Shown: positions 1 through 64,000 of the stretch, in pieces
Position numbering within the stretch: the stretch's first letter is position 1
How the letters are laid out: each line of letters starts with the position of its first letter
NCBI RefSeq assembly: GCF_012295525.1
Contig: NZ_CP051167.1
Location: forward strand, 2,852,001 to 2,916,000
Length of the DNA: 64,000 nucleotides
From: Oxynema aestuarii AP17
GTDB lineage: Bacteria > Cyanobacteriota > Cyanobacteriia > Cyanobacteriales > Laspinemataceae
Direction: 5' to 3'
Notes under the pieces: generated by a model
Database searches by the model: none
Told to the model about the DNA's origin: nothing
What the model saw: the letters and a program-made list of their open reading frames with translations, nothing else
Translations under genes and position numbers: made by a program

Positions 1-924
1 TGACGCCCGCACGTTAACGGATTATTTGATCGCGTCGATTGTTGACCTGTAGGTATTGTAGGTATGCTTTCAGCCTACAAATCCATTCGAGCCATTTTTT
101 TAACTCAAAGAGGGGCAAAACATTTTTCGCCCCTCCAGTGAATTGCTATTCACGATGCTGAAGAATTAGATTCAGAAAAATTCAGTTTCAAATAACGTTC
201 AAATTTTCTCAAATCTGCTCAAAAACAACAACACCCAAGCCATACTCGCCGAGTGATTTCCTCTCTTTTTTAACATTTTGCAGATGACACCGATTCAATC
301 GTTCAGTGGCAGAGCTGCCCTTGTTTTATTTGAGGAAATATCGACCCTCTGGTTGGGTGATGTTGTTGGAGTTTAACGAGACAGATATGAGATTGAACAG
401 CTTTGAACCTCTTCTGATTTAACTTGAACTGGGCTGTTTGTATCTGCCAGGGAAGCCTTGATTGCTTCAATTTCTACTTTAAGGATCGATTCAAATAAGT
501 GCAAGCGATCGATACCAAAGTTTACTCCAGACTGAGTTAATACTTTCAAATTTTGTAACTAGATGTGAAGTTAAGGCGACGGGCGATCCCCGAGATCTCG
601 CGCCCAATAAGCATGACAGACTTTGGCTCGATTTGGCTAGGAACCCGATCGCCGCCAGACCGAGGCGATCGAATTGGCGCCGTTGCGATCGCCAAACTGC
701 CCGAACCCCTTAAAAGTTAAGCAGGAGGTTCCCCATTGCCCCGACCTTCGAGTTCGCGCAAACGGGCTTCGAGTTGACGAACCCGTTCCTCGGCAGTTTC
801 TGCCTGTCTCGAAAGTCAGCGAGGTGTTGCAACTAAGAGAAACCGTAGGTGCAACAATGCTAATACGGGGCTTGCGGCGGTGGCTGAAGGAACAAATCGC
901 GGAATGGGGCACTTTGTCAACAAT
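1..924. other. Gene-poor spacer
   Basis: I see no intact gene here. The left part is AT-rich with a short inverted repeat: GAGGGGC at 110-116 pairs with GCCCCTC at 129-135, a possible weak terminator or repeat remnant. The right part contains a short coding remnant on the minus strand (717-815). Reading frames that overlap the end of the kinase gene at 925 are antisense shadows. Confidence 0.6.
717..815 (-). pseudogene. C-terminal remnant of a coiled-coil (Uma2-like?) protein
   Basis: On the minus strand an open stretch of 32 codons ends at a TAA (717-719) and is preceded in frame by a TGA. It encodes an acidic/basic heptad-like segment with ETAEERVRQLEARLRELEG, then a short tail. Such Glu/Arg-rich tails are typical of the C-terminus of many cyanobacterial Uma2 (DUF820) nuclease-fold proteins, but the catalytic part is absent here. 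I read it as a decayed 3' end. The family assignment is weak, because any coiled-coil protein could leave this trace. Confidence 0.35.
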
Positions 925-2745
925 TCAGCGCGCCAGTTTCCAGACTTTAACGCTGCTGTCGCTACTCCCACTGACCAAAATTGTGCCGTCGGGTGCGAAC
1001 GCCAGCGCCGTAACTGCGGCTTGATGGGCGCTAAATTCGCCCAGTTTGGCAAAAGTATAAGGGTTCCATAAAACCGCGCATCCGGCACGATCGCCCGCCA
1101 CTAACAAAGGCGATCGCGGGTGGAAAGCGATCGCCTCGATACTTTCGCGATGAGTGAGCGTAGCCAGTCGTTCTGTTGTACTCACTTGCCATAAGACAAC
1201 CGTGCGATCGCGGCTGGCGGAGGCCAAGACTTCGCCGTCCGGTCCGAACGCCAAAGCCTGCACGGTGTCTTCATGACCCGTCAACGTCGCCGTTAATTTC
1301 CCCGACTCCGCATCCCATAATTTCACCTCACGATCGCCCCCGCCACTGGCAATGTAGCGATAATTGGAGGCGATCGCCACACATTCGACCCAGGCTAGAT
1401 GACCGCTTAAAGTGGCCAAACTCTTACCTTTAGCGAGATTCCAGACCCGCACCGTAGCGTCCTGGCTGCCACTGACGACGAACTGACCGTTTGCGGAAAT
1501 CGCCAGAGCATTGACCGGACCGGAATGCTTGGCAAACCAATCGCCGAGCGATCGCACGCACTTGCGCGTCCCCCGATCCCACACTTTGATCGAGCGATCG
1601 CTACTACCCGTGAGAATCTGCTGGCCATCCGGCGCAAAAGCCACCGCCTGGATCCCCCCAGAATGGCCGGACATCCAGTTTCCCAGACTGTCCCCGCCTC
1701 CCTGTCCGCCGAGATCCCACAATTTAACCTGACTGTCTTCGCCACCGCCGACGACGACCCGCGCATCGGGACTGACCGCGACGCAGCGCACTCGCTCGAC
1801 TCCGGTGAGTATTTCTACGCAGTCCCAGGCGATCGGTTGTAAGCTCGCCAAATCCTCTAAAATGGCCGTCGCTGACGTATACCGTCCCGTGAGAGGTTGC
1901 ACCATTTTTTCGATGATTTCGACCAAACGGACGCTAATCGGACGCACCATCCGACTTTTCCAGAGTCCCTCCTCCCCTTGCGCCAAGCTAAACAAGTCCA
2001 TTTCGGTGATTAATTGAATGCAAGTCATTCCCAAACTATACAGGTCGCTGGCAAATACAGCTTGTCCCGAGAGTTGTTCCGGCGCCGCATATTCCGCCGA
2101 TCCGATAATTGTGCTGCTTCCTCCGGGAGATGTTCGAGGCAGGAGTTTCGAGGAACCAAAACCGACTAACACGAGGCGATCGCGCCTTTTTGCTAAGTCT
2201 TTTTCTTCAAATTCATTCAAGAAACTTTTCGTTTTTCTACGGATAATATTAGCAGGTTTAATATCTCTGTGAATGGCAGATTGTCCGTGAACAAATTTTA
2301 AAACAGTTAAAATATCTTCGAGTAATTCAATAATTTTAGATTCGGAAAATCCGCCAGTTTCTGCCAGTTCGGCGGCTAAAGTTTTGCCCTCGATCCACTC
2401 CTGTACCAGGTATCGAGCGTTATCCTGGGTAAAATAAGCGAGTAATTGCGGAATTTGCGGGTGTTTCCCTAATAAATCCAGTTGCATTGCTTCCCGTTTA
2501 AATTGCCGACTCGCCTGTTTGTCATTTCCTTGAGAAGTTAATAAAAGTTGTTTAATCGCACAAGCAGGTTTAGAGGGCAAATCTTCATCAATGGCTAAAA
2601 AAGTACGGCTATACGTTCCTTTTCCGATAAATTTTACCGCGCGATATCGTTCCCGTAGCAAAAGTTTAGATCCGCAGTTTTGACAGAAGTTATTACTGTC
2701 GGGATTTTTGGGTTTGGCGCACCTTGGATTGAAGCAAAAACTCAT
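925..2745 (-). CDS. WD40-repeat Ser/Thr kinase homologue with GFG instead of DFG
   Basis: This 606-residue protein has three parts. A short zinc-ribbon-like N-terminus has Cys4, 9, 21 and 24. A kinase-fold domain covers about 34-310, and seven WD40 repeats run from about 318 to the end. In the kinase domain the lysine (AIK, K65) and the catalytic loop HRDIKPAN (D161, K163, N166) are present. The metal-binding DFG motif, however, reads V-GFG at 195-197, so the Mg-binding Asp is replaced by Gly. That is unlike the two other WD40 kinases in this window. It may be a pseudokinase or a weak kinase that senses through its beta-propeller. It lies 48 bp downstream of a paralogue on the same strand, so the two are probably cotranscribed. 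The family is known as cyanobacterial Hanks-type kinases; the substrate is unknown. Confidence 0.92.
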   Translation of the reverse strand: MSFCFNPRCAKPKNPDSNNFCQNCGSKLLLRERYRAVKFIGKGTYSRTFLAIDEDLPSKPACAIKQLLLTSQGNDKQASRQFKREAMQLDLLGKHPQIPQLLAYFTQDNARYLVQEWIEGKTLAAELAETGGFSESKIIELLEDILTVLKFVHGQSAIHRDIKPANIIRRKTKSFLNEFEEKDLAKRRDRLVLVGFGSSKLLPRTSPGGSSTIIGSAEYAAPEQLSGQAVFASDLYSLGMTCIQLITEMDLFSLAQGEEGLWKSRMVRPISVRLVEIIEKMVQPLTGRYTSATAILEDLASLQPIAWDCVEILTGVERVRCVAVSPDARVVVGGGEDSQVKLWDLGGQGGGDSLGNWMSGHSGGIQAVAFAPDGQQILTGSSDRSIKVWDRGTRKCVRSLGDWFAKHSGPVNALAISANGQFVVSGSQDATVRVWNLAKGKSLATLSGHLAWVECVAIASNYRYIASGGGDREVKLWDAESGKLTATLTGHEDTVQALAFGPDGEVLASASRDRTVVLWQVSTTERLATLTHRESIEAIAFHPRSPLLVAGDRAGCAVLWNPYTFAKLGEFSAHQAAVTALAFAPDGTILVSGSSDSSVKVWKLAR

Positions 2746-2751
2746 GGGATG

Positions 2752-2770
2752 TTAGATTTAGATTTTAGAT
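2752..2770. repeat. Short TTAGATTT-type tandem repeat
   Basis: A short run of TTAGATTTAGATTTTAGAT lies between the two kinase genes. The same degenerate heptamer-like motif recurs in several other intergenic gaps of this window and resembles the STRR sequences known from cyanobacteria. Confidence 0.6.
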
Positions 2771-2793
2771 GGAAGAAAATTGAAATTGTCCTT

Positions 2794-4728
2794 CTATGTT
2801 TTATGCCATATTTTAATGGTTTTGTCGGCACTGCCAGTTAACAATTTTTCCGATATATCAACCGATAACAAATAGTAAATCGTATCGGTATGACCGTTAA
2901 GAGTTTGCAAGAGATTTCCTGTTTCTAAATGCCAAATTTTGACTGTTTTATCTTCTCCCGCACTGGCAATAATTCGATCGCCCGTCTGGTTTGCACTCGC
3001 AGCAACTGGAAGATAGGCGATCGCGTGGAATGGTTTAGAGTGGGGTTTGGGGTGGGCTAATAGTTGTCCGGTTTTCAGTTGCCAAGTGCGGATGGTTTTA
3101 TCGCGACTGCAGGTTACGGCAGTGGTTTCATCTGGGGCGATCGCGATCGCGCTAACTGCATCCGCGTGTCCGGCGAGAGTCTTTTTTAAATAGCCATTAT
3201 GCACCTGCCAAATATCGATCGCGCCGTCTTCATTTCCAGAAATTAACAATTTTCCCGACCGACCCAAACTGAGGGAAACCACCCCACTCGAACGCTGGGG
3301 AAACGTCCGTTTTAAACGACCCGATCGCAAATCCCAAAGTTTGATCGTCCGGTCGAGACTGCCACTCACTAATGTTTGTCCGTCCGGCGCGATCGCGATC
3401 GCGGAAACAGGTGCCGAATGTCCCGTTAACGTCCGCAATAAAAACCCGGTTTCGGTTTGCCAAACTTTAATGGTTTTATCCGCACTTCCCGACGCAAAAA
3501 TCTTGCTATTTTTGGCAATAGCAAGGGTTAAAATCGCGCTGGAATGTCCGCTTAAACGATGGCGAATTTCGCCGCTATCCATATTCCAAATAACGATCGC
3601 GCGATCGTCGCCACCACTGATTCCTGTACTTCCATCGGGAGTGACGGCGATCGCGCGGACGGCGCCGCCGTGGTGGGTGAGAGTGGCGATGCAGTCCCAC
3701 GGGGGCAAACTCGGGACGACTCCCGGGGAAGCAACGGGCGCTGAAACTCTTGCTGGGGGAGGTTTTGCGGGTTGTTCCCAAAAAGGGACGGGACTGGAGC
3801 GGCGATCGGGGTTTGGGAGGGCGCGATCGAGATCCTGTAGCACGTCATTCGCCGAGGGATAGCGCGACGCGATCGCCTCCGCGACCATTTTATCTAAAAT
3901 ATAGGCGATCGCGTCGCCGACATCGCGCCCTTGACGGCGAAGGACTTCCCGCCAAACCCAGCGCAATGCGATCGGGTCGTAAAGTTGACTCGGAGGCGCG
4001 CCGCAGAGTAACTGCAAGCAAGTGACCCCCAAACTATACAGATCGCTCGCCGGATAGGCGCGACCGCCGCGCAATTGTTCGATGGGGGCGTATCCTTCCG
4101 TGCCCGTTCGCGTTCCCGTTTTCGCCAACCCCGTCTCACTTAAAGATTTAGAAATGCCAAAATCGATTAACACGAGTCGGGTTTGTCCCCCCGGTTCCGG
4201 GGAGGTTTGAATAATATTCGAGGGTTTGAGATCTCGGTGAATGACGCCGGAATCGTGGATGAATTGGATCGCAGGTAATAACTCGAATAGGAGGGCGCGA
4301 ATTTGTGCCTCGTCAAACGGTCCGCGCCGTTGCAGTTGGGTGAGTAAATCGGCCCCTTCGATTAATTGTTGGATTAAATAGAGGCGCTTTTCTTGCTCGA
4401 AATAGGCGAGTAACGAGGGGATTTGCGGGTGGCGATCGCCCAATTGTAGCAACTGTCTGGCTTCTTGCTCGAACAATTCTGTCGCTTTCGCCATCGCCTG
4501 GGAATTGCTTTGAATTTCCGGCGCGGGTAACAGTTGCTTGATGACGCAACGCGCGTTCAACCGATCCTCATCGACGGCGAGGAACGTGCGACCCATTCCA
4601 CCTTCGCCCAAAGGTTCTAAGGCGCGATAGTGGTTTTTGAGTGAAAGCAGGGAACGACAACTCAAGCAAAACTTGGCGTTGTCGGGGTTGTAAGGCTTTT
4701 GACAGGCGGGGTTGAGACAGTAGCTCAT
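2794..4728 (-). CDS. WD40-repeat Ser/Thr protein kinase
   Basis: This 644-residue protein has the same architecture as its downstream neighbour. It has a Cys-rich N-terminus (Cys4, 9, 21, 24), then a Hanks-type kinase domain with glycine loop GEGGMGRTF (41-49), Lys64, HRDLKPSN (164-171) and an intact DFG at 189-191. A Pro-rich linker near 310-340 follows, and then seven WD40 repeats. All the catalytic residues I looked for are present, so it should be an active soluble Ser/Thr kinase. The propeller probably mediates partner binding. The gene sits 63 bp downstream of the one-TM coiled-coil gene and 48 bp upstream of the GFG paralogue, which suggests a three-gene operon. No strong ribosome binding site is visible at the ATG. 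Confidence 0.95.
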   Translation of the reverse strand: MSYCLNPACQKPYNPDNAKFCLSCRSLLSLKNHYRALEPLGEGGMGRTFLAVDEDRLNARCVIKQLLPAPEIQSNSQAMAKATELFEQEARQLLQLGDRHPQIPSLLAYFEQEKRLYLIQQLIEGADLLTQLQRRGPFDEAQIRALLFELLPAIQFIHDSGVIHRDLKPSNIIQTSPEPGGQTRLVLIDFGISKSLSETGLAKTGTRTGTEGYAPIEQLRGGRAYPASDLYSLGVTCLQLLCGAPPSQLYDPIALRWVWREVLRRQGRDVGDAIAYILDKMVAEAIASRYPSANDVLQDLDRALPNPDRRSSPVPFWEQPAKPPPARVSAPVASPGVVPSLPPWDCIATLTHHGGAVRAIAVTPDGSTGISGGDDRAIVIWNMDSGEIRHRLSGHSSAILTLAIAKNSKIFASGSADKTIKVWQTETGFLLRTLTGHSAPVSAIAIAPDGQTLVSGSLDRTIKLWDLRSGRLKRTFPQRSSGVVSLSLGRSGKLLISGNEDGAIDIWQVHNGYLKKTLAGHADAVSAIAIAPDETTAVTCSRDKTIRTWQLKTGQLLAHPKPHSKPFHAIAYLPVAASANQTGDRIIASAGEDKTVKIWHLETGNLLQTLNGHTDTIYYLLSVDISEKLLTGSADKTIKIWHKT

Positions 4729-4791
4729 TCGATTGGGGCGATCGCGAGACTCAGTTCTATGGTAGGTCTTCTCTCACCCTTCGCGCCGAAC

Positions 4792-6237
4792 TCAGGATTT
4801 ATCCAACTGCTGCAATTTTTCCCGCGCGAATTTTAAGAGGTCTTGCGCTTGTGCGGATGCGGTCGTTCCCGGTTCGACTTTCTCCAATTCGTTGATAATT
4901 TTAGGCAAATTCGCCGCTAATTGAGGACTTTCCGGGTCGGACAACCCCAATTCTTGCCATTTCACAATTAAGACATTAGCGCGTTCGAGGGCTTGAACCG
5001 ATCGCCGTTCCGCTTCCAGGCGATTGCGAACGGTGGCGAGGTTGGCTTGATATTCCGCCAGTTTTTGTTGAGCTTCGAGATAACCGGGGGCGTTATTGGG
5101 AACCTGTCTGAGGCGATCGATCGCTTCTTCCCATAACCCGATAATTTGTTGCCAAGTTTCGACCGAATGGGGTGGATTTTGGGAATTGACTGCCGCTTGC
5201 ATGGCAAAGATTTTCGCCGCGTCGATAAATGTGGCATTCTGGACGGTTTTTTCCGTCGATCCGACCACGACTTTAAAATCCCGTTCCGCCGCCGCTAAAC
5301 GAGGGCGCACCATCGTTCCGGCGAGAGGGGTGGGAGCAATTTGGGCGAGCAAATCCAGTCCGCTTTGCCATTGGGCGATCGCCTCTTGTTTTTCCGCCCC
5401 GGTCGTAGCGCGATCGTAGGCGAGTTTAGCTTCGGCGATCGTCGTTTCCGCCTGCTGTAATTGTTTTTGGGCGTTTTGTTCCTGAAAAACCCGTGCTTCC
5501 AGTCGTCCCATCGCTTTGCGCGCCGCCTCGAACTCGTCGAAAGTAAAGCGCCAACTACACCCGAACAAACTACAGTACATTTTCGGTTCGTAGCCTAAAA
5601 ACCACACCGGGAGTTGGTCTAAATGCTCTCGCGCCTGGGTCACTTTTTCGGCGCCGCGTTCTATATCTTCCGGTCCGGTCGCTTTCGCCACCAATTGGTC
5701 CGCTTCTTCCACTAAGGAGGTGGCGGCGCGGTAGTTGCGATCCATATTGATATAACTCGGCAGCAACAAGATCGGAACGGTTTCGGCGACGGGTTTGCGA
5801 ATCATCGGATAGGGTAAGTTCGCAATCCAGACAATCCCGGTAAAGGCGGCAACTCCCACGGCGACGGAACCCGCAATATAAGCCCACAGTCCGCGCACTG
5901 GAGGTTTCGATTGCTCTGCAGTTGCAGCAGTGGCGCTGGTGTGGCGGTTTTGATGACGGGCGCTTTGACGGGTACCCTGTCTGGCAGATTGGGCTTTACT
6001 CTCCCCTCCATTGGCTTTGGCGGCGCGGGCGATGACCGTTTCGGGGAAGTCGTCGAAAGAACCGATAATTTCAGCTTTGATATCTTCAAAAGAAGCAGGA
6101 GATCCCGGATCGGCACGCAGTTTGTCTAACGCTTCAATCACCATCTTGGCTTCTACGTTAGCAATATCGCTGTTTTGAGCGTACTTTTTAAGCTCGCCGA
6201 CTAAGATTTCATACGCTTTCTCGTTCAAACGCGCCAT
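4792..6237 (-). CDS. Single-TM coiled-coil protein, unknown function
   Basis: I do not recognise a named family. The protein (481 residues from the preferred ATG) has three parts. The first is a helical N-terminal region of about 75 residues that begins MARLNEKAYEIL. A basic, Gln/Ser-rich linker follows. Then one hydrophobic segment at about 117-140 precedes a long region rich in Ala, Glu and Gln that looks helical or coiled-coil (about 160-475). I prefer the ATG at 6237 because AGGTGAG lies just upstream; a GTG three codons earlier is possible. It is the first gene of a leftward cluster with two WD40 kinases and could be their membrane partner or target, which is inference from position only. 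Confidence 0.8.
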   Translation of the reverse strand: MARLNEKAYEILVGELKKYAQNSDIANVEAKMVIEALDKLRADPGSPASFEDIKAEIIGSFDDFPETVIARAAKANGGESKAQSARQGTRQSARHQNRHTSATAATAEQSKPPVRGLWAYIAGSVAVGVAAFTGIVWIANLPYPMIRKPVAETVPILLLPSYINMDRNYRAATSLVEEADQLVAKATGPEDIERGAEKVTQAREHLDQLPVWFLGYEPKMYCSLFGCSWRFTFDEFEAARKAMGRLEARVFQEQNAQKQLQQAETTIAEAKLAYDRATTGAEKQEAIAQWQSGLDLLAQIAPTPLAGTMVRPRLAAAERDFKVVVGSTEKTVQNATFIDAAKIFAMQAAVNSQNPPHSVETWQQIIGLWEEAIDRLRQVPNNAPGYLEAQQKLAEYQANLATVRNRLEAERRSVQALERANVLIVKWQELGLSDPESPQLAANLPKIINELEKVEPGTTASAQAQDLLKFAREKLQQLDKS

Positions 6238-6649
6238 AACTCTCACCTAAAGATTGACGTTTTTCAAAAGCCGCAATTTCGGCTTTGCTGAATCAAGAGA
6301 TAAATCGCAGTAGGGGCGAAAAATTCTGTGTCTCTACGTCGGGAGGGGCGATCGGTTTTTGATGTTGATTGCTCGTTTTATCCCTTGTCCACTCGATCTC
6401 TAATTTCCGCAACGGTGCTATTTGCACGCGATCGCACTCACTTTAACCTTCTCAGTTTGCCGCGATCGCTTGCATAATGCCAGAACTTTTTTCTTACTCA
6501 AAAGGCGCCGGGGTATCGTTCCCCCTTTATGCAACCAATCGCCTGAAGAAAGCTTACTGTTCATCATATCGATAATTTTTTTCGACCTCGGGCAATCGGC
6601 AAAAAAATTAATATAGATCTTGGCGATCGCCTTGCCGAGCGATCGCCGT
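6238..6649. other. Intergenic region, probable promoter of the kinase cluster
   Basis: This gap of about 410 bp lies between the coiled-coil gene and the terminator of the protease gene. It should hold the promoter of the kinase cluster, but I cannot assign a convincing -35/-10 pair. A sequence near 6308-6340 starts TAGGGGCGAAAAATTC and ends TCTCTACG. It looks like a degenerate relative of the GTAGGGG palindromes found elsewhere in the window. Confidence 0.4.
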
Positions 6650-6675
6650 AAAAAAAACCCCCGGTTCTCCCGAGG
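6650..6675 (-). terminator. Rho-independent terminator of the Deg/HtrA gene
   Basis: Read on the minus strand, CCTCGG pairs with CCGGGG around the loop GAGAA, followed by a run of eight T. It lies about 30 bp beyond the stop codon of the protease gene and ends leftward transcription. Confidence 0.75.
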
Positions 6676-6706
6676 ATCTGCATCAGAATCTGCCCTATGT
6701 ACTGCA

Positions 6707-8005
6707 CTATCCGGCGTTGTTCTCCACGGGGAAAGCACCGGGAAGCACATCTAAGCTCAGAGGTTGACCGTTGCGAAGCACTTGCATGGATAGAGCTTTA
6801 CCGATCGCGCTCTTCTCCACCATTTGCTGCACCTCTGTTGCATTACTGACCTGATTTCCATCAATTTTTTGAATCACGTCCCCCGCGCGCAAACCACTCG
6901 CCGCCGCCGGAGAATCGGGCATCACTTTCACCACTAAAATCCCTTTTTCCTCCGTTACCGTCAGTGCGGAATTGGGATTACTATTAATTTTCTGTTTAAT
7001 TTCCGGCGTCAATTCCACCATCTGAATACCGAGATAGGGATGTTCCACCTGACCGTCAGCAATCAAATCTCGCGCAATCCGGCTCGCCGTATCCACCGGA
7101 ATCGCAAAACCGAGACCCTGGGCCCCTTGGATAATCGCCGTATTCACCCCAATCACTTCGCCGCGTTGATTGAGAAGCGGTCCGCCGGAATTCCCCGGAT
7201 TAATCGCCGCATCGGTTTGAATGAAATTCACCCGCTTTTCGGCGACGCCAACCTGGGAACTACTGCGTCCGGTGGCGCTGACAATGCCCACCGTGACTGT
7301 ATTATCCAATCCGAGGGGATTGCCGATCGCCACGACCCATTCTCCCGGGGCGATCGTTTCCGGATCGGCTAACTTCGCTACAGGTAAATCATTCGCCTCA
7401 ATTTTGACCACCGCTACATCGGTCACCGGGTCCGTTCCCACCACCTTTCCGGTAAAACTGCGACCGTCTTTTAAGGTCACTTCTACCGTATCGGCGCCAT
7501 CGACCACGTGAGCGTTGGTCAAAATTTGGCCGTTCTCACTGAGAATAAATCCCGATCCGGTGCCGCGTTCGACTCGTTCCTGCGGTTGGCTGGGAAATTG
7601 CGAACCGAAGAACTGGCGGAAAAACGGATCGTTAAACACGTCGGGAATATCCGTTTTCACGGTTCGCGACGCATCGATGCGAACCACACTCGGTCCAACT
7701 TGACGAACGACGGAACTAATCCAATTGCTATCGTTGCTCGCAGGTAAGGCCGCTTGTAGGGGCGCCACCTGGCTAGCCGCTCGTTCCACATTTCCATTGG
7801 CGGATTTTTCTCCTCCGAGGAGGTTTTGGGCGTGCAGTAACTGACTTCCCGACAAGGTGACTCCTGCACCGAGGAGGAAGGTTAATAAATAGGTCGTGGT
7901 TTTTTTCCAGGTCGCCGGAGATCTAGCAGAAGCGGAACCTGCATCGCTTGGGGTTGCTTTGGAAGAATTCAAGGAGTTGAGGGATTGGGGATCTTGAGTC
8001 TGCAT
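6707..8005 (-). CDS. Deg/HtrA-family serine protease with PDZ domain
   Basis: This trypsin-like protease (432 residues) handles protein quality control in the periplasm or thylakoid lumen. After a Ser-rich cytoplasmic stretch there is one N-terminal membrane segment (about 34-57). The protease domain follows, with the triad His166 (in TNAHVVDG), Asp196 (VTDVAVVK) and Ser273 (NPGNSGGPL). A single C-terminal PDZ domain covers about 315-415. I chose the ATG at 8005 because GAGGAG-like sequence lies 8-12 bp upstream; the frame stays open 53 codons further, but those residues look unlike a protein N-terminus. Cyanobacteria usually have three paralogues (HtrA, HhoA, HhoB), and I cannot decide which one this is. 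Confidence 0.95.
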   Translation of the reverse strand: MQTQDPQSLNSLNSSKATPSDAGSASARSPATWKKTTTYLLTFLLGAGVTLSGSQLLHAQNLLGGEKSANGNVERAASQVAPLQAALPASNDSNWISSVVRQVGPSVVRIDASRTVKTDIPDVFNDPFFRQFFGSQFPSQPQERVERGTGSGFILSENGQILTNAHVVDGADTVEVTLKDGRSFTGKVVGTDPVTDVAVVKIEANDLPVAKLADPETIAPGEWVVAIGNPLGLDNTVTVGIVSATGRSSSQVGVAEKRVNFIQTDAAINPGNSGGPLLNQRGEVIGVNTAIIQGAQGLGFAIPVDTASRIARDLIADGQVEHPYLGIQMVELTPEIKQKINSNPNSALTVTEEKGILVVKVMPDSPAAASGLRAGDVIQKIDGNQVSNATEVQQMVEKSAIGKALSMQVLRNGQPLSLDVLPGAFPVENNAG

Positions 8006-8318
8006 GATAAGTTGCTCCTCTAAGTTCGATGCGGTAGGGAAGGAACAGCCTCCAGAAACAATTGAGAGGGGATGACAACTGAGGGCGCGAAGAACAATCG
8101 TCCTGGATGGCTGTACTTTTGAATTTAGAAGAGGGATGTGACGCTGAGGTGAAGTTGTTGTCACACGGATGTGGAATTTTAGATTTTAGATTTTAGATTG
8201 AGTCATTTCTGAGTTGTACTGTTCTCTACAGATACTGAAGCTTCCCTATTTGCGAGATCGGAGATCTCCAGACTATCCTTAAAGACGCGATAAGGCGTTG
8301 CAAGGAGCTAAAACAAGC
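8006..8318. other. Divergent intergenic region (protease / acyltransferase)
   Basis: This gap of about 310 bp lies between divergently transcribed genes and must carry both promoters. It contains a TTTAGATTTTAGATTTTAGA repeat tract at 8177-8199. I see no clear operator. Confidence 0.5.
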
Positions 8319-9209
8319 TTGTTTGAGGTATTGAAAGGGTTGTTGTTACCAGATGTGGAAGGGGCGATCGAACGCGGGGATCCTTTCGATGGTTGGTCTT
8401 TGGACGATCGCGACCCCCAGGCGATCGCTCAATTAATGCCGATTTGGGAATGGTTTTACCGCTATTACTTTCGCGTGACGAGCGATGGTTGGCAACATGT
8501 CCCCCCAACCGGGCAGTTCTTGATTGTCGGTTCTCATAATGGCGGTTTGGCGGCGCCGGATATGTTTATGGGAATGTATGACTGGTTTCGACGGTTTGGA
8601 ACCGATCGCGCCATCTACGGTTTGATGCATCCGATGGTCTGGAAGGTGTTTCCCGAGATGGCCCGTCAAGCGACGATTTGCGGCGCCGTACAGGCTCACC
8701 CGCGCATGGCGATCGCCGCGTTTAGGCGGGGGGCCTCGGTGTTGGTGTTTCCCGGTGGCGCCCAAGATGTCTTCCGTCCTCACGCCTTGCGCGATCGCAT
8801 TTACTTTCACGATCGCAAGGGCTTTATTAAATTGGCCTTGCGTGAAGGAGTGCCAATTTTGCCGTTTGTTTCTCACGGCGCTCACGATACCTTATTCGTC
8901 CTCGGCGATCTTTACGACGGGATGCGCCAACTGCACGAAAAATTTGGGATGCCCTGGCTGTTCGATCTCGATCCGGAAGTGTTTCCGGTGTATGTCGGAT
9001 TGCCCTGGCTATTGGCGATCGGGCCGTTACCGAATTTTCCCCTTCCGGCGCAAATTCACACCCGTTTTTGCGAACCGATCGCCTTCGATCGCTCCGGTCC
9101 GGGAGCTGCTCACGATCGCGACTATGTAGACAAATGTTATGACCGCGTCGTCACCGCCATGCAGCGATCGCTCGACGATTTGATCGTAAAGGTCGAAGGT
9201 CGATCCTAA
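8319..9209 (+). CDS. LPLAT-family acyltransferase (PES/DGAT-like)
   Basis: This protein of about 296 residues transfers acyl groups to a lipid acceptor at the membrane. The signature SHNGGLAAPD gives the catalytic His block, followed by a block with Gly-Ala-Pro-Gly character (ASVLVFPGGAQDVFRP). From memory of the family, this HNGG pattern is closer to the phytyl ester synthase/diacylglycerol acyltransferase-like cyanobacterial proteins (such as Slr2103 of Synechocystis) than to PlsC, which has HX4D. The start is uncertain: there is no ATG near the front. I prefer the TTG at 8319 because AAGGAG lies 11 bp upstream; an in-frame TTG at 8298 lacks one. Its 3' end overlaps the convergent zinc-ribbon gene by 4 bp. 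Confidence 0.85.
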   Translation: MFEVLKGLLLPDVEGAIERGDPFDGWSLDDRDPQAIAQLMPIWEWFYRYYFRVTSDGWQHVPPTGQFLIVGSHNGGLAAPDMFMGMYDWFRRFGTDRAIYGLMHPMVWKVFPEMARQATICGAVQAHPRMAIAAFRRGASVLVFPGGAQDVFRPHALRDRIYFHDRKGFIKLALREGVPILPFVSHGAHDTLFVLGDLYDGMRQLHEKFGMPWLFDLDPEVFPVYVGLPWLLAIGPLPNFPLPAQIHTRFCEPIAFDRSGPGAAHDRDYVDKCYDRVVTAMQRSLDDLIVKVEGRS

Positions 9210-9574
9210 CGTTGGATCGACGCCAGCAGCACGGCGATCGCCACGATCGCCGAGATCGCCACCACGGCGGCGTTGCGGGTCAGCCACAAGCGCCAGCGTC
9301 GCAGGGGATGGCCGCTCAAATAAGGGTTAACGGCGGGATCGGCGATCGGTTGCGCGCGATCGCGGTACAGGGTACAGGTTTTTGCCTGGGGACGTTGGGG
9401 AAAGGTGCAAGTATCGTCCTCGTGATAGGTGCAACTCTCACAGAGAAACTCGTCTCCACTGGCTTGATGCAAGGGGATTCCGGGATGACCGAACCCTTTA
9501 AGCGGCGTCCGACAAAAGGGACAGGCGATCGCCTCGGTATCGATCGATTGCTGGCAATGGGGACAGGAAGGCAT
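9206..9574 (-). CDS. Zinc-ribbon protein with C-terminal membrane anchor
   Basis: This 122-residue protein begins with a zinc ribbon (CPHC and CPFC pairs within residues 4-21). A second Cys cluster follows at about 45-70 (CESC, then Cys-His and Cys residues), then a short linker. One hydrophobic C-terminal helix (about 98-118) would leave the ribbons in the cytoplasm. I do not recognise a function; such tail-anchored zinc ribbons are common, poorly characterised cyanobacterial proteins. It converges on the acyltransferase gene with a 4-bp overlap of the stop codons. Confidence 0.8.
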   Translation of the reverse strand: MPSCPHCQQSIDTEAIACPFCRTPLKGFGHPGIPLHQASGDEFLCESCTYHEDDTCTFPQRPQAKTCTLYRDRAQPIADPAVNPYLSGHPLRRWRLWLTRNAAVVAISAIVAIAVLLASIQR

Positions 9575-9924
9575 TTTAGATTTCAGATTTCAGATTTTAG
9601 ATTTCAAATTTTAGATCGATCTTAAACATTGGTCGCGGCGGCGATCGGCGATCGATTAAGATATTGTATATCTATAGGGCGATCGATGTCAAAATAGTTA
9701 ATGTGCGACGAAGTTCCTCGGTCGATATCGGTGCAATTTTGCCTCACTTCATGACTTGGAGTATTTTAGCCGAGTCTTCCGGCCAGCTAGAACCTTGCGG
9801 GTCACCAGAACCTGAAGCAGGGAGGCTTAAACCCCTGCCAACCGTCCAGTTTTTAAACATCTGGCGATCGCCCCTACAGAGCGTTTAAAATAAGAATCCA
9901 AACGCTTATTCAAGGATAAAAAAT
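9575..9924. other. Intergenic region with TTTAGATTTCAG repeats
   Basis: A tract of alternating ATTTTAGATTTCAG units covers 9574-9616, directly upstream of the zinc-ribbon gene. The rest, up to the YbjN-like gene, shows no open reading frame I trust. Part of 9760-9850 is GC-richer and can fold (for example GCAGGG with CCCTGC near 9817-9838), so a leader RNA structure is possible but unassigned. Confidence 0.45.
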
Positions 9925-10494
9925 ATGGCAGCTACTTTAGAACAAATTGCCCGTTATTTGGACAATCGAGGTTGGTCATACGAGCTAGAACAAGACAACA
10001 ATCGCATTATTACCGGAGTTCAAGCCGATAACCTCGAAAACTTTTTACTCGTCATCCAACTCGATGAAGATGGAGAATTTTTCAAACTATTCGCCCCGCA
10101 AGTCATTTCCGGCATTATCGATCATCCCCATAAAGAAGCCATTTTACAGTCAATGTTATGTATTTCTTGGGAAACAAAAATGTTGCAATGGGAATACGAC
10201 CCTTCCGATGGAGAAATTCGGGCAATTATTGAATTTCCTTTAGAAGACTCCATTTTAACAGAAAAACAATTTAACCGTTGTTTGAGTGGACTCATTCAGA
10301 TTGTCGATGAAATTGCCATGCCTCGTTTACAAGCCGTCATGGAAACGGGAACCGATCCGGGCGATGAAGATATTGGCGAGCGATTGTTACTCACCCTGCA
10401 AGAAGAAGCCCCCGGCATTTTAGAATTACTCGAACGCGCCATGGAAGCGCGCAAAAACCGAGGTATTTTTCCCGCAGAAGAAGATAAATCATAG
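9925..10494 (+). CDS. YbjN-like domain protein
   Basis: This acidic 189-residue soluble protein begins MAATLEQIARYLDNRGWSY. It has the alternating helix/strand pattern of the YbjN/type III secretion-chaperone-like fold: N-terminal helix, beta strands with ITGVQ and FLLVIQLDEDGEFF, then helices. Cyanobacteria carry several such proteins and their job is not settled. The gene is monocistronic here, followed by a hairpin at 10532-10551. Its AT-richer codon use differs slightly from the neighbouring GC-rich genes. Confidence 0.75.
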   Translation: MAATLEQIARYLDNRGWSYELEQDNNRIITGVQADNLENFLLVIQLDEDGEFFKLFAPQVISGIIDHPHKEAILQSMLCISWETKMLQWEYDPSDGEIRAIIEFPLEDSILTEKQFNRCLSGLIQIVDEIAMPRLQAVMETGTDPGDEDIGERLLLTLQEEAPGILELLERAMEARKNRGIFPAEEDKS

Positions 10495-10531
10495 AAGTTT
10501 TCTGACCGTTAAATTCCTCTCCCGATCGCTC

Positions 10532-10551
10532 ATTCCCGCGCAAGCGGGAAT
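10532..10551. repeat. dRS3-like inverted repeat
   Basis: The sequence ATTCCCGCGCAAGCGGGAAT is a perfect 8-bp stem with a 4-base loop. It fits ATTCCC-N8-GGGAAT, the consensus of the dRS3 repeat known from Neisseria, and is followed by CCAGCA. It sits 38 bp after the YbjN-like gene and may act as a transcription end or an insertion target. Confidence 0.6.
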
Positions 10552-10646
10552 CCAGCAACACCTGGAGCGGCGATCGCCTTCAAAACCCCTCGACCGCTTA
10601 TTCTGATTTATTTTTGCGCCAATTCCGAGACCCGACGCTCGACTCC

Positions 10647-12029
10647 CTAACGCCCCAACAAATTGGGAATCCCTTCACACCCGCCGGGGATCGTCTCTCG
10701 GGTTTTCGATCCCCCCCACGCACAACAATAATACCGTTGGGATTCTGACATCCGTTGAGCGTCGGTAAAATCGGCATTTTCGATCACCGCTCCCGTTCCT
10801 TCTCCAGTTTTATAGTTCGGCGGATCGGTTCGACTGCGCGGCGAAGCGGTTTCTAACTTGCCGTAGTAGAAACGAGTGCCTTTAAAATCAGCTCCCGATA
10901 AATTGGCTTCGTATAAAATCGCGCGTGAGAGATTGGCTTTGACCAGATCGCTGTAGCTGAGGTTGGCGCGCACTAAGTTGGCTTCGCTTAATTCAGTCCA
11001 GCGCAAATCGGTTCCCGACAGATTAGCCCCTGCGAGCATAATTCCCAGGTCTACGACGCGTACTCCCCGGGCGCGATCTTCCGCATAACCCCCCGAACCG
11101 TCGAGAATGGGGCGTCCGAGATGGCTATCCCGTCGTAGAGGGGCGAGTAGCTTGGATTGAGATAAAAAACGGATAACTTTGGCTTTTCCTTCCGAGTCTA
11201 CACTACTGAGGATCGCGGCGGTGCGTCCTTCGGCGATCGCCCGTTCTTGGGGCCAGTCTTCGAGCAATCCTTCCTCATTTAACGCCAGTTCGGAAACGCC
11301 TTGGAAGTAAGCGTCAATGGTTTGTTGTTGGGTAATCCGGTTTTGCTGGATGGTCAGTTCTTTGGAGATCACGTATTGTCTCCAAGCGACATAGACCGCG
11401 AGAATGGCGATTAAAATTTGACCCAAGGCGCCGACCACTTCGCCGACGGCGCCGATCGCATCCCAGTTAATCTGAATATTGCGGCTTCCCGGCTGTTGGT
11501 TGGCGCCACTGAGCATCAACAAGCCGATCACGCCGACGAGGAGTCCCAAGGCGGCGACCACCACAGCGCGCCACTGTTGGGGAACCAGTTGTAACCAAAT
11601 GTGACGCCAATTCGGCCAAATTACTTGCAGGGAAAACAGCAGGGTGCCTGCGGCGCCGCCGAAGCCGACCCAAACATTATCGATCGCCAACCCTAAAATC
11701 ATCGTGGCGATCGAGCCTAAAATCAGAATGGCCGGGTTGATGGTGTGGGATGGCGTGGTGAGTTCTAAATCTTTGAGGTTGCTATTGTGTCCGTTTTCGG
11801 TGGATAAGGTCGCCTTAGCGTCGCGTTCCATCAGCGAGATCGAAGGGGATGACGGTGAAATGGGCCGAGTGGAGGTGGAGGATCGAGTTTCTGCTACGGT
11901 TTGGGGAGTTTGGGCGATCGCGCGGCGATCGCTCTGGGAACCGTTCGCCTCAGTGGTTTCTTCAGGGCTGTTGTCGGGGTCGAACTCCGATTGAAGGTCG
12001 GGACGATGAGAATTTTGCTCGGATGTCAT
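10647..12029 (-). CDS. Membrane protein with pentapeptide repeats
   Basis: This 460-residue protein starts with a Ser/Thr/Pro-rich, probably disordered N-terminus (1-90). It has three or four hydrophobic segments (about 95-175 and 195-220), a helical region, and a pentapeptide-repeat block near 330-385 with repeated A(N/D)L motifs (ANLSGTDLRW, ANLVRANLSY and others). It ends in a Cys-containing tail. Pentapeptide repeats form a right-handed beta helix for protein contacts. Membrane-anchored versions are frequent in cyanobacteria, with no fixed role. No neighbour gives a clue. Confidence 0.85.
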   Translation of the reverse strand: MTSEQNSHRPDLQSEFDPDNSPEETTEANGSQSDRRAIAQTPQTVAETRSSTSTRPISPSSPSISLMERDAKATLSTENGHNSNLKDLELTTPSHTINPAILILGSIATMILGLAIDNVWVGFGGAAGTLLFSLQVIWPNWRHIWLQLVPQQWRAVVVAALGLLVGVIGLLMLSGANQQPGSRNIQINWDAIGAVGEVVGALGQILIAILAVYVAWRQYVISKELTIQQNRITQQQTIDAYFQGVSELALNEEGLLEDWPQERAIAEGRTAAILSSVDSEGKAKVIRFLSQSKLLAPLRRDSHLGRPILDGSGGYAEDRARGVRVVDLGIMLAGANLSGTDLRWTELSEANLVRANLSYSDLVKANLSRAILYEANLSGADFKGTRFYYGKLETASPRSRTDPPNYKTGEGTGAVIENADFTDAQRMSESQRYYCCAWGGSKTRETIPGGCEGIPNLLGR

Positions 12030-12508
12030 ATGTTTTTATTTGCAAAGGCTGGGCAAAGCTCCGATAAATGCATTTGCCCCATCGGTCGGCCATCAGTACG
12101 AACAGTACGATTGTACCCAAACTGGTTTGGGAATTTTAGATTTTAGAGTAGGGGTTGGGTTTCTAAACCGCTACAAAGCACCGTAGACTGTCGAGAGCGT
12201 TGGGGTAACCCGATGGCGGCTATCGGTCGTTGGATGCTCCGGCGATCGCCTCCTCTCCAACAGGGTTCTTAATGTTTATTTTATAAACAGTCTCTGAGAT
12301 TTTAGTTTTACTTGCAAAAAAAGACTGTTATAATTTTCCTTCGATTTCCTAGAATCGCGTTTGTATGGGGAGAGTTAACAGGGTTTTAAGATGCAAGTTT
12401 TATGAAAAATTGGGGCGATCGCGGGGCATCTCCCCAGGAGAATCGCGCGATCGCCTCCGTCGCGGTCAAAAAATGCAGATATTTTAAAAAATAATTCAAC
12501 AACAAGTC
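12030..12508. other. Divergent intergenic region with candidate folK promoter
   Basis: This gap of about 480 bp has an AT-rich core. AACAGTCT near 12284 is repeated inverted as AGACTGTT at 12322-12329, immediately before a TATAAT at 12329-12334. The -35 equivalent would be TTTACT. This could start the folK transcript with a leader of about 170 bases. A TTTAGATTTTAGAG repeat lies at 12134-12148. Confidence 0.4.
12329..12334 (+). promoter_or_regulatory. Candidate -10 box (TATAAT) upstream of folK
   Basis: A perfect TATAAT lies in an AT-rich stretch with an inverted repeat ending at its first base. The -35 element is weak (TTTACT, 16 bp upstream). The distance to the folK start is about 175 bp. 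It is a candidate only. Confidence 0.35.
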
Positions 12509-13012
12509 ATGGATAGTGATTGGATCGACTGCGCGATCGCCCTCGGGAGCAACCTCGGCGACTGCCGCCACACCCTCGAAAGCGCCTTGAAAACTTTAGC
12601 CGAAACTCCCGGAATAAAAGAGGTAAAGCCCTCCAGTTGGTATCGCACTGCTCCCGTCGGACCGCCCCAACCGGATTATCTCAACGGCTGCGCCACCTGC
12701 CAGGTGCAACTGGAACCCGAAGCACTTTTAGACCGACTTTTAGCGATAGAAACACAATATGGAAGGACGCGCGGCGAACGATGGGGACCGCGAACCTTGG
12801 ATTTGGACTTATTGCTATTTGGCGATCGCATTTCCCAATCGGATCGCTTGCAAATCCCCCATCCTCGCCTGAGAGAACGGGCCTTCGTTCTCGTTCCCCT
12901 CGCCGAAATTGCCCCAGATTGGCTCGATCCGGTCTCCGGAAAGGCGATCGCCGAGCTCGCACAAGCACTAGATCGCGGGGGAATCGAAAAAATCAAAAAT
13001 TCTGTCCTCTGA
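12509..13012 (+). CDS. folK: HPPK, 6-hydroxymethyl-7,8-dihydropterin pyrophosphokinase
   Basis: This is the folate-pathway enzyme that transfers pyrophosphate from ATP to 6-hydroxymethyl-dihydropterin. The 167 residues match the usual length. Family signatures are present: IALGSNLGD at the N-terminus, the pterin-loop region SSWYRTAPVG, and the ATP/metal motif RWGPRTLDLDLLLFGD with the two metal-binding Asp residues, followed by IPHPRLRERAFVL. The ATG start is not preceded by a strong Shine-Dalgarno sequence. The next gene, a small metallochaperone, begins about 70 bp downstream. Confidence 0.96.
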   Translation: MDSDWIDCAIALGSNLGDCRHTLESALKTLAETPGIKEVKPSSWYRTAPVGPPQPDYLNGCATCQVQLEPEALLDRLLAIETQYGRTRGERWGPRTLDLDLLLFGDRISQSDRLQIPHPRLRERAFVLVPLAEIAPDWLDPVSGKAIAELAQALDRGGIEKIKNSVL

Positions 13013-13084
13013 GAGATCCCAAAACCCGCGATCGCCGGGCAGAATAAACCTAATATCAATTAGAGTATCGAGGATTGTCTCAGA

Positions 13085-13285
13085 ATGACTATTAATTTAA
13101 AAGTTCCTTCAATGGTTTGTGACGGTTGTGCCGAAACCGTCACCAAAGCTGTCAAAACCGTCGATGGTCAAGCCCGAGTCAACATCGATCTCGATAGTAA
13201 ACTCGTGGCGATCGAATCTGCCGCCTCACCGGAATCGTTCGAGCAAGCCATCACCGCCGTCGGTCACGACGTCGATGAAGCTTGA
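13085..13285 (+). CDS. HMA-domain copper chaperone (Atx1-like)
   Basis: This 66-residue ferredoxin-like HMA domain binds a metal through a CxxC motif (MVCDGC, Cys13 and Cys16). Its start, MTINLKVPSMVCDGCAETV, resembles the cyanobacterial Atx1 copper chaperone that supplies the thylakoid copper ATPases. Synechocystis Atx1 has, as I recall, His61 near the C-terminus; here a His (VGHDV) is in the corresponding loop. The gene lies between folK and the Nudix gene in the same direction. Copper is the likely metal, but this is inferred from the family. Confidence 0.9.
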   Translation: MTINLKVPSMVCDGCAETVTKAVKTVDGQARVNIDLDSKLVAIESAASPESFEQAITAVGHDVDEA

Positions 13286-13290
13286 GCAAT

Positions 13291-13318
13291 TGTAGATTTT
13301 GGAGTTTAGATTTTAGAG
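13291..13318. repeat. TTTAGATTTTAGAG-type repeat
   Basis: A short tract of GATTTTGGAGTTTAGATTTTAGAG begins a few bases after the chaperone stop codon. It is the same family as the tracts in other gaps of this window. Confidence 0.55.
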
Positions 13319-13435
13319 TAGGGGAGTTCAGAATCGGGAGTCGGGTATCGGACCCGTTCCTGATTTTCTGCCGGAAACATACAGGTTCCCCTGCAACTCC
13401 TGACCTGCACGTTCACGTAACCTTACCTAAATCCT

Positions 13436-13999
13436 ATGACCTTTGGCCACGAACCTCCCGAACTCATCCGCCATCGTTTTTCTTACTCCGGGCGGAAGTT
13501 CGGTTTTGATGTCAATACCCTGCGATTGCCCAATGGGGCTGAAGGCGATTGGGAATGCATCCGCCATCCGGGGGGTGCATTATGCGTTCCACTGACTCCA
13601 GAAGGAGAATTAGTTTTAGTGCGACAATATCGCTTTGCCGTACAAGGGCGAATTTTAGAATTTCCGGCGGGAACGGTAGAACACAGCGAAAATCCCGAAC
13701 AGACTATCAAGCGAGAAATTGAAGAAGAAACGGGCTATCGAGGGCACACATGGCAGAAATTAGGCCAATTTTTCCTCGCTCCCGGTTATTCTGACGAAAT
13801 TATCTATGCTTTTCTGGCGAAAGATTTAGAAAAGTTACCTACTCCCCCGCAACAAGACGAGGATGAGGATATCGAAACGGTATTGATGACGCCGAGAGAA
13901 CTCGAAGCGGCGATTTTAAATGGGGAACAGGTAGACGCAAAATCGATTTCGAGTTATATGCTGGCGCGTCCGTTTTTGAACTTTAACGCTTACCGATAA
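13436..13999 (+). CDS. Nudix hydrolase, ADP-ribose pyrophosphatase type
   Basis: This 187-residue Nudix enzyme has a complete Nudix box at 79-101 (G, then five residues and E, then REIEEETGY). The surrounding layout (PGGALCVPLTPEGELVLVRQYR before the box, then a gap and a helix) is that of ADP-sugar pyrophosphatases, so hydrolysis of ADP-ribose or a related sugar nucleotide is likely. The last codons (from about 13981, encoding FNAYR and the stop) lie inside a 119-bp dispersed repeat whose second copy is at 53380. The original 3' end of the gene has therefore probably been replaced by that insertion. Confidence 0.92.
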   Translation: MTFGHEPPELIRHRFSYSGRKFGFDVNTLRLPNGAEGDWECIRHPGGALCVPLTPEGELVLVRQYRFAVQGRILEFPAGTVEHSENPEQTIKREIEEETGYRGHTWQKLGQFFLAPGYSDEIIYAFLAKDLEKLPTPPQQDEDEDIETVLMTPRELEAAILNGEQVDAKSISSYMLARPFLNFNAYR

Positions 14000-14099
14000 C
14001 GTAGCCCTCAAAGGGCTTAGGCTGGGTAGGGGCGTTTCGCGAAACGCCCCTACGAAAGGAGAGGCACGAAGCCCCCGTCTCTTTAGAGCGGGGTGCTGA
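13981..14099 (+). repeat. 119-bp dispersed repeat, copy 1 (IS200/IS605-end-like)
   Basis: This block begins CTTTAACGCTTACCGATAACGTAGCCC and is nearly identical to 53380-53497, with two substitutions near its start, one after the central palindrome, and one extra C. It holds a perfect 28-bp palindrome at 14026-14053 (half-site GTAGGGGCGTTTCG). It ends with a hairpin of the GAAGCCCCGTCTCTTTAGAGCGGGG type that resembles the right end of IS200/IS605-family elements. It contains no gene. It supplies the end of the Nudix gene on its left and lies just upstream of the kinase gene on its right. Confidence 0.85.
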
Positions 14100-14134
14100 C
14101 CATAATAAAAGGTGTGGCCTTCTTGTCTGCCTTC

Positions 14135-15973
14135 ATGACTTATTGTATCAATCCCAATTGTCCGGAACCCCACAATCCCGATGAGGCGTTATTCTGTCGA
14201 ACTTGCGGGTTTGACTTGCATTTGCAAGGGCGTTATCGGGTGGTGGGAGGCTTGAAAACTGGGGGATTCAGCCATACTTACGAGGCGGTCGATCGCGCGA
14301 CGCCGAAAGTGTTGAAAGTTTTAGATTTAGCCAATTTTGGCAGGAAGGGCGATCGCGAGAAGGCGTTGCGGTTGTTCGACCAAGAAGGACGGGTGTTGTC
14401 GGAACTGAACCATCCGGGGATTCCCAAAGTGGATGCGACGGGACATTTTACGGTAACTCTGCCCGATGGTGAGGGGGTGTTGCATTGCTTGGTGATGCAA
14501 AAGATGGCGGGGTTGAATTTAGAAGATTGGGTGGCGGATCGCGGTTGCGGGATCGACGAAGGACGGGCGATCGCCTGGTTGTGGCAACTGATCGACATTC
14601 TCGATGCGGTACACCGCCAGCATTTTTTCCACCGGGATATCAAGCCGAGTAATATCATGCTGCAGCCGAGTGGCAATTTGGCGTTGATCGATTTTGGCAG
14701 CGTGCGCTCGATTACCCGGACGTATTTAGCGAATATCGGCCACGGGTTGGCGGGGACGGCGATCGTCTCGAAGGGTTACGCCCCGCCGGAACAGGAAAAC
14801 GGTTGGGCGGTGGAACAGTCGGACTTTTTTGCGTTAGGGCGCACGTTTGTTTACTTGCTCACCGCAGAACATCCGTTGACGTTTTACGATGCTTATACGG
14901 ACGAGTTGCGCTGGCGATCGCGCGCGCCCCAGATCGGGGACGATCTCGCCGATCTCGTCGATCGCCTGATGGCGCATTTACCGCAACAGCGCCCGCCTTC
15001 GACGGCGGCGATCGCCCGGGAATTGGCGGAGATCTCCTCCCCCGGACTCACACGAGGGACGACGCTGCAACCGACTCCCTCGCCACAGATCGAGCTCGTT
15101 GGCACCTTAAAAGGGCATCGAGATGCGGTCTGGTCCGTGGCGATCGGGCCGCGATCTCGCTTCCTGGTCAGCGCCAGTTGGGATTGCACGATCCAGGTCT
15201 GGAATCTCGCTACCGGGCAACGGTTGCGAACCCTCGCGGGACATCAGGATGCGGTGTGGGCGATCGCCTTGAGCGCCGATGGTAACACCCTTGTCAGTAC
15301 CAGTTCCGATCGCACGGTCAAAATTTGGCACCTGCCCTCGGGTCAACTCCTGCGAACTTTGCACGGTCACCGTCACTGGGTCACCTGTGTGGCCCTGTCT
15401 CCCGACGGAGCAACGATCGCCAGTGGCAGTTCCGATAAAACGGTGAAAATTTGGCACCTCCCCACCGGGAAACTGCTGCATACTCTCCAAGCGCACACCT
15501 ACGCCGTCACCTGTGTGGCGATCGCCCCGGACGGTCACACCCTCGCCAGTGGTAGTGGCGACAAAACGATTAAATTCTGGGATTTACGAACCGGACAACT
15601 CCAACGAACCCTACTGGCCCATTCCGCCTCGGTGACCTGTCTGTGTTTTTCGCCGGACGGTCGAACCCTCGCCAGTGGGACGGTCAACAAAACCTTAAAA
15701 CTGTGGGACGTGACCACGGGACAACGGTTACATCTGCTCGTCGGTCATTCGGATAAAATTTGGGCGGTGGCGATCGCCCCGGACGGCCAAACCCTAATCG
15801 GCGCCAGTCGCGATCGCACGATCGAATGCTGGGATTTAAGCAACGGCAGCCTCAAAGCTATCCTTAACGAACATTCCGGTTCGGTCAACGCCGTGGCCAT
15901 TTCCGAAGATGGTCAACTGCTCGCCAGTGGTAGCAATGATTGTACGATTAAAATTTGGTCGCTGGGTGGTTGA
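14135..15973 (+). CDS. WD40-repeat Ser/Thr protein kinase
   Basis: Counted from the ATG at 14135, this 612-residue protein has the Cys-rich N-terminus of its paralogues (Cys4, 9, 21, 24). The kinase domain has Lys61, HRDIKPSN (166-173) and an intact DFG at 186-188. Seven canonical WD40 repeats from about residue 330 complete a propeller. The first ATG of the frame (14093) would add 14 hydrophobic residues encoded right beside the dispersed repeat; the shared MxxCxNPxC start of the paralogues favours 14135. No good ribosome binding site precedes it. It should be an active soluble kinase of unknown target. The promoter must lie in or near the repeat copy. Confidence 0.93.
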   Translation: MTYCINPNCPEPHNPDEALFCRTCGFDLHLQGRYRVVGGLKTGGFSHTYEAVDRATPKVLKVLDLANFGRKGDREKALRLFDQEGRVLSELNHPGIPKVDATGHFTVTLPDGEGVLHCLVMQKMAGLNLEDWVADRGCGIDEGRAIAWLWQLIDILDAVHRQHFFHRDIKPSNIMLQPSGNLALIDFGSVRSITRTYLANIGHGLAGTAIVSKGYAPPEQENGWAVEQSDFFALGRTFVYLLTAEHPLTFYDAYTDELRWRSRAPQIGDDLADLVDRLMAHLPQQRPPSTAAIARELAEISSPGLTRGTTLQPTPSPQIELVGTLKGHRDAVWSVAIGPRSRFLVSASWDCTIQVWNLATGQRLRTLAGHQDAVWAIALSADGNTLVSTSSDRTVKIWHLPSGQLLRTLHGHRHWVTCVALSPDGATIASGSSDKTVKIWHLPTGKLLHTLQAHTYAVTCVAIAPDGHTLASGSGDKTIKFWDLRTGQLQRTLLAHSASVTCLCFSPDGRTLASGTVNKTLKLWDVTTGQRLHLLVGHSDKIWAVAIAPDGQTLIGASRDRTIECWDLSNGSLKAILNEHSGSVNAVAISEDGQLLASGSNDCTIKIWSLGG

Positions 15974-16007
15974 GTCGCGCCCTTCCCGCGATCCGTGCCA
16001 TGTGTCT

Positions 16008-16063
16008 CAATGGGGCGCTCTCAATGTCGCTCTCTCAATGTCGCTCTCTCAATGTCGCTCTCT
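16008..16063 (+). repeat. 14-bp tandem repeat, four copies
   Basis: Three perfect copies of CAATGTCGCTCTCT (16022-16063) follow one degenerate copy (16008-16021), directly upstream of the mutY start at 16076. The kinase gene ends at 15973. Copy-number change here would alter the mutY leader. Confidence 0.85.
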
Positions 16064-16075
16064 CAATTGTGCTAA

Positions 16076-17230
16076 ATGTCTCCCATGTCTTCCGATCGCC
16101 CTCTGGCTGCCGAACCCAACCGCAATTCGATCGCCCCGGGCGAGATCTTCTCCGATCCCGTCCTGATGCAGTTGCGGCGATCGCTACTGGGGTGGTACGG
16201 CTCGCGCGGTCGGGATTTACCCTGGAGACAGACCCGCGATCCTTACAAAATCTGGGTTTCCGAGATTGCCCTGCAACAAACCCAAGTCAAAACCGTCATC
16301 CCGTACTACCATCGCTTTCTCGATCGCTTCCCGACGATCGCCGATCTGGCGGCTGCGGACTTGCAAGACGTTCTCAAAGCATGGCAGGGTTTGGGTTACT
16401 ACGCCCGGGCGCGCAACCTCCATCGGGCCGCGCAGGCGATCGTCCGCGATTTCGGCGGCGTCTTTCCCCGCGAATTCGACTGTGCGATCCAACTCCCCGG
16501 GATCGGACGCACCACCGCAGGGGGCATCCTCAGTGCTGCTTTTAACGCTCCCGTACCGATTCTCGATGGCAACGTCAAGCGGATTTTAGCGCGACTCACC
16601 GCCCTCGAAGTCCCGGTCAAACAAGCTGAAAAGTCCTTGTGGGCGTTATCCGATCGCCTCCTCGACCGCCGTAATCCCCGAGATTTCAATCAAGCGCTGA
16701 TGGATTTAGGGGCGACGGTGTGCACCCCGAAAAATCCCACCTGTTTGCTCTGTCCGTGGAGCGATCGGTGTCAAACTCGTCAGTACAACTTACAGTCACA
16801 AATACCCATGCGAGAAACTTCTGCACCCATTCCCCACAAAACTATCGGTGTCGCCGTCATTTGGAACGATCGCGGCGAACTGCTGATCGACCGCCGCCCC
16901 CCGGAAGGATTATTAGGCGGCTTGTGGGAGTTTCCCGGCGGCAAAATCGAGCCGGGAGAATCGATGGAAGAGTGCATCGCCCGCGAAATTCGCGAAGAAC
17001 TCGGCATCGAAATCGCGGTGGGCGATCGCCTGATCGAAATCGAACACGCTTACACCCATTTTCGCGTCACTTTGACAGTCCATCACTGCCGTCATTTGAG
17101 TGGGGAACCCCAGGCGATCGAATGCGACGAAATTCGCTGGGTCGATGTAGACGAACTCGATAACTTCCCCTTCCCCAAAGCCAATGTCAAAATTATCGAG
17201 GCATTGCGCGACAGTGATTTTCGCGGATAG
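16076..17230 (+). CDS. mutY: A/G-specific adenine DNA glycosylase
   Basis: MutY removes adenine mispaired with 8-oxoguanine. The 384 residues contain a helix-hairpin-helix GPD domain with the catalytic Glu63 (SEIALQQTQ) and Asp164 (PILDGNVKR). The 4Fe-4S cluster ligands are Cys216, 223, 226 and 232. A C-terminal Nudix-like domain recognises 8-oxoG; its Nudix box at 288-311 is well preserved (GGKIEPGESMEECIAREIREEL). A complete box in a MutY C-terminal domain is less usual, since in many MutY proteins this domain is degenerate. Two ATG codons (16076, 16085) are possible. The gene follows a 14-bp tandem repeat tract. Confidence 0.95.
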   Translation: MSPMSSDRPLAAEPNRNSIAPGEIFSDPVLMQLRRSLLGWYGSRGRDLPWRQTRDPYKIWVSEIALQQTQVKTVIPYYHRFLDRFPTIADLAAADLQDVLKAWQGLGYYARARNLHRAAQAIVRDFGGVFPREFDCAIQLPGIGRTTAGGILSAAFNAPVPILDGNVKRILARLTALEVPVKQAEKSLWALSDRLLDRRNPRDFNQALMDLGATVCTPKNPTCLLCPWSDRCQTRQYNLQSQIPMRETSAPIPHKTIGVAVIWNDRGELLIDRRPPEGLLGGLWEFPGGKIEPGESMEECIAREIREELGIEIAVGDRLIEIEHAYTHFRVTLTVHHCRHLSGEPQAIECDEIRWVDVDELDNFPFPKANVKIIEALRDSDFRG

Positions 17231-17288
17231 TCCGTAGCGCCAGCCACTTGAGCGCTTCCCCCGGAGATCGAACGGCGATCGCCCTCAG

Positions 17289-17312
17289 TCTAAACTCTAA
17301 ACTCTAAACTCT
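17289..17312. repeat. TCTAAAC-type heptamer repeat
   Basis: Three copies of TCTAAAC (reverse complement GTTTAGA) lie just after the stop codon of the ABC exporter gene. They are of the same family as the other short tracts in this window. Confidence 0.65.
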
Positions 17313-17314
17313 CA

Positions 17315-19363
17315 TCACAACTTTTCCGCCTCTAAATCTGCAGAAGTGATGCGAATTTGATTGCGGGCATTATTTTCCAAAAATTCCAGGGTATGGAGGA
17401 GGCGCAAAGCGGATTCGTAAGATTCGAGAATCAGTTCGTTGCGTTCGTCGGAAGAATCGACGATGTCATCGACGAGTAAACGTAAAAAGCCGATCATCGG
17501 ATTGAGGCGGGTTCGGATTTCGTAAGAGGTACCGATTAGGGTTTCGTTGCGCGCTTGTTTGATCAAGTCGCGGGTATCTTCCGAGAACTGCATCGCGTAG
17601 AGATTGGTGTAGTAACCGCCTTTTTCGAGCAGTTCGTGATGGGTTCCCGTTTCGACAACGCGCCCTTTGTCCATAACGGCGATACAGTCGGCATTTTGGA
17701 CGGTAGAGAGGCGGTGGGCGATCACTAAGGTGGTGCGATCGCGCCGCAAGGTTTCTAATGCTTGTTGGACCAGATGTTCGGAGACCGTATCGAGGGCGCT
17801 GGTAGCTTCGTCGAGAATCAAAATTTCTGGATTGCTTAATAAAGCCCGGGCGATCGCGATACGCTGGCGTTGTCCCCCGGATAGCATGATCCCGCGATCG
17901 CCGAGAATCGTGTCGAACCCTTTGGGCAGATCGACAATAAACTCGTAAGCATTGGCACGTTTGGCGGCTTCGACAATCTCTTCATCGGTGGCGTCCGGAC
18001 GGGCGTAGGCGATATTCTTGCGGACCGAGTCATTGAACAAAAAAGTATCCTGACTCACGATTCCCATGGCCCGCCGCAGCGATCGCATGTCAAATTCTCG
18101 GATATCCTTACCGTCAATCGTAATGCACCCTTCCGTCGGGTCGTAAAATCGCGGCAGCAAATCCGCCAAGGTCGATTTCCCTGCCCCCGACCCGCCGACT
18201 AACGCTAAGGTACTGCCTTTGGGCAACCACAAGTTGATGTCTTTGAGAACGACTTCCGTATGTCCGGGATAGGAAAACCAAATCCCATTGAAGCCAATCC
18301 CTTCTTTAAAGCCCCGATACGGTAAGGATCCGTTTTCGAGTAAGAGTTTATCGTCCCGACGCAGGAAGTTGTTGACTAAAATCGTACTCGGCACGAAGTT
18401 GGCAAATTCACTGCGGCTGTTGTTGAGTTGGCCGAGAACGGGAAGCAATTTATATAAAAATAACAAATAAGGTAATAAATTCGCCGAAAGTGCATTAATT
18501 TGTTCCGAGAAGAACGCGCGACCTAATAACACGATCGCGAACAACCCGAGCAACCCGGTCATTTCATTAATGGGATTGATCAGGGCGAAGTTAATCTGAG
18601 AGTCCATCTCAGCTTTTTCTCGTTCTTCGATCGCCTGTTTCAGTTTTAAATATTCGTATTCTTCGTTACTCGTCGATTTAACCAGACGAATGCCATTTAA
18701 CGCTTCTAAAAAAGAGCCGGAATAAACCCGAGATTTATCGGAAAGAATTTGACCGTATTTTTTAGAACGCTTGACAAAATATTGGCTGACTAGGGGGAGG
18801 CAAACTAAAACTAATGTGGAGGCTAAAGTGAGTTGCCAAGAAATCGAAATTAAAAAGGCCAAATAAATCAAAATTGTAATCATTTGAGTCGTCATTCGGA
18901 TCCCGGTCCGAATGGCGTTGGCCGTGCGGTTGATTTCTTGATTGATGCAGTTAATAATATCGCCAATTTTAGTTTTAGAATAATAATCGAGTTCTAAGTC
19001 TAAAACCAATTTAATTCCGGAAAGGCGAATGTTTTTCACCACCGATCGCGAGAGGTAACCGCCAAATACCGTACTGGCGATCGAGGTAATATTCTTGAGC
19101 AAAATGGCCAGCAAAATAGCCGCCGTCATGACCGCCAATTGATACTGTTCCGGAATGCCAGTAAAGACGGAGCTGACCGCTTTCACCACCGCCGGACTTT
19201 GCTGGAGCATCAAATCTTGTCCCAGAAACACTAACAGTACTGGGACGATTAACGTGGTACTGACCCCATTAAATAATGCTCCTGCCCAACCGAGTAAGAC
19301 GGTCACAGCCAGTAAAAATGGGCGCTGAAAAGCATATTGCAGGAGAAGTTTATTAGGAGACAT
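17315..19363 (-). CDS. ABC exporter (HepA/MsbA-like) with DHp-like C-terminal tail
   Basis: This 682-residue half-transporter has a six-helix membrane domain (about 10-325). Its ATPase domain has Walker A GGSGAGKST (390-398), signature LSGGQ (494-498) and Walker B LILDEA (514-520). It is of the lipid or glycan exporter type, like HepA of heterocystous cyanobacteria. The tail after about residue 580 is extra: SYEIRTRLNPMIGFLRLL at 613-630 copies the H-box of histidine kinases (SHELRTPLN), but with Tyr614 at the phospho-acceptor position. A second helix (ESYESALRLLHTLEFL) follows. It is last in the galE glycan cluster, 260 bp after the second glycosyltransferase. Confidence 0.93.
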   Translation of the reverse strand: MSPNKLLLQYAFQRPFLLAVTVLLGWAGALFNGVSTTLIVPVLLVFLGQDLMLQQSPAVVKAVSSVFTGIPEQYQLAVMTAAILLAILLKNITSIASTVFGGYLSRSVVKNIRLSGIKLVLDLELDYYSKTKIGDIINCINQEINRTANAIRTGIRMTTQMITILIYLAFLISISWQLTLASTLVLVCLPLVSQYFVKRSKKYGQILSDKSRVYSGSFLEALNGIRLVKSTSNEEYEYLKLKQAIEEREKAEMDSQINFALINPINEMTGLLGLFAIVLLGRAFFSEQINALSANLLPYLLFLYKLLPVLGQLNNSRSEFANFVPSTILVNNFLRRDDKLLLENGSLPYRGFKEGIGFNGIWFSYPGHTEVVLKDINLWLPKGSTLALVGGSGAGKSTLADLLPRFYDPTEGCITIDGKDIREFDMRSLRRAMGIVSQDTFLFNDSVRKNIAYARPDATDEEIVEAAKRANAYEFIVDLPKGFDTILGDRGIMLSGGQRQRIAIARALLSNPEILILDEATSALDTVSEHLVQQALETLRRDRTTLVIAHRLSTVQNADCIAVMDKGRVVETGTHHELLEKGGYYTNLYAMQFSEDTRDLIKQARNETLIGTSYEIRTRLNPMIGFLRLLVDDIVDSSDERNELILESYESALRLLHTLEFLENNARNQIRITSADLEAEKL

Positions 19364-19411
19364 TCAAAATTTCCTGCGTTACTAATTTATGCACGAGTTT
19401 GAGAGGGAAGC

Positions 19412-19437
19412 ATGAAACGATCGCGCGATCGTTTCAT
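19412..19437. repeat. 26-bp perfect palindrome
   Basis: Half-site ATGAAACGATCGC followed directly by its inverse forms a perfect palindrome with a HIP1-type GATCGCGCGATC core. It sits in the 260-bp gap between the glycosyltransferase and exporter genes. It could be an attenuator hairpin or a regulator site. Confidence 0.8.
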
Positions 19438-19623
19438 TTCTCTTCCTTTTCGAGGTTAAAATAGCTCGAACCATAATGATAACATTATAGTTTTTTGGAT
19501 TTAAACCGTAGGACTCCCATTCCGCTTGTCGATTTAAGCACGCCATCACCGCGATCGCTCCATCAGATGATCTCAAAAATTAGTCAGCTCCACTCTCATT
19601 TAAATAGCACCGCGACCGCAGTC

Positions 19624-20835
19624 TTAAAGAAGTCTTTCCAGTTCGGAAAACAGATTTAAAAGAATGTTAGACATGGCCTCAAAACTGTAAAATTTAACGC
19701 ATCTTTCTCGCGATCGCCCGGCTCGGTTGGCGGCGGCGCCGAAATCTTCAAAAATGGTTTCGATCGCCCGGGCCAACTGTTGGGGAGCGTGGGGATCGAC
19801 GAGATATCCAGTGTCTCCTAAAATCTCCGGGATGTCTCCCACCCGCGTCGCGAGAACGGGTTTGGCCATTGCCATGCCATCGGTTAATTTTAAAGGAAAT
19901 TGGGCTTTGGCTGCCGGGGTATCCCGTTGGGGAACCACGATGACATCGGCGGCGGCAATCACTGCGGGCATCTGTTGGGGTTCGACCGTGGGCAACTGCA
20001 CGATCCAATGACCCCAACGGCTTTTGAGACGCTCGTCGTAATCGTCGTAAGGGCTGCCCCCGACAATCGCCAAGCGATAATCGGGATCTTGCAACAGATC
20101 GAGGGCTTCGAGCACATCTTCGACGCCTTTATAAGCGCGGGGCGCCCCGGGAAACATTAACACCCGATAGTCACTCAAGCCGTAACGCGATCGCGCCGCC
20201 TCGCGATCGTATAAACTCGGATCGAAAAGATGCACGTCTTTACCGTTGGGAAGGTAGCAACCGCCAAAACGCTGCTGTAAAAAGGTGGTATGGGTCGTGA
20301 CGCGATCGGCTCGCGAGACCCAACGTTCCATCCATTTTAAATAGAGGGCATAATCTGGATTTCTCAACGAGCCGTTCGGTTTCAACAAGTCGCGCCCGAA
20401 TTGTTTGAGATCCGGTGGGCGATACTGCCACCGATCTCCCCCATGCCAACTGAGTTCCCAATCGTCGATATCGAGCAGTAAGGGGCGTTTGGTCAGAAAT
20501 TTTTTCAAAATTCCCAACCCAAAACTACTCGGTTTTGGCTTATAAGCATAGATAATATCCCCGTCGAGGCGATCGAGCAATTGGCGCGCCCCGTTGACGA
20601 ATCGCGGGTAGTTCGCCCCGGGGATATAAACGATGGGAATGCCTAAATTCGGCTCGAATGGCGGTTTTTCACCAAATAAAAAGCCGACGATTTCGACCTC
20701 GTAATCGAGCTTTTGCAGCACCCGGGCGAGTAGAAACGGACGGACTGCGCCACCCCAACGCCCGGCCCCTCGCACGGAAAGGTCGCTGACGACAATGGAA
20801 ACTTTTTTGGGTTTGGGCGGATTCGCTAAATTCAC
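19624..20835 (-). CDS. Glycosyltransferase, GT4/GT-B type
   Basis: This 403-residue GT-B enzyme starts with a short Lys/Pro-rich head and then VSIVVSDLSVRGAGRWGGAVRPF. It ends with a Rossmann domain with LMFPGAPRAYKGVEDVLEAL and the donor-binding block LTDGMAMAKPVLATRVGDIPEIL, typical of retaining GT4 enzymes. The usual Glu of the E-x7-E motif is not obvious (KLTDGMAMAKP), so the donor site is somewhat divergent. It is encoded within the galE cluster, 75 bp after the other transferase gene. It probably adds one sugar to the exported glycan; the donor is unknown. Confidence 0.88.
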   Translation of the reverse strand: MNLANPPKPKKVSIVVSDLSVRGAGRWGGAVRPFLLARVLQKLDYEVEIVGFLFGEKPPFEPNLGIPIVYIPGANYPRFVNGARQLLDRLDGDIIYAYKPKPSSFGLGILKKFLTKRPLLLDIDDWELSWHGGDRWQYRPPDLKQFGRDLLKPNGSLRNPDYALYLKWMERWVSRADRVTTHTTFLQQRFGGCYLPNGKDVHLFDPSLYDREAARSRYGLSDYRVLMFPGAPRAYKGVEDVLEALDLLQDPDYRLAIVGGSPYDDYDERLKSRWGHWIVQLPTVEPQQMPAVIAAADVIVVPQRDTPAAKAQFPLKLTDGMAMAKPVLATRVGDIPEILGDTGYLVDPHAPQQLARAIETIFEDFGAAANRAGRSRERCVKFYSFEAMSNILLNLFSELERLL

Positions 20836-20910
20836 GATCGGCTCGCGACAAGGGTGTTGAGTTTAACGATAACAATTGAGAGGAGGGGGCAGCACGACGA
20901 TCGCGCGCCC

Positions 20911-22158
20911 TCACATGCGATCGTTGACGATGCGTCGGCGTAACAAAAACGGAACCGTTTGCCAGACTTGGCTGGGGAGCGATCGCCCCGGGTGTTCCTC
21001 GCGCACCCGTGCCATTAATGTTTGTAGTTTAACCGCACAGCGCGACCAATCAAATTCGGCGATCGCCCGTTCCCGCCCGAATTCGCCCATTTGCTCGCGC
21101 AACGGTCGATTTTCGAGCAAGCGAACGATCGCGGCGGCGATCGCTTCCGGGTCTTGCGGATCGACCAAATACCCCGTTTTCCCGTCTACCACCGCATCGG
21201 GCACGCCCCCACTGCGACCCGCCACCACGGGCAACCCGCAGATATTGGCTTCCAGATAGACGATCCCGAACCCTTCCACTTCGTGAGATCCTTGGGGCTG
21301 ACGGCTGACCATCGCGAACACCGTTCCCAGATGGTACGCCGCCTGGAGATCCGCGTCGGACATCGCCCCCGTAAACCGCACGGATTGCCCTAAATTCAGC
21401 TCCTCCACCTGCCTTTCGAGGCGATCGCGGTCGGGACCGTCTCCGACGACGAGATAGACCGTCTCGGGGAATTTAGCCAGCACTCGCGGCAGGGCGGCGA
21501 TCGTGCGATCGATCCCCTTGCGTTCCAACAGGCGACCGACACTTAAAATCACCGGGCGATTTTCCAGGTCGTAGCGCGCGCGCAAAGCTTGCAAATACCC
21601 CCCCTCCGGGACGTTCCGCCACTGGCGCACGTCGATTCCCGGCGTAATTCGCACCACCTTTTCCGGCGCCACCCCGCACGCTTTGACCAATTCTCCCGTG
21701 TAATTGCTGTTAGAAACAACCCGCGCCGCTTGGGAAAAAACCAGATTCATCAACAAGTTTTTTTCCGAATCCCGTTGGTTTTCTAAAACCTCTTTTCCGT
21801 GGGTGTAAACGATGTAAGGAATCCCTAATGTTTGCCACAATAACCACCCCGTCATCCCGTCGGGAAGCACTACGCCACAATGAACGCAATCGAGGGGCGA
21901 TTTAACGTGAATTTCTGCTAAAATTTTCCACCATTTCCATCGTCCCGGACGCCCCCACTTAAACCACTTTTGACTTAAGTCTGGAATCCGCAAAATTGGC
22001 AGGGGGTAGGCGCGATCGAACTCCTGCCAATTCCCCGTTAAATCTGGCGTGGCGATCTTTACATTTTCCCCTTCCAGATGGGTAAATAAAGCATGATAGT
22101 AATTTTCTCGTCCGCCAATCCGGGGTAAAAAAGTGTCCGTAACTAAAAGTGAATTCAC
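20911..22158 (-). CDS. Glycosyltransferase family 4
   Basis: This 415-residue GT-B transferase has the N-terminal acceptor domain (MNSLLVTDTFLPRIGGRENYYHALF, with the Gly-Gly loop) and a C-terminal donor domain. The latter shows LSVGRLLERKGIDRTIAAL and the E-x7-E region EGFGIVYLEANICGLPVVAGRSGGVPD, in which both Glu residues are present. This is a standard retaining GT4 of the polysaccharide or lipid-glycan type. It lies between the FkbM-like gene (67 bp upstream) and the second transferase gene (75 bp downstream) and belongs to the same transcription unit. Confidence 0.92.
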   Translation of the reverse strand: MNSLLVTDTFLPRIGGRENYYHALFTHLEGENVKIATPDLTGNWQEFDRAYPLPILRIPDLSQKWFKWGRPGRWKWWKILAEIHVKSPLDCVHCGVVLPDGMTGWLLWQTLGIPYIVYTHGKEVLENQRDSEKNLLMNLVFSQAARVVSNSNYTGELVKACGVAPEKVVRITPGIDVRQWRNVPEGGYLQALRARYDLENRPVILSVGRLLERKGIDRTIAALPRVLAKFPETVYLVVGDGPDRDRLERQVEELNLGQSVRFTGAMSDADLQAAYHLGTVFAMVSRQPQGSHEVEGFGIVYLEANICGLPVVAGRSGGVPDAVVDGKTGYLVDPQDPEAIAAAIVRLLENRPLREQMGEFGRERAIAEFDWSRCAVKLQTLMARVREEHPGRSLPSQVWQTVPFLLRRRIVNDRM

Positions 22159-22225
22159 AATTGAAATAACTTAGAACTTATTCGATGTTTTTACTCCATT
22201 CAAAAAAAATATTCTAAAACAACGC

Positions 22226-23191
22226 TTAAACCTCCTCGAAATCTAAAGTTTTTACAATTTCCCATTGTTCTTGCTGGCTGTATCTCTGCACGCGGATGTA
22301 ACTGGGATAATACGCCTCTTTTACCGTCACTGCAGCCAACTTATCCGCCGCCACATCCTCGCGCACGAAAAACGCATTCACCCCATAAGAATCGCAACCC
22401 ACCAACCTGTAACCTTTCAGTTTAGCTAATTGAGTAAATGCGGCGAGAGAGGCCCCGTGATAGAACCCAGTCGGATGTTTTTCAAAGCGATCGAAAACGG
22501 GTTCATATTTCACCGTTAACGCTGCTTCGTCGCCGAGAGAAGCATTGTACTCCACAACCACCACGCGCGGCGAAATCACAGAAATCGCTTTCCAAACCCA
22601 ATAATCGTTACTATCAATATCGATAGAAAGCAGATCGATCTCGCCTTCTATCTGATTATTCACCAGTTTTTCGTTAATATTCTCCGCCGTTACTAAACAG
22701 CGATCGAGCTTCACCCGATTCGCCTGTTGACCGAGCATATTTTGATAGTATTTTTTGGCCGCATTAAAAAAGTTTTCGTCCGCTTCCATGAGCAATCCTT
22801 CCCAGCCAAAGTTGAGAGAAAGATTGGCACTATTGCATTCGCGACCATCTTGGATACCAAATTCGACAAAGCGGCGATTTGTGGTTCCAATTTTAGAAAA
22901 GATGTAGAGTAAGATTCCATCTTCTCCATATTGGGAATAGAGTTTAAATTCTCTAGCATTTAACTCATTTTTCGGCGATCGCCTCTCCTGCAGTTCGGGA
23001 TATTTTTCTGATAAAATCAGCGTCGATAAATTTTTAACTCGCCTTTCGCTTTCTTCCAAAAGGCGAATTGTTTCATTCAGTTTTTGTTTTGTTTTCGCCA
23101 GTTGACCCGGGAGGCTGAGATATTCTTGAATCTCTGTATTCCAGGCTTTAGGAATTAAGGCTTTAACGAAGGACTTAAAGGAATTACTCAT
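22226..23191 (-). CDS. FkbM-like methyltransferase-fold protein
   Basis: This 321-residue protein has an N-terminal helical or coiled-coil stretch (about 25-65, Leu/Glu/Lys-rich). After it comes a Rossmann-like domain with SQYGEDGILLYIFSKIG, FVEFGIQDGRECNSANLS and a later IDLLSIDIDSNDYWVWKAI, then VVVVEYNAS. The FVEFG/GREC block and IDIDSNDYW are those of FkbM-type or related SAM-dependent enzymes found in glycan clusters. The classic GxGxG is replaced by FGIQDG, so methyl transfer is likely but unproven. It sits 40 bp after the AsnB-like gene and 67 bp before a glycosyltransferase gene. Confidence 0.75.
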   Translation of the reverse strand: MSNSFKSFVKALIPKAWNTEIQEYLSLPGQLAKTKQKLNETIRLLEESERRVKNLSTLILSEKYPELQERRSPKNELNAREFKLYSQYGEDGILLYIFSKIGTTNRRFVEFGIQDGRECNSANLSLNFGWEGLLMEADENFFNAAKKYYQNMLGQQANRVKLDRCLVTAENINEKLVNNQIEGEIDLLSIDIDSNDYWVWKAISVISPRVVVVEYNASLGDEAALTVKYEPVFDRFEKHPTGFYHGASLAAFTQLAKLKGYRLVGCDSYGVNAFFVREDVAADKLAAVTVKEAYYPSYIRVQRYSQQEQWEIVKTLDFEEV

Positions 23192-23231
23192 CAGTTTAGT
23201 TAAATTTAATGTAAGTTTTGAAAAGTACTCA

Positions 23232-24782
23232 TTATTTACAAAGTTGATTTTGCTTGAGTAAATCTTTCCAAAATATAGTAGAAACCAAAAAGGCGATCGC
23301 CGGAGTACGATTTTGCTGTTTTTGATGTTCTTCTACGATCGCATCCACTATTTTAGAATCAATAATATCGGATAACATCTGCGCGCGATCGCGCACGAAA
23401 TCGGCGATCGTTGGAGTAGCAAACCATTCGGCATAATTTGCATAAGGAATCACCGGATATTGATGATTTCGCTTCCAATAAAATAGCGGTGGTTTGGCCG
23501 ACATTTTTAAGCTTTTTCCTTCTTCTGGAAAAGCTAAAAGTTGAGCGCAATTTTTTTGAATAGCAAATCGATGCCAGTGGGAACCTAATTTCCAAATTCG
23601 GCTTAAATGCCAAATCGTATTCACCCAATTCTGGCTTAAAAAAGGCGCCCGCCAGCCGATATTGGCACCGTAGAGGGTCAAGCCATTTCCCATAAAGTTT
23701 TTCACTCGTTGTTCGAGATAGAATCGGTCTAAACCGGGTAAGAATTGATGGTAACTTAAATCGATTAAGTGCTGCACGCGATCGCGCCGTCCCGTCTCGT
23801 CCAATTGTTGCCCTAACTCTGGGGTTAAATGATGCAGTTCTTCCGGTTGAAACACCTGTTTTAAATACCCTTGCCAAAGTTTCGCCAAACTTGCCTCGGG
23901 TTTTTTCCATTGTTTCTCGATTGCTTCCCAACCGCGATCGTAGAAAAAGGTGCGGGCAAATTCCCCGTTTGTCCCGACAAAAAAGCTAGAATTGGGGTTT
24001 AATTGAGCTTGTTTGACATATAAATAAGTATGCCAATGGCGCGCTGTTTTAGTTCCGTTTGTTAAGCGGACGATTTGGGAACCGTAGGTTAAATAATCTT
24101 CGAGGTTGAGTTGAGAAACGGCTAATTTTAAGTTAAATTTTTTGGCAATTTGTCGAGAAATGATAACATCGGTGCTTCGATCGAATCCCATGGTGAGCAA
24201 ATCGGGTTTGCACCCTTGTCGTAGAAAGCTGCTGAGAATTAAACGCGAGTCAAATCCGCCGGACATGGACACGACAGGCTGAGTATTCGTCCAGCATTGA
24301 ATTTCTCGATTGAAGTCATCGAGTGCAGTGTCGGGGTCGGTGTAAATTTGGGGGTGAATTTCGTCCCAAGTTAGGGTTTTTTGGTTTAACTGACCGTTTT
24401 TAAAATGCAGGATGGTTCCCGGGGGGACGCGGTGAATGTCCGGGTGCAAACTTTCGTTTTCTAAAAGATGTTCTAATCCGAGTAAGTTTCCTAATGCTTC
24501 CCAATTCCACGACCAAGATAAGCCACTTTTTTGTAAGACGCCGAAAACGGTTTCGTCGTGGAAAATTTGGCCGTTTTTAACGGTGTAATAGTATTGACAA
24601 ACGCCGTAAATTGAGGTAATTAAATAAGTTTCTGAAGGGTGGACGATCGCGATCGCGTAATTTCCACCGAGACGAGGGAAGTTTTCCACCCCATCTTGTA
24701 AAAATTTCTGTAAGAGGCGATCGCGGTTTAAGGAACAATATCCAATAATATTAAGCTGATAATTTTGAGTCTCATCCAGCAT
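23232..24782 (-). CDS. Asparagine-synthetase-like amidotransferase without N-terminal Cys
   Basis: This 516-residue protein has an AsnB-like layout: an N-terminal beta-rich domain and a PP-loop synthetase domain with SGGFDSR at 174-180. The family's glutaminase domain normally starts Met-Cys-Gly, with Cys as nucleophile. Here the start is MLDETQNYQLNIIGYC and no Cys follows the Met, so glutamine hydrolysis should be absent. Ammonia or another amine may be used, or the protein may act only as an adenylating ligase. Upstream sequence is only 15 bp, so no missing exon-like part is hidden. AsnB-like proteins are frequent in surface-glycan clusters, where they amidate uronic sugars. Confidence 0.85.
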   Translation of the reverse strand: MLDETQNYQLNIIGYCSLNRDRLLQKFLQDGVENFPRLGGNYAIAIVHPSETYLITSIYGVCQYYYTVKNGQIFHDETVFGVLQKSGLSWSWNWEALGNLLGLEHLLENESLHPDIHRVPPGTILHFKNGQLNQKTLTWDEIHPQIYTDPDTALDDFNREIQCWTNTQPVVSMSGGFDSRLILSSFLRQGCKPDLLTMGFDRSTDVIISRQIAKKFNLKLAVSQLNLEDYLTYGSQIVRLTNGTKTARHWHTYLYVKQAQLNPNSSFFVGTNGEFARTFFYDRGWEAIEKQWKKPEASLAKLWQGYLKQVFQPEELHHLTPELGQQLDETGRRDRVQHLIDLSYHQFLPGLDRFYLEQRVKNFMGNGLTLYGANIGWRAPFLSQNWVNTIWHLSRIWKLGSHWHRFAIQKNCAQLLAFPEEGKSLKMSAKPPLFYWKRNHQYPVIPYANYAEWFATPTIADFVRDRAQMLSDIIDSKIVDAIVEEHQKQQNRTPAIAFLVSTIFWKDLLKQNQLCK

Positions 24783-24797
24783 CAGTTTAAGTCCTAT

Positions 24798-25571
24798 TTA
24801 TTGGTGTTCGTCCGCCTTCGATCGCCCGCTATTGCTGGGATTGACCCCAACGGCAATTAAGTTTTTGCCACGAACGACATCGACCTCAAAATGCATCACT
24901 TCTTTTAAGAAGATGTGAAAGGCATTCCATAATAGGCGATCGTAAAACCATTGTTTTAAGCGTCGTTGATGTAGAGAAAATTCGCCTTTGATTTCTAAAA
25001 TTTCATATCCGGTGACTTGCAAAACTTGACGCAAGCTATCTTTAGTTAAGGGGAGTTCGTGGGTAAAATCTCCAAAAAAGGTGCGAATATTAAAGGGATT
25101 ACTCATGTTAGGAACGCGCACGATCGCCCGACCTCCGGGAACGAGGCGATCGCGAACTAAAGACAAGGTTTCGAGGGCTTCGGACTTACTCAAATGTTCG
25201 AGAACGTCACTCATGACGACGATATCGAAGAGTTCGTCGCACTGGTGTAAGTAACTCAAAACATCGGTACATTCGACTTGAGTAAAGCCGCGATCGTGGC
25301 AAAACTGCACTAATTCTGGGGAGAGATCGATCGCGTACAATTCATGATATCCCAACTGCTGACAGCACCGTAAAAAAGCACCGGGTCCGCAACCAATTTC
25401 AAAGATTTTTGCATTTTTATGCTCCGGTAAATAAGGACCGAAATAACGGGCATATTGGTCGGCTTTATATTGCAGTAATTTATCGTTTAAATTACTGCCC
25501 GGATCGTAGGTGGTGGTCAGATATCGTTCGTAAAGTTGGGAACGATAGGACAGTTGGGAATTGTCGGACAT
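24798..25571 (-). CDS. SAM-dependent methyltransferase, class I
   Basis: This 257-residue protein of the Methyltransf_11/23 type has motif I FEIGCGPGAFL (near residue 55), then AIDLSPELVQFC and the acidic motif FDIVVMSDVLEHL, followed by LVPGGRAIVRVPN. It most likely methylates a sugar or a sugar nucleotide of the glycan made by this cluster. The gene is tightly packed: 16 bp from the galE stop upstream and 15 bp before the AsnB-like gene. Confidence 0.93.
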   Translation of the reverse strand: MSDNSQLSYRSQLYERYLTTTYDPGSNLNDKLLQYKADQYARYFGPYLPEHKNAKIFEIGCGPGAFLRCCQQLGYHELYAIDLSPELVQFCHDRGFTQVECTDVLSYLHQCDELFDIVVMSDVLEHLSKSEALETLSLVRDRLVPGGRAIVRVPNMSNPFNIRTFFGDFTHELPLTKDSLRQVLQVTGYEILEIKGEFSLHQRRLKQWFYDRLLWNAFHIFLKEVMHFEVDVVRGKNLIAVGVNPSNSGRSKADEHQ

Positions 25572-25587
25572 GGTTTATTCTCCGAAT

Positions 25588-26604
25588 TCACTCTCCGGCG
25601 ATCGCGCTACCGTGGCGTTTTTGGTGCCACTGCCACGCATGACTTATGATAGCTTCGAGATCGGGATATTGGGGAGTCCAGCCGAGAATTTTGGCGGCTT
25701 TTTCGCAACTTCCGACTAAACTGGGCGGATCTCCGGGGCGGCGATCGCCGATTTGGGTGGGTATTTTTTGCCCCGTCACTTTTTCGGCTGTTTCGATGAC
25801 TTGTTTGACTGAAAAACCGCCGCCACTGCCTAAGTTAAAAAAGTCACTTTTCCCACCTTTTAATAAGTATTCTAAGCCTAAAACATGGGCGGAAGCTAAA
25901 TCGTTGACGTGGATGTAGTCGCGGATGCAAGTTCCGTCTGCAGTGGGATAATCGGTGCCGTAAATGGCGATCGATTGGCGCATTCCTAACAGGGTTTGCA
26001 AGACCAGGGGAATTAAATGAGTTTCCGGGTCGTGATCTTCGCCGAGTAACCCGGTCGGATCGGCTCCGGCTGCGTTAAAATAGCGGAAACTCACGGATTT
26101 AAAATCGTAAGCGCGATCGAAATCAACTAACATCCGTTCGACCATTAGTTTGGTCATTCCGTAAGGATTGATCGGGTTTTGTGGGTGGTCTTCCGTCAAT
26201 GGTAATTGTTGGGGAATGCCGTAAGTCGCGCAAGTCGAAGAAAAGACAAATGTTTTGACTCCAGCCGCTAACATGGCTTCGAGTAAAGTCAGGGTTCCGA
26301 TAACATTATTGCTGTAATATTTCGCCGGATCGGTGACGGATTCGCCGACATAAGCATAAGCGGCAAAATGCATGACGGCGGCGATCGCGTGGGTTTGAAA
26401 AAGGCGATCGAGTAAGGGACGATCGCGGGTATCTCCCATCACTAATTCGACATCGAGAATGGTTTCGACGAGTTCTCGATGTCCGTACACTAAATTATCG
26501 AGAATGACGACGCGATATCCCGCCCGTTTTAAGGCAAGAACGGCATGAGAACCGATATATCCTGCTCCGCCTGTTACGAGAATTGTGGAGTTAACCTCAC
26601 TCAC
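25588..26604 (-). CDS. galE: UDP-glucose 4-epimerase
   Basis: This 338-residue short-chain dehydrogenase family epimerase interconverts UDP-glucose and UDP-galactose. The NAD-binding motif GGAGYIGSH is at the N-terminus, the catalytic Tyr and Lys are in NPYGMTK, and the Ser/Thr block VFSSTCATYG is present. Length matches the family. It is the first gene of a leftward cluster of seven genes that probably makes and exports a surface glycan. The 170-bp gap upstream should carry the cluster's promoter, but I cannot pick one. Confidence 0.96.
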   Translation of the reverse strand: MSEVNSTILVTGGAGYIGSHAVLALKRAGYRVVILDNLVYGHRELVETILDVELVMGDTRDRPLLDRLFQTHAIAAVMHFAAYAYVGESVTDPAKYYSNNVIGTLTLLEAMLAAGVKTFVFSSTCATYGIPQQLPLTEDHPQNPINPYGMTKLMVERMLVDFDRAYDFKSVSFRYFNAAGADPTGLLGEDHDPETHLIPLVLQTLLGMRQSIAIYGTDYPTADGTCIRDYIHVNDLASAHVLGLEYLLKGGKSDFFNLGSGGGFSVKQVIETAEKVTGQKIPTQIGDRRPGDPPSLVGSCEKAAKILGWTPQYPDLEAIISHAWQWHQKRHGSAIAGE

Positions 26605-26774
26605 GGTTGAGTCCTTTTTTACGGTTTTCTAAACGCTGGTAGAAATTTTCGCAGTAAAACGCAAAAATCGGGACGATCGCATTAATTTGTTACGAAAAAA
26701 AAGAGCAGATTTCTGGCAATCGCCCGCGATCGTCCGATCTCGTCGATCGCCTCGCCGGAGATCGAACCGGGGTT

Positions 26775-26978
26775 TTACTCGTAAACAACTTTAATTTTTC
26801 CGTATTGGAGAGCTTCAAAAATTCGATTAATTTGACGGCGATCTTCGTCGGTGAGGGATTTGCCGTCGAGCATAGCACGAGTAATTTGTAGGTGTTCTTG
26901 AGGGGTGATCCGATTGGATTCTAAAATCGCTTCGGTCATGCGATCGATGGGAGGAATCTGCGGTTTACTTTGAGCCAT
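26775..26978 (-). CDS. Small conserved cyanobacterial protein
   Basis: This 67-residue soluble protein reads MAQSKPQIPPIDRMTEAILE and ends with EDRRQINRIFEALQYGKIKVV. I recall similar short hypothetical proteins in other cyanobacteria, with the same helix-loop-helix pattern (ITPQEHLQITRAMLDGKSLTDEDRRQINRIF). No catalytic motif is visible. It is transcribed leftward 170 bp upstream of galE and may be monocistronic. Confidence 0.7.
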   Translation of the reverse strand: MAQSKPQIPPIDRMTEAILESNRITPQEHLQITRAMLDGKSLTDEDRRQINRIFEALQYGKIKVVYE

Positions 26979-27164
26979 TTGAGATCGATGTTCGGAAATG
27001 ATTTAAAATAGGGAAAATGCCAGTTTTTGCCCGAATCTTTTCTTATTTTATGACCGATCGCCCGTGGAACTGGTAAATTTTTAGCGGCAAAATTGTAAAG
27101 AGTTGATAAATTTTAACCGACCGGGCGGCGATCGCCCCTTTCGTAAGCTTTCCTCTTTCTTCTA

Positions 27165-27938
27165 ATGAAAATCTACAGACTTCCGGCCTTTTCCGATAAC
27201 TATATCTTTTTAATTCACGATTCCCAACGACAAATCGCGGCAACGATCGATCCCGGAGATGCGGGTCCGGTGTTGCAGCAACTCGATCGCCTCGGCGCCC
27301 GACTGGTGGCGATTTTCAACACCCACCACCATTTCGACCACGTGGGGGGCAATACCATGTTGACCGAAGCTTTTCCCGAGTGCGTCGTCTATGGCGGCGA
27401 TCGCGATCGCGGTCGAATCCCCGGTCAGCAGGTCTTTTTAAGCGAAGGCGACCGCGTGGAATTCGGCGATCGCACTGCCGAAATTCTCTTCGTTCCCGGA
27501 CATACCCTCGCCCATATCGCCTACTATTTTCCCCCGGTCGCGGGAGAAGACGCCGGGAATCTCTTTTGCGGGGATACCTTATTCGCGGGGGGTTGCGGCA
27601 GACTTTTTGAAGGAACCCCCGCCCAAATGCTCGATTCGTTGAGTAAATTGCGCCAACTCCCCGAATCTACCCAAATCTGGTGCGCTCACGAGTATACGTT
27701 GAAAAATTTGCGATTTGCCCTAACTGTCGATGGCGACAACCCGCACTTACAACGACGCTTTGAAGCGGTCAAAATTGCCCGCGATCGCGATCGACCCACC
27801 ATTCCGACCTCGTTAGACGTGGAAAAACGGACCAATCCCTTCTTACGCTGGGACGATCCCGCCGTGCAGAACGCCGTCCGCACCAGCGATCCCGCGACCA
27901 CCTTCGCCCGCTTGCGCGAACGCAAAGACCACTTTTGA
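27165..27938 (+). CDS. gloB: Hydroxyacylglutathione hydrolase (glyoxalase II)
   Basis: This metallo-beta-lactamase-fold enzyme splits S-lactoylglutathione in methylglyoxal detoxification. The 257-residue length is standard. The binuclear metal site [10 protein letters not shown] gives His54, His56, Asp58 and His59, and later ligands are in [25 protein letters not shown] and CAHEYT. The ATG at 27165 (ATGAAAATCTACAG) gives the usual [13 protein letters not shown] start. It stands alone, about 190 bp upstream of rplI on the same strand. Confidence 0.95.
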
Positions 27939-28126
27939 GATTTGACGGGGTTGAGTGTCCTCTCGACGGACAGGCGATCGCCTAACTTGCGATCGCGCTC
28001 CAACTCAACCTAAAATAAAGAGTTCTGGCACGTAACCACCGACCGATCGCGACTCCTTGAGAAACAAAGGCGTCCGACCCAAGATCCGGTTGCAATTAGC
28101 TCGCGCATAAGACAGTAACGACAATC

Positions 28127-28585
28127 ATGGCTAAACGAGTTCAGTTAGTTTTAAATCAAGACGTGAAAAAGCTGGGGAAATCCGGCGACCTCGTCGAAGT
28201 TGCTCCCGGTTACGCTCGTAACTATTTAATCCCCAAAGGATTTGCGGTGCGCACGACCCCCGGCATTTTGCGCCAAGTCGAACGCCGCAAAGAAAAAGAG
28301 CGTCAGCGCTTAATCGAAGAAAAGCAACAAGCCGAAGCTCGCAAAACGGCCCTCGAAACCATCGGTCGCTTTACGATTTCCAAACAGGTCGGGGAAGGCG
28401 ATGCCATTTTTGGAACCGTCACCGATCGCGAAGTCGCCGATGCGATCCAAGCGGTCGCCAATCAAGAAATCGATCGCCGTGGCATTACCCTTCCGAGTAT
28501 CAGCAAGACGGGTTTCTACAAAGCCGAAGTCAAACTGCATCCGGAAGTGACCGCAGAAATCGAAATTCAAGTCGTCCCCCAATAA
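28127..28585 (+). CDS. rplI: 50S ribosomal protein L9
   Basis: L9 binds 23S rRNA at the base of the L1 stalk. The 152-residue protein has the N-terminal domain with [21 protein letters not shown], a long connecting helix rich in Arg/Glu/Lys (about 45-75), and a C-terminal domain. It lies 129 bp upstream of dnaB, an arrangement found in many bacteria. Confidence 0.97.
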
Positions 28586-28714
28586 ACGGGGCGGTTGTTT
28601 TTGGCTTGGCGGGTCGTGACGGGGTGATTCCCGTCGAAAACCCCTGTTTTCTCGATGTAGAGGCGCGAGCGATCGCGTCTCTCGCTCCCAGATTTTCCCA
28701 TTCGAGGCTCGATC

Positions 28715-30988
28715 GTGGTTGAATCCCCGAACTTTCAAGCGAGCGCCGATCGCCTTCCGCCCCAAAATATCGAAGCGGAAGAATCGATTTTAGGTGGCAT
28801 TCTCCTCGATCCCGAAGCGATTAATCGCGTGGTAGACAAGCTCGTTCCCGATGCCTTTTCTATTGTCGCCCACCGCCACATTTATAACGCCACTCTCGAC
28901 CTTCACCAGAGGGGCAAACCGACCGATTTGATGACCGTAACCACCTGGTTGAGCGATCGCCAACTGCTCGAAAAAATAGGCGGTCAAAGTAAGTTGGCTC
29001 AATTAGTGGATCGCACGGTTTCCGCCGTCAATATCGAACAATATGCCGATCTCGTCATCGATAAATATATTCGCCGTCGCCTCATCCACGCGGGTCACGA
29101 TGTTGCCAATTTAGCTTACGAAACTTCTTTAGATCTCAAAACTATTCTCGATCGCGCCGAACAAAAAGTGTTCGGATTGAGTCAAGAACGCCCCCAACAG
29201 GGTTTAGTTCGGATCTCGGATACTCTCGTTCACGCCTATCAAGAAGTCGAAATTCATCACCAAGGTTTAGCCTTACCCGGTTTGTCTTGCGGCTTTTACG
29301 ACCTCGATGCGATGACGGGCGGTTTTCAGCGATCGGATTTGGTTATCGTGGCGGGGAGACCTGCTATGGGAAAATGTCTCGCCGCCGATTCTGAAATTGT
29401 TTTAAATGACGGTTCTTTAGTCACGATCGCCGAGATCGTCCGTCAACAACAGGCTCGCTTACTGACGTTAAACGAGCATCATTATCAATTTGAATTCACC
29501 GAAGCATCTGCCTTTGTTGACGATGGTATTAAACCCGTTTTTCGGGTGACGACGCGCTCCGGTCGCTCGATTTCTACAACCCTGAGTCACCCTTATTTAA
29601 CCCCCCAGGGTTGGCGACCTCTTTGGGAGTTGAAAATCGGCGATCGCGTCGCCGTTCCCGCAAAATTAACGGTTTTTGGGAATCGCAGGATCGACGAACT
29701 GACTTTAGAAACGTTGGCGCAATTCGCGACGGGCGATCGCCCGCTTCCCGCGATCGTTTTTCAGTTGGAGCGATCGCAATTAGCTCGATTTTTAAACATT
29801 TTATTTCAGTCTAAAAATCAGTCTAAAAATCAGTCTAAAAATCAGAAGTATTTATTTTCAGAGATTGAAACAAATGACGAGCAAAATTTCGATCTTGCCG
29901 ATCGCGTTCTCAACCTAGACAACGAAAAATTAGCCCGTCAACTGCAACATCTACTCTTGCGATTTGGGATGCTTTCCCAACTGCGGCGATCGCCTCGGGG
30001 TTGGAGAATAGAGAGTTTATCGAGATCTCGTCTGGAAACAAGGCGAACCCCCATCACCAGTCATGCGAGCCAAATAGGGAGCGGCGATCGCACTTCAATC
30101 GCTATTTTAGAAAACACAGATCGAAGCATAGGAGAATTCGGCGATCGTCACGAAATTAATCGCAAAATTAATAGCGAAATCTATTGGGATGAAATTATCG
30201 AAATCGTTCCCCTCGGTCGCCAACAAGTTTATGACTTAACTATTCCTAAAACGCATAACTTTGTGGCTAACGATATCTGCGTGCACAATACCAGTTTCGC
30301 CCTGAATATTGCCCGCAATATTGCCGAACATCACGAGTTACCCGTCGCCGTCTTTAGCTTGGAAATGTCTAAAGAACAACTCGTGCAACGGATGCTCGCT
30401 GGCGATGCAGGAATTGAAAGTAACCGTTTGCGATCGGGTCGCATCAGTCAAAACGAATGGGAACCGCTCACGAATGCCGTTGCGATGCTCTCGGAGTTAC
30501 CGATTTTTATTGACGACACCCCCAATATTACCGTCACCGAGATGCGCTCTAAATGCCGCCGTTTGCAAGCGGAACAAGGCGGAAAAATGGGGTTAGTTTT
30601 GATCGACTATTTGCAATTAATGGAAGGGAGCAATCCAGATAATCGAGTTCAAGAATTATCAAAAATAACCCGAAGTTTGAAAGGGTTGGCACGGGAATTG
30701 AGCGTGCCGATTATTACCTTATCTCAACTCAGTCGGGGCGTAGAAGCGCGCAATAACAAACGTCCGATGATGTCCGACTTACGCGAATCCGGTTCGATCG
30801 AACAAGATGCGGATTTGGTGATCATGTTATATCGAGAAGAATATTATATGCCGGACACCCCCGATCGCGGCATCGCCGAAGTGTTGATTACCAAACACCG
30901 TAATGGACCGACAGGGGTGGTGAAATTATTATTCGATCCGCATTTAACGAAGTTTAAAAATTTAGCGCGATCGCCGGGAAATTATTGA
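28715..30988 (+). CDS. dnaB: Replicative DNA helicase with an intein in the P-loop
   Basis: DnaB unwinds DNA ahead of the replication fork. The 757-residue precursor has the N-terminal DnaB domain (about 10-120), a linker helix and the RecA-type motor. Walker A is split: GRPAMGK (214-220) is followed by a 305-residue intein, and the motor resumes with TSFALNIARN. Without the intein the protein is 452 residues, the usual length. Downstream, DYLQLM, SQLSRGVE and SGSIEQDADL are intact. The start is a GTG at 28715. The 3' end overlaps the convergent GH65-PGM gene by 7 bp. Confidence 0.97.
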   Translation: MVESPNFQASADRLPPQNIEAEESILGGILLDPEAINRVVDKLVPDAFSIVAHRHIYNATLDLHQRGKPTDLMTVTTWLSDRQLLEKIGGQSKLAQLVDRTVSAVNIEQYADLVIDKYIRRRLIHAGHDVANLAYETSLDLKTILDRAEQKVFGLSQERPQQGLVRISDTLVHAYQEVEIHHQGLALPGLSCGFYDLDAMTGGFQRSDLVIVAGRPAMGKCLAADSEIVLNDGSLVTIAEIVRQQQARLLTLNEHHYQFEFTEASAFVDDGIKPVFRVTTRSGRSISTTLSHPYLTPQGWRPLWELKIGDRVAVPAKLTVFGNRRIDELTLETLAQFATGDRPLPAIVFQLERSQLARFLNILFQSKNQSKNQSKNQKYLFSEIETNDEQNFDLADRVLNLDNEKLARQLQHLLLRFGMLSQLRRSPRGWRIESLSRSRLETRRTPITSHASQIGSGDRTSIAILENTDRSIGEFGDRHEINRKINSEIYWDEIIEIVPLGRQQVYDLTIPKTHNFVANDICVHNTSFALNIARNIAEHHELPVAVFSLEMSKEQLVQRMLAGDAGIESNRLRSGRISQNEWEPLTNAVAMLSELPIFIDDTPNITVTEMRSKCRRLQAEQGGKMGLVLIDYLQLMEGSNPDNRVQELSKITRSLKGLARELSVPIITLSQLSRGVEARNNKRPMMSDLRESGSIEQDADLVIMLYREEYYMPDTPDRGIAEVLITKHRNGPTGVVKLLFDPHLTKFKNLARSPGNY
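29375..30289 (+). other. DnaB intein (305 residues) with eroded central region
   Basis: The intein starts with Cys (CLAADSEIVL, block A) and has block B with TTLSHPYLT. It ends with block F/G VYDLTIPKTHNFVANDICVHN, with penultimate His and terminal Asn, and the next extein residue is Thr. All residues needed for protein splicing are present. It sits after the P-loop Lys, a site used by other cyanobacterial DnaB inteins. Splicing blocks account for about 140-150 residues; the rest (about 105-265) should derive from a homing endonuclease, but no LAGLIDADG motif is visible. That part contains a 12-bp triplicated repeat at 29807-29842 that encodes QSKN repeats. Confidence 0.95.
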
Positions 30989-33939
30989 GATTTTAGTCCT
31001 AACTTCCCTAATAAATCTTCCCAACGAACGCCGTCTAAATTGGGTAAAACTGCATGAGCGTTACCGACTCGATTGGTCGGCCCCAAACCGACAGCGTACA
31101 TCCCCGCCGCTAAGGCAGCTTCGACCCCCGAGGCGGCATCTTCGACCACGAGACACTCTGCGGGAGCCACCCCAATTAACGAGGCGGCGTGGAGGAACAG
31201 ATCGGGAGCGGGTTTGGACTGTTCGACGCTGTGACCGTCGGCGATCGCATCGACCAGAGGGGCAATTCCGAGCCGTTCTACCACCAATTGGGCGTTTTTA
31301 CTGGCCGATCCGATCGCGATCGCGATCTGGCGCGATCGCAACTGTTCGAGTAAAGGAACGACCCCGGGAAGTAGGTCTTCCGGTCCCATCGTGTGGGTGA
31401 ATTCCACGTAATACTCGTTTTTGCGGGCCATCATCCGTTCCATCTCGGCTTCGCTGAGGGGGCGATCGCCCAACATTTGCAAGAGGGAATCGCGGCGAGA
31501 CAGTCCGCGCATCGCTTCGTTCATCTCGCGATTGAAGGGAATCCCTTCTTCGTCGGCGAGTTTCTGCCAACTACGATAGTGGAACTCGGCAGTATCGGTC
31601 AGTACGCCGTCGAGATCGAAAATCACACCGCGAATCGTCGAGTTTTCGCAGCCATGGCGATCGTCGTTGGTCGAATCGCAAGGGTTTAAATCGAACTCGT
31701 AAGTTTTACCCCGCCATTGCAACTTAAACTTGAGTCGGGTCCACCCGGGGGGAAAATGGGGAGTGGCGATCGGTTCGTCCCCGGGGACGATTCCCGGCAA
31801 TTGGACGCCGCCAAAGCCGAACACCACCGCCTGCCAGACCCCGCCCGCCGAGGCGGCGTGTATGCCGTCGGCAGCATTTCCCCGCACGTCTTCCAGGTCT
31901 ACCATAGCCGCGAGCATGAAATCTCGATAAGCTTCCTCGGGTTTGTCCAGATCGCAGGCTAAAATCGCGTGAATCGCCGGACCGAGGGAGGATCCGTAAG
32001 TGCGATCGGTACGGGGCGCGTAGTAATCCCAGTTCGTTCGCAGCACGTCGCGATCGTAGTACAACAAGTGATTTCCTGGGGACGCGATCGCCGGACCACT
32101 CCCGCGCAGCACGTACAGCAGCATTAACACGTCCGGTTGTTTGAGCACTTGGCGCTTGTTCGCCCCTTCGATCCCGAGGATCGCCTGCATCGATCGCGTG
32201 CGCGGTTCGTATGCTTCCAGGTCGATATCTTCGAGTTGAAAGAAATTTTCGCACTGCTCGATCGTCCCGGTCGCGGGATCGTAGGGAATCCACAAACCGC
32301 GCACGATATCGGCCCAACGCTGTTGGCGTTCTTCCGTTAAATCCAGTTGAGTTGTCAACGTCGCGCAGCGATCGCCGTCGTATTGCGCCAACCATTGCAA
32401 AATCGCCAACGCCGTTTGTAAGTGCCACTGCACCATCCGATTCGTAAAGGCATTATTATCGACCCGTTCGTGATATTCGTCCGGACCGATAACATTGCGG
32501 ATCTCGTAGCGTTCCCGTTTCCCGTCCCATTCGACGCGACTGCCCCAAAATAAGGCCGTATCGAGGATAATTTCGGCGCCGTAACGACTCATCCACTCGT
32601 CATCCCCGGTTCCTTGCCAATATTGCCAAATTGCATAAACGACATCGGTGGTGATGTGCAGTTCGCGATCGCCGCACCAAATCCGAATCGGTTCGGTTTC
32701 CGGATCCGTAGACAACACCCAACGCGGGGTCACTTCATCCCCCGTGTCCGCACTTTCCCAGGCAATCAACGCCCCGGGATAGCCACTGGCTTTCGCTTTG
32801 CGCCGACTCCCGGGTAAGGTGTGGTAGCGGTAGGTGAGCAAGTTGCGGGCCAGTTCCGGCTGGGTGAAGGTCAACGCCGGAACGATGAAAATTTCCGTAT
32901 CCCAGAAAATATGCCCTTTATAGCCGAAACCGGACAGGGTTTTCGCCGGAATGCTGACGCGATCGTCGTCCCGTGGCGTGGCGATCGCCAGTTGAAATAA
33001 GTTGTAACGGACCGCGAGTTGCGCTTTGAGGTCCCCTTCGATGGTGATGTCCCACTTGTCCCAGGTGGCGTCCCAAGCCTTTTCGTGGCGCGATCGCAAC
33101 TCCGTATAATCCCCTCGTTCGCTTAAATGGGCGATCGCCTTGGCTGCGGGATCTGGCGTTTCCCGAGTCGTGAACACGGTCAGGACTTTCGCCAAACTCA
33201 CGGTTTGACCGGGACTGGCGCTAAAGGTCGCCGCGATCGTCGGGTAGCCTTCGCATCCTTTCAGTTGAATGTCGGGATCGTTCGCCCCGCGTAAGTCGAT
33301 CCGGGACGCCATCCCCAATTGGATCCGGGAATTGCGGGTCTGCACGTGCAACCACACCCCTTCGAGTTGCCGATCGCGATTGCCGATCGCCCCTTGGTTG
33401 ACCCATTCCCAATGCACGATCCCCTGGTTTTCCGGATAACCGTTGATACTCGATTGAATTTCAATTTCTCCTTGAAAATCCACCGGGGTCACTCCGACCA
33501 TCAGCGCCAAAACGTGGCGGTCGTCCAAACTGGCGAAGCGTTCGAAACTCAAGTCGAGGGTATGGCCCCCAGGCGATCGCCAGCGCACCCGGCGATCGAG
33601 CAATCCCCGTTTTAAATCGAGTTGGCGACTGTAACTGAGGATTTCGCCGCGATCGAGTCGGAAGCGTTCGCCTTCGATCGCGATCGACAGCGCCAACCAA
33701 TCGGGACAGTTCGCCAGTTCCGTATAAACTACGGGGACGTCATCGTAGACCCCATTGATAAAGGTGGCGGCCCAAGCGCCGGGATACCCTTCCTCAAAAC
33801 TGCCGCGCGTTCCGAGATAACCGTTCCCGACAGTGAAAACCGTTTCTTTGTGATGTTGGTGGTGGGGGTCGAATTGAGTTTCACTCAAAACCCAATCGGA
33901 GTATAAGAAGGGGTGGGGAGCAACTTTGGCGTCCATCAC
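30982..33939 (-). CDS. GH65 disaccharide phosphorylase fused to beta-phosphoglucomutase
   Basis: Residues 1 to about 755 form a GH65 phosphorylase: FVGNGYLG-like start (TVGNGYLGTRG), FWDTEI (345-350), the catalytic acid Glu488 in GPDEYHERVDNN, and KQPDV (600-604). A HAD-type beta-phosphoglucomutase follows from about 770, with the nucleophile Asp775 and Asp777 in FDLDGVLTD. GH65 enzymes split alpha-glucosides (trehalose, maltose, kojibiose, nigerose) with phosphate to give beta-glucose-1-phosphate, which the mutase turns into glucose-6-phosphate. The two activities are usually separate neighbouring genes; here they are one 985-residue chain. The exact disaccharide cannot be told. It is in line with sucrose synthase upstream (167 bp). 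Confidence 0.93.
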   Translation of the reverse strand: MMDAKVAPHPFLYSDWVLSETQFDPHHQHHKETVFTVGNGYLGTRGSFEEGYPGAWAATFINGVYDDVPVVYTELANCPDWLALSIAIEGERFRLDRGEILSYSRQLDLKRGLLDRRVRWRSPGGHTLDLSFERFASLDDRHVLALMVGVTPVDFQGEIEIQSSINGYPENQGIVHWEWVNQGAIGNRDRQLEGVWLHVQTRNSRIQLGMASRIDLRGANDPDIQLKGCEGYPTIAATFSASPGQTVSLAKVLTVFTTRETPDPAAKAIAHLSERGDYTELRSRHEKAWDATWDKWDITIEGDLKAQLAVRYNLFQLAIATPRDDDRVSIPAKTLSGFGYKGHIFWDTEIFIVPALTFTQPELARNLLTYRYHTLPGSRRKAKASGYPGALIAWESADTGDEVTPRWVLSTDPETEPIRIWCGDRELHITTDVVYAIWQYWQGTGDDEWMSRYGAEIILDTALFWGSRVEWDGKRERYEIRNVIGPDEYHERVDNNAFTNRMVQWHLQTALAILQWLAQYDGDRCATLTTQLDLTEERQQRWADIVRGLWIPYDPATGTIEQCENFFQLEDIDLEAYEPRTRSMQAILGIEGANKRQVLKQPDVLMLLYVLRGSGPAIASPGNHLLYYDRDVLRTNWDYYAPRTDRTYGSSLGPAIHAILACDLDKPEEAYRDFMLAAMVDLEDVRGNAADGIHAASAGGVWQAVVFGFGGVQLPGIVPGDEPIATPHFPPGWTRLKFKLQWRGKTYEFDLNPCDSTNDDRHGCENSTIRGVIFDLDGVLTDTAEFHYRSWQKLADEEGIPFNREMNEAMRGLSRRDSLLQMLGDRPLSEAEMERMMARKNEYYVEFTHTMGPEDLLPGVVPLLEQLRSRQIAIAIGSASKNAQLVVERLGIAPLVDAIADGHSVEQSKPAPDLFLHAASLIGVAPAECLVVEDAASGVEAALAAGMYAVGLGPTNRVGNAHAVLPNLDGVRWEDLLGKLGLKSQ

Positions 33940-33942
33940 AGC

Positions 33943-33987
33943 TTTTAGAGTTTAGAGTTTAGAGTTTAGATTGTAGATTTTAGATTC
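33943..33987. repeat. TTTAGAG/TTTAGAT heptamer repeat tract
   Basis: Several TTTAGAG and GTTTAGA units lie directly in front of the GH65-PGM gene, between it and sucrose synthase. This is the clearest example of the short tandem repeats in this window. Confidence 0.7.
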
Positions 33988-34106
33988 GGGTAGTTTTTGC
34001 AGATCCAGGGTAAATTTTGGGATCGGTCGGCGATGGTTAGATCTGAGCGCAACATCGGCGAAACTCTCGGGAATTGAGCGCCGAGGAGATCGAGACCGTC
34101 AACCCG

Positions 34107-36545
34107 TCAACCCTGACAATGTTCTGCGAGTAACCGCTCGGCTCTAGGCTTGTAAATGGCATAAAATAAAGCTTCCATATAGCGCAACAGCGCTTCTCGG
34201 TCTTCTTTTGCCGCCGATCGCCAAAACCCATAAGTTTTCGCGATCGCCAGCACGTGCTTGGCGTGCAGCTTCCAGTTATATTTCGCCCGCACCCGTTCGA
34301 TCGCCCGTTGGGAAATTTCCGACCAGTAATCGGGATCCGCGTCGCAGCGATCGCTAAAATCGAGGATTTTGCGAGCCATTGCTTCTAAATCCGTCGGATC
34401 GATCGAAAAACCATTCTCCCCATCTTGAATAATTTCCGACGGTCCGCCGAATTGGGTCGCAAACGTCGGCAATCCGGAAATCATCGCTTCGATCGTCGTC
34501 AATCCGAAGGCTTCAAACCGCGCCGGATGCACGAAAATGCCGCGATTTTCGGCGATCGCCCGATAGACCCCGCCCGTGTCCGGCGTCGTCAGGCGCATTC
34601 CCACCCAGCGCAGCTTATTTTCGAGGGCGTAGCGGGCGATCGCCTCGTAAAGTTGTTCGATTTCCGCTTTTTCTTCTTCATCTTTGGCCCGATCGCGGTG
34701 AATCGTGCGCGTGAGAAAGACTAAGTTATAGCGCTCTTGTAACCCAGGCGATCGTCCGAAACATTCGACCAATCCCGAGAGATTTTTGACCGCCGTCAGG
34801 GGGGCGATCGCCAACATGGCGGGTTTGTCCGGATCGTCCAATTTCCCAAAAATATCCGGGTCTTCACGGGTCAACAGCAGGCTTTTGAGGCGATCGCGCC
34901 GCGTTCGTTCCCTGTCTCCATCCGCACCCACGGGATCGGTTTCAAAATAGGGAAAAAAGATACTTTCATCGACCCCCGGCGGGACGAGATTAAACTTCGG
35001 ATCGAACAGTTCGATCCCGTTAACCACGTGATACAGTTCCGGCATGGTAAAGATTTTGTAAGATTCGTAATGCCCGACCGTATCCGGGGTTCCTACAATT
35101 TCTTGATAGGTACTCGTCAGGATAAAATCTGCCGCATTCATGGCGATCGTATCCGCCGTAAATTGTAGGGAAAAATGATAGCGCTCTTCTAAATCTTGCC
35201 AGTAAAGATTGCTGAATAAATATCTCGGTTTTTCCAACACGTGGGCGATATGACCGTAAGGAACGTCAAACTGTCTCGACAGTAAAAAAGCCACTAAATT
35301 ACCGTCGGAATAGTTGCCGAGAATCGCATCTGGCGTTCCTTCAAATTCTCGAACTAATTCTGTTTGAGCATCTAAAGCGAAGGTTTCTAAATACGGCCAA
35401 ATTTCTCGTTTTGAGAGCCAATTTTGGGTTAAATTGGCATTGAACTCTCGGAACGGAACTCGCAAGATCCAAGCATTCTCTGTATCTTCGAGTTTTTCGA
35501 GCCTTTGATGACAAACCGTTCCTTCACTGTTGGGGATTAATCGCGTCAAAACGATCGCTTTCGCCCGAACGCCATAACGATCTAATCCGGCGAGTTTAAT
35601 TTCATTTTGCAGTTGATTTTCTAAATGACGGGCTTGATTGAGAACGTAAACCAGTTGTCCGCTTGTTTCCGATCGCCCCAAGACTTCTTCTTGCGCCACC
35701 CACCCATGAACGGAGACTAAAACAATATTAAAAATTAGGGGAATATGAGCGAGAAAGGCTTCTAAAACGGCGCGATCGGAGGTTCCAATCGGTTTGTTGA
35801 GAAATTCGAGAACGGTACGCACTCGACTGGCGTTATAGCCCCACCCCGGCTCAAATCCGAGCTGTCTGAGGTCTTGTTCAAATACTGGGTAAGGAGTCTC
35901 CGGGTCGAGGCTATCGATCGCCTTTAAGGCTTCGATCGCTTGTTGGGAAAGTTGTTCGCGATTGGTAATGCGATCGTTCAAAAATAATGGGGTTTCTCGA
36001 TAAGAGCGATCGCGCAACAAATCGAAAACAACGGACAACCATTGTTCGGGTTCGTGAAACCGTTTTGCCGATAATTCGCTATTGAGAAACTCCAGTCCAC
36101 TGCCAATATTGCGCGCGTCGCGGATACTGGGAGAATGAGCGTAAAATGGGGTCACGTCAATTTCGAGTAACCCACCTTTTTCGGGGAAAAAACGACCGAC
36201 GAGACGATCGCGGAAAGCGAGTAAATCGCGCACGTTTGCTGGTTCTACGCGATCGCGATCCCGATCGAGTTTGCAAATTTCCTGCGAGGCGATTCTCGGA
36301 CGCAATAAAAACCAAATTTCGCGATCGTCGAGAATTAGTTCGTGGGTGTAATGGATTAATTCTCCCAAGGAGGAAGAGTGAAAAAAATAGGCAGGTTTTT
36401 CGCGATCGCTGCAATATTCTGAAAAAGCCTGTAAAATTTGATTGCGGAGGAAATAGCGATCGCTATCTTTACTTAATTGCGCGATGAATTCATACAAATC
36501 GGTTTTTTCACTACTTTTTAAAACCGCTTGAACCAGTTCGGACAT
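34107..36545 (-). CDS. susA: Sucrose synthase
   Basis: Sucrose synthase is a reversible cytosolic enzyme that converts sucrose plus NDP to NDP-glucose plus fructose. The 812 residues match the family. The N-terminal regulatory region is followed by the GT-B core, with EFEGTPDAILGNYSDGNLVAFLLS near residue 400 and the donor block with HPARFEAFGLTTIEAMISGLPTFATQFGGPSEII (E-x7-E glutamates). In cyanobacteria it supplies ADP- or UDP-glucose for glycogen or cell-wall sugars. It lies between a small zinc-ribbon gene and the GH65-PGM gene, all leftward. The ATG at 36545 fits the family start MSELVQ. Confidence 0.95.
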   Translation of the reverse strand: MSELVQAVLKSSEKTDLYEFIAQLSKDSDRYFLRNQILQAFSEYCSDREKPAYFFHSSSLGELIHYTHELILDDREIWFLLRPRIASQEICKLDRDRDRVEPANVRDLLAFRDRLVGRFFPEKGGLLEIDVTPFYAHSPSIRDARNIGSGLEFLNSELSAKRFHEPEQWLSVVFDLLRDRSYRETPLFLNDRITNREQLSQQAIEALKAIDSLDPETPYPVFEQDLRQLGFEPGWGYNASRVRTVLEFLNKPIGTSDRAVLEAFLAHIPLIFNIVLVSVHGWVAQEEVLGRSETSGQLVYVLNQARHLENQLQNEIKLAGLDRYGVRAKAIVLTRLIPNSEGTVCHQRLEKLEDTENAWILRVPFREFNANLTQNWLSKREIWPYLETFALDAQTELVREFEGTPDAILGNYSDGNLVAFLLSRQFDVPYGHIAHVLEKPRYLFSNLYWQDLEERYHFSLQFTADTIAMNAADFILTSTYQEIVGTPDTVGHYESYKIFTMPELYHVVNGIELFDPKFNLVPPGVDESIFFPYFETDPVGADGDRERTRRDRLKSLLLTREDPDIFGKLDDPDKPAMLAIAPLTAVKNLSGLVECFGRSPGLQERYNLVFLTRTIHRDRAKDEEEKAEIEQLYEAIARYALENKLRWVGMRLTTPDTGGVYRAIAENRGIFVHPARFEAFGLTTIEAMISGLPTFATQFGGPSEIIQDGENGFSIDPTDLEAMARKILDFSDRCDADPDYWSEISQRAIERVRAKYNWKLHAKHVLAIAKTYGFWRSAAKEDREALLRYMEALFYAIYKPRAERLLAEHCQG

Positions 36546-36616
36546 AATTCCCCCATACTGGATCGAAAGAGTTATAAAATAATCTTTGTTTAATTTAGAT
36601 AAAGTGAGGCAATCGA

Positions 36617-36635
36617 GGCGGGCAGTTCGCCCGCC
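36617..36635. terminator. Hairpin between zinc-ribbon gene and sucrose synthase
   Basis: GGCGGGC pairs with GCCCGCC around the loop AGTTC. On the plus strand TTCTT follows; on the minus strand there is no T-run, so as a terminator of the leftward zinc-ribbon gene it would be weak. It could equally be a processing or attenuation hairpin. Confidence 0.4.
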
Positions 36636-36647
36636 TTCTTGAGGGTG

Positions 36648-36833
36648 TTAGGCGATCGAAGAAACTTTGGCTTTGTTATTAGGAGTTAGCACCGTTGGAC
36701 TCTGCCGAACTGACGGCGCGATCGCCTCATCGGGGAGTTCTTGCCAACAGTGGGTACAAAACCAATAGACTCTTCCTTTACGGGCGTGGCGCAGCAAAGC
36801 ATCACCACAGCAAGGACAAGTATTTATTGCCAT
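36648..36833 (-). CDS. Small zinc-ribbon protein
   Basis: This 61-residue protein starts at an ATG with a strong AAAAGGAGGT Shine-Dalgarno sequence about 10 bp upstream, which decides this start over an earlier in-frame one. The N-terminal half holds two Cys pairs (CPCCGDALLRHARKGRVYWFC then THC, i.e. CxxC and CxxC) that can bind one zinc, with a conserved Trp/Tyr core. The C-terminus is unstructured. I recall similar small cyanobacterial proteins but no known function. It lies between a GT4 gene and sucrose synthase, all leftward, so a regulatory role in sugar metabolism is conceivable. Confidence 0.8.
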   Translation of the reverse strand: MAINTCPCCGDALLRHARKGRVYWFCTHCWQELPDEAIAPSVRQSPTVLTPNNKAKVSSIA

Positions 36834-37022
36834 TATTCTGAGACCTCCTTTTGTGGTTGCCGATCGTTGCTTGGAGGAAAGAAGGCAAGAGGCAAAAAGC
36901 AAGAATCCAAAGGCTACAAATCTAATTCTGTAGTGCGGAAATCTTGCCTGCGCCTCTGCTCGAAAGTCCCCTCAATTCATATTTCAGACTTCGGAGTTTT
37001 GAGTGCCAACGTCCCCATTCAA

Positions 37023-38096
37023 TTAGGCAACTAATTGCCCAGAACTGACTCGTCCGTTGCGGTTCATACTTTCCGCGATCGCCTTTTGATAGGCGAGTTC
37101 GTAATCGTCTACCATGCGATTGACGCTAAAGCGGCTAACCACATAATCGCGGCAAGTTTGGCGATCGAGTTGCAGTGCTTTTGGAAGTGCCTCGACCATT
37201 TCATCGACATTATTGCAGACAAATCCGGTTTTTCCATGAGCGATCACTTCGGGAACCGAACCCAAATTCATCGCCAGAACCGGGGTTCCCGTACACATGG
37301 ACTCGATCATGACTAAACCGAAGGGTTCTCTCCAGGTAATTGGGAAGAGAGTGACCGCCGCGTTGCCGAGTAATTCGACTTTTTGTTCGTGAGTGGTTTC
37401 GCCGAGATATTCGATTTGGTCGCCGTCGAGGTGCGGTTTAATTTCCTGTTCGTAGAATTCGAGATCGACGCGATCGATTTTCCCGGCCATTTTTAATTTC
37501 CACCCGGTTTTTTTGGCAATGGCGATCGCGTGATGCGGGCCTTTTTCCGGTGAAAGTCGCCCTAAAAATGCTAAGTAAGGGGCATTGTGCGGCTTGGCTT
37601 TAAAGGGATATTCTTCGATCGCCATGCCGTTATAAACGGTGCTGATGTAATTGAGTCCTAAATCGGTTTCCCGTTGGGCGTCGCTAATGCTGATAAAGTT
37701 TTGATCTCGATGTTGTTGGTAAATTTTGCGGCTGTCTGCGGTGAAAATGCCGTGAATCGTGTGAACGATTGGGGTTTTGGCAAAATCGGCAAACGGAAGT
37801 GCCGTAAATCCGGTATGAAAATGGATTAAATCAAAATCTTGAGCGCGCTGACAAACTCTTTGCAGTTGCATTAAGTCGTAAACGCCGGGTTCTTTAACAC
37901 TTGGGTCGAGGCGTAAGGCCCTCGGGGCGATCGATTCGAGTTGAGCTAGGGTTTGCGAGTCGCCGGAGGCGAATAAGGTGACGTCGTGACCGCGACGGAC
38001 TAATTCGTCAGTGAGGTGACCGACGACTAATTCGATGCCACCATAACCCGGCGGGGGAACTCGTTCCCATAAGGGTGCAACTTGAGCAATCCGCAT
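37023..38096 (-). CDS. Glycosyltransferase family 4
   Basis: This 357-residue GT4 enzyme begins MRIAQVAPLWERVPPPGYGGIE with the N-terminal acceptor fold. It carries LAFLGRLSPEKGPHHAIAIAKKTG and the donor block WREPFGLVMIESMCTGTPVLAMNLGSVPEV with the two Glu residues. The donor is likely a nucleotide glucose, but this is not provable here. It is the first of four co-oriented genes (GT4, zinc-ribbon, sucrose synthase, GH65-PGM). The gaps of 102-190 bp between them mean that cotranscription is possible but not certain. Confidence 0.92.
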   Translation of the reverse strand: MRIAQVAPLWERVPPPGYGGIELVVGHLTDELVRRGHDVTLFASGDSQTLAQLESIAPRALRLDPSVKEPGVYDLMQLQRVCQRAQDFDLIHFHTGFTALPFADFAKTPIVHTIHGIFTADSRKIYQQHRDQNFISISDAQRETDLGLNYISTVYNGMAIEEYPFKAKPHNAPYLAFLGRLSPEKGPHHAIAIAKKTGWKLKMAGKIDRVDLEFYEQEIKPHLDGDQIEYLGETTHEQKVELLGNAAVTLFPITWREPFGLVMIESMCTGTPVLAMNLGSVPEVIAHGKTGFVCNNVDEMVEALPKALQLDRQTCRDYVVSRFSVNRMVDDYELAYQKAIAESMNRNGRVSSGQLVA

Positions 38097-38859
38097 ATTT
38101 CTATTGTCTCCTGAAGCGTAATTTTAAGCCTGAAACGAAAGAAAGAGAACGCTCGATCGTTCGAGGGAGAAATTGGATTGAGAAGTAGCTAAGAATAGCT
38201 AAGAAAGGATTTTCCTGCTAAGCCGAGCTTGGTTTCATGGTTTTACCCCTTACATTGATAGTGACGCATTCGGTTTGTCGTATCGCTTACCGATGTATGC
38301 GACGTCTGGCTCGATCGAGGTTTACGATTGCAAATTAACCCGTTCTTCAAGTTGCTGGCTAGTCGGGTTAACCGTACTTTGCTTTTTGTTGACAGTTTTT
38401 CTGTCTTTTTCTCCAAGGTCGCGATCGCTTTTTACGGTCAAAAATCGTTTTTTTTCAGCCGATCCAGCCTTTTTCCGGAGGTCAAGGCTTGAGGTGTCCC
38501 CAATGGCCGATAAATAGTAATTTAGGTTACAAAAAATCCCGGTTCAAACCCTGCTCGTTCCACTTTTATCCCGGATCGGCGTTTTCCATTTCATGCATTT
38601 CATTGCAAATTGGTGGCGATTCGCTTCCGCATCCCTTTAAGTAAAAAAGCTTAAAAACTTACAAAAATCCGGATTTTTCGCAAAAATTAGATTTTGCTGA
38701 CTTGACCCCGAATCGATACTTTGTACGATCTAAAGCATTAAATTCGGTGAAGGTCAGTCCCGATCGCCCAGTCCGCGATCGCACCCTTGGGGGTAGAGGT
38801 AGGGAAAACCGCCCAAAAAGAGTTAGGTTCTTGCGAATTTCGGGGGGAAGCCCCCCATT
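38097..38859. other. Intergenic region of about 760 bp
   Basis: I see no convincing gene. A frame of about 80 codons on the plus strand (38275-38517) has no family signature and no ribosome binding site. The AT-rich middle (38620-38700, with runs of A and T) probably holds promoters for the leftward GT4 gene. A near-palindrome CTCGATCGTTCGAG lies at about 38152-38165. Confidence 0.5.
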
Positions 38860-39891
38860 TCAGGCGGAAATCACTTGTGGGATGTAAATGGTGCGATCGA
38901 CTTCGAGGGCGTCGGGAGAGATATCGTTTTTAATAGCGATCGTGTCGTAATAGTCCACATCTGCCGATCCCAGGGTTTTTTCGGCGATCGCTTCGAGGGT
39001 ATCGCCGGGTTGGATGCGATAGGGTACCCAGTGATAGCGCCGTCCGTGTAGGGTAAACTGTTCGGAGTTTTTGAGCCATTGTTGATAGCGATCGCTGCGA
39101 TTTAACACGAGGCGGGATTCCGCTTGGGCGATCGCCTTTTGCCACACCAGATAGCCACTGCGACTCAAATGGACGCCATCGGTGGTCAGCGATCGTCGTA
39201 AAATATCCCCGGGTTCGGTAAAGCGGGAATTGAGTTCTAAATACATGGCGCCTTGCTTGCGGGCGATCGTCTCTAACTCCGCATTAATTTTGCGAATGCG
39301 CGTATTCGGTAGCGCCCCCAACCGCGTCGGTAAAATCGACTGCAACACCACCCGCGCCTCGGGATGAGCTTGGCGAATTTCATCGACAATATATTCGAGA
39401 TTTTTAAGAATGACCCAGTCCGGTTTTCCCTGTCGCAGGTCGTTGATCCCGCCCAATACGTAAATGGCGTCCGGTCGTGTCGCCGAAAATGCCCACAAGC
39501 GTTTGAGCATTCCTGCCGTATTATCCCCAGAAATCCCTTGATTGAGCCACAAGCGCCCGGAAATGAGCAATTCTGGCGGAAACCACAGGGTCAGCGAATC
39601 CCCCAGCAGGACAACTAAGCGATTGGCCCCTTGTCCGTAGGCGATCGCCTTCGCTTCTCGATACAGGAGATCTTTCCAATCTTGATAGGTCGGTTGTCCC
39701 GTCGCCCCTTCCCAGACTTCCCGAAAACTATCCGGCGGAAGTAGGGTGTAAGTGCGTCCGGCTTTGAGTCCTTCGAGTCGTTGTTTGTAAAGTTGGATGC
39801 CAGCAGTCGGTCTGTACATAGATCGGGAAAATCCAGCGATCTGGAGATTGAGGAGCTTTCCATTGTGGGCGATCGGATCGCCAACACTCAT
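38860..39891 (-). CDS. SGNH/GDSL hydrolase with LysM-like C-terminus
   Basis: This 343-residue protein has an N-terminal linker, then an SGNH hydrolase core with Ser99 (LLGDSLTLWF), the Gly block NQGISGDN, Asn150 (GGIND) and the Asp238/His241 pair (TDGVHL). The C-terminal 60 residues (YRIQPGDTLEAIAEKTLG ... IYIP) look like a LysM peptidoglycan-binding domain. No signal peptide is evident, so either it is exported by another route or the start is further inside. The likely job is ester or acetyl removal from cell wall or glycan. Its ATG directly follows the stop codon of the upstream gene, so translation is probably coupled. Confidence 0.9.
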   Translation of the reverse strand: MSVGDPIAHNGKLLNLQIAGFSRSMYRPTAGIQLYKQRLEGLKAGRTYTLLPPDSFREVWEGATGQPTYQDWKDLLYREAKAIAYGQGANRLVVLLGDSLTLWFPPELLISGRLWLNQGISGDNTAGMLKRLWAFSATRPDAIYVLGGINDLRQGKPDWVILKNLEYIVDEIRQAHPEARVVLQSILPTRLGALPNTRIRKINAELETIARKQGAMYLELNSRFTEPGDILRRSLTTDGVHLSRSGYLVWQKAIAQAESRLVLNRSDRYQQWLKNSEQFTLHGRRYHWVPYRIQPGDTLEAIAEKTLGSADVDYYDTIAIKNDISPDALEVDRTIYIPQVISA

Positions 39892-40446
39892 TTAAAACCG
39901 AGAAAAATCGACGGTCACCGTTCCCTGGTGTCGGGTCACGGCGATCGCACCCCCATTTTCAATCAAATAGTGCCATTTCAAATCCCCATCGGGCAAATCG
40001 TAGCTACATTTTGGCGATCCGAGTTGCGTTTCGACTTCAGCCAACGAAGTCAACACTCCTCCATCTTTAACCCGTTGTTTGAATTGATTCGCTACAGTTG
40101 CCGACAATTCCTCAATTCCTAAATCAATCGACCCTTCGGGACAGGAGGACAAGCGACGATCTAAAACCAGCATGGGCCGAGACGGATCTTCCCGAGTCAC
40201 TTGGGAACCCTTCGATCGCGAATATTGAATGAATTGCGGTTGGGACAAGCCTAAAATTTTGGCGCTTCTAGAAACCCCAGACCCAAAACAAAAGGAACGA
40301 TTGCACTCACTGCGTCTCCCAAGGGACAGAGGGAGAAAAGTTCCAAAGAGAACGAACCCTAATAGTCCATAAAATAACACCCGAGTCAGTCCCATGATGG
40401 CGATCCCAACAACACCTATCGATCCAATTTTAACTTCACTCCCCAA
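39892..40446 (-). CDS. Small membrane-anchored or exported protein of unknown function
   Basis: This protein of 184 residues (or 167 if the ATG at 40395 is used) has one N-terminal hydrophobic helix (MGLTRVLFYGLLGFVLFGTFLPL). A Cys/Ser-rich region follows, then a globular end with LAEVETQLGSPKCSYDLPDGDLKWHYLIENGGAIAVTRHQGTVTVDF. The last part resembles BamE/SmpA-like lipoprotein beta-rich modules only loosely. I do not recognise a family. Its stop codon abuts the start of the SGNH gene, suggesting a two-gene unit downstream of the psaB terminator. Confidence 0.7.
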   Translation of the reverse strand: MGSEVKIGSIGVVGIAIMGLTRVLFYGLLGFVLFGTFLPLSLGRRSECNRSFCFGSGVSRSAKILGLSQPQFIQYSRSKGSQVTREDPSRPMLVLDRRLSSCPEGSIDLGIEELSATVANQFKQRVKDGGVLTSLAEVETQLGSPKCSYDLPDGDLKWHYLIENGGAIAVTRHQGTVTVDFSRF

Positions 40447-40527
40447 TCCTATCTGAGTTGTGAAATGAATCGATAACGAGCATTCCCTGTGAATTCGATC
40501 GTCTCAATCCACTCATTATCTAAAATC

Positions 40528-40562
40528 AAAAAAACCCCCCACCCAAACGGGCAGGGGGTTTT
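40528..40562 (-). terminator. Rho-independent terminator of psaAB
   Basis: Read on the minus strand, AAAACCCCCTGCCC pairs with GGGTGGGGGGTTTT around GTTT and is followed by a T-run. It lies about 30 bp after the psaB stop codon and before the small exported-protein gene. Confidence 0.9.
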
Positions 40563-40589
40563 CAAGGATTCAGTTAAAACCCGAAAGGG

Positions 40590-42818
40590 TTAACCGAACT
40601 TCCCGGAGGTCGAAGCAATCAAGAACGCCGCGTAAGTAAGGACGTAACCCACGGTGAAGTGAGCCAGACCCACCAAGCGCCCTTGAACGATGCTCATCGC
40701 CACGGGTTTGTCTTTCCAGCGCACCAAGTTCGCCAACGGCGTCCGTTCGTGCGCCCAGACCAAAGTTTCGATCAGTTCTTGCCAGTAACCGCGCCAGCTA
40801 ATCAGGAACATGAAGCCCGTTGCCCAGACTAAGTGTCCGAACAGGAACATCCACGCCCATACCGACAGGTTATTGACTCCAAACGGGTTGTAACCGTTGA
40901 TCAACTGCGACGAGTTCAGCCACAGGTAATCGCGGAACCAGCCCATCAAATAGGTCGAAGACTGGTTGAATTGCGCCACGTTGCCTTGCCAGATGCACAG
41001 GTGTTTCCAGTGCCAGTAGAAGGTCAACCAGCCCAGGGTGTTGAGCATCCAGAACATCGCCAGATAGAACGCATCCCAGGCGCTGATGTCGCAGGTGCCT
41101 CCCCGTCCGGGGCCGTCGCAAGGGAAGCTGTAGCCGAAGTCTTTTTTGTCCGGCATCAGCTTGGAACCTCGGGCGTCGAGGGCGCCTTTGACCAAGATCA
41201 GGGTCGTGGTGTGCAGACCCAAGGCGATCGCGTGGTGTACCAGGAAGTCTCCCGGTCCGATGGTCAGGAACAGCGAGTTGCTGTTGGAGTTGATCGCTTC
41301 CAACCAGCCCGGTAACCAGACGTTGCCGTAGTTCGGCCAGGCGGTACTCGCGATGCTGTCGGGGTTCGACAGCAGGGTATCGAAGCCGTAGAGGGCTTTC
41401 CCGTGGACTGCTTGAATCCATTGGGCAAACACGGGCTCGATCAGGATTTGTTTTTCCGGGGTGCCGAAGGCCACGACGACGTCGTTGTGGACGTACAAGC
41501 CGAGGGTGTGGAACCCGAGGAACAGGGATACCCAGCTCAGGTGCGAGATAATCGCTTCTTTGTGTTCTAAAACCCGGTACAAGACGTTGTTCTTGTTGGC
41601 TTCCGGGTCGTAGTCGCGCACGAGGAAGATTGCCCCGTGGGCAAAGGCTCCTACCATCAAGAATCCGGCGATGTACTGGTGATGGGTGTACAGGGCGGCT
41701 TGGGTGGTGAAGTCTTTGGCGATGAAGGCGTAGCTGGGCAGGGAGTACATGTGTTGCGCCACCAGGGAGGTGATCACCCCGAGACAGGCGAGGTGCCATC
41801 CGAGTTGGAAGTGCAACGAGTTGTTGTACGTGTCGTACATCCCTTTGTGTCCGGCGCCGAGCAGTCCGCCGAAGGGGGTGCCTTCTGGGGGATTGTGGGC
41901 GTCCATGATTTCTTTCATGCTGTGACCGATGCCGAAGTTCGTCCGGTACATGTGTCCGGCGATGATGAACAAGACGGCGATCGCCAGATGGTGGTGGGCG
42001 ATGTCGGTCAGCCACAGGGCTTCGGTTTGGGGATGGAAGCCGCCGAGGAAGGTCAGGATCGCACTTCCGGCGCCTTGGCTGGTGCCGAAGAGGTGTTCGG
42101 CGGTGTCCGGGTTTTGGGCGTACACGCCCCAGTTCCCGGTGAAGAAGGGGGCCAATCCGGCGGGGTGCGGTTTGACGGAGAGGAAGTTATCCCACCCGAC
42201 GTGTTGCCCGCGCGCTTCGGGGATGGCGACGTGGATCAGGTGTCCGGCCCAGGCGAGGGAGGAGACGCCGAAGAGTCCCGCCAGGTGGTGGTTCAGCCGC
42301 GATTCGGCGTTTTTGAACCACGACAGGGAGGGGCGGTATTTCGGCTGTAGGTGCAACCACCCGGCGAACAGCATGACGGCGGCGAGGACCATCAGGAAGA
42401 TGGCACCTTGGTACAGGTCGCCGTTGCTTCTCATGCCGATCGTGTACCACCAGTGGTAAACGCCGGAGTAGGCGATGTCTACTGGGTTGCTTGCTCCCGC
42501 TTGGGTGAAGGCGTCTACGGCGGGCTGCCCGAATTGCGGATCCCAGATCGCGTGGGCGATCGGTCGCACGTTGAGCGGGTCTTTGACCCACTGCTCGAAG
42601 TTTCCTTGCCAGGCGACGTGGAAGAGGTTGCCACTGGTCCACAGGAAGATGATTGCCAGGTGGCCGAAGTGACTCGCGAAAATCTTTTGGTATAGATTTT
42701 CTTCGGTCATGCCATCGTGGCTTTCAAAGTCGTGGGCCGTGGCGATTCCGTACCAAAGCCGACGAGTTGTCGGATCGGCTGCGAGGTCCTGGCTAAATTT
42801 TGGAAATTTAGTTGCCAT
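40590..42818 (-). CDS. psaB: Photosystem I P700 apoprotein A2
   Basis: PsaB pairs with PsaA to form the PSI reaction centre and binds P700 chlorophyll, A0, A1 and half of the FX iron-sulfur cluster. The 742 residues match the family (about 733-742). The FX motif [12 protein letters not shown], with both Cys, is present, and the eleven hydrophobic helices with many His ligands are evident. The start [13 protein letters not shown] is standard, with GGAGGAT upstream. The gene lies 24 bp after psaA and ends before the terminator at 40528-40562. Confidence 0.99.
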
Positions 42819-42842
42819 AAGTCGTTATCTATCCTCCTCGCT

Positions 42843-45113
42843 CTATCCCGACACTGAAATGATCCGAGCCAGGAAGAATGCCCAGGTCGTCACGATTCCT
42901 CCGAGGAGGTAGTGAGCGACACCAACAGCACGTCCTTGGATGATGCTCAGAGCGCGAGGCTGAATGGCAGGAGCCACTTTAAGCTTGTTGTGCGCCCAGA
43001 CAATAGACTCGATCAGTTCTTGCCAGTAGCCACGGCCACTGAACAGGAACATGAGGCTGAAGGCCCAGACAAAGTGCGCGGCCAAGAACATCAGACCGTA
43101 AGCAGACAGTGCCGAACCGTAGGATTGGATGACCTGAGAGGCTTGCGCCCACAGGAAGTCACGCAACCAGCCGTTGATGGTGATCGCACTTTGGGCGAAG
43201 TTTCCACCGGTAATGTGAGAAACAGTGCCGTCCGGAGCAACGGTACCCCATACGTCGGATTGCATCTTCCAGCTAAAGTGGAAAATCACGATCGACAGGG
43301 AGTTGTACATCCAAAACAGACCTAAGAATACGTGGTCCCAACCGGAAACTTGGCAGGTGCCGCCGCGTCCGGGGCCGTCGCAAGGGAAGCGGAAGCCCAG
43401 TTCGCTCTTGTCGGGAATCAGACGAGAGTTGCGGGCAAACAGCACACCCTTGAGCAGGATGAGAACGGTAACGTGAATGGTGAAGGCATGAATGTGGTGG
43501 ACCAAGAAATCTGCCGTCCCGAGGGTAATCGGCATCATGGCCACTTTGCCGCCAACGGCGACGACGTCGCCACCAAAGGCATAGCTGGCAGCTTCTACCG
43601 CATTAGGAGCGGTGTTGCCCGGCGCTAAGGCGTGCAGGTTTTGCACCCATTGCGCGAAGATGGGCTGCAGTTGGATTCCGGTGTCCGAGAACATGTCTTG
43701 AGGACGACCGAAAGCGCGCATGGTGTCGTTATGGACGTACAAGCCGAAGCTGTGGAAGCCCAAGAACAGACAGACCCAGTTCAGGTGAGAGATGATGGCA
43801 TCCCGGTGACGGATAACCCGGTCGAGCAGGTTATCGACGTTTTTAGCCGGATCGTAATCGCGAACCATGAAGATGGCAGCGTGGGCACCCGCCCCGACGA
43901 TCAGGAAACCGCCAATCCACACGTGGTGCGTGAACAAAGACAGTTGCGTGGGATAGTCGGTGGCAATGTACGGATACGGAGGCATCGAGTACATGTGGTG
44001 AGCCACGATGATGCTCAAGGAACCCATCAAGGCTAAGTTGATGGCGAGCTGAGCGTGCCAGGAGGTGGTCAGGATTTCGTAGAGACCTTTGTGGCCTTGT
44101 CCGGTGAACGGACCTTTGTGGGCTTCGAGCATCTCTTTCATGCTGTGGCCGATGCCCCAGTTGGTCCGGTACATGTGTCCGGCAATGATGAACAGAACGG
44201 CGATCGCCACGTGATGGTGCGCCGTATCCGACAGCCAGAGACCGCCCGTGACCGGGTTTAATCCACCTTTGAAGGTTAGGAAGTCCGAGTAGGCTCCCCA
44301 GTTCAAGGTGAAGAAGGGCATGACACCTTTAAAGAATCCCCATTCCACACCGGGATACAAATCGGTCATCAAGCTCGGATTGAGGATGAATTCGTGCGGT
44401 AAGGGAATATCCTTCGCCGCGACGCCTCGATCCAAGAGATTGTTGATCGGCAGGGAAACGTGGATTTGGTGTCCGGCCCAACCCAGGGACCCGAGTCCCA
44501 ACAGTCCGGCGAGGTGGTGGTTCATCATCGACTCCACGTTCTGGAACCATTCCAGTTTGGGAGCGCGTTTGTGATAGTGGAACCACCCGGCGAACAGCAT
44601 CAAACCCGCCATGACCAACGCACCGATGGCGGTGCAGTAGAGTTGGAACTCGTTGGTAATGCCGGAAGCCCGCCAGAGCTGGAACAGCCCGGAAGTTATT
44701 TGAATACCGTGAAATCCACCGCCAACATCGGCGTTTAAAATTTCTTGACCGAAAATCGGCCAGACAACCTGGGCGCTCGGTTTGATCCCGGTGGGATCGC
44801 CAAGCCATGCTTCATAGTTGGAGAACTTGGCACCGTGGAAATAGGCGCCGCTCAACCAAATGAAGATGACGGCCAGGTGACCGAAGTGCGCGCTAAAGAT
44901 CTTGCGCGATACGTCTTCTAAATCGCTGGTATGGCTATCAAAATCGTGAGCGTTGGCGTGCAGGTTCCAAATCCAAGTGGTGGTTTTGGGACCGCGAGAC
45001 AAGGAACGGTCGAAATGCCCGGGTTTGGACCACTTCTCGAAGGAAGTCGGTACGGGATCGTTTTCGACTGTCACTTTGACTTTTGCCTCTCGCTCGGGAG
45101 GACTGATCGTCAT
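42843..45113 (-). CDS. psaA: Photosystem I P700 apoprotein A1
   Basis: PsaA is the larger PSI core subunit and binds P700, A0, A1 and the other half of FX. I chose the start at 45113 ([14 protein letters not shown]) because it is the usual family start and GAGAGGAGAG lies directly upstream; it gives 756 residues. A start eight codons earlier is open but unlikely. The FX motif [12 protein letters not shown] is present. It is cotranscribed with psaB. The leader upstream is long (see the region entry). Confidence 0.99.
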
Positions 45114-45903
45114 CGAGACTCTCCTCTCTCTAGACAAGTCAAGTAACTGTAGTTTACGAATTCACCCGAAGGCGGGTGAGTGAGGTGCAAAGATTTGCTT
45201 CGCTCCCGGCTGGGGGTCGTGCGATTCGATCGCCGGACCGCCCACTCTCGCTCGGCCAATCTCGGAGATTGACTTCGTTCGTGGACTGGGTGCGATCGCC
45301 CGCACAACATCGCTCGGGATCTCAGCCAGCTCTTTCTTTACCTTTTGTTGCAGATCTTAGAGACCTACAGGCTTTTTATCCTCTTCGAGACCCATGTTCT
45401 CTCCGTAGGATTACGTAAATTTGGCGGTTTGTTAAGCCGCCTCCAAGCTGGCTGTCAAGACAGAACCTTTGCTGGAATGCCCACCAATCCGCACTCTTCA
45501 CAGGGGAAGCACTTCTTCGGTGGGCTTCTGTTGGTGCATTATAGGGCTACCTTCCACTAAATTTCAGGTGCACTTAACAATAATTCAAATTCTTAAACCT
45601 TTGATATTCCGTTACCTTTAACCTTCAAATTCCTTGTCAAAAGTCAAGGGTTAGATCCATAACTTAATACATCTTAATCATTAGTCCGACTAATACTCGA
45701 ACGCAACTCAGGGGGTGGTGAGAGTTAGCCCCTCTGGCTTAGAGTCGGTTGTATTTTTCTAAAAACCCAAGACCTGGGAATATAGTTGTGCAACGGCACG
45801 CGATCGCCGAGAGCGCGCCGTCGTGCCGTCAGCCGTGCATAGACTTTTCTTATGGAATCTGCTTGGAGATTTTAATCGTTAGATTACTTAGGAGTATTAC
45901 TCA
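45114..45903. other. psaA leader and divergent promoter region
   Basis: This 790-bp gap lies between psaA (leftward) and the lipoprotein gene (rightward). A perfect -10 TATAAT lies on the minus strand at 45539-45544, which would give psaA a leader of about 420 bases. The leader holds a short stem (GAAGC with GCTTC around 45508-45530). The AT-rich stretch 45590-45720 probably carries regulator sites of the light-responsive PSI promoter, which I cannot assign. I see no gene. Confidence 0.55.
45539..45544 (-). promoter_or_regulatory. Candidate -10 box of psaA
   Basis: A perfect TATAAT on the minus strand is followed by GCACC. The -35 hexamer 17 bp upstream is weak (TGAAAT), which would fit activator-dependent, light-regulated transcription as described for psaA in other cyanobacteria. 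Confidence 0.45.
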
Positions 45904-47661
45904 GTGTTTGGTATGAATTGGCGATCGCTCCGGTTGAGAGCGCTGCTCAAGTGCGGATTGGTCTTCGTATTAATCTTGGGTCTGTTCGGGTGCGGAGATC
46001 GCCTCGAAACCCCCACCCTTCCTGACGAAGCGCAAACCATCACCCTCCCGTCAACCCCGAGGGTCAGCGAAGTTTCGCCCCCAACAGAACTCCAAAAACT
46101 GCGACAAGTTCTCGACCGCTACCAACCCCAAGTCGAGATCTTGTCCCCCCAACCGGAACAAATCCTCGAAACGACCACGGTTCCGGTCAAATTGCAGGTA
46201 CGCGATTTACCCCTGTTCAAAAATGCCGACCTCGATCTCGGTCCCCACTTAAACGTCATTCTCGACAACCAAACCTACACCCAGGTCTACAACCCCGACG
46301 AACCCCTCATCTTAAAAGACCTCACCCCGGGAACCCACACCTTGCGCGTCTTTGCAGTGCGACCCTGGGAAGAAAGCTTTAAAAATGAAGGCGCCTACGC
46401 GCAAACCACCTTCCACCTGTTCGCCAAAACCCAAGAACATTCTCCCAAACCCGACTTACCCCTACTCACTTACAACACCCCCCGAGGAAGCTACGGCGCC
46501 GAACCGATTCTCGTAGACTTTTACCTAACTAATGCTCCCTTACATTGGGTCGCCCGGGAACAGCCCGACGACGAGATCGCCGATTGGCGGATTCGGGTGA
46601 CCGTCAACGGGGAAAGTTTCACCGTCGATCGCTGGGATCCCCTGTATCTCAAAGGATTTAAACCGGGACAAAACTGGGTGCAACTGGAATTTCTCGACGA
46701 AACAGGTAACCCCGTCGATAATCCCTTCAATAACACCGTAAGGGCGATCGCCTACCAACCGCGCGGTAAAGATCCCCTTTCGCGACTGATACGCGGCGAT
46801 CTGTCCGCACAAGAGGCGATCGCGATTGTCGATCCGACCTACAACCCGCCCGAACCCAAAGCGACCCCCATTCCCCAACCCCAATCCAAGAAAAAAGAAC
46901 CTCTTCTCCCCCTTCCCAAACCGGAAGAAATGCCCGTAGAAGTCGTTCCTGAAAGCGAACCGATCCCCATTCCCGAAGCCGTCGAACCCAGTCCCGCCAG
47001 CGAACCGACGGCGGAACCGACATTAGTTCCAGAAACTCCCGAACCCGCCGAACCCGCCGAACCCATTACAGAACCACAACCCGAGATCGATGAAGCGGAA
47101 ACCGAAGCTGTAGAAACGCAAACAGAAACTACAGAACCCCCCGACACCCCGATCGCGCCCGAAAACCGAACCGAATCCGAAATCGAGCCGGAAGTGACGT
47201 CCTCGGACAGTAAAGAGTCCATTACTTCACGCTTTCAACACTTTTTCGATCGCTTCCGTCGTCCTGCGACTCCCGTTCCGTCCGTAGAACCGAGTTCTCC
47301 ACCAACGGTAGAATCGGCACCTGCAGTTTCAGAACCAGACATCCCAGAAACGACGACCATTCCCCCGGTAGAACAGGAGACGGAATCACCGATCCAGGTC
47401 GAAAGCGAAACCGCTCAAGAAGCAGCAACCGAGAACACCTCCGAACCGGAGATAACTGAGGCGGAAACAGCCGAAACCGAGCCAAGCGAGCCGAGTGCGC
47501 CCGATGTCGAGCCTGTCGAATCCGGAACGGTTGACGCACAAGTAGCACAACCCGAATCGCAAGGGGTCGAATCGAGTCAAACGGCTGAACCCGAAACGGC
47601 GACCTCGGAGGAAGAAAGTGTCGAGACGGCGAAGGAGGTTGAAGCGAGGGATCCGTCTTAA
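45904..47661 (+). CDS. Acidic Pro/Glu/Thr-rich lipoprotein
   Basis: This 585-residue protein starts at a GTG at 45904, chosen because GGAG lies nine bases before it; an ATG three codons later is too far from any ribosome binding site. The signal peptide ends in a lipobox (LILGLFGC, Cys about 30), so it should be a lipid-anchored envelope protein. A globular domain follows (about 60-300), with a beta-rich pattern (KLQVRDLPLFKNADLDLGPHLNVILDNQTY and LRVFAVRPWEES). Then comes a long low-complexity tail rich in Glu, Pro and Thr (about 310-585). I recall cyanobacterial homologues of the front half but no function. It is divergent from psaA. Confidence 0.85.
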   Translation: MFGMNWRSLRLRALLKCGLVFVLILGLFGCGDRLETPTLPDEAQTITLPSTPRVSEVSPPTELQKLRQVLDRYQPQVEILSPQPEQILETTTVPVKLQVRDLPLFKNADLDLGPHLNVILDNQTYTQVYNPDEPLILKDLTPGTHTLRVFAVRPWEESFKNEGAYAQTTFHLFAKTQEHSPKPDLPLLTYNTPRGSYGAEPILVDFYLTNAPLHWVAREQPDDEIADWRIRVTVNGESFTVDRWDPLYLKGFKPGQNWVQLEFLDETGNPVDNPFNNTVRAIAYQPRGKDPLSRLIRGDLSAQEAIAIVDPTYNPPEPKATPIPQPQSKKKEPLLPLPKPEEMPVEVVPESEPIPIPEAVEPSPASEPTAEPTLVPETPEPAEPAEPITEPQPEIDEAETEAVETQTETTEPPDTPIAPENRTESEIEPEVTSSDSKESITSRFQHFFDRFRRPATPVPSVEPSSPPTVESAPAVSEPDIPETTTIPPVEQETESPIQVESETAQEAATENTSEPEITEAETAETEPSEPSAPDVEPVESGTVDAQVAQPESQGVESSQTAEPETATSEEESVETAKEVEARDPS

Positions 47662-48104
47662 CTCGTGAGGGGTTGAATCTATAGTATTTTCCTCTGCTAT
47701 GCAAGACATTTAGATCCCCCTAAATCCCCCTCGCCAGGTAGGGGTTTGGTTACCAAACTCCTACTTTCCTCGTTCCCCCCGAAATCCCCCCTTCGCCCCC
47801 CTTTCAAAGGGGGGTTGGGGGGATAGGGGGATCTGGCACTGTACCTCATCAGACGCCCGAGTGCTGTATCCCTAGAAGAGGAGTGAACTTAAAGGCGATC
47901 GCCGCCCCTCCAAAATCTTTGGGCTGGAAAACGGCAGCAAGGGCGAGAATTCACTCAATTGTCACCGATCGCCTCAATTTTCTATAAGTTTAAAGTTTAG
48001 ATTGCGATCGCCGTGCCAGAAACGCGATCGATTATCGGTTACTGTTTTGATTGAATCCGCGTATTCGAGACGATTTGACTTAAATTGAGGGAAATAGCCA
48101 TCCC
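47662..48104. other. Intergenic region with MITE-like element
   Basis: The gap contains the 164-bp repeat element at 47680-47843, then about 250 bp with a TTTAAAGTTTAGA tract near 47990 and HIP1 sites before the transporter gene. No gene is visible. Confidence 0.6.
47680..47843 (-). mobile_element. TA-flanked MITE-like element, copy A (164 bp)
   Basis: Read on the minus strand, this copy starts TACAGTGCC, then GATCCCCCTATCCCCCC and a CCTTTCAAAGG-type hairpin, and ends GGAAAATACTATA. It matches the inverted copy at 59466-59599 over most of its length. Both copies start and end with TA, as expected for a Tc1/IS630-type target. Copy A carries an extra internal inverted repeat (GTAGGGGTTTGG half) at about 47738-47764. 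It has no coding capacity. Confidence 0.75.
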
Positions 48105-49511
48105 ATGAACCTTACTTTAAATTTAATTTCTTTTTTAGGAATATTCGGCCTGTGCTTTATTGCCTGGTTGGGTTCGGAAGATCGCCGCAGCGTCCCTTGG
48201 AAAGTCATTTTTTGGGGAGTCGGACTGCAACTGGCGATCGGATTATTTGTCTTCACCCTTCCCCAAGGACGAGATTTTATTGCCACCCTCAACGACGCCC
48301 TCAACGCCCTGATCGACGCTAGCGAAGCCGGGGCGCGCTTTCTGTTCGGCCCGTTGATGGTTCCCGATCGCCTGTTGAGCCCCGGACCGGGGGATGCGGG
48401 CCGTTGGATCGTGCGCGCCGTCGGTCAACCTTACGTTCCCGTTCCCGGCGATCGCCTCGGGGTCAACTTCCTCGACGTGGGCTATATTTTCGCCTTTAGA
48501 GCCTTACCTCAAGTCATCTTCTTTTCGGCGATCGTCGCCCTACTCTATCGCCTCAATATTATTCAACCGATCGTTAAAGTCTTTGCGATTGTCTTTCGCC
48601 GGATCTTGGGAATTAGCGGCGCCGAAGCCCTTTCCGGATCGGCGAATATTTTCGTCGGGATCGAATCGGCGATCGCCGTCAAACCCTTTCTCGCCGAAAT
48701 GACCCGCAGCGAACTGTGCGCCATTCTCGCCAGTTGTTTCGGTTCGATCGCCTCTACCGTTCTCGGACTATATGCGGGATTGCTACGTCCCACCTTTCCC
48801 ACGATTACAGGTCACCTGATGTCCGCGTCCTTGCTGACCATTCCCGCCTGTTTCGTGATTGCCAAAATCTTAGTCCCGGAAAAAGAACAACCCGTCACCC
48901 TCGGTCACATTCCCGAGGCCCCCACAGACGAAAACGAGAAAAAACCGGGAGTTATGGATAGTTTGATTGTCGGGGCTTTGGATGGGGTCAATATGGCGGT
49001 GGGGATTGCGGCGGTCATTATTGCCATTATCGGTTTAGTCGCCCTGCTCGATTCTTTATTTCAAGGCTTGAGTGGTTTACCCGGTCCGTTCGGCGCAGTC
49101 TTTAGTGTCGTCACCCTCGACAATATTTTTGGCGTGCTGTTCGTTCCCTTGACGTTTTTAACCGGAGTTTCTTTAGAGTGGAACGAACTGTGGCAATCTT
49201 CCGTATTGATCGGACAACGGGTTTTACAGACCTCGATTCCGCCGTATTTGAAGCTGGCGAGTTTATCGGCGAATGAGGCGATCGACGATCGCGCCATGCT
49301 CATTGTCAGTTATGTCTTATGCGGTTTTGCCCATATTCCGTCTTACGGCATCTTTGTCGGCGGATTGGCAAGTTTGGTCCCCGAACGACGCAGCGATATT
49401 AGTTCCTTGGGATGGAAATCTCTATGGGCCGCGACTTTAGCCACGTTGATGACGGGCTGCATCGCAGGTGTGTATTATTTTGGCGACAGTGCCGCCGTTT
49501 TAGGAAAATAG
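48105..49511 (+). CDS. Nucleoside transporter, CNT (NupC) family
   Basis: This 468-residue membrane protein of the concentrative nucleoside transporter family imports nucleosides with H+ or Na+. It has at least eight strongly hydrophobic segments. Family blocks are present: GVNFLDVGYIFAFRALPQVIFFSAIVALLY, SGSANIFVGIESAIAVKPFLAEMTRSE and the C-terminal SYVLCGFAHIPSYGIFVGGLASLVPERRSD. The ATG at 48105 gives a normal length. No partner gene lies next to it; the gap upstream carries the MITE-like copy A. Confidence 0.95.
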   Translation: MNLTLNLISFLGIFGLCFIAWLGSEDRRSVPWKVIFWGVGLQLAIGLFVFTLPQGRDFIATLNDALNALIDASEAGARFLFGPLMVPDRLLSPGPGDAGRWIVRAVGQPYVPVPGDRLGVNFLDVGYIFAFRALPQVIFFSAIVALLYRLNIIQPIVKVFAIVFRRILGISGAEALSGSANIFVGIESAIAVKPFLAEMTRSELCAILASCFGSIASTVLGLYAGLLRPTFPTITGHLMSASLLTIPACFVIAKILVPEKEQPVTLGHIPEAPTDENEKKPGVMDSLIVGALDGVNMAVGIAAVIIAIIGLVALLDSLFQGLSGLPGPFGAVFSVVTLDNIFGVLFVPLTFLTGVSLEWNELWQSSVLIGQRVLQTSIPPYLKLASLSANEAIDDRAMLIVSYVLCGFAHIPSYGIFVGGLASLVPERRSDISSLGWKSLWAATLATLMTGCIAGVYYFGDSAAVLGK

Positions 49512-49610
49512 CGCTTTTCGACCCGGGCGATCGCCCGCTTCCCTTACTTTTTTCGATCGCCCAATCCACCGCAGTATCGATCGATCGCAATTCCGAGGAG
49601 GTTAATATTA

Positions 49611-50597
49611 ATGACGTTTAAACGGCTATGGCCGATCGCCCTCGCCACGATCGCCGCAGGGGTCGCGATCCTGTTCGGTTCCTACGGTTCCGACGCTCAC
49701 TTCGTTGCAGCGCAAGCGGTACACCCCCCCTATCTCGGCGCGATCGCGACCCGCATCGCTCAAGAAAATGGCGAGGAGGTTACCCCATCTCCAGAAACAG
49801 TTGAGGAGGCGTCACCGACTCCCGAACCTTCCCCGGAAACTCCAGAGGAAGACAACCCCGAAGCTTCCCCGACTCCGAACCCGTCTCCCGCATCGGAGGA
49901 ATCGCCGACGGTAGAGGATTCTCCCTCGCCAACCGCTTCTCCCACTGAGGAACCGGAACCTGAGAGTTCGCCAACTCCGACCGCTTCGCCAACTCCGACC
50001 GAAGAACCGGAAGCTGAGAGTTCGCCAACTCCGACCGCCTCGCCAATTCCGACCGAAGAACCGGAAGCTGAGAGTTCGCCAACTCCGACCGCCTCGCCAA
50101 CTCCGACCGCTTCGCCAACGCCGCAAAGCGCGCCGGAAAATCCAGTATTAATGCTCCCGTTGAACGAGCAAGCTTATCGAGATCGCGAGGAACGCTTTGA
50201 ACTCGGGACGATCGCGGGTTACAAGATCGGCAGTGTCAACGGTTATCCCCTCGTCGAGTCCCCCGATGGCAACCTCGCGTATACGGTCGTCGTCCAGGAG
50301 AAACCTACGGTAGAACCGTTCGATCGCGCTCAATTGGCGGCGATCGCCGTTGAGATGTTCGAGAATGGAGAAGGATTTCAACTCGGACAACTGCTCGATT
50401 CTGCTCCCGAGGAACTGCTCGCCAATTGGACCGGACAATTAACCTTTAACAATCAAACCCAACCGATGCGCGGTTTTATTTTCGCCCGACAAAATTCGCA
50501 AGCGGTTTTCGTGGCTTTGATTTCGGCGACGGAAGGCGGGATGCCCGATCTCGACAGTGTTTTGGCGACGGTGATTCAAACCCTCAAGCCACTTTGA
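49611..50597 (+). CDS. Exported protein with Pro/Thr-rich 18-residue repeats
   Basis: This 328-residue protein has an N-terminal signal peptide or anchor (MTFKRLWPIALATIAAGVAILFGSY). A long acidic Pro/Thr/Ser linker follows (about 55-175), then a compact C-terminal domain of about 150 residues with no motif I recognise. The linker contains three copies of an 18-residue unit (TEEPEAESSPTPTASPTP) at residues 112-165, with repeat identity at the DNA level. The start is backed by GAGGAGG about 10 bases upstream. I do not recognise a function; a tethered periplasmic domain is likely. Confidence 0.8.
   Translation: MTFKRLWPIALATIAAGVAILFGSYGSDAHFVAAQAVHPPYLGAIATRIAQENGEEVTPSPETVEEASPTPEPSPETPEEDNPEASPTPNPSPASEESPTVEDSPSPTASPTEEPEPESSPTPTASPTPTEEPEAESSPTPTASPIPTEEPEAESSPTPTASPTPTASPTPQSAPENPVLMLPLNEQAYRDREERFELGTIAGYKIGSVNGYPLVESPDGNLAYTVVVQEKPTVEPFDRAQLAAIAVEMFENGEGFQLGQLLDSAPEELLANWTGQLTFNNQTQPMRGFIFARQNSQAVFVALISATEGGMPDLDSVLATVIQTLKPL
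49944..50105 (+). repeat. 54-bp tandem repeat, three copies, in coding sequence
   Basis: Three near-identical 54-bp units each encode an 18-residue Pro/Thr/Glu segment in the preceding gene. Units differ by a few bases, so the number of copies may vary among strains. Confidence 0.8.
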
Positions 50598-50740
50598 CGT
50601 TTGGCAGGCGATCGCCTCGTAAATATCGAGCATTTATTGTACAAAATTAGGAAAGTATCTTGAGGATCGGTGCAGACTCGATCCTTTTTCATTGGAAATT
50701 TTCAATGTCGTTGCAACCGGGTTAAACCTATTTGAATGTT

Positions 50741-51520
50741 TCAATAATAACCAAGTACGCGGGCGATCGTGTTGGGATCTTCTAAATTTCCCACGATCCG
50801 GCGTACTGGAAGCGGCCATAGTTTAATTAACGTCGGCGTCGCCGAAATTTGCGAAAACTCTGCCTGTTCTGGATGTTTGTGAATGTCGATCACTTTGAGG
50901 GTATAGGGAACGCCGAGGGATTCTTCTAAAACTTGATAGAGGGTGTGCAAGCTTTTTTCCGTGGCGGTGGTACGACCGGACACGAACAAGCGCAATACGT
51001 AACCCTCGCTTCCTTCGGGACGGGTCGGATCGGTCCTGGCGATCGCCGATAGGTCGCTTTCGGGGAATTCCGGCGCCCGGGCGATCGGCGAATCGACCTG
51101 CAAGACTAAATCGTGATTTTCCCAGAGTTGGGGAAATCGTTCCCGATAACTCGCCACCACGATCGGATCGCACAGTTCCTCCGGACAGGATCCTTGAGAC
51201 CAAACCACCTCGTGGGTTTCAAAAATCAGATTCAACAGCGATCGATACCGCCAAACCGGAGGGTAAGCGACTGCAGAACATTTGACAACTTGGGTATTGG
51301 GATCGAGCCATCGGTCGAAAGTTGCAGTATAACAAGGAACTAAAAAATGAGGGGGTTCGACCAGACCCAGCCATTCTTGTAGGGTGGCACATAAATTAAC
51401 GTGCCACTGAGTTTTTTTACTCGGATCGATGCAGTAAACGAGATCTCCTCCTGGAGTAAATAATGCAATTCCTTTAAACAACGGAGGAGTGGGAGAAGTT
51501 TGATAATTCAACAATTCCAA
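50741..51520 (-). CDS. KaiB-fold domain protein with N-terminal extension
   Basis: This 259-residue protein has an N-terminal domain of about 140 residues with many aromatic and Cys residues (FKGIALFTPGGDLVYCIDPSKK at the start). A linker follows, and then a thioredoxin-like KaiB domain at about 173-256: YVLRLFVSG, LKVIDIHKHPEQAEF, and the signature ATPTLIKLWPLPVRRIVGNLEDP. KaiB works in the KaiABC clock as a fold-switching partner of KaiC. The extended, fused form is a KaiB-like paralogue, not the canonical about 100-residue KaiB. The N-terminal domain's role is unknown. There is no kaiA or kaiC nearby. Confidence 0.85.
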   Translation of the reverse strand: MELLNYQTSPTPPLFKGIALFTPGGDLVYCIDPSKKTQWHVNLCATLQEWLGLVEPPHFLVPCYTATFDRWLDPNTQVVKCSAVAYPPVWRYRSLLNLIFETHEVVWSQGSCPEELCDPIVVASYRERFPQLWENHDLVLQVDSPIARAPEFPESDLSAIARTDPTRPEGSEGYVLRLFVSGRTTATEKSLHTLYQVLEESLGVPYTLKVIDIHKHPEQAEFSQISATPTLIKLWPLPVRRIVGNLEDPNTIARVLGYY

Positions 51521-51658
51521 ATGGGGATAAACACTAACGGCGATCGCGCGATCGCGATCGATAAATCACGTTAAAGCAATCAGATAAAAACAGGCAAAAG
51601 TTAACCAAAAATCCGCTCGGTTGCTCCTCGAACTTTTGCCTGCTTCTCGCACTCGGCT

Positions 51659-52954
51659 TTAAATCCGACCGCGCAGCATTTGAGCCATTTCATTCGGGGT
51701 CGGCGATTGTTCGAGAGCGATTTCTTCGGTAATCCGACCTTCTTGATAGAGCTCGTAGAGAGAACGATTCATCGTAATCATGCCTTCATAAGTATCTTTC
51801 AACATGATTTGATGCATATCCTCATACTGCTCTTTCATGATATATTCTTTAATGACATCAGTATTGATCAAAATGTCATGGAAAGCCGCCCGTTTACCAT
51901 CGGTGGTTTTACATAACAACTGAGCAATAATCGCGACGAGAATTTCTGAAATTGACGTGCGGATTGCAGGTTGTTCTTCGGCGGAAAACATATCGAGAAT
52001 CCGGGTCAGGGTTTTAATAGCACTGTTCGTGTGCAAAGTTCCCATCACCAAGTGACCCGTGGAAGCCGCTTTAATAGCAATCCCGACAGTTTCTTTGTCC
52101 CGAATTTCGCCGACGAGAATCATGTCCGGGTCTTGTCGGAGAGCGCCTTTAAGGGCGTTAAAGAATTTCAACGTATGACGACCGACTTCGCGGTGTTTGA
52201 TCAAAGAAACTCGACTTTTATGAACAAATTCGACCGGATCTTCAATGGTGATGATGTGATACGGGAAATTTTTGTTCATGTAGTCGATCATCGCCGCCAT
52301 CGTGGTAGATTTCCCGGATCCGGTCGGCCCCGTGACTAAGATGAGCCCTTTGTGGTAGTGGCAAATCTTTTTAAAAACTTCGGGAAGTTTCAACTGTTCC
52401 ATTGTCAGGATCTCCGCCGCAATCAAGCGCAAAACCATCGCCGGGCCGGCGAGGGAGTCGAAGGCGCTAATCCGGACGCGGACGAAGCCGAAGTCGAAGG
52501 CACCGTCAAAGTCGAGATTTTGTTGAAATTGTTGAATTTCTTCGTTGGACATGCACTCGCGCAGCCAACTCATGAAGGTAGGTAGATCGGTTTTCGGATA
52601 TCCGGCTTCGGCAATGTCGCCGCGTTTGCGGAACCGAGGCAGTTCGTTGACGCCGACGTGGATGTCGGAAATTCCTTCTTCGTGAGCTTGTTTGACCAAG
52701 TCGAGCAGTTTGGGGTGTCCCGGACTCGGACCGCCAGAACTTTTAGGCGCCGAGGAGGCGGGAGGGGCGCTCGGTTGTGGGGCGGGGGGCGCGGGAGGGG
52801 CGCTTTGACGAGCTGCCGGGGGTGGCGGAATGTTTCCCGGCGCTGGGGGTTTGGGAGGGGGTGGAACCGCAGGACGACCCCCGGAATTTCCGGCGTTGGG
52901 ACGTCCCGGTGGGGGTGGCGGGGGTGGAATGGACGGACGTTTGGATTGTGACAT
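51659..52954 (-). CDS. pilT: PilT-like secretion ATPase with Pro-rich N-terminus (PilT2 type)
   Basis: This 431-residue ATPase of the type IV pilus retraction family drives twitching or phototactic motility. After an unusual 80-residue Pro/Ala-rich N-terminal tail comes the PAS-like N-domain. The RecA-type motor then shows Walker A (GPTGSGKST, about 209-217), the Asp box (IITIEDPVEFVH), Walker B (DPDMILVGEIRDKETV) and the His box (GHLVMGTLHTNSA). The presence of a Pro-rich head fits cyanobacterial PilT2 rather than PilT1, which is a family memory, not a proof. It is encoded alone, leftward; the KaiB-like gene is next, 138 bp further on. Confidence 0.9.
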   Translation of the reverse strand: MSQSKRPSIPPPPPPPGRPNAGNSGGRPAVPPPPKPPAPGNIPPPPAARQSAPPAPPAPQPSAPPASSAPKSSGGPSPGHPKLLDLVKQAHEEGISDIHVGVNELPRFRKRGDIAEAGYPKTDLPTFMSWLRECMSNEEIQQFQQNLDFDGAFDFGFVRVRISAFDSLAGPAMVLRLIAAEILTMEQLKLPEVFKKICHYHKGLILVTGPTGSGKSTTMAAMIDYMNKNFPYHIITIEDPVEFVHKSRVSLIKHREVGRHTLKFFNALKGALRQDPDMILVGEIRDKETVGIAIKAASTGHLVMGTLHTNSAIKTLTRILDMFSAEEQPAIRTSISEILVAIIAQLLCKTTDGKRAAFHDILINTDVIKEYIMKEQYEDMHQIMLKDTYEGMITMNRSLYELYQEGRITEEIALEQSPTPNEMAQMLRGRI

Positions 52955-53803
52955 TTGACTTTCTTATGCGATCGGATAGCTATCAGATGCAACCAAATTT
53001 TTAGGGTTGGTTTTTGGGACACGGCGATTTGTGCGATCGCCTGTCGTGCGTTTTTGTGTTTAGACTCTTCCGAGAACCGAACCCGGCATAGCTCTCACGG
53101 AAAATCTTCGCTCTTGTTTGGAAGCCCTGTCGCTTCTTTAGCGCAGGGAGGAAAAACGAAACGGGCGGTTTTAACCGCCGTCCCCCTCGTCGGGGAGCGA
53201 AAAGAGGTGTACTTTTCCCTCGCTCCTGTTAGCCGGAGCCGCCTACCTTGCACGGCGTCATAGCGCCTCGCCAATGTTATCGGTCGGTACTTTCCAAACC
53301 GTACTGTCTTACCCCTCGTACGACGGTTTAACGGTTTGGTTCTAGAGCAGGGGACTGGCGCCGTATCCCAAGGGAGGAGCTTTAACGCTTACCGATAACG
53401 TAGCCCTTGAAGGGCTTAGGCTGGGTAGGGGCGTTTCGCGAAACGCCCCTACTAAAGGAGAGGCACGAAGCCCCGTCTCTTTAGAGCGGGGTGCTGATGT
53501 TTTGCAGTGCCTCAAGCCAAGGGGATCGACCTGCACGAGGATAAGGATTCTCTGATTTGAGTGTTGATGCTCGCCCAAAAAAGAGCGGTTGAAATTGGTT
53601 CGCTCTTTTTCGAGCTCCCACCCTAAATCGTTGAGAGGGGCAAGCCGTCGAGCAGACTGGCTCGATTTGGCTTCTGCGAACATTTTACCCACCTCTATCG
53701 AGACTCTAACTTTTGTCTTGAATTCGATCGCGATCGCCTTTGCCAAGCGACGATCGCCCCTAAAGGCGGTTGAGAGCGGCCAGAACTTGTCTTCCCCTCT
53801 CCT
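52955..53803. other. Decayed IS/repeat region of about 850 bp
   Basis: No intact gene is visible. The left half contains a TnpB-end-like hairpin (GAAGCCCTGTCGC ... GCGCAGGG near 53121-53150) and small inverted repeats such as CGGGCGGTTTTAACCGCCG. The centre (53290-53345) has CCAAACCGT and ACGGTTTGG arms that could fold into a structured RNA. The 118-bp dispersed repeat follows at 53380-53497. The right part is featureless and ends at the GH116 gene. I read this as remains of one or two IS200/IS605-type insertions, possibly with an omega-RNA-like trace. Confidence 0.5.
53380..53497 (+). repeat. 118-bp dispersed repeat, copy 2 (IS200/IS605-end-like)
   Basis: This copy is almost identical to 13981-14099: same start CTTTAACGCTTACCGATAACG, same perfect 28-bp palindrome (53425-53452) and same end hairpin (GAAGCCCCGTCTCTTTAGAGCGGGG followed by TGCTGA). 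Here it sits in a decayed intergenic region, so it is the better reference for the element's left boundary. Confidence 0.85.
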
Positions 53804-56263
53804 TTAACGGCGATCGAAGTCTGTTAAAACCCCATAAATCGCCCAAATCGCCATCGCCCGCAAGTAATGGCTGGCACGGAAGGTTCCCACGGCGGTAATC
53901 GCTTCTGGGGTGCGAAATTGCAAGCCGTTCTCGTAAATTTGACCGATAACGGTTTCGCTCAACCGAAAGGCTTCTTCTTTCATCCCCATTTGCAACAGAA
54001 AGGCGGCCAGACCAAAATTAATCCCGGTCCAGACTTCCAGGGGATGGGTGTCTTGGGGATTGACGGCGGACCCGTCCGGTCTGACCCCGTTCGCCGCGCC
54101 AAATTGGCCGTCGTGGAAGTTGAGAAAGCAAGAGCGATAGATGGTTTCTAAAGTGGTCCGAATCGATTCGACGGGAACGAGATCGTCGAGTCCGAGCAAG
54201 CGGGCGTAAAATTGACCGCACAGTTGGTCTGCCATGACCACATCGGAACCGCTTTCGCTGTCGAGGCGATAATATTCGCCGTTCCAGAGTGTTTCGCGAT
54301 AGAGGGGACGGGCTTGCCCTAACCATTCCCGGTAGGTGGCGATCGCCGCCTCGATTTCGTCCGGTTCGCTCAGGGGCGATCGCCGCTCTTCGTAAATCGT
54401 GCCGCTAAAAATCCCGCGATCGTAGGGATGTTTCAATAATAGTTCCCCAATCGCGATCGCCGCTTCCAACGCCGCCAACCACAACCCGCCACAATACGCA
54501 CTAATCCCGCGCAAGCGCCAATCGTCAAAGGTCTGATCCGGGGCGCCGCTATTTTCCGGGATGCCGTCGCCGTCGCGGTCGAACTGTTTCAAATACCGCA
54601 AAGCGCGCACGACTGACGGCCAGCAATCCCATAAAAACTCGAAATCACCCGCTCCAGTTAACTGAAAATCGCGATAGACCTGCAAGACAAAATCGCAGGC
54701 TAAATCCTTCCACAAATTGCAGTCTTGATAACTGGTGTAATTACTTTTCACCCAGGGATGCTCGTTCGGGGCGCCGAGATCGTGGGGGGTCGCGTCGGCA
54801 ATTTTGCGAACGGCGTCGGCTTGGTTGTAGCCAATTTTGCGCGGGGTCTCGTCTGCGGTGGGAATGGCCCGGGCAAATGCCAAGAGGATCGATTTTTCTA
54901 ACTCCGGCCACAACATCAACAATCCGAACGAACCGTACAGCCGCACGTCTAAACTTTCGTACCAGCGATAATCGATACATTCGAGAACGGCAAACTGCCC
55001 GCGCGGGTTCTGTTCGTCTTGGGCGGTCCAGAGGGTGCCACCGTCGGCGAGGAGGTACAACTCGTTAAATAAGGCCATTTTAAAGGCCGGGGATAAGTCG
55101 GGGCGATCGCCGATCGCCTCTTGCCAAGCGACGATGTTTTCCCGCCACATCTCGTAATGCTTGAGGGCGGTGCGAACCATACTCCACGAGCCGCGACCGT
55201 GACGACCGAAAAAGTCGGTATAGCGTCGATAGTAGCAAATATCGGGAGAAAACTCGGTAATTGGCAAATCCCACGCCAAGATAAACGGAATTTTCCTGGT
55301 TTTTCCCGGTCTGACTGTAAAGCGCACCGCGATCGCCACCCCGATCCGTTCGTCGGAACGGGCGGGCCGTTCGTCGGCGCAATCGTCGAGGGATCCGTCC
55401 CGGGCAAAACCTTCCCAGAGGTCGCTACCGTCCCCAACGGGGTTCCAGCGTCCGTGATGGAAGATTTCGACTACGGGACTGGTCACGGTGGCGATCGCCC
55501 ATTCCCCCTCACCTTCTTGGGGTTCGTCTCCCGCCATCGGCCCGCCCATCACGTAACCGACACGGTGAAAATCTTCGATGTAGCGATTGAAATTGCCCTG
55601 ACTTTCTCCCCAGCGCGATCGATAGTCGTAAACCGGACTGCCATCATCTCGCACTTTAATTTGCGGCGATTTAATCGCATTGGTGAACCAACCGACCGTA
55701 TTTTGCCAGGTCAACAAGATGCTGAGGGTAATCGGTTCGTCGGTGGGATTGTGGGCGGTCCATTCAAAAACGGCGATCGGATAGCTGCATTCTTGATATT
55801 TTCCCGGCCAAATCGGCGAAAACTGCTCGCAAGTTAACTGGCTGTCAAATACTCCCTCATAAACAAACCAACTGCGCGGATAGAGGGCGTGATAGGTTCC
55901 CGTCGATTGCGCGGGGGTACTTTCGGGATACCACTGCCATGCGGATAAGGTGCCATCGTCCGGCGGCGCGGTCGCTAAGGCGTAAGCTTGACGACGATGG
56001 GCGCTTTCTTCGTAAACGGAAAATTGACAGGCGGGAAGGGATTGAAACAGGTGTTCGCCGCCGTCGAGATGCCAGAGGTTGAAGTCGCCACGAGGCGATC
56101 GCCCGATGCATCCGGCGCCAAAGCCGCCGAGGGGCATTCCATGCCACGGGCCATCGTCGAGATTGCTGGCATAGCGAACGGTGTACGGTTGGTCCCATCC
56201 CAAGCCGAGGGGACGAGTCCAGGTATAAGACGGGATTGCGGGGCGATTGTCTCGATTGCTCAT
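53804..56263 (-). CDS. GH116 family glycoside hydrolase (GBA2-like)
   Basis: This 819-residue enzyme of glycoside hydrolase family 116 is related to non-lysosomal glucosylceramidase and archaeal/bacterial beta-glucosidases. An N-terminal beta-sandwich begins GMPLGGFGAGCIGR. A C-terminal (alpha/alpha)6 barrel carries the likely nucleophile Glu428 (AVLECIDYRW) and acid/base Asp576 (SGAPDQTFDDW). No signal peptide is seen, so it acts in the cytoplasm. The substrate, perhaps a beta-glucosyl lipid or glycoside, cannot be told. It is encoded alone; a 32-bp palindrome lies just upstream. Confidence 0.92.
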   Translation of the reverse strand: MSNRDNRPAIPSYTWTRPLGLGWDQPYTVRYASNLDDGPWHGMPLGGFGAGCIGRSPRGDFNLWHLDGGEHLFQSLPACQFSVYEESAHRRQAYALATAPPDDGTLSAWQWYPESTPAQSTGTYHALYPRSWFVYEGVFDSQLTCEQFSPIWPGKYQECSYPIAVFEWTAHNPTDEPITLSILLTWQNTVGWFTNAIKSPQIKVRDDGSPVYDYRSRWGESQGNFNRYIEDFHRVGYVMGGPMAGDEPQEGEGEWAIATVTSPVVEIFHHGRWNPVGDGSDLWEGFARDGSLDDCADERPARSDERIGVAIAVRFTVRPGKTRKIPFILAWDLPITEFSPDICYYRRYTDFFGRHGRGSWSMVRTALKHYEMWRENIVAWQEAIGDRPDLSPAFKMALFNELYLLADGGTLWTAQDEQNPRGQFAVLECIDYRWYESLDVRLYGSFGLLMLWPELEKSILLAFARAIPTADETPRKIGYNQADAVRKIADATPHDLGAPNEHPWVKSNYTSYQDCNLWKDLACDFVLQVYRDFQLTGAGDFEFLWDCWPSVVRALRYLKQFDRDGDGIPENSGAPDQTFDDWRLRGISAYCGGLWLAALEAAIAIGELLLKHPYDRGIFSGTIYEERRSPLSEPDEIEAAIATYREWLGQARPLYRETLWNGEYYRLDSESGSDVVMADQLCGQFYARLLGLDDLVPVESIRTTLETIYRSCFLNFHDGQFGAANGVRPDGSAVNPQDTHPLEVWTGINFGLAAFLLQMGMKEEAFRLSETVIGQIYENGLQFRTPEAITAVGTFRASHYLRAMAIWAIYGVLTDFDRR

Positions 56264-56281
56264 TTGGCGATTGTATCGCGA

Positions 56282-56313
56282 TCTCGGCGCGCGATCGCGA
56301 TCGCGCGCCGAGA
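56282..56313. repeat. 32-bp perfect palindrome, GATCGCGATC core
   Basis: Half-site TCTCGGCGCGCGATCG is followed directly by its inverse. On the plus strand a CTTTTTG follows, so it could be an intrinsic terminator on that strand, although no plus-strand gene ends here. It lies 19 bp in front of the GH116 start codon. Confidence 0.85.
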
Positions 56314-56562
56314 CTTTTTGCCGTTCACGTTTCGAGGCGTTTTCGCAGCGATCGCCTCGTAGAACGATCGGAGTTGAAGGGCGGCGATCGATGGGACTCG
56401 ATTGGGGTTGTAGGGTTTCCCGCTTGGGGCTTTTTTATGGCAATTCACAACATGAAATGCGGCGATCGAAGAATTATTTTTGCGAGAGTTTTTCGCCTTC
56501 GCGATCGCCCGCACGCCGATGTTTTTTATTTTATTTTAAAAAGTAAATTTAAAGGAAAATTA

Positions 56563-56646
56563 ATGAAGAAACTAGCAACCCATAAACTGCAGGACTCATA
56601 TCGATTAGGTTTGGCCAAGTTCGCGCGAAACCTTCGCCAAAACTGA
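56563..56646 (+). CDS. Small ORF, 27 codons, unproven
   Basis: An ATG preceded by AAAGGAAA (6 bases away) opens a basic 27-residue frame (MKKLATHKLQDSYRLGLAKF and a short tail). It has the look of a small basic peptide, or chance. No family resemblance is recognised and the frame is short, so I give low confidence. Confidence 0.25.
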   Translation: MKKLATHKLQDSYRLGLAKFARNLRQN

Positions 56647-56692
56647 CTCAGTTCTGGGATAATCCATTGCCGATCGAGCGACGAAGACGCAA

Positions 56693-57526
56693 TTAATGGC
56701 GATCGCCAGTATGAGAGCGGCGATCGGCATCAATTTGTTTGACTGCGCGAATTAAATGTTTCAATAAAGGTTTAATTTTTTCTTGATTGTCCGATTCGAG
56801 TCGTTCGACTTTTCGATCTAAAGTTTGGAGGCGATCGTCGGCGAGTGGAGAAGCGAAGGAATCGGCAGGGGTTTCTAAAAAAATAACGCGATCGCGCAAA
56901 TCGTCTAAACCATTGGCGAGAGTTGCCAGATCTCCTTGTAGCCGTTCGACTTCCAGGGTTTCCGGATGGCTGGGATGGGATAAAACTTGTTCTCGGATGG
57001 CTTGAATTTCGCGATCGAAATTCGCTTGCATTTGGCTGAAATTCGCATCAGTTTGGTCGCGCAAGCGGACGATCGCCCGTCTGAGAATTGCCAATTCTTC
57101 CCGTAAACTTTCCGCTTTTAACGGATCGTTGTTGGCAATGCGAGCTTCTAATTCTGCTTGCATTTTAACGAGGGCTTCGCTAATGCGAACGGTCGTCCCT
57201 TCTAAATCGGCGACGCGCTCTTCTGGCGGTAATTTTTCCAAAGAAGCGTGCAGGGATTCGACGACGCGATGAATGTCGGCGATCGCGGCGCGATGCTGCT
57301 CGTTCATGTAATCTTCAAGACGATTGCGTTTGAGCAGATTAACACCGATCGCCAACGTCAGAGGAGTCGCCGCAAACAACACCTGACCGGACAATCCCGC
57401 GACAATCGAACCGACGGCGGATCCGATCAGGGTGGCGTATTCTGCCAACTCGATGCGATCGCGCCCGTTGAGTTGTTCGATCCAAGGATTGGATTGATGG
57501 TGGCGGTCAATTTTTTGAATAGTCAT
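56693..57526 (-). CDS. Coiled-coil protein with two hydrophobic segments
   Basis: The preferred ATG at 57526 gives 277 residues (an upstream in-frame TTG would add four). An N-terminal part with a Gly/Ala-rich hydrophobic region (about 20-55: ATLIGSAVGSIVAGLSGQVLFAATPLTLAIGVNLL) could form a hairpin membrane anchor. The rest is a long acidic coiled-coil (about 75-270) with many Leu/Glu/Arg heptads. I do not recognise a named family; similar cyanobacterial proteins are described only as hypothetical. It is encoded leftward and alone between the GH116 and SLH genes. Confidence 0.78.
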   Translation of the reverse strand: MTIQKIDRHHQSNPWIEQLNGRDRIELAEYATLIGSAVGSIVAGLSGQVLFAATPLTLAIGVNLLKRNRLEDYMNEQHRAAIADIHRVVESLHASLEKLPPEERVADLEGTTVRISEALVKMQAELEARIANNDPLKAESLREELAILRRAIVRLRDQTDANFSQMQANFDREIQAIREQVLSHPSHPETLEVERLQGDLATLANGLDDLRDRVIFLETPADSFASPLADDRLQTLDRKVERLESDNQEKIKPLLKHLIRAVKQIDADRRSHTGDRH

Positions 57527-57794
57527 AGGGAAGCACAATCAAACAATTGGTCTCGAATCGATCGTAAGCGATCGCGTCGGGCGATCGCTACTGTTTTCAT
57601 TTTTAGGCAATCAGAAAAATTCCGCAAAAATCCAGTCTTCTCCGACCCGATGCTCGCTCAAGTTCCCATGAAAATCGATCCTCTGCCATTAAAAGACTGG
57701 CCAACCGCATCGTTCGTTTCCGAATCGTCCCGGTTGACCAGTCGCAGAGGAGGAAATAAAGGCTCAAATTGTAAAAGGCTTTGCAAAAATATCC

Positions 57795-59012
57795 CTAACG
57801 TTTGACACAATTAATCATGCGTAACGTCGCTGCTGCCGCGTAGTTACGCAACGCAGGATTGTTCGGATAAAATCGGCTACCACTTTCGTTATACGCCGAA
57901 GCGACGTTGCAATAAGACGACATTTGACTGACGAGGGAATCAGCCCAGTGACCGGACGTATCCGAAAACTGCATGGTGGAAGTGGTCGATTCGAGAGTAG
58001 AACTCTGACCGCGCAGACTCTTGCCATATTCCGCCGCGCGACGTAAAACGGCCATCATTTCGGCGCGGGTGACGGGTTCGGAGGGGCGGAAACTGCCATC
58101 GCGGTAGCCACTGACGATATTGTTGTTCTTCGCCCATTGAATTTTGGCCGCACTCCAGCGCGAGGCTTCCACATCGTAGAAGGGACGAGTCGTCATACTG
58201 CTGGGGATAGAGATATTGGCGCCCTCAATATTTTGCAGGGCTTCGAGGACGAGGGAGACGAGTTGTTCGCGGGTGACGGAATTGAGAGGACGGAAGGTAT
58301 TGTCTTCGCGGAACCCGGCGACGAAGCCCATGTTGACCGCTTCCTCGATTTCTCGGGCGTAGATATCGCCGCGAACGTCGGGGAAGGTGTATGTCGGCGT
58401 CGGGGTCGGCGTCGGGGTCGGCGTCGGTCTGCTTCCGGAGGATCCGATCGGTTGGGCGAGGGCGGTTAAGGATTGGTCGTTGGTGAAATAGACGTGCCCG
58501 AGGGTTTGACCTTGATAGGTACGCTTGGCAAAGCGCCAACCGGGATCCAGTTGAATTTTGGCAAAGCCGGTAGTGGTGCCATTGGTGCGTCCGATGACCA
58601 TTTCTTGGCGATCGAAATCGTCCACGGCGACGAGAAGTATGTCGCCGCCGCGTTTGACGACGCGCAGGGCGTAGCGAATGCCTACGTCTTGACCGCCGAC
58701 CCGGACGGAATAGCCGTTGGCGTCGGTGCCGCGACCGCAAATTCCGGTAAAGTCGAAGTTGATTAGGAGGGGATTGACGATCGTGGGGTTGTCGCCGCTT
58801 TCACTCCAGCAGGAGCGCGCGTCGGAGATTTGCTCGATCACTAAGAGTTTGTGCGCTCTACCGCCCATGAAGGGTTGGGCGACGGCGATAAAGCGGTTTT
58901 GTTGGACTTCTCTTTGTCCGAACGTTGCCGCTACGGAGGGGGCAATGGGGGCGATCGCCGAAAGAGTGGCCGTTGCTAAAGCAGCAATTTTAAGACGAAG
59001 TGAAGTTTTCAT
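57795..59012 (-). CDS. DUF3747 and SLH-domain surface protein
   Basis: This 405-residue exported protein has a signal peptide (residues 1-28, cut after SVAA). A DUF3747 domain follows (FGQREVQQNRFIAVAQPF, WSESGDNPTIVNPLLINFDFTGICGR), then a TPTPTPTP linker and three SLH repeats from about 210. SLH repeats normally bind pyruvylated cell-wall polymers or, in cyanobacteria, anchor outer-membrane proteins to peptidoglycan. The function of DUF3747 is unknown. The gene stands alone, leftward, with a 1.1-kb gap on its right side. Confidence 0.92.
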   Translation of the reverse strand: MKTSLRLKIAALATATLSAIAPIAPSVAATFGQREVQQNRFIAVAQPFMGGRAHKLLVIEQISDARSCWSESGDNPTIVNPLLINFDFTGICGRGTDANGYSVRVGGQDVGIRYALRVVKRGGDILLVAVDDFDRQEMVIGRTNGTTTGFAKIQLDPGWRFAKRTYQGQTLGHVYFTNDQSLTALAQPIGSSGSRPTPTPTPTPTPTYTFPDVRGDIYAREIEEAVNMGFVAGFREDNTFRPLNSVTREQLVSLVLEALQNIEGANISIPSSMTTRPFYDVEASRWSAAKIQWAKNNNIVSGYRDGSFRPSEPVTRAEMMAVLRRAAEYGKSLRGQSSTLESTTSTMQFSDTSGHWADSLVSQMSSYCNVASAYNESGSRFYPNNPALRNYAAAATLRMINCVKR

Positions 59013-60118
59013 AATCTTGGGTAGACCTGCTGTAGTGGATAAATGCTTCCTGGCATGTTTTTATTTTGGGGAACGATTGGCAAAAAACCCGAGAACGTTG
59101 TTAGGGTTTGGCAACTGTCCTGTAGGGGACTTTACCAGGACAAAAGCGAGAAAATCTAGCTTGATGGGTCACAAAGCTATTAAAAATCTATAAAGAGTAT
59201 CGACTTCGGGGAAGACGGCGCGGGGGAGTGACACGCACTCGCACGGGTTGGGTACTCGTCCAGTTGTGCAACTGTCTGTGATGACCGGTGGGGACGGGGG
59301 AGGATCCCGGGCGATCGCTTCCCTAGGGGGCCGCTAGGGCAGCCGATCGCCATTCGCCCGAGGGAAAGTTGGGACTGGAGATGGCAGTTACCGATCGTGG
59401 CGTTGCGGTAAACTTGGGGTAAACTTAAAATCCTTCCATTACAGAACTCGAACGATCTGATGCGGTACAGTGCCGATCCCCCTATCCCCCCTTCGCCCCC
59501 CTTTCAAAGGGGGATTTCGGGGGGAACGAGGAAAGTCCCCTTTTTTAAGGGGGATTTAGGGGCATCTAAATCTCTTGCAGAGCAGAGGAAAATGCTGTAT
59601 GCGTTCGTCACTCTTTCGGAAACAATGCTAAAAATTTCAATAGCAGCAATAAACGAAGGGGCCCGATTTTTGACTGGTGACCCTCAATCTGGGAAAGCGG
59701 GAGGGAAGGCTGGACTGTGACGAGTGGCGTTAGTGCGCTCGGATCGAGTCATTCGGATCTTGAGATTTAAGGATTAGAATTGTAGGAGAATGCGGGACGA
59801 CCACCTGCACGGCAGGGGCGATCGTTCCCCGAGGGCGATCGCGCAGTTCTGATTTTGAACAATGGCGTGCTGCGTTCCAATTCTCCCAAATCCTTTACGA
59901 ACCGAACTTCCTAAACGGCTATTGGCACTCAAACATCTGTGCTTAAAACCATGAATCTATAAATCTACTGCCAGTCGGTGACGCCTCCTCAAGGCGTTGA
60001 GATTTTTTCCGTTACAAATTTTGACCGTTAATTGTGCAAAGGCGATCGACTCGACCTATGTACAATCGGTACAGACCCTAACCTGTTAACGAACAGCTTT
60101 CATAATCACTAAACGCCT
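59013..60118. other. Long intergenic region upstream of infC
   Basis: This 1.1-kb gap has no gene that I can support. The left part is AT-rich near the SLH gene promoter. At 59218-59420 it is GC-rich, with a strong hairpin CCCTAG-loop-CTAGGG (59321-59339). The MITE-like copy B is at 59466-59599. The remainder up to infC is unremarkable. A small stable RNA is possible at 59218-59420, but it does not resemble RNase P RNA, 6S or SRP RNA as I know them. Confidence 0.5.
59466..59599 (+). mobile_element. TA-flanked MITE-like element, copy B (134 bp)
   Basis: The element starts TACAGTGCCGATCCCCC and ends GGAAAATGCTGTA, with TA at both ends and partial terminal inversion (TACAG). Internal runs CCCCCTTCGCCCCCCTTTCAAAGG and AGTCCCCTTTTTTAAGG form hairpins. 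It is the shorter relative of copy A at 47680-47843, in inverted orientation, and non-coding. Confidence 0.75.
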
Positions 60119-60649
60119 GTGATTGACAAAAGACACTACAATCGGGACGTCCCCCAAATCAACGAAAGAATTCGGTTTCCCAAGATTCGCGCGATCGATA
60201 CCGACGGAAGCCAAATGGGGATTATAACGCCGCAAGAGGCGCTACGAATTGCCCAAGAAAAAGAATTGGACTTGGTGTTGGTCAGCGATAAAGCCGATCC
60301 CCCCGTTTGCCGAATCATGGATTATGGCAAATACAAGTTCGAGCAAGAGAAAAAGAGGAAAGAGGCTAAGAGAAAGCAGCACGCGGCTGAAGTTAAAGAA
60401 GTGAAGATGCGCTACAAGATTGAGGAACACGATTACAACGTGCGTCTTTCTCAAGCGCAGCGCTTCCTCAAATCTGGGGATAAGGTGAAAGCCACGGTGA
60501 TGTTCCGAGGTCGGGAGATTCAACATAGCGACTTGGCAGAAACGTTGCTCAATCGCATGGCGACTGACTTAAAAGAATTGGCCGAGGTTCAGCAAGGCCC
60601 CAAACGAGAGGGTCGCAGCATGATGATGTTGCTGTCTCCGAAGAAGTAA
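60119..60649 (+). CDS. infC: Translation initiation factor IF-3
   Basis: IF-3 binds the 30S subunit and checks start codons. The 176 residues show the N-domain signature [23 protein letters not shown], the helix linker rich in Lys/Arg, and the C-domain ([18 protein letters not shown]). The start is a GTG at 60119. An in-frame TAA lies nine bases before it and no ATG occurs until residue 33, so a non-ATG start (GTG, or the ATT next to it) is certain. Non-ATG starts for infC are known from other bacteria, where they serve autoregulation. Confidence 0.96.
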
Positions 60650-61299
60650 GGTCGGGTAAAGCCGGGTAAAGCCGGAAGCGAAGGCGGACGATCGCGGTCG
60701 GGACTGGCGCCAGGAGCCGATCGCGATCGCCGCCGTTTCCGAGGATCGAAATTGCAGGGGTCGAGGGTTTGCAGGGATCTCCAAGTTTTCTTGTGGGGGT
60801 CTCTTGTCCGATGGCGATCGCCCGGTGGCGTAGGGCGGCTGGAGTCGCGACCTGTATCGGCGGGATCGGTCGTGAATATGCATTTGCCAACGGATAAGGT
60901 TATGGTGGAGTCAAGTGACCGGAGCCAGGAGGCGATCGGAAACGTAGAACTGAACTGGCAAAGCTTGTAGGAATCGCAGAACAAGAAAAAGTGTTAAGAA
61001 CGGCTCGAACACGGCCAACAACTTATTAAACTCTTTAACAGTCATCCGCTTACTCGGATGTTGAATTTACCGCCAGATGCAGGTTACTCGAAATCGTGAC
61101 CTCAAGAAGATCGGTAGTTTATCGGAACCAGGGAGATTGAGGGAGCTATAAAACCCCATCCTCAAAAACGAGCGAGTCGTCCAGACGAGCAATGTTTGAG
61201 GGCGGGGATACAGGAATTAAGTGGGGAAGGGTGTCAATGCGATCGGCCTGATTTCGCATTCGATCGGGGACAATCTACACGAGGATAAACCGTCGCTGC
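60650..61299. other. Intergenic region downstream of infC
   Basis: This 650-bp gap starts with a GGGTAAAGCC pair of repeats (60655-60675). A frame of about 70 codons (60752-60970) ends in NVELNWQSL, but it has no ribosome binding site I trust. In another frame the sequence continues open, so a frameshifted small gene is not excluded. No terminator of infC was found with confidence. Confidence 0.4.
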
Positions 61300-64000
61300 A
61301 TGGAACTTAAAGATCGGCAGTCAACCAAGAGTCGAGTCGCTCAAGGCTTGCTTCAATGGGTCAATCTCCGCCCGGAAGAAGGAGAGCGAACGTGGCTGAT
61401 GTTTGCGTTTTATACCTTAACTTCAGTCGGACTGCTGTGGTTGGAAGCGAGTACGGTCGGTTTGTTCCTCGACGAATACGGGGCCAGTTCCCTGCCGTGG
61501 ATTTATATTGCCGGGGCGGCGATCGGCAGTAGTTTGGGCTTTTTGTATTCTTGGTTACAGAAAATTTTGCCGTTGCGGCGGGCGATCGTGGCGATCGCCT
61601 GTTTGATGGCCGCCCCGTTACTCTTATTTCGCGTCGGATTAGCCGTGGCGGCGGTCGCCAGCATCACCGTTTTCCTGATGCGCTTGTGGATGGATGCGTC
61701 TTACGTCCTCAACGACCTCAACACCTCGATTACCGCCAACCAACTCTTTAACATCCGCGAAATCAAGCGGACTTACCCAATTATCAGTAGCGGGATTTTA
61801 CTCGCCGACGTGATCAGTGGTTTTTCACTCCCCGCGCTGATCGAATTTGTCGGCTTAAAAAACGTCACCTTGATGTCCTGTGCGATGATGGGATTGGGGG
61901 CGTTTATTCTGTTTTATCTGAGTCAGTCTTACCAACAAGCTTTTCCCGACGCTCCCCGGCGACGCCTACAGGAAAACCAACAAGATTACACCAACAGGCG
62001 CTTGGCCGGACCGTTAAAACAATATGCGATTCCTTTATTTGCCTTTTTTATTCTGGCGGAAGCTCTATATTTATTAGTTGATTTTCAATTTTTAAGCGAA
62101 CTGGAACAACAAGCCCCAGAAGGTCAAAGCTTGGCGATCGGGATTGCCAGCTTTCTCGGACTATTTAACGGGGTTTTGGGAATTTTTGAATTGGCGATGC
62201 AGTGGTTTGTCTCCAGTCGGTTGATCGAACGGGTGGGGGTGTTTGCGGCGGCGATGATTTTGCCCGGATGCTTGTGCGCGATCGGTTTAGTTTCGCTGAC
62301 TCAACTGCTGCCCTTTTTCTGGGGTCTCGTCGCCCTCAAATTTATCGAAGAACTGCTGCAATATACCCTGATTGAAGGGACCGGTCCGGTATTGTTTCAA
62401 CCCTTACCCGACAGCATTCGCAGTAACATCCAGGCGATGGTCAACGGCATTGCCGAGCCGATTTCGACCGGGGTAGCGGGTCTGATGATTTTAACCACGA
62501 TCGCGTTGTGTAACTTTTTCTTGCCCGACGCCAGCGCCCAAGAACAGACGGACATTCAAGGATTGTTTTTCGTACTGGCGATCGTGCTGTTGGGTTTGGG
62601 CTGGTTGTTCGTGGTTTGGATTTTGCGATCGCGCTACTTGGGTTTGCTCGTCTCCAGTGCCGAACGCGGACGCTTTGGGGTCTCTGACGTCGATATGCGC
62701 GCCTTCAAACGCACGATCGTCGAAACCCTCGAACAAAGCGGTCGGGAAGAAGACAAGCGATCGTGTATCGAACTGCTCACCCAAATCGACCCGGAAAACG
62801 TCGGCGACGTTCTCGCACCCCTGCTGGTCAATCTCACCCCCGCCTTACAACGGCAAAGCCTGGAAGAAATGCTCAGGCGACCCAATCCGACGTATAAAAA
62901 CTACGTCGAACAGCTCGTCGAACGCCCGTCTTCCACAGAAGTGTTGGCCCTGGCGTTGCGCTATATCTGGCTGACCGAAGCGGACCTCGATATCGAAACC
63001 TTACGCCCCTATCTCGATTCGGCAGTGGATCCGGTCGTGCGCGGGACGGCGGCTTCGCTGATCATGCGCCGGGGCAACCGCGAACAAAAAGCCGAAGCGA
63101 CGAATACCTTGCGGCGAATGCTCACGAATAAAGACGAGCAGGAACGGATTATGGGCTGTCGCGCCCTCGGAGAAGCGGATTACTTGCAGGGATTGCGGCT
63201 GTACATTCCCAATTTGCTCCAGGACGAATCGTTGCGAGTGCGCTGCGCCCTGTTAGAGGTGATTGCGGCGACCCGGTTTGAGGAATATTACCCGTCGTTG
63301 CTGCGCGGTTTGTATTATAAGTCCACGCGAGATTCGGCGATGCGGGCGTTGGTGCGTTTGGATAACGAGATTATCGATCGCCTCGTGGCGTTGGCAGAGG
63401 ACATTCACAAGCCCGATTTAGTGCGAATGCACGCTTGGATGGCCTTGGGACAGATCGGGACCATCGAAGCTCTCGATTCGCTGATCGGTCATTTGATCGC
63501 CAGTTGGGGGACGACGCGGCGCAATATTTTGCGAATTTTATTGAAAATGCCCAGAGAATCGGGAATTGAGGGGGTTCTCGATCGCCTCGGACGCAGTGGG
63601 GTCGAAATGCTGATCGACCAAGAGTTAATGTTTATGGGTCAAATTTATGCGACCCTCAACGATTTGACCAAAGACCGGGTGCGCGGACGGGAAGCGAAGT
63701 TGTTACGCAGTGCCTTGCACGATTTGATTGCCGACGCGATCGATCGCCTGTTTTTGTTGATGAAGTTTCTTTATCCTTTCGGTTCGATTCAGGCGGCAGC
63801 GTTCAATCTTAAGTCTGGCGTGCGATCGAATATGGCCAGAGGGCTCGAAATCTTGGATAATACCCTGGATATCCCCAGCAAACGTATTGTCCTGTCGGTT
63901 TTAGACCGCCACTCGGATCTGGAGAAGTTGCAAACACTTTCCGACTTGTTTGCTTATGAAACAATGTCGCCGAGCGATCGCCTGCGTCGCTTGGTGGAAT
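61300..64000 (+). CDS. Nucleotide-translocase-like membrane protein with HEAT-like repeats (runs off window)
   Basis: This partial gene of 900 codons continues past the window end. Its start ATG at 61300 has GAGGA about 14 bases upstream. The first 450 residues hold about 12 hydrophobic helices in the pattern of ATP/ADP-type (Npt1/NTT) translocases or other MFS transporters. From about 470 the protein is soluble and helical (RPSSTEVLALALRYIWL, GCRALGEADYLQGL, RVRCALLEVIAATR), with HEAT-like repeats. Cyanobacterial relatives, as I recall, often end in a cyclic nucleotide-binding domain, which would lie beyond the window. Transport substrate is unknown. Confidence 0.85.
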   Translation, partial: MELKDRQSTKSRVAQGLLQWVNLRPEEGERTWLMFAFYTLTSVGLLWLEASTVGLFLDEYGASSLPWIYIAGAAIGSSLGFLYSWLQKILPLRRAIVAIACLMAAPLLLFRVGLAVAAVASITVFLMRLWMDASYVLNDLNTSITANQLFNIREIKRTYPIISSGILLADVISGFSLPALIEFVGLKNVTLMSCAMMGLGAFILFYLSQSYQQAFPDAPRRRLQENQQDYTNRRLAGPLKQYAIPLFAFFILAEALYLLVDFQFLSELEQQAPEGQSLAIGIASFLGLFNGVLGIFELAMQWFVSSRLIERVGVFAAAMILPGCLCAIGLVSLTQLLPFFWGLVALKFIEELLQYTLIEGTGPVLFQPLPDSIRSNIQAMVNGIAEPISTGVAGLMILTTIALCNFFLPDASAQEQTDIQGLFFVLAIVLLGLGWLFVVWILRSRYLGLLVSSAERGRFGVSDVDMRAFKRTIVETLEQSGREEDKRSCIELLTQIDPENVGDVLAPLLVNLTPALQRQSLEEMLRRPNPTYKNYVEQLVERPSSTEVLALALRYIWLTEADLDIETLRPYLDSAVDPVVRGTAASLIMRRGNREQKAEATNTLRRMLTNKDEQERIMGCRALGEADYLQGLRLYIPNLLQDESLRVRCALLEVIAATRFEEYYPSLLRGLYYKSTRDSAMRALVRLDNEIIDRLVALAEDIHKPDLVRMHAWMALGQIGTIEALDSLIGHLIASWGTTRRNILRILLKMPRESGIEGVLDRLGRSGVEMLIDQELMFMGQIYATLNDLTKDRVRGREAKLLRSALHDLIADAIDRLFLLMKFLYPFGSIQAAAFNLKSGVRSNMARGLEILDNTLDIPSKRIVLSVLDRHSDLEKLQTLSDLFAYETMSPSDRLRRLVE

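Follow-up and report, generated by a model that had tools for sequence, protein, structure and literature searches.

What a protein that ends in a KaiB domain does beside the gene of a type IV pilus motor is the question raised by one locus of Oxynema aestuarii AP17, examined here within a window of 64,000 nucleotides, the whole stretch of DNA that was analyzed. The features on which the argument rests all lie on the minus strand:

50741..51520, minus strand: KaiB-4 (elongated KaiB) gene, 259 aa, TTG start (open reading frame, Pfam, PDB sequence match).
51092..51496, minus strand: N-terminal private domain (residues 9-143), predicted β-β-α-β-β-α...β (AlphaFold2 model, profile searches).
51026..51082, minus strand: linker, residues 147-165, modelled with low confidence and probably flexible (pLDDT <50; length varies among relatives).
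50750..51004, minus strand: KaiB domain (residues 173-257), predicted fold-switched and thioredoxin-like (Pfam, AlphaFold2 model, alignment).
51659..52954, minus strand: pilT2, the immediate upstream neighbor in the same orientation, a type IV pilus ATPase with a proline-rich N-terminus.
51586..51647, minus strand: hairpin and following T run in the pilT2-KaiB-4 gap, a possible terminator or attenuator (RNA fold).

The gene lies in an open frame of 274 aa. In its product the Pfam KaiB model (PF07689) spans residues 177-253 with 84.6 bits (cut-off 27; E 3.9e-24), whereas the Pfam scan gave no match in the N-terminal part. Among PDB entries the nearest in sequence is 8ubh (E 2.5e-20), which is the KaiB domain of KaiB-TV4. 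The first-pass annotation, made from the sequence, had described a KaiB domain fused to a separate, uncharacterized domain. The two-domain architecture was borne out and the N-terminal domain indeed has no credible match in the libraries, but the fusion family itself had already been described. Schmelling et al. (2017) reported that some cyanobacterial KaiBs reach about 250 aa, owing to an N-terminal extension of some 150 conserved residues that has no relatives elsewhere, and found KaiB1 to be the type most similar to these elongated proteins (PMC5520375); Wayment-Steele et al. (2023) named them KaiB-4 and referred to an N-terminal domain of unknown homology and function (PMC10808063). The 259-aa protein has the same length, the same extension before a C-terminal KaiB and no difference in kind, and thus belongs to a known family. 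Although one domain structure has been available since 2023, the available portions of these two accounts (PMC10808063, PMC5520375) assign KaiB-4 no function, and the linkage to pilT2, the loss of K57, G88 and D90 and a confident model of the N-terminal domain are absent from them; the conserved pilT2 pairing and an apparently family-wide lock of the fold are the useful additions made here.

The family is widespread in cyanobacteria. A search with the whole protein against 292 genomes of the phylum gave some match at E 0.001 in 142, among which 80 KaiB-4 carriers were read; of their copies, that of G147 is broken, that of G197 is truncated and that of G062 was matched in two pieces. A profile of the N-terminal domain found matches in 157 of 291 genomes from the class, and among the matches listed the open frames measure 240-357 aa, long enough for a KaiB fusion; in one draft (G295) the KaiB-4 copy is split over two frames. 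Another draft, G306, which has 8% contamination, holds two copies of the N-terminal domain (C170 and C462). A scan of named genomes found 395 stretches that encode a relative, and the best 80 of these 395, which overlap with the genome samples, all bear cyanobacterial names. In a quick tree of KaiB domains KaiB-4 stands apart from 19 short KaiBs with a support of 0.74, a topology compatible with a single origin of KaiB-4.

Structure prediction of both domains had been proposed as a check. The AlphaFold2 model of the full-length protein from 82 sequences (pLDDT 86.7, pTM 0.57), which superseded a model from 20 sequences (pLDDT 69.9, pTM 0.48), gives a high-confidence N-terminal domain and a KaiB domain in the switched fold, with the relative placement of the two left undefined. 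The modelled KaiB domain is closest to KaiC-bound fsKaiB, 5jwr_B (Z 15.3, rmsd 1.6 over 88 residues), followed by 4kun_B, which is Lpp1115 (Z 14.2), and 8ubh (Z 12.4), so that the KaiB domain of the 259-aa protein is predicted to be in the fold-switched, thioredoxin-like state. The KaiB domain of KaiB-TV4 has been found by NMR to be a fold-switched monomer (8ubh; PMC10808063). Because the fold that AlphaFold2 assigns to KaiB varies with the alignment, and KaiB-TV4 was wrongly given the ground state without one (PMC10808063), the modelled switched fold is support and not independent proof.

The residues that have been proposed to govern fold switching in KaiB, K57, G88 and D90 in the numbering of S. 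elongatus (PMC5520375), are read as Q, V and G in the window protein. In a comparison between 19 short KaiBs (two of which, L200 and L206, are of a divergent type; SasA was left out) and the 62 of 82 dereplicated KaiB-4 sequences that fitted the search pattern, K57 is K in 17 of the 19 short proteins, and G88 and D90 are G and D in all 19, whereas not one of the 62 KaiB-4 domains keeps any of the three. In the fold-switched KaiB that was crystallized, the last two of these positions had been replaced (G89A and D91R in Thermosynechococcus numbering; PMC6378743). Given the lock demonstrated by NMR in one member and the replacement of K57, G88 and D90 in 62 of 62 sequences, the lock in the switched fold is likely to be family-wide in KaiB-4. 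Fold switching, for which an assay had been suggested, has accordingly probably been lost in this protein, since both the model and the replaced residues point to a KaiB domain held in the switched form. Schmelling et al. described K57, G88 and D90 as weakly conserved among KaiB1 proteins (PMC5520375); the elongated and the short KaiBs examined here separate cleanly at these positions, and the weak conservation may stem from pooling of elongated and short proteins, as the wording of the available part of that report suggests. As a naturally locked KaiB family, KaiB-4 would be useful for the study of fold switching.

The canonical C-terminal tail of KaiB is mostly missing from KaiB-4, and the charged residues R22, K25, E83 and D90, which are implicated in cooperative assembly of the KaiB ring (PMC6769508), are unevenly kept: 49 of the 62 domains have R or K at position 22 and 42 have E or D at position 83, while 17 have K at position 25 and none has D at position 90. 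Ring cooperativity of KaiB-4 is, judging from these substitutions, probably weakened.

The N-terminal domain is real and conserved. Between K16 and L53, 25 of 38 residues are conserved in an alignment of 20 sequences including this protein, 22 of them invariant and three nearly so, and the block means of pLDDT are 83-98 for model residues 1-130 and 72 for residues 131-140. The predicted order of elements is E7-13, E19-24, H31-43, E57-64, E71-77, H79-82, H85-91, two short helices and E131-134 (adding 8 to the model number gives the protein residue number). Comparison of 41 N-terminal domains with the libraries yielded nothing credible, the best values being E 0.017 in Pfam, 0.016 among PDB sequences, 0.015 in PHROGs and, for one member, 0.007 in NCBIfam. 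The Foldseek (PDB, viral) and VIA lists obtained with the full-length model were taken up by thioredoxin-like hits on the KaiB domain, so that the N-terminal domain was barely probed by them. Its strand order is, as a lead only, reminiscent of roadblock/longin domains; when roadblock proteins were sought in 12 relatives, a single match turned up (E 4.1e-5), which is not enough for a profile comparison. A duplicated KaiB can be rejected as its source, because the predicted β-β-α-β-β-α order is unlike the thioredoxin-like order, and a concatenated KaiB had been ruled out earlier as the origin of the extension (PMC5520375). In the genomes searched the domain is seen only together with KaiB, and no credible free-standing case was found: of the candidates, G423 is a 41-position match (E 2.2e-4) antisense to a 306-aa frame and G476 a stretch with four stops antisense to a 257-aa frame, both of which look like chance, and two weaker matches had E values of 0.3 and 0.8.

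The same genome (6.36 Mb) encodes the proteins from which KaiB-4 has to be distinguished. A short KaiB, in a 125-aa frame with its match at 1079722-1079964, lies about 200 bp from the kaiC match at C1:1080163, which is 1.8 Mb away from the KaiB-4 gene. Canonical KaiB1 belongs to the same family and in its fold-switched form shares the topology of the KaiB-4 domain, but it has about 100 aa, keeps K57, G88 and D90 in nearly all short KaiBs examined, has a longer C-terminal tail and is found beside kaiC in this genome; the 259-aa protein has neither that length, nor that location, nor those residues. A SasA-type gene is also present (394-aa frame, KaiB at 23-104, then HisKA and HATPase_c). Like KaiB-4, SasA has a KaiB-like domain of thioredoxin-like fold within a longer protein, one that reads KaiC; in SasA, however, this domain is N-terminal and followed by a histidine kinase, whereas in KaiB-4 it is C-terminal and Pfam finds no kinase domain in the protein.

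The neighboring gene is pilT2 and not pilT1, as its product matches TIGR01420 with 441 bits, has the proline-rich N-terminus that marks PilT2 (PMC12288463) and is encoded outside the pilBTC locus; the PilT1 of the genome lies elsewhere (L158), between PilB and a PilC-type gene (T2SSF, E 6.9e-65). Three PilT-type genes are present in all (in the window and in L158 and L159, G000:C1:6170000-6180000 and 3583000-3594000): PilT1, the window PilT2 and a third, which is also proline-rich and is 47.5% identical to the PilT2 core. The KaiB-4 gene had been placed upstream of pilT2; it does adjoin pilT2, but with pilT2 at 52954..51659 and KaiB-4 at 51520..50741, both on the minus strand, the orientation is the reverse and KaiB-4 is downstream in transcription.

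This arrangement is conserved. When the position of KaiB-4 was compared with that of the best PilT2-type match in the same genome, pilT2 was found directly upstream on the same strand in 71 of 80 KaiB-4 genomes (gap 10-927 bp), elsewhere or on another contig in four and absent in five. In a further 45 (48 genomes minus G295, G326 and G372, which had no coordinates; G424 lay outside the PilT2 sample) it was the same-strand upstream neighbor in 36 (gap 19-434 bp), elsewhere in eight and absent in one, some of the cases counted as elsewhere being different contigs of drafts. Pooled, pilT2 is the same-strand upstream neighbor in 107 of 125 KaiB-4 genomes, a count to which no probability is attached because the samples overlap and are related by descent. 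Among the best 80 of the 395 named loci, 72 contain a PilT2 family member, which in 68 is the immediate upstream gene, whereas the neighbor family that ranks next occurs in 28 of the 80, and directly downstream the most frequent family reaches 18 of 79. Conservation of the neighborhood, the lack of which had been named as evidence against a functional connection, therefore holds for pilT2 and not for the other window neighbors, which recur in 0 to 13 of these best 80 loci. The relative with 70 of 76 residues identical to KaiB-TV4 (L118, G247) has pilT2 19 bp upstream. Among 17 genomes that have PilT2 but lack KaiB-4, the genes that follow pilT2 vary between lineages, and none of the frames listed near pilT2 matches the N-terminal domain better than E 0.86. 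In seven of the best 80 of 395 named loci (L041, L053, L061, L063, L067, L074 and L099) KaiB-4 lies away from pilT2 and overlaps or just precedes a same-strand radical-SAM gene, which in L061 matches CofH/MqnC.

The pairing points to a possible, testable connection of the daily clock with movement on surfaces. A 2024 paper, by its title, reportedly describes a clock-regulated pilus oscillation in S. elongatus. Inverted phototaxis, which is in some doubt, or reduced motility has been reported for mutants of pilT2 (PMC12288463, PMC11407516), and the phototaxis phenotype of PilT2 is an odd one for which there is no accepted explanation (PMC12288463, in its available portions); the pairing gives the function of KaiB-4 and this puzzle one shared testable hypothesis. 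Literature searches, outside which most subscription papers lay, found no earlier report of a pilT2-KaiB linkage; in the available text of a paper on Lyngbya clock genes (PMC7445270) no word starts with "pil", and that of PMC12691664 has nothing on the KaiB-4 gene.

The two genes may share a transcript. The fold of 51555-51665 has a z of -2.85, with 3 of 200 shuffles as stable, and is not listed by a simple terminator scan, in which loops are limited to 8 bases. Terminator-like hairpins occur in 12 of the 68 pilT2-KaiB-4 gaps that were usable among the best 80 of 395 named loci, against 1.4 expected from mononucleotide shuffles. No promoter-like sites were found around the KaiB-4 gene, where 1.8 were expected. 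With such hairpins in this gap and in 12 of 68 named gaps, a single transcript is no more than a candidate.

The reading that we prefer, held tentatively at a probability of about 0.36, is that KaiB-4 serves as an adaptor: its KaiB domain, already switched, would bind KaiC, and its N-terminal domain would pass on the output, often to the pilus motor. The KaiB domain would be held permanently in the shape that is normal KaiB's rare KaiC-binding form, as sequence and model suggest here and NMR for one relative, and would need no slow refolding. It may dock on the CI ring of KaiC once the site is exposed, as the KaiB-like domain of SasA does; the linker and the N-terminal domain would form the output arm, and the PilT2 retraction motor would be the most frequent output, whether KaiB-4 touches the motor or the two are matched in expression. 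PilT2 is put forward as the commonest output because the gene is kept behind pilT2 across much of the cyanobacteria.

The best of the alternatives, possible although doubtful, is that KaiB-4 works directly on the oscillator, as a competitor of KaiB and SasA for KaiC, and that its position behind pilT2 reflects shared expression or history. The lock of the fold would suit such a role, as in SasA-type competitors, and so would the fact that KaiB-4 outlives the loss of PilT2 under purifying selection. It is intact in five of six genomes without PilT2 (G051, G233, G183, G268 and G303) and broken in the sixth (G147). G051, G233 and G303 still have PilT1-type and PilB-type ATPases; G051 and G233 also retain, beside KaiB-4, two genes that flank pilT2 elsewhere, one for a UDP-GlcNAc 2-epimerase and one for a hydrophobic protein of about 124 aa. 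In G303 KaiB-4 is of full length, a single frame covering profile positions 4-246 of 249, and the 3.5 kb inspected there contain no PilT. In G183, G268 and G147 no PilT/PilB-like ATPase was detected at E 1e-20, and the KaiB-4 genes of G183 and G268 differ by a dN of 0.028 and a dS of 0.201, indicative of purifying selection. Because KaiB-4 is intact in these two genomes at a low dN/dS, some function of KaiB-4 is independent of the pilus. In addition, some genomes that lack KaiB-4 keep the upstream-side neighbors of pilT2 (the hydrophobic protein of 123-135 aa and a WecB-like enzyme), and the pilT2 locus thus appears to be old and fairly stable. An oscillator competitor would, however, leave the pairing to history although other neighbor families are far less conserved than PilT2 (at most 28 of the best 80 of 395 loci), and KaiB-4 is missing from 64 of 135 KaiC-bearing genomes, so that clocks do not need it.

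Somewhat less probable is a dedicated PilT2 accessory that works without KaiC, with the KaiB domain or the N-terminal domain binding the PilT2 hexamer and tuning retraction. The gene pair itself and the disappearance of K57, G88 and D90 of the clock KaiB speak for such a role, and PilT2 is known to take partners, as a phosphomimic of Rre6 binds it in a two-hybrid assay (PMC7656254). At an E of 1e-80 for the PilT2-type match, KaiB-4 occurs in 70 of 131 genomes with PilT2 and in 2 of 14 without (Fisher p 0.009, kinship ignored). KaiB-4 is missing from the other 61 of the 131, and PilT2 therefore does not need it. The intact copies in G183 and G268, where no PilT/PilB-like ATPase was detected at E 1e-20, and those in G051, G233 and G303, which lack PilT2, argue against a dedicated accessory. 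The motility link that had been raised from adjacency is thus worth taking seriously given the conserved pairing, but a role confined to the pilus is weakened by these genomes. A further difficulty for the accessory is that KaiB-4 is nested within KaiC-bearing genomes: it occurs in 71 of 135 genomes with KaiC and in 1 of 10 without (Fisher p 0.017, kinship ignored), and 71 of the 72 KaiB-4 genomes of the class sample have KaiC. The exception, G039, has KaiB-4 and pilT2, and neither KaiC nor a short KaiB was found in it; it is a draft of 220 contigs, 99% complete, and an assembly gap may account for both.

The same co-occurrence with KaiC and the adjacency of pilT2 weigh on an improbable alternative, namely a KaiB-like protein with no clock or pilus role, comparable to Lpp1115 of Legionella, which was crystallized in the switched fold and tied to stress responses (PMC10808063). 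The high rank of 4kun among the structural matches would agree with it; elongated KaiBs, however, are nearest to KaiB1, whereas the Legionella crystals are classed as KaiB2 (PMC5520375). A redox enzyme of the thioredoxin type, to which the thioredoxin-like fold of the modelled C-terminal domain and the redox signaling suggested earlier might point, is rejected as extremely improbable, for CXXC is absent from the window protein and from all 82 relatives.

The adaptor reading thus draws on the pairing with pilT2 (107/125), the replacement of K57, G88 and D90, the match to 5jwr_B, the co-occurrence with KaiC, the nearness to KaiB1 and a precedent in archaea, where KaiC-family ATPases, some with KaiB-like partners elsewhere, are found in pilus loci and the KaiC-like protein FlaH binds FlaI, the ATPase of the motor (PMC4858521). 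Those archaeal pilus and archaellum loci likewise tie Kai-family proteins to motors of the type IV pilus type, but there the KaiC-like ATPase is in the locus, whereas here the KaiB-type protein is, with KaiC elsewhere. Weighing against an adaptor are the putative nature of its contacts with KaiC and PilT2, the retention of KaiB-4 without PilT2, its absence from 61 of 131 genomes with PilT2, the weakened ring residues, the alignment dependence of the modelled fold, the KaiC-less G039 and the hairpin between the genes. The more specific proposal of a physical bridge, with the locked KaiB domain on the KaiC ring and the N-terminal domain on the PilT2 ring, two hexameric ATPases, is unlikely. If true, clock control of pilus retraction and phototaxis would be direct and would bypass transcription in many cyanobacteria.

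Several further features lie near the locus. A HEARO RNA (RF02033; 112.3 bits, E 4.8e-23) is located just before pilT2 at 53257-53494 on the minus strand. RNAs of this type accompany IscB/IsrB-type HNH genes; between pilT2 and the GH116 gene there is no frame of more than 134 aa, and this RNA is probably an orphan copy. On the opposite, plus strand the KaiB-4 gene adjoins 49611-50597, which encodes a protein of 328 aa that begins like an exported protein and contains a tandem repeat of proline, threonine, serine and glutamate; relatives of this protein are found in 7 of the best 80 of 395 loci. Finally, the hydrophobic protein of about 123-135 aa, which has no Pfam match, lies near pilT2 with or without KaiB-4 and stays where pilT2 is missing (L162, L165, L176, L177, L136, L137, L141 and L142), with the UDP-GlcNAc 2-epimerase alongside in several of these loci.
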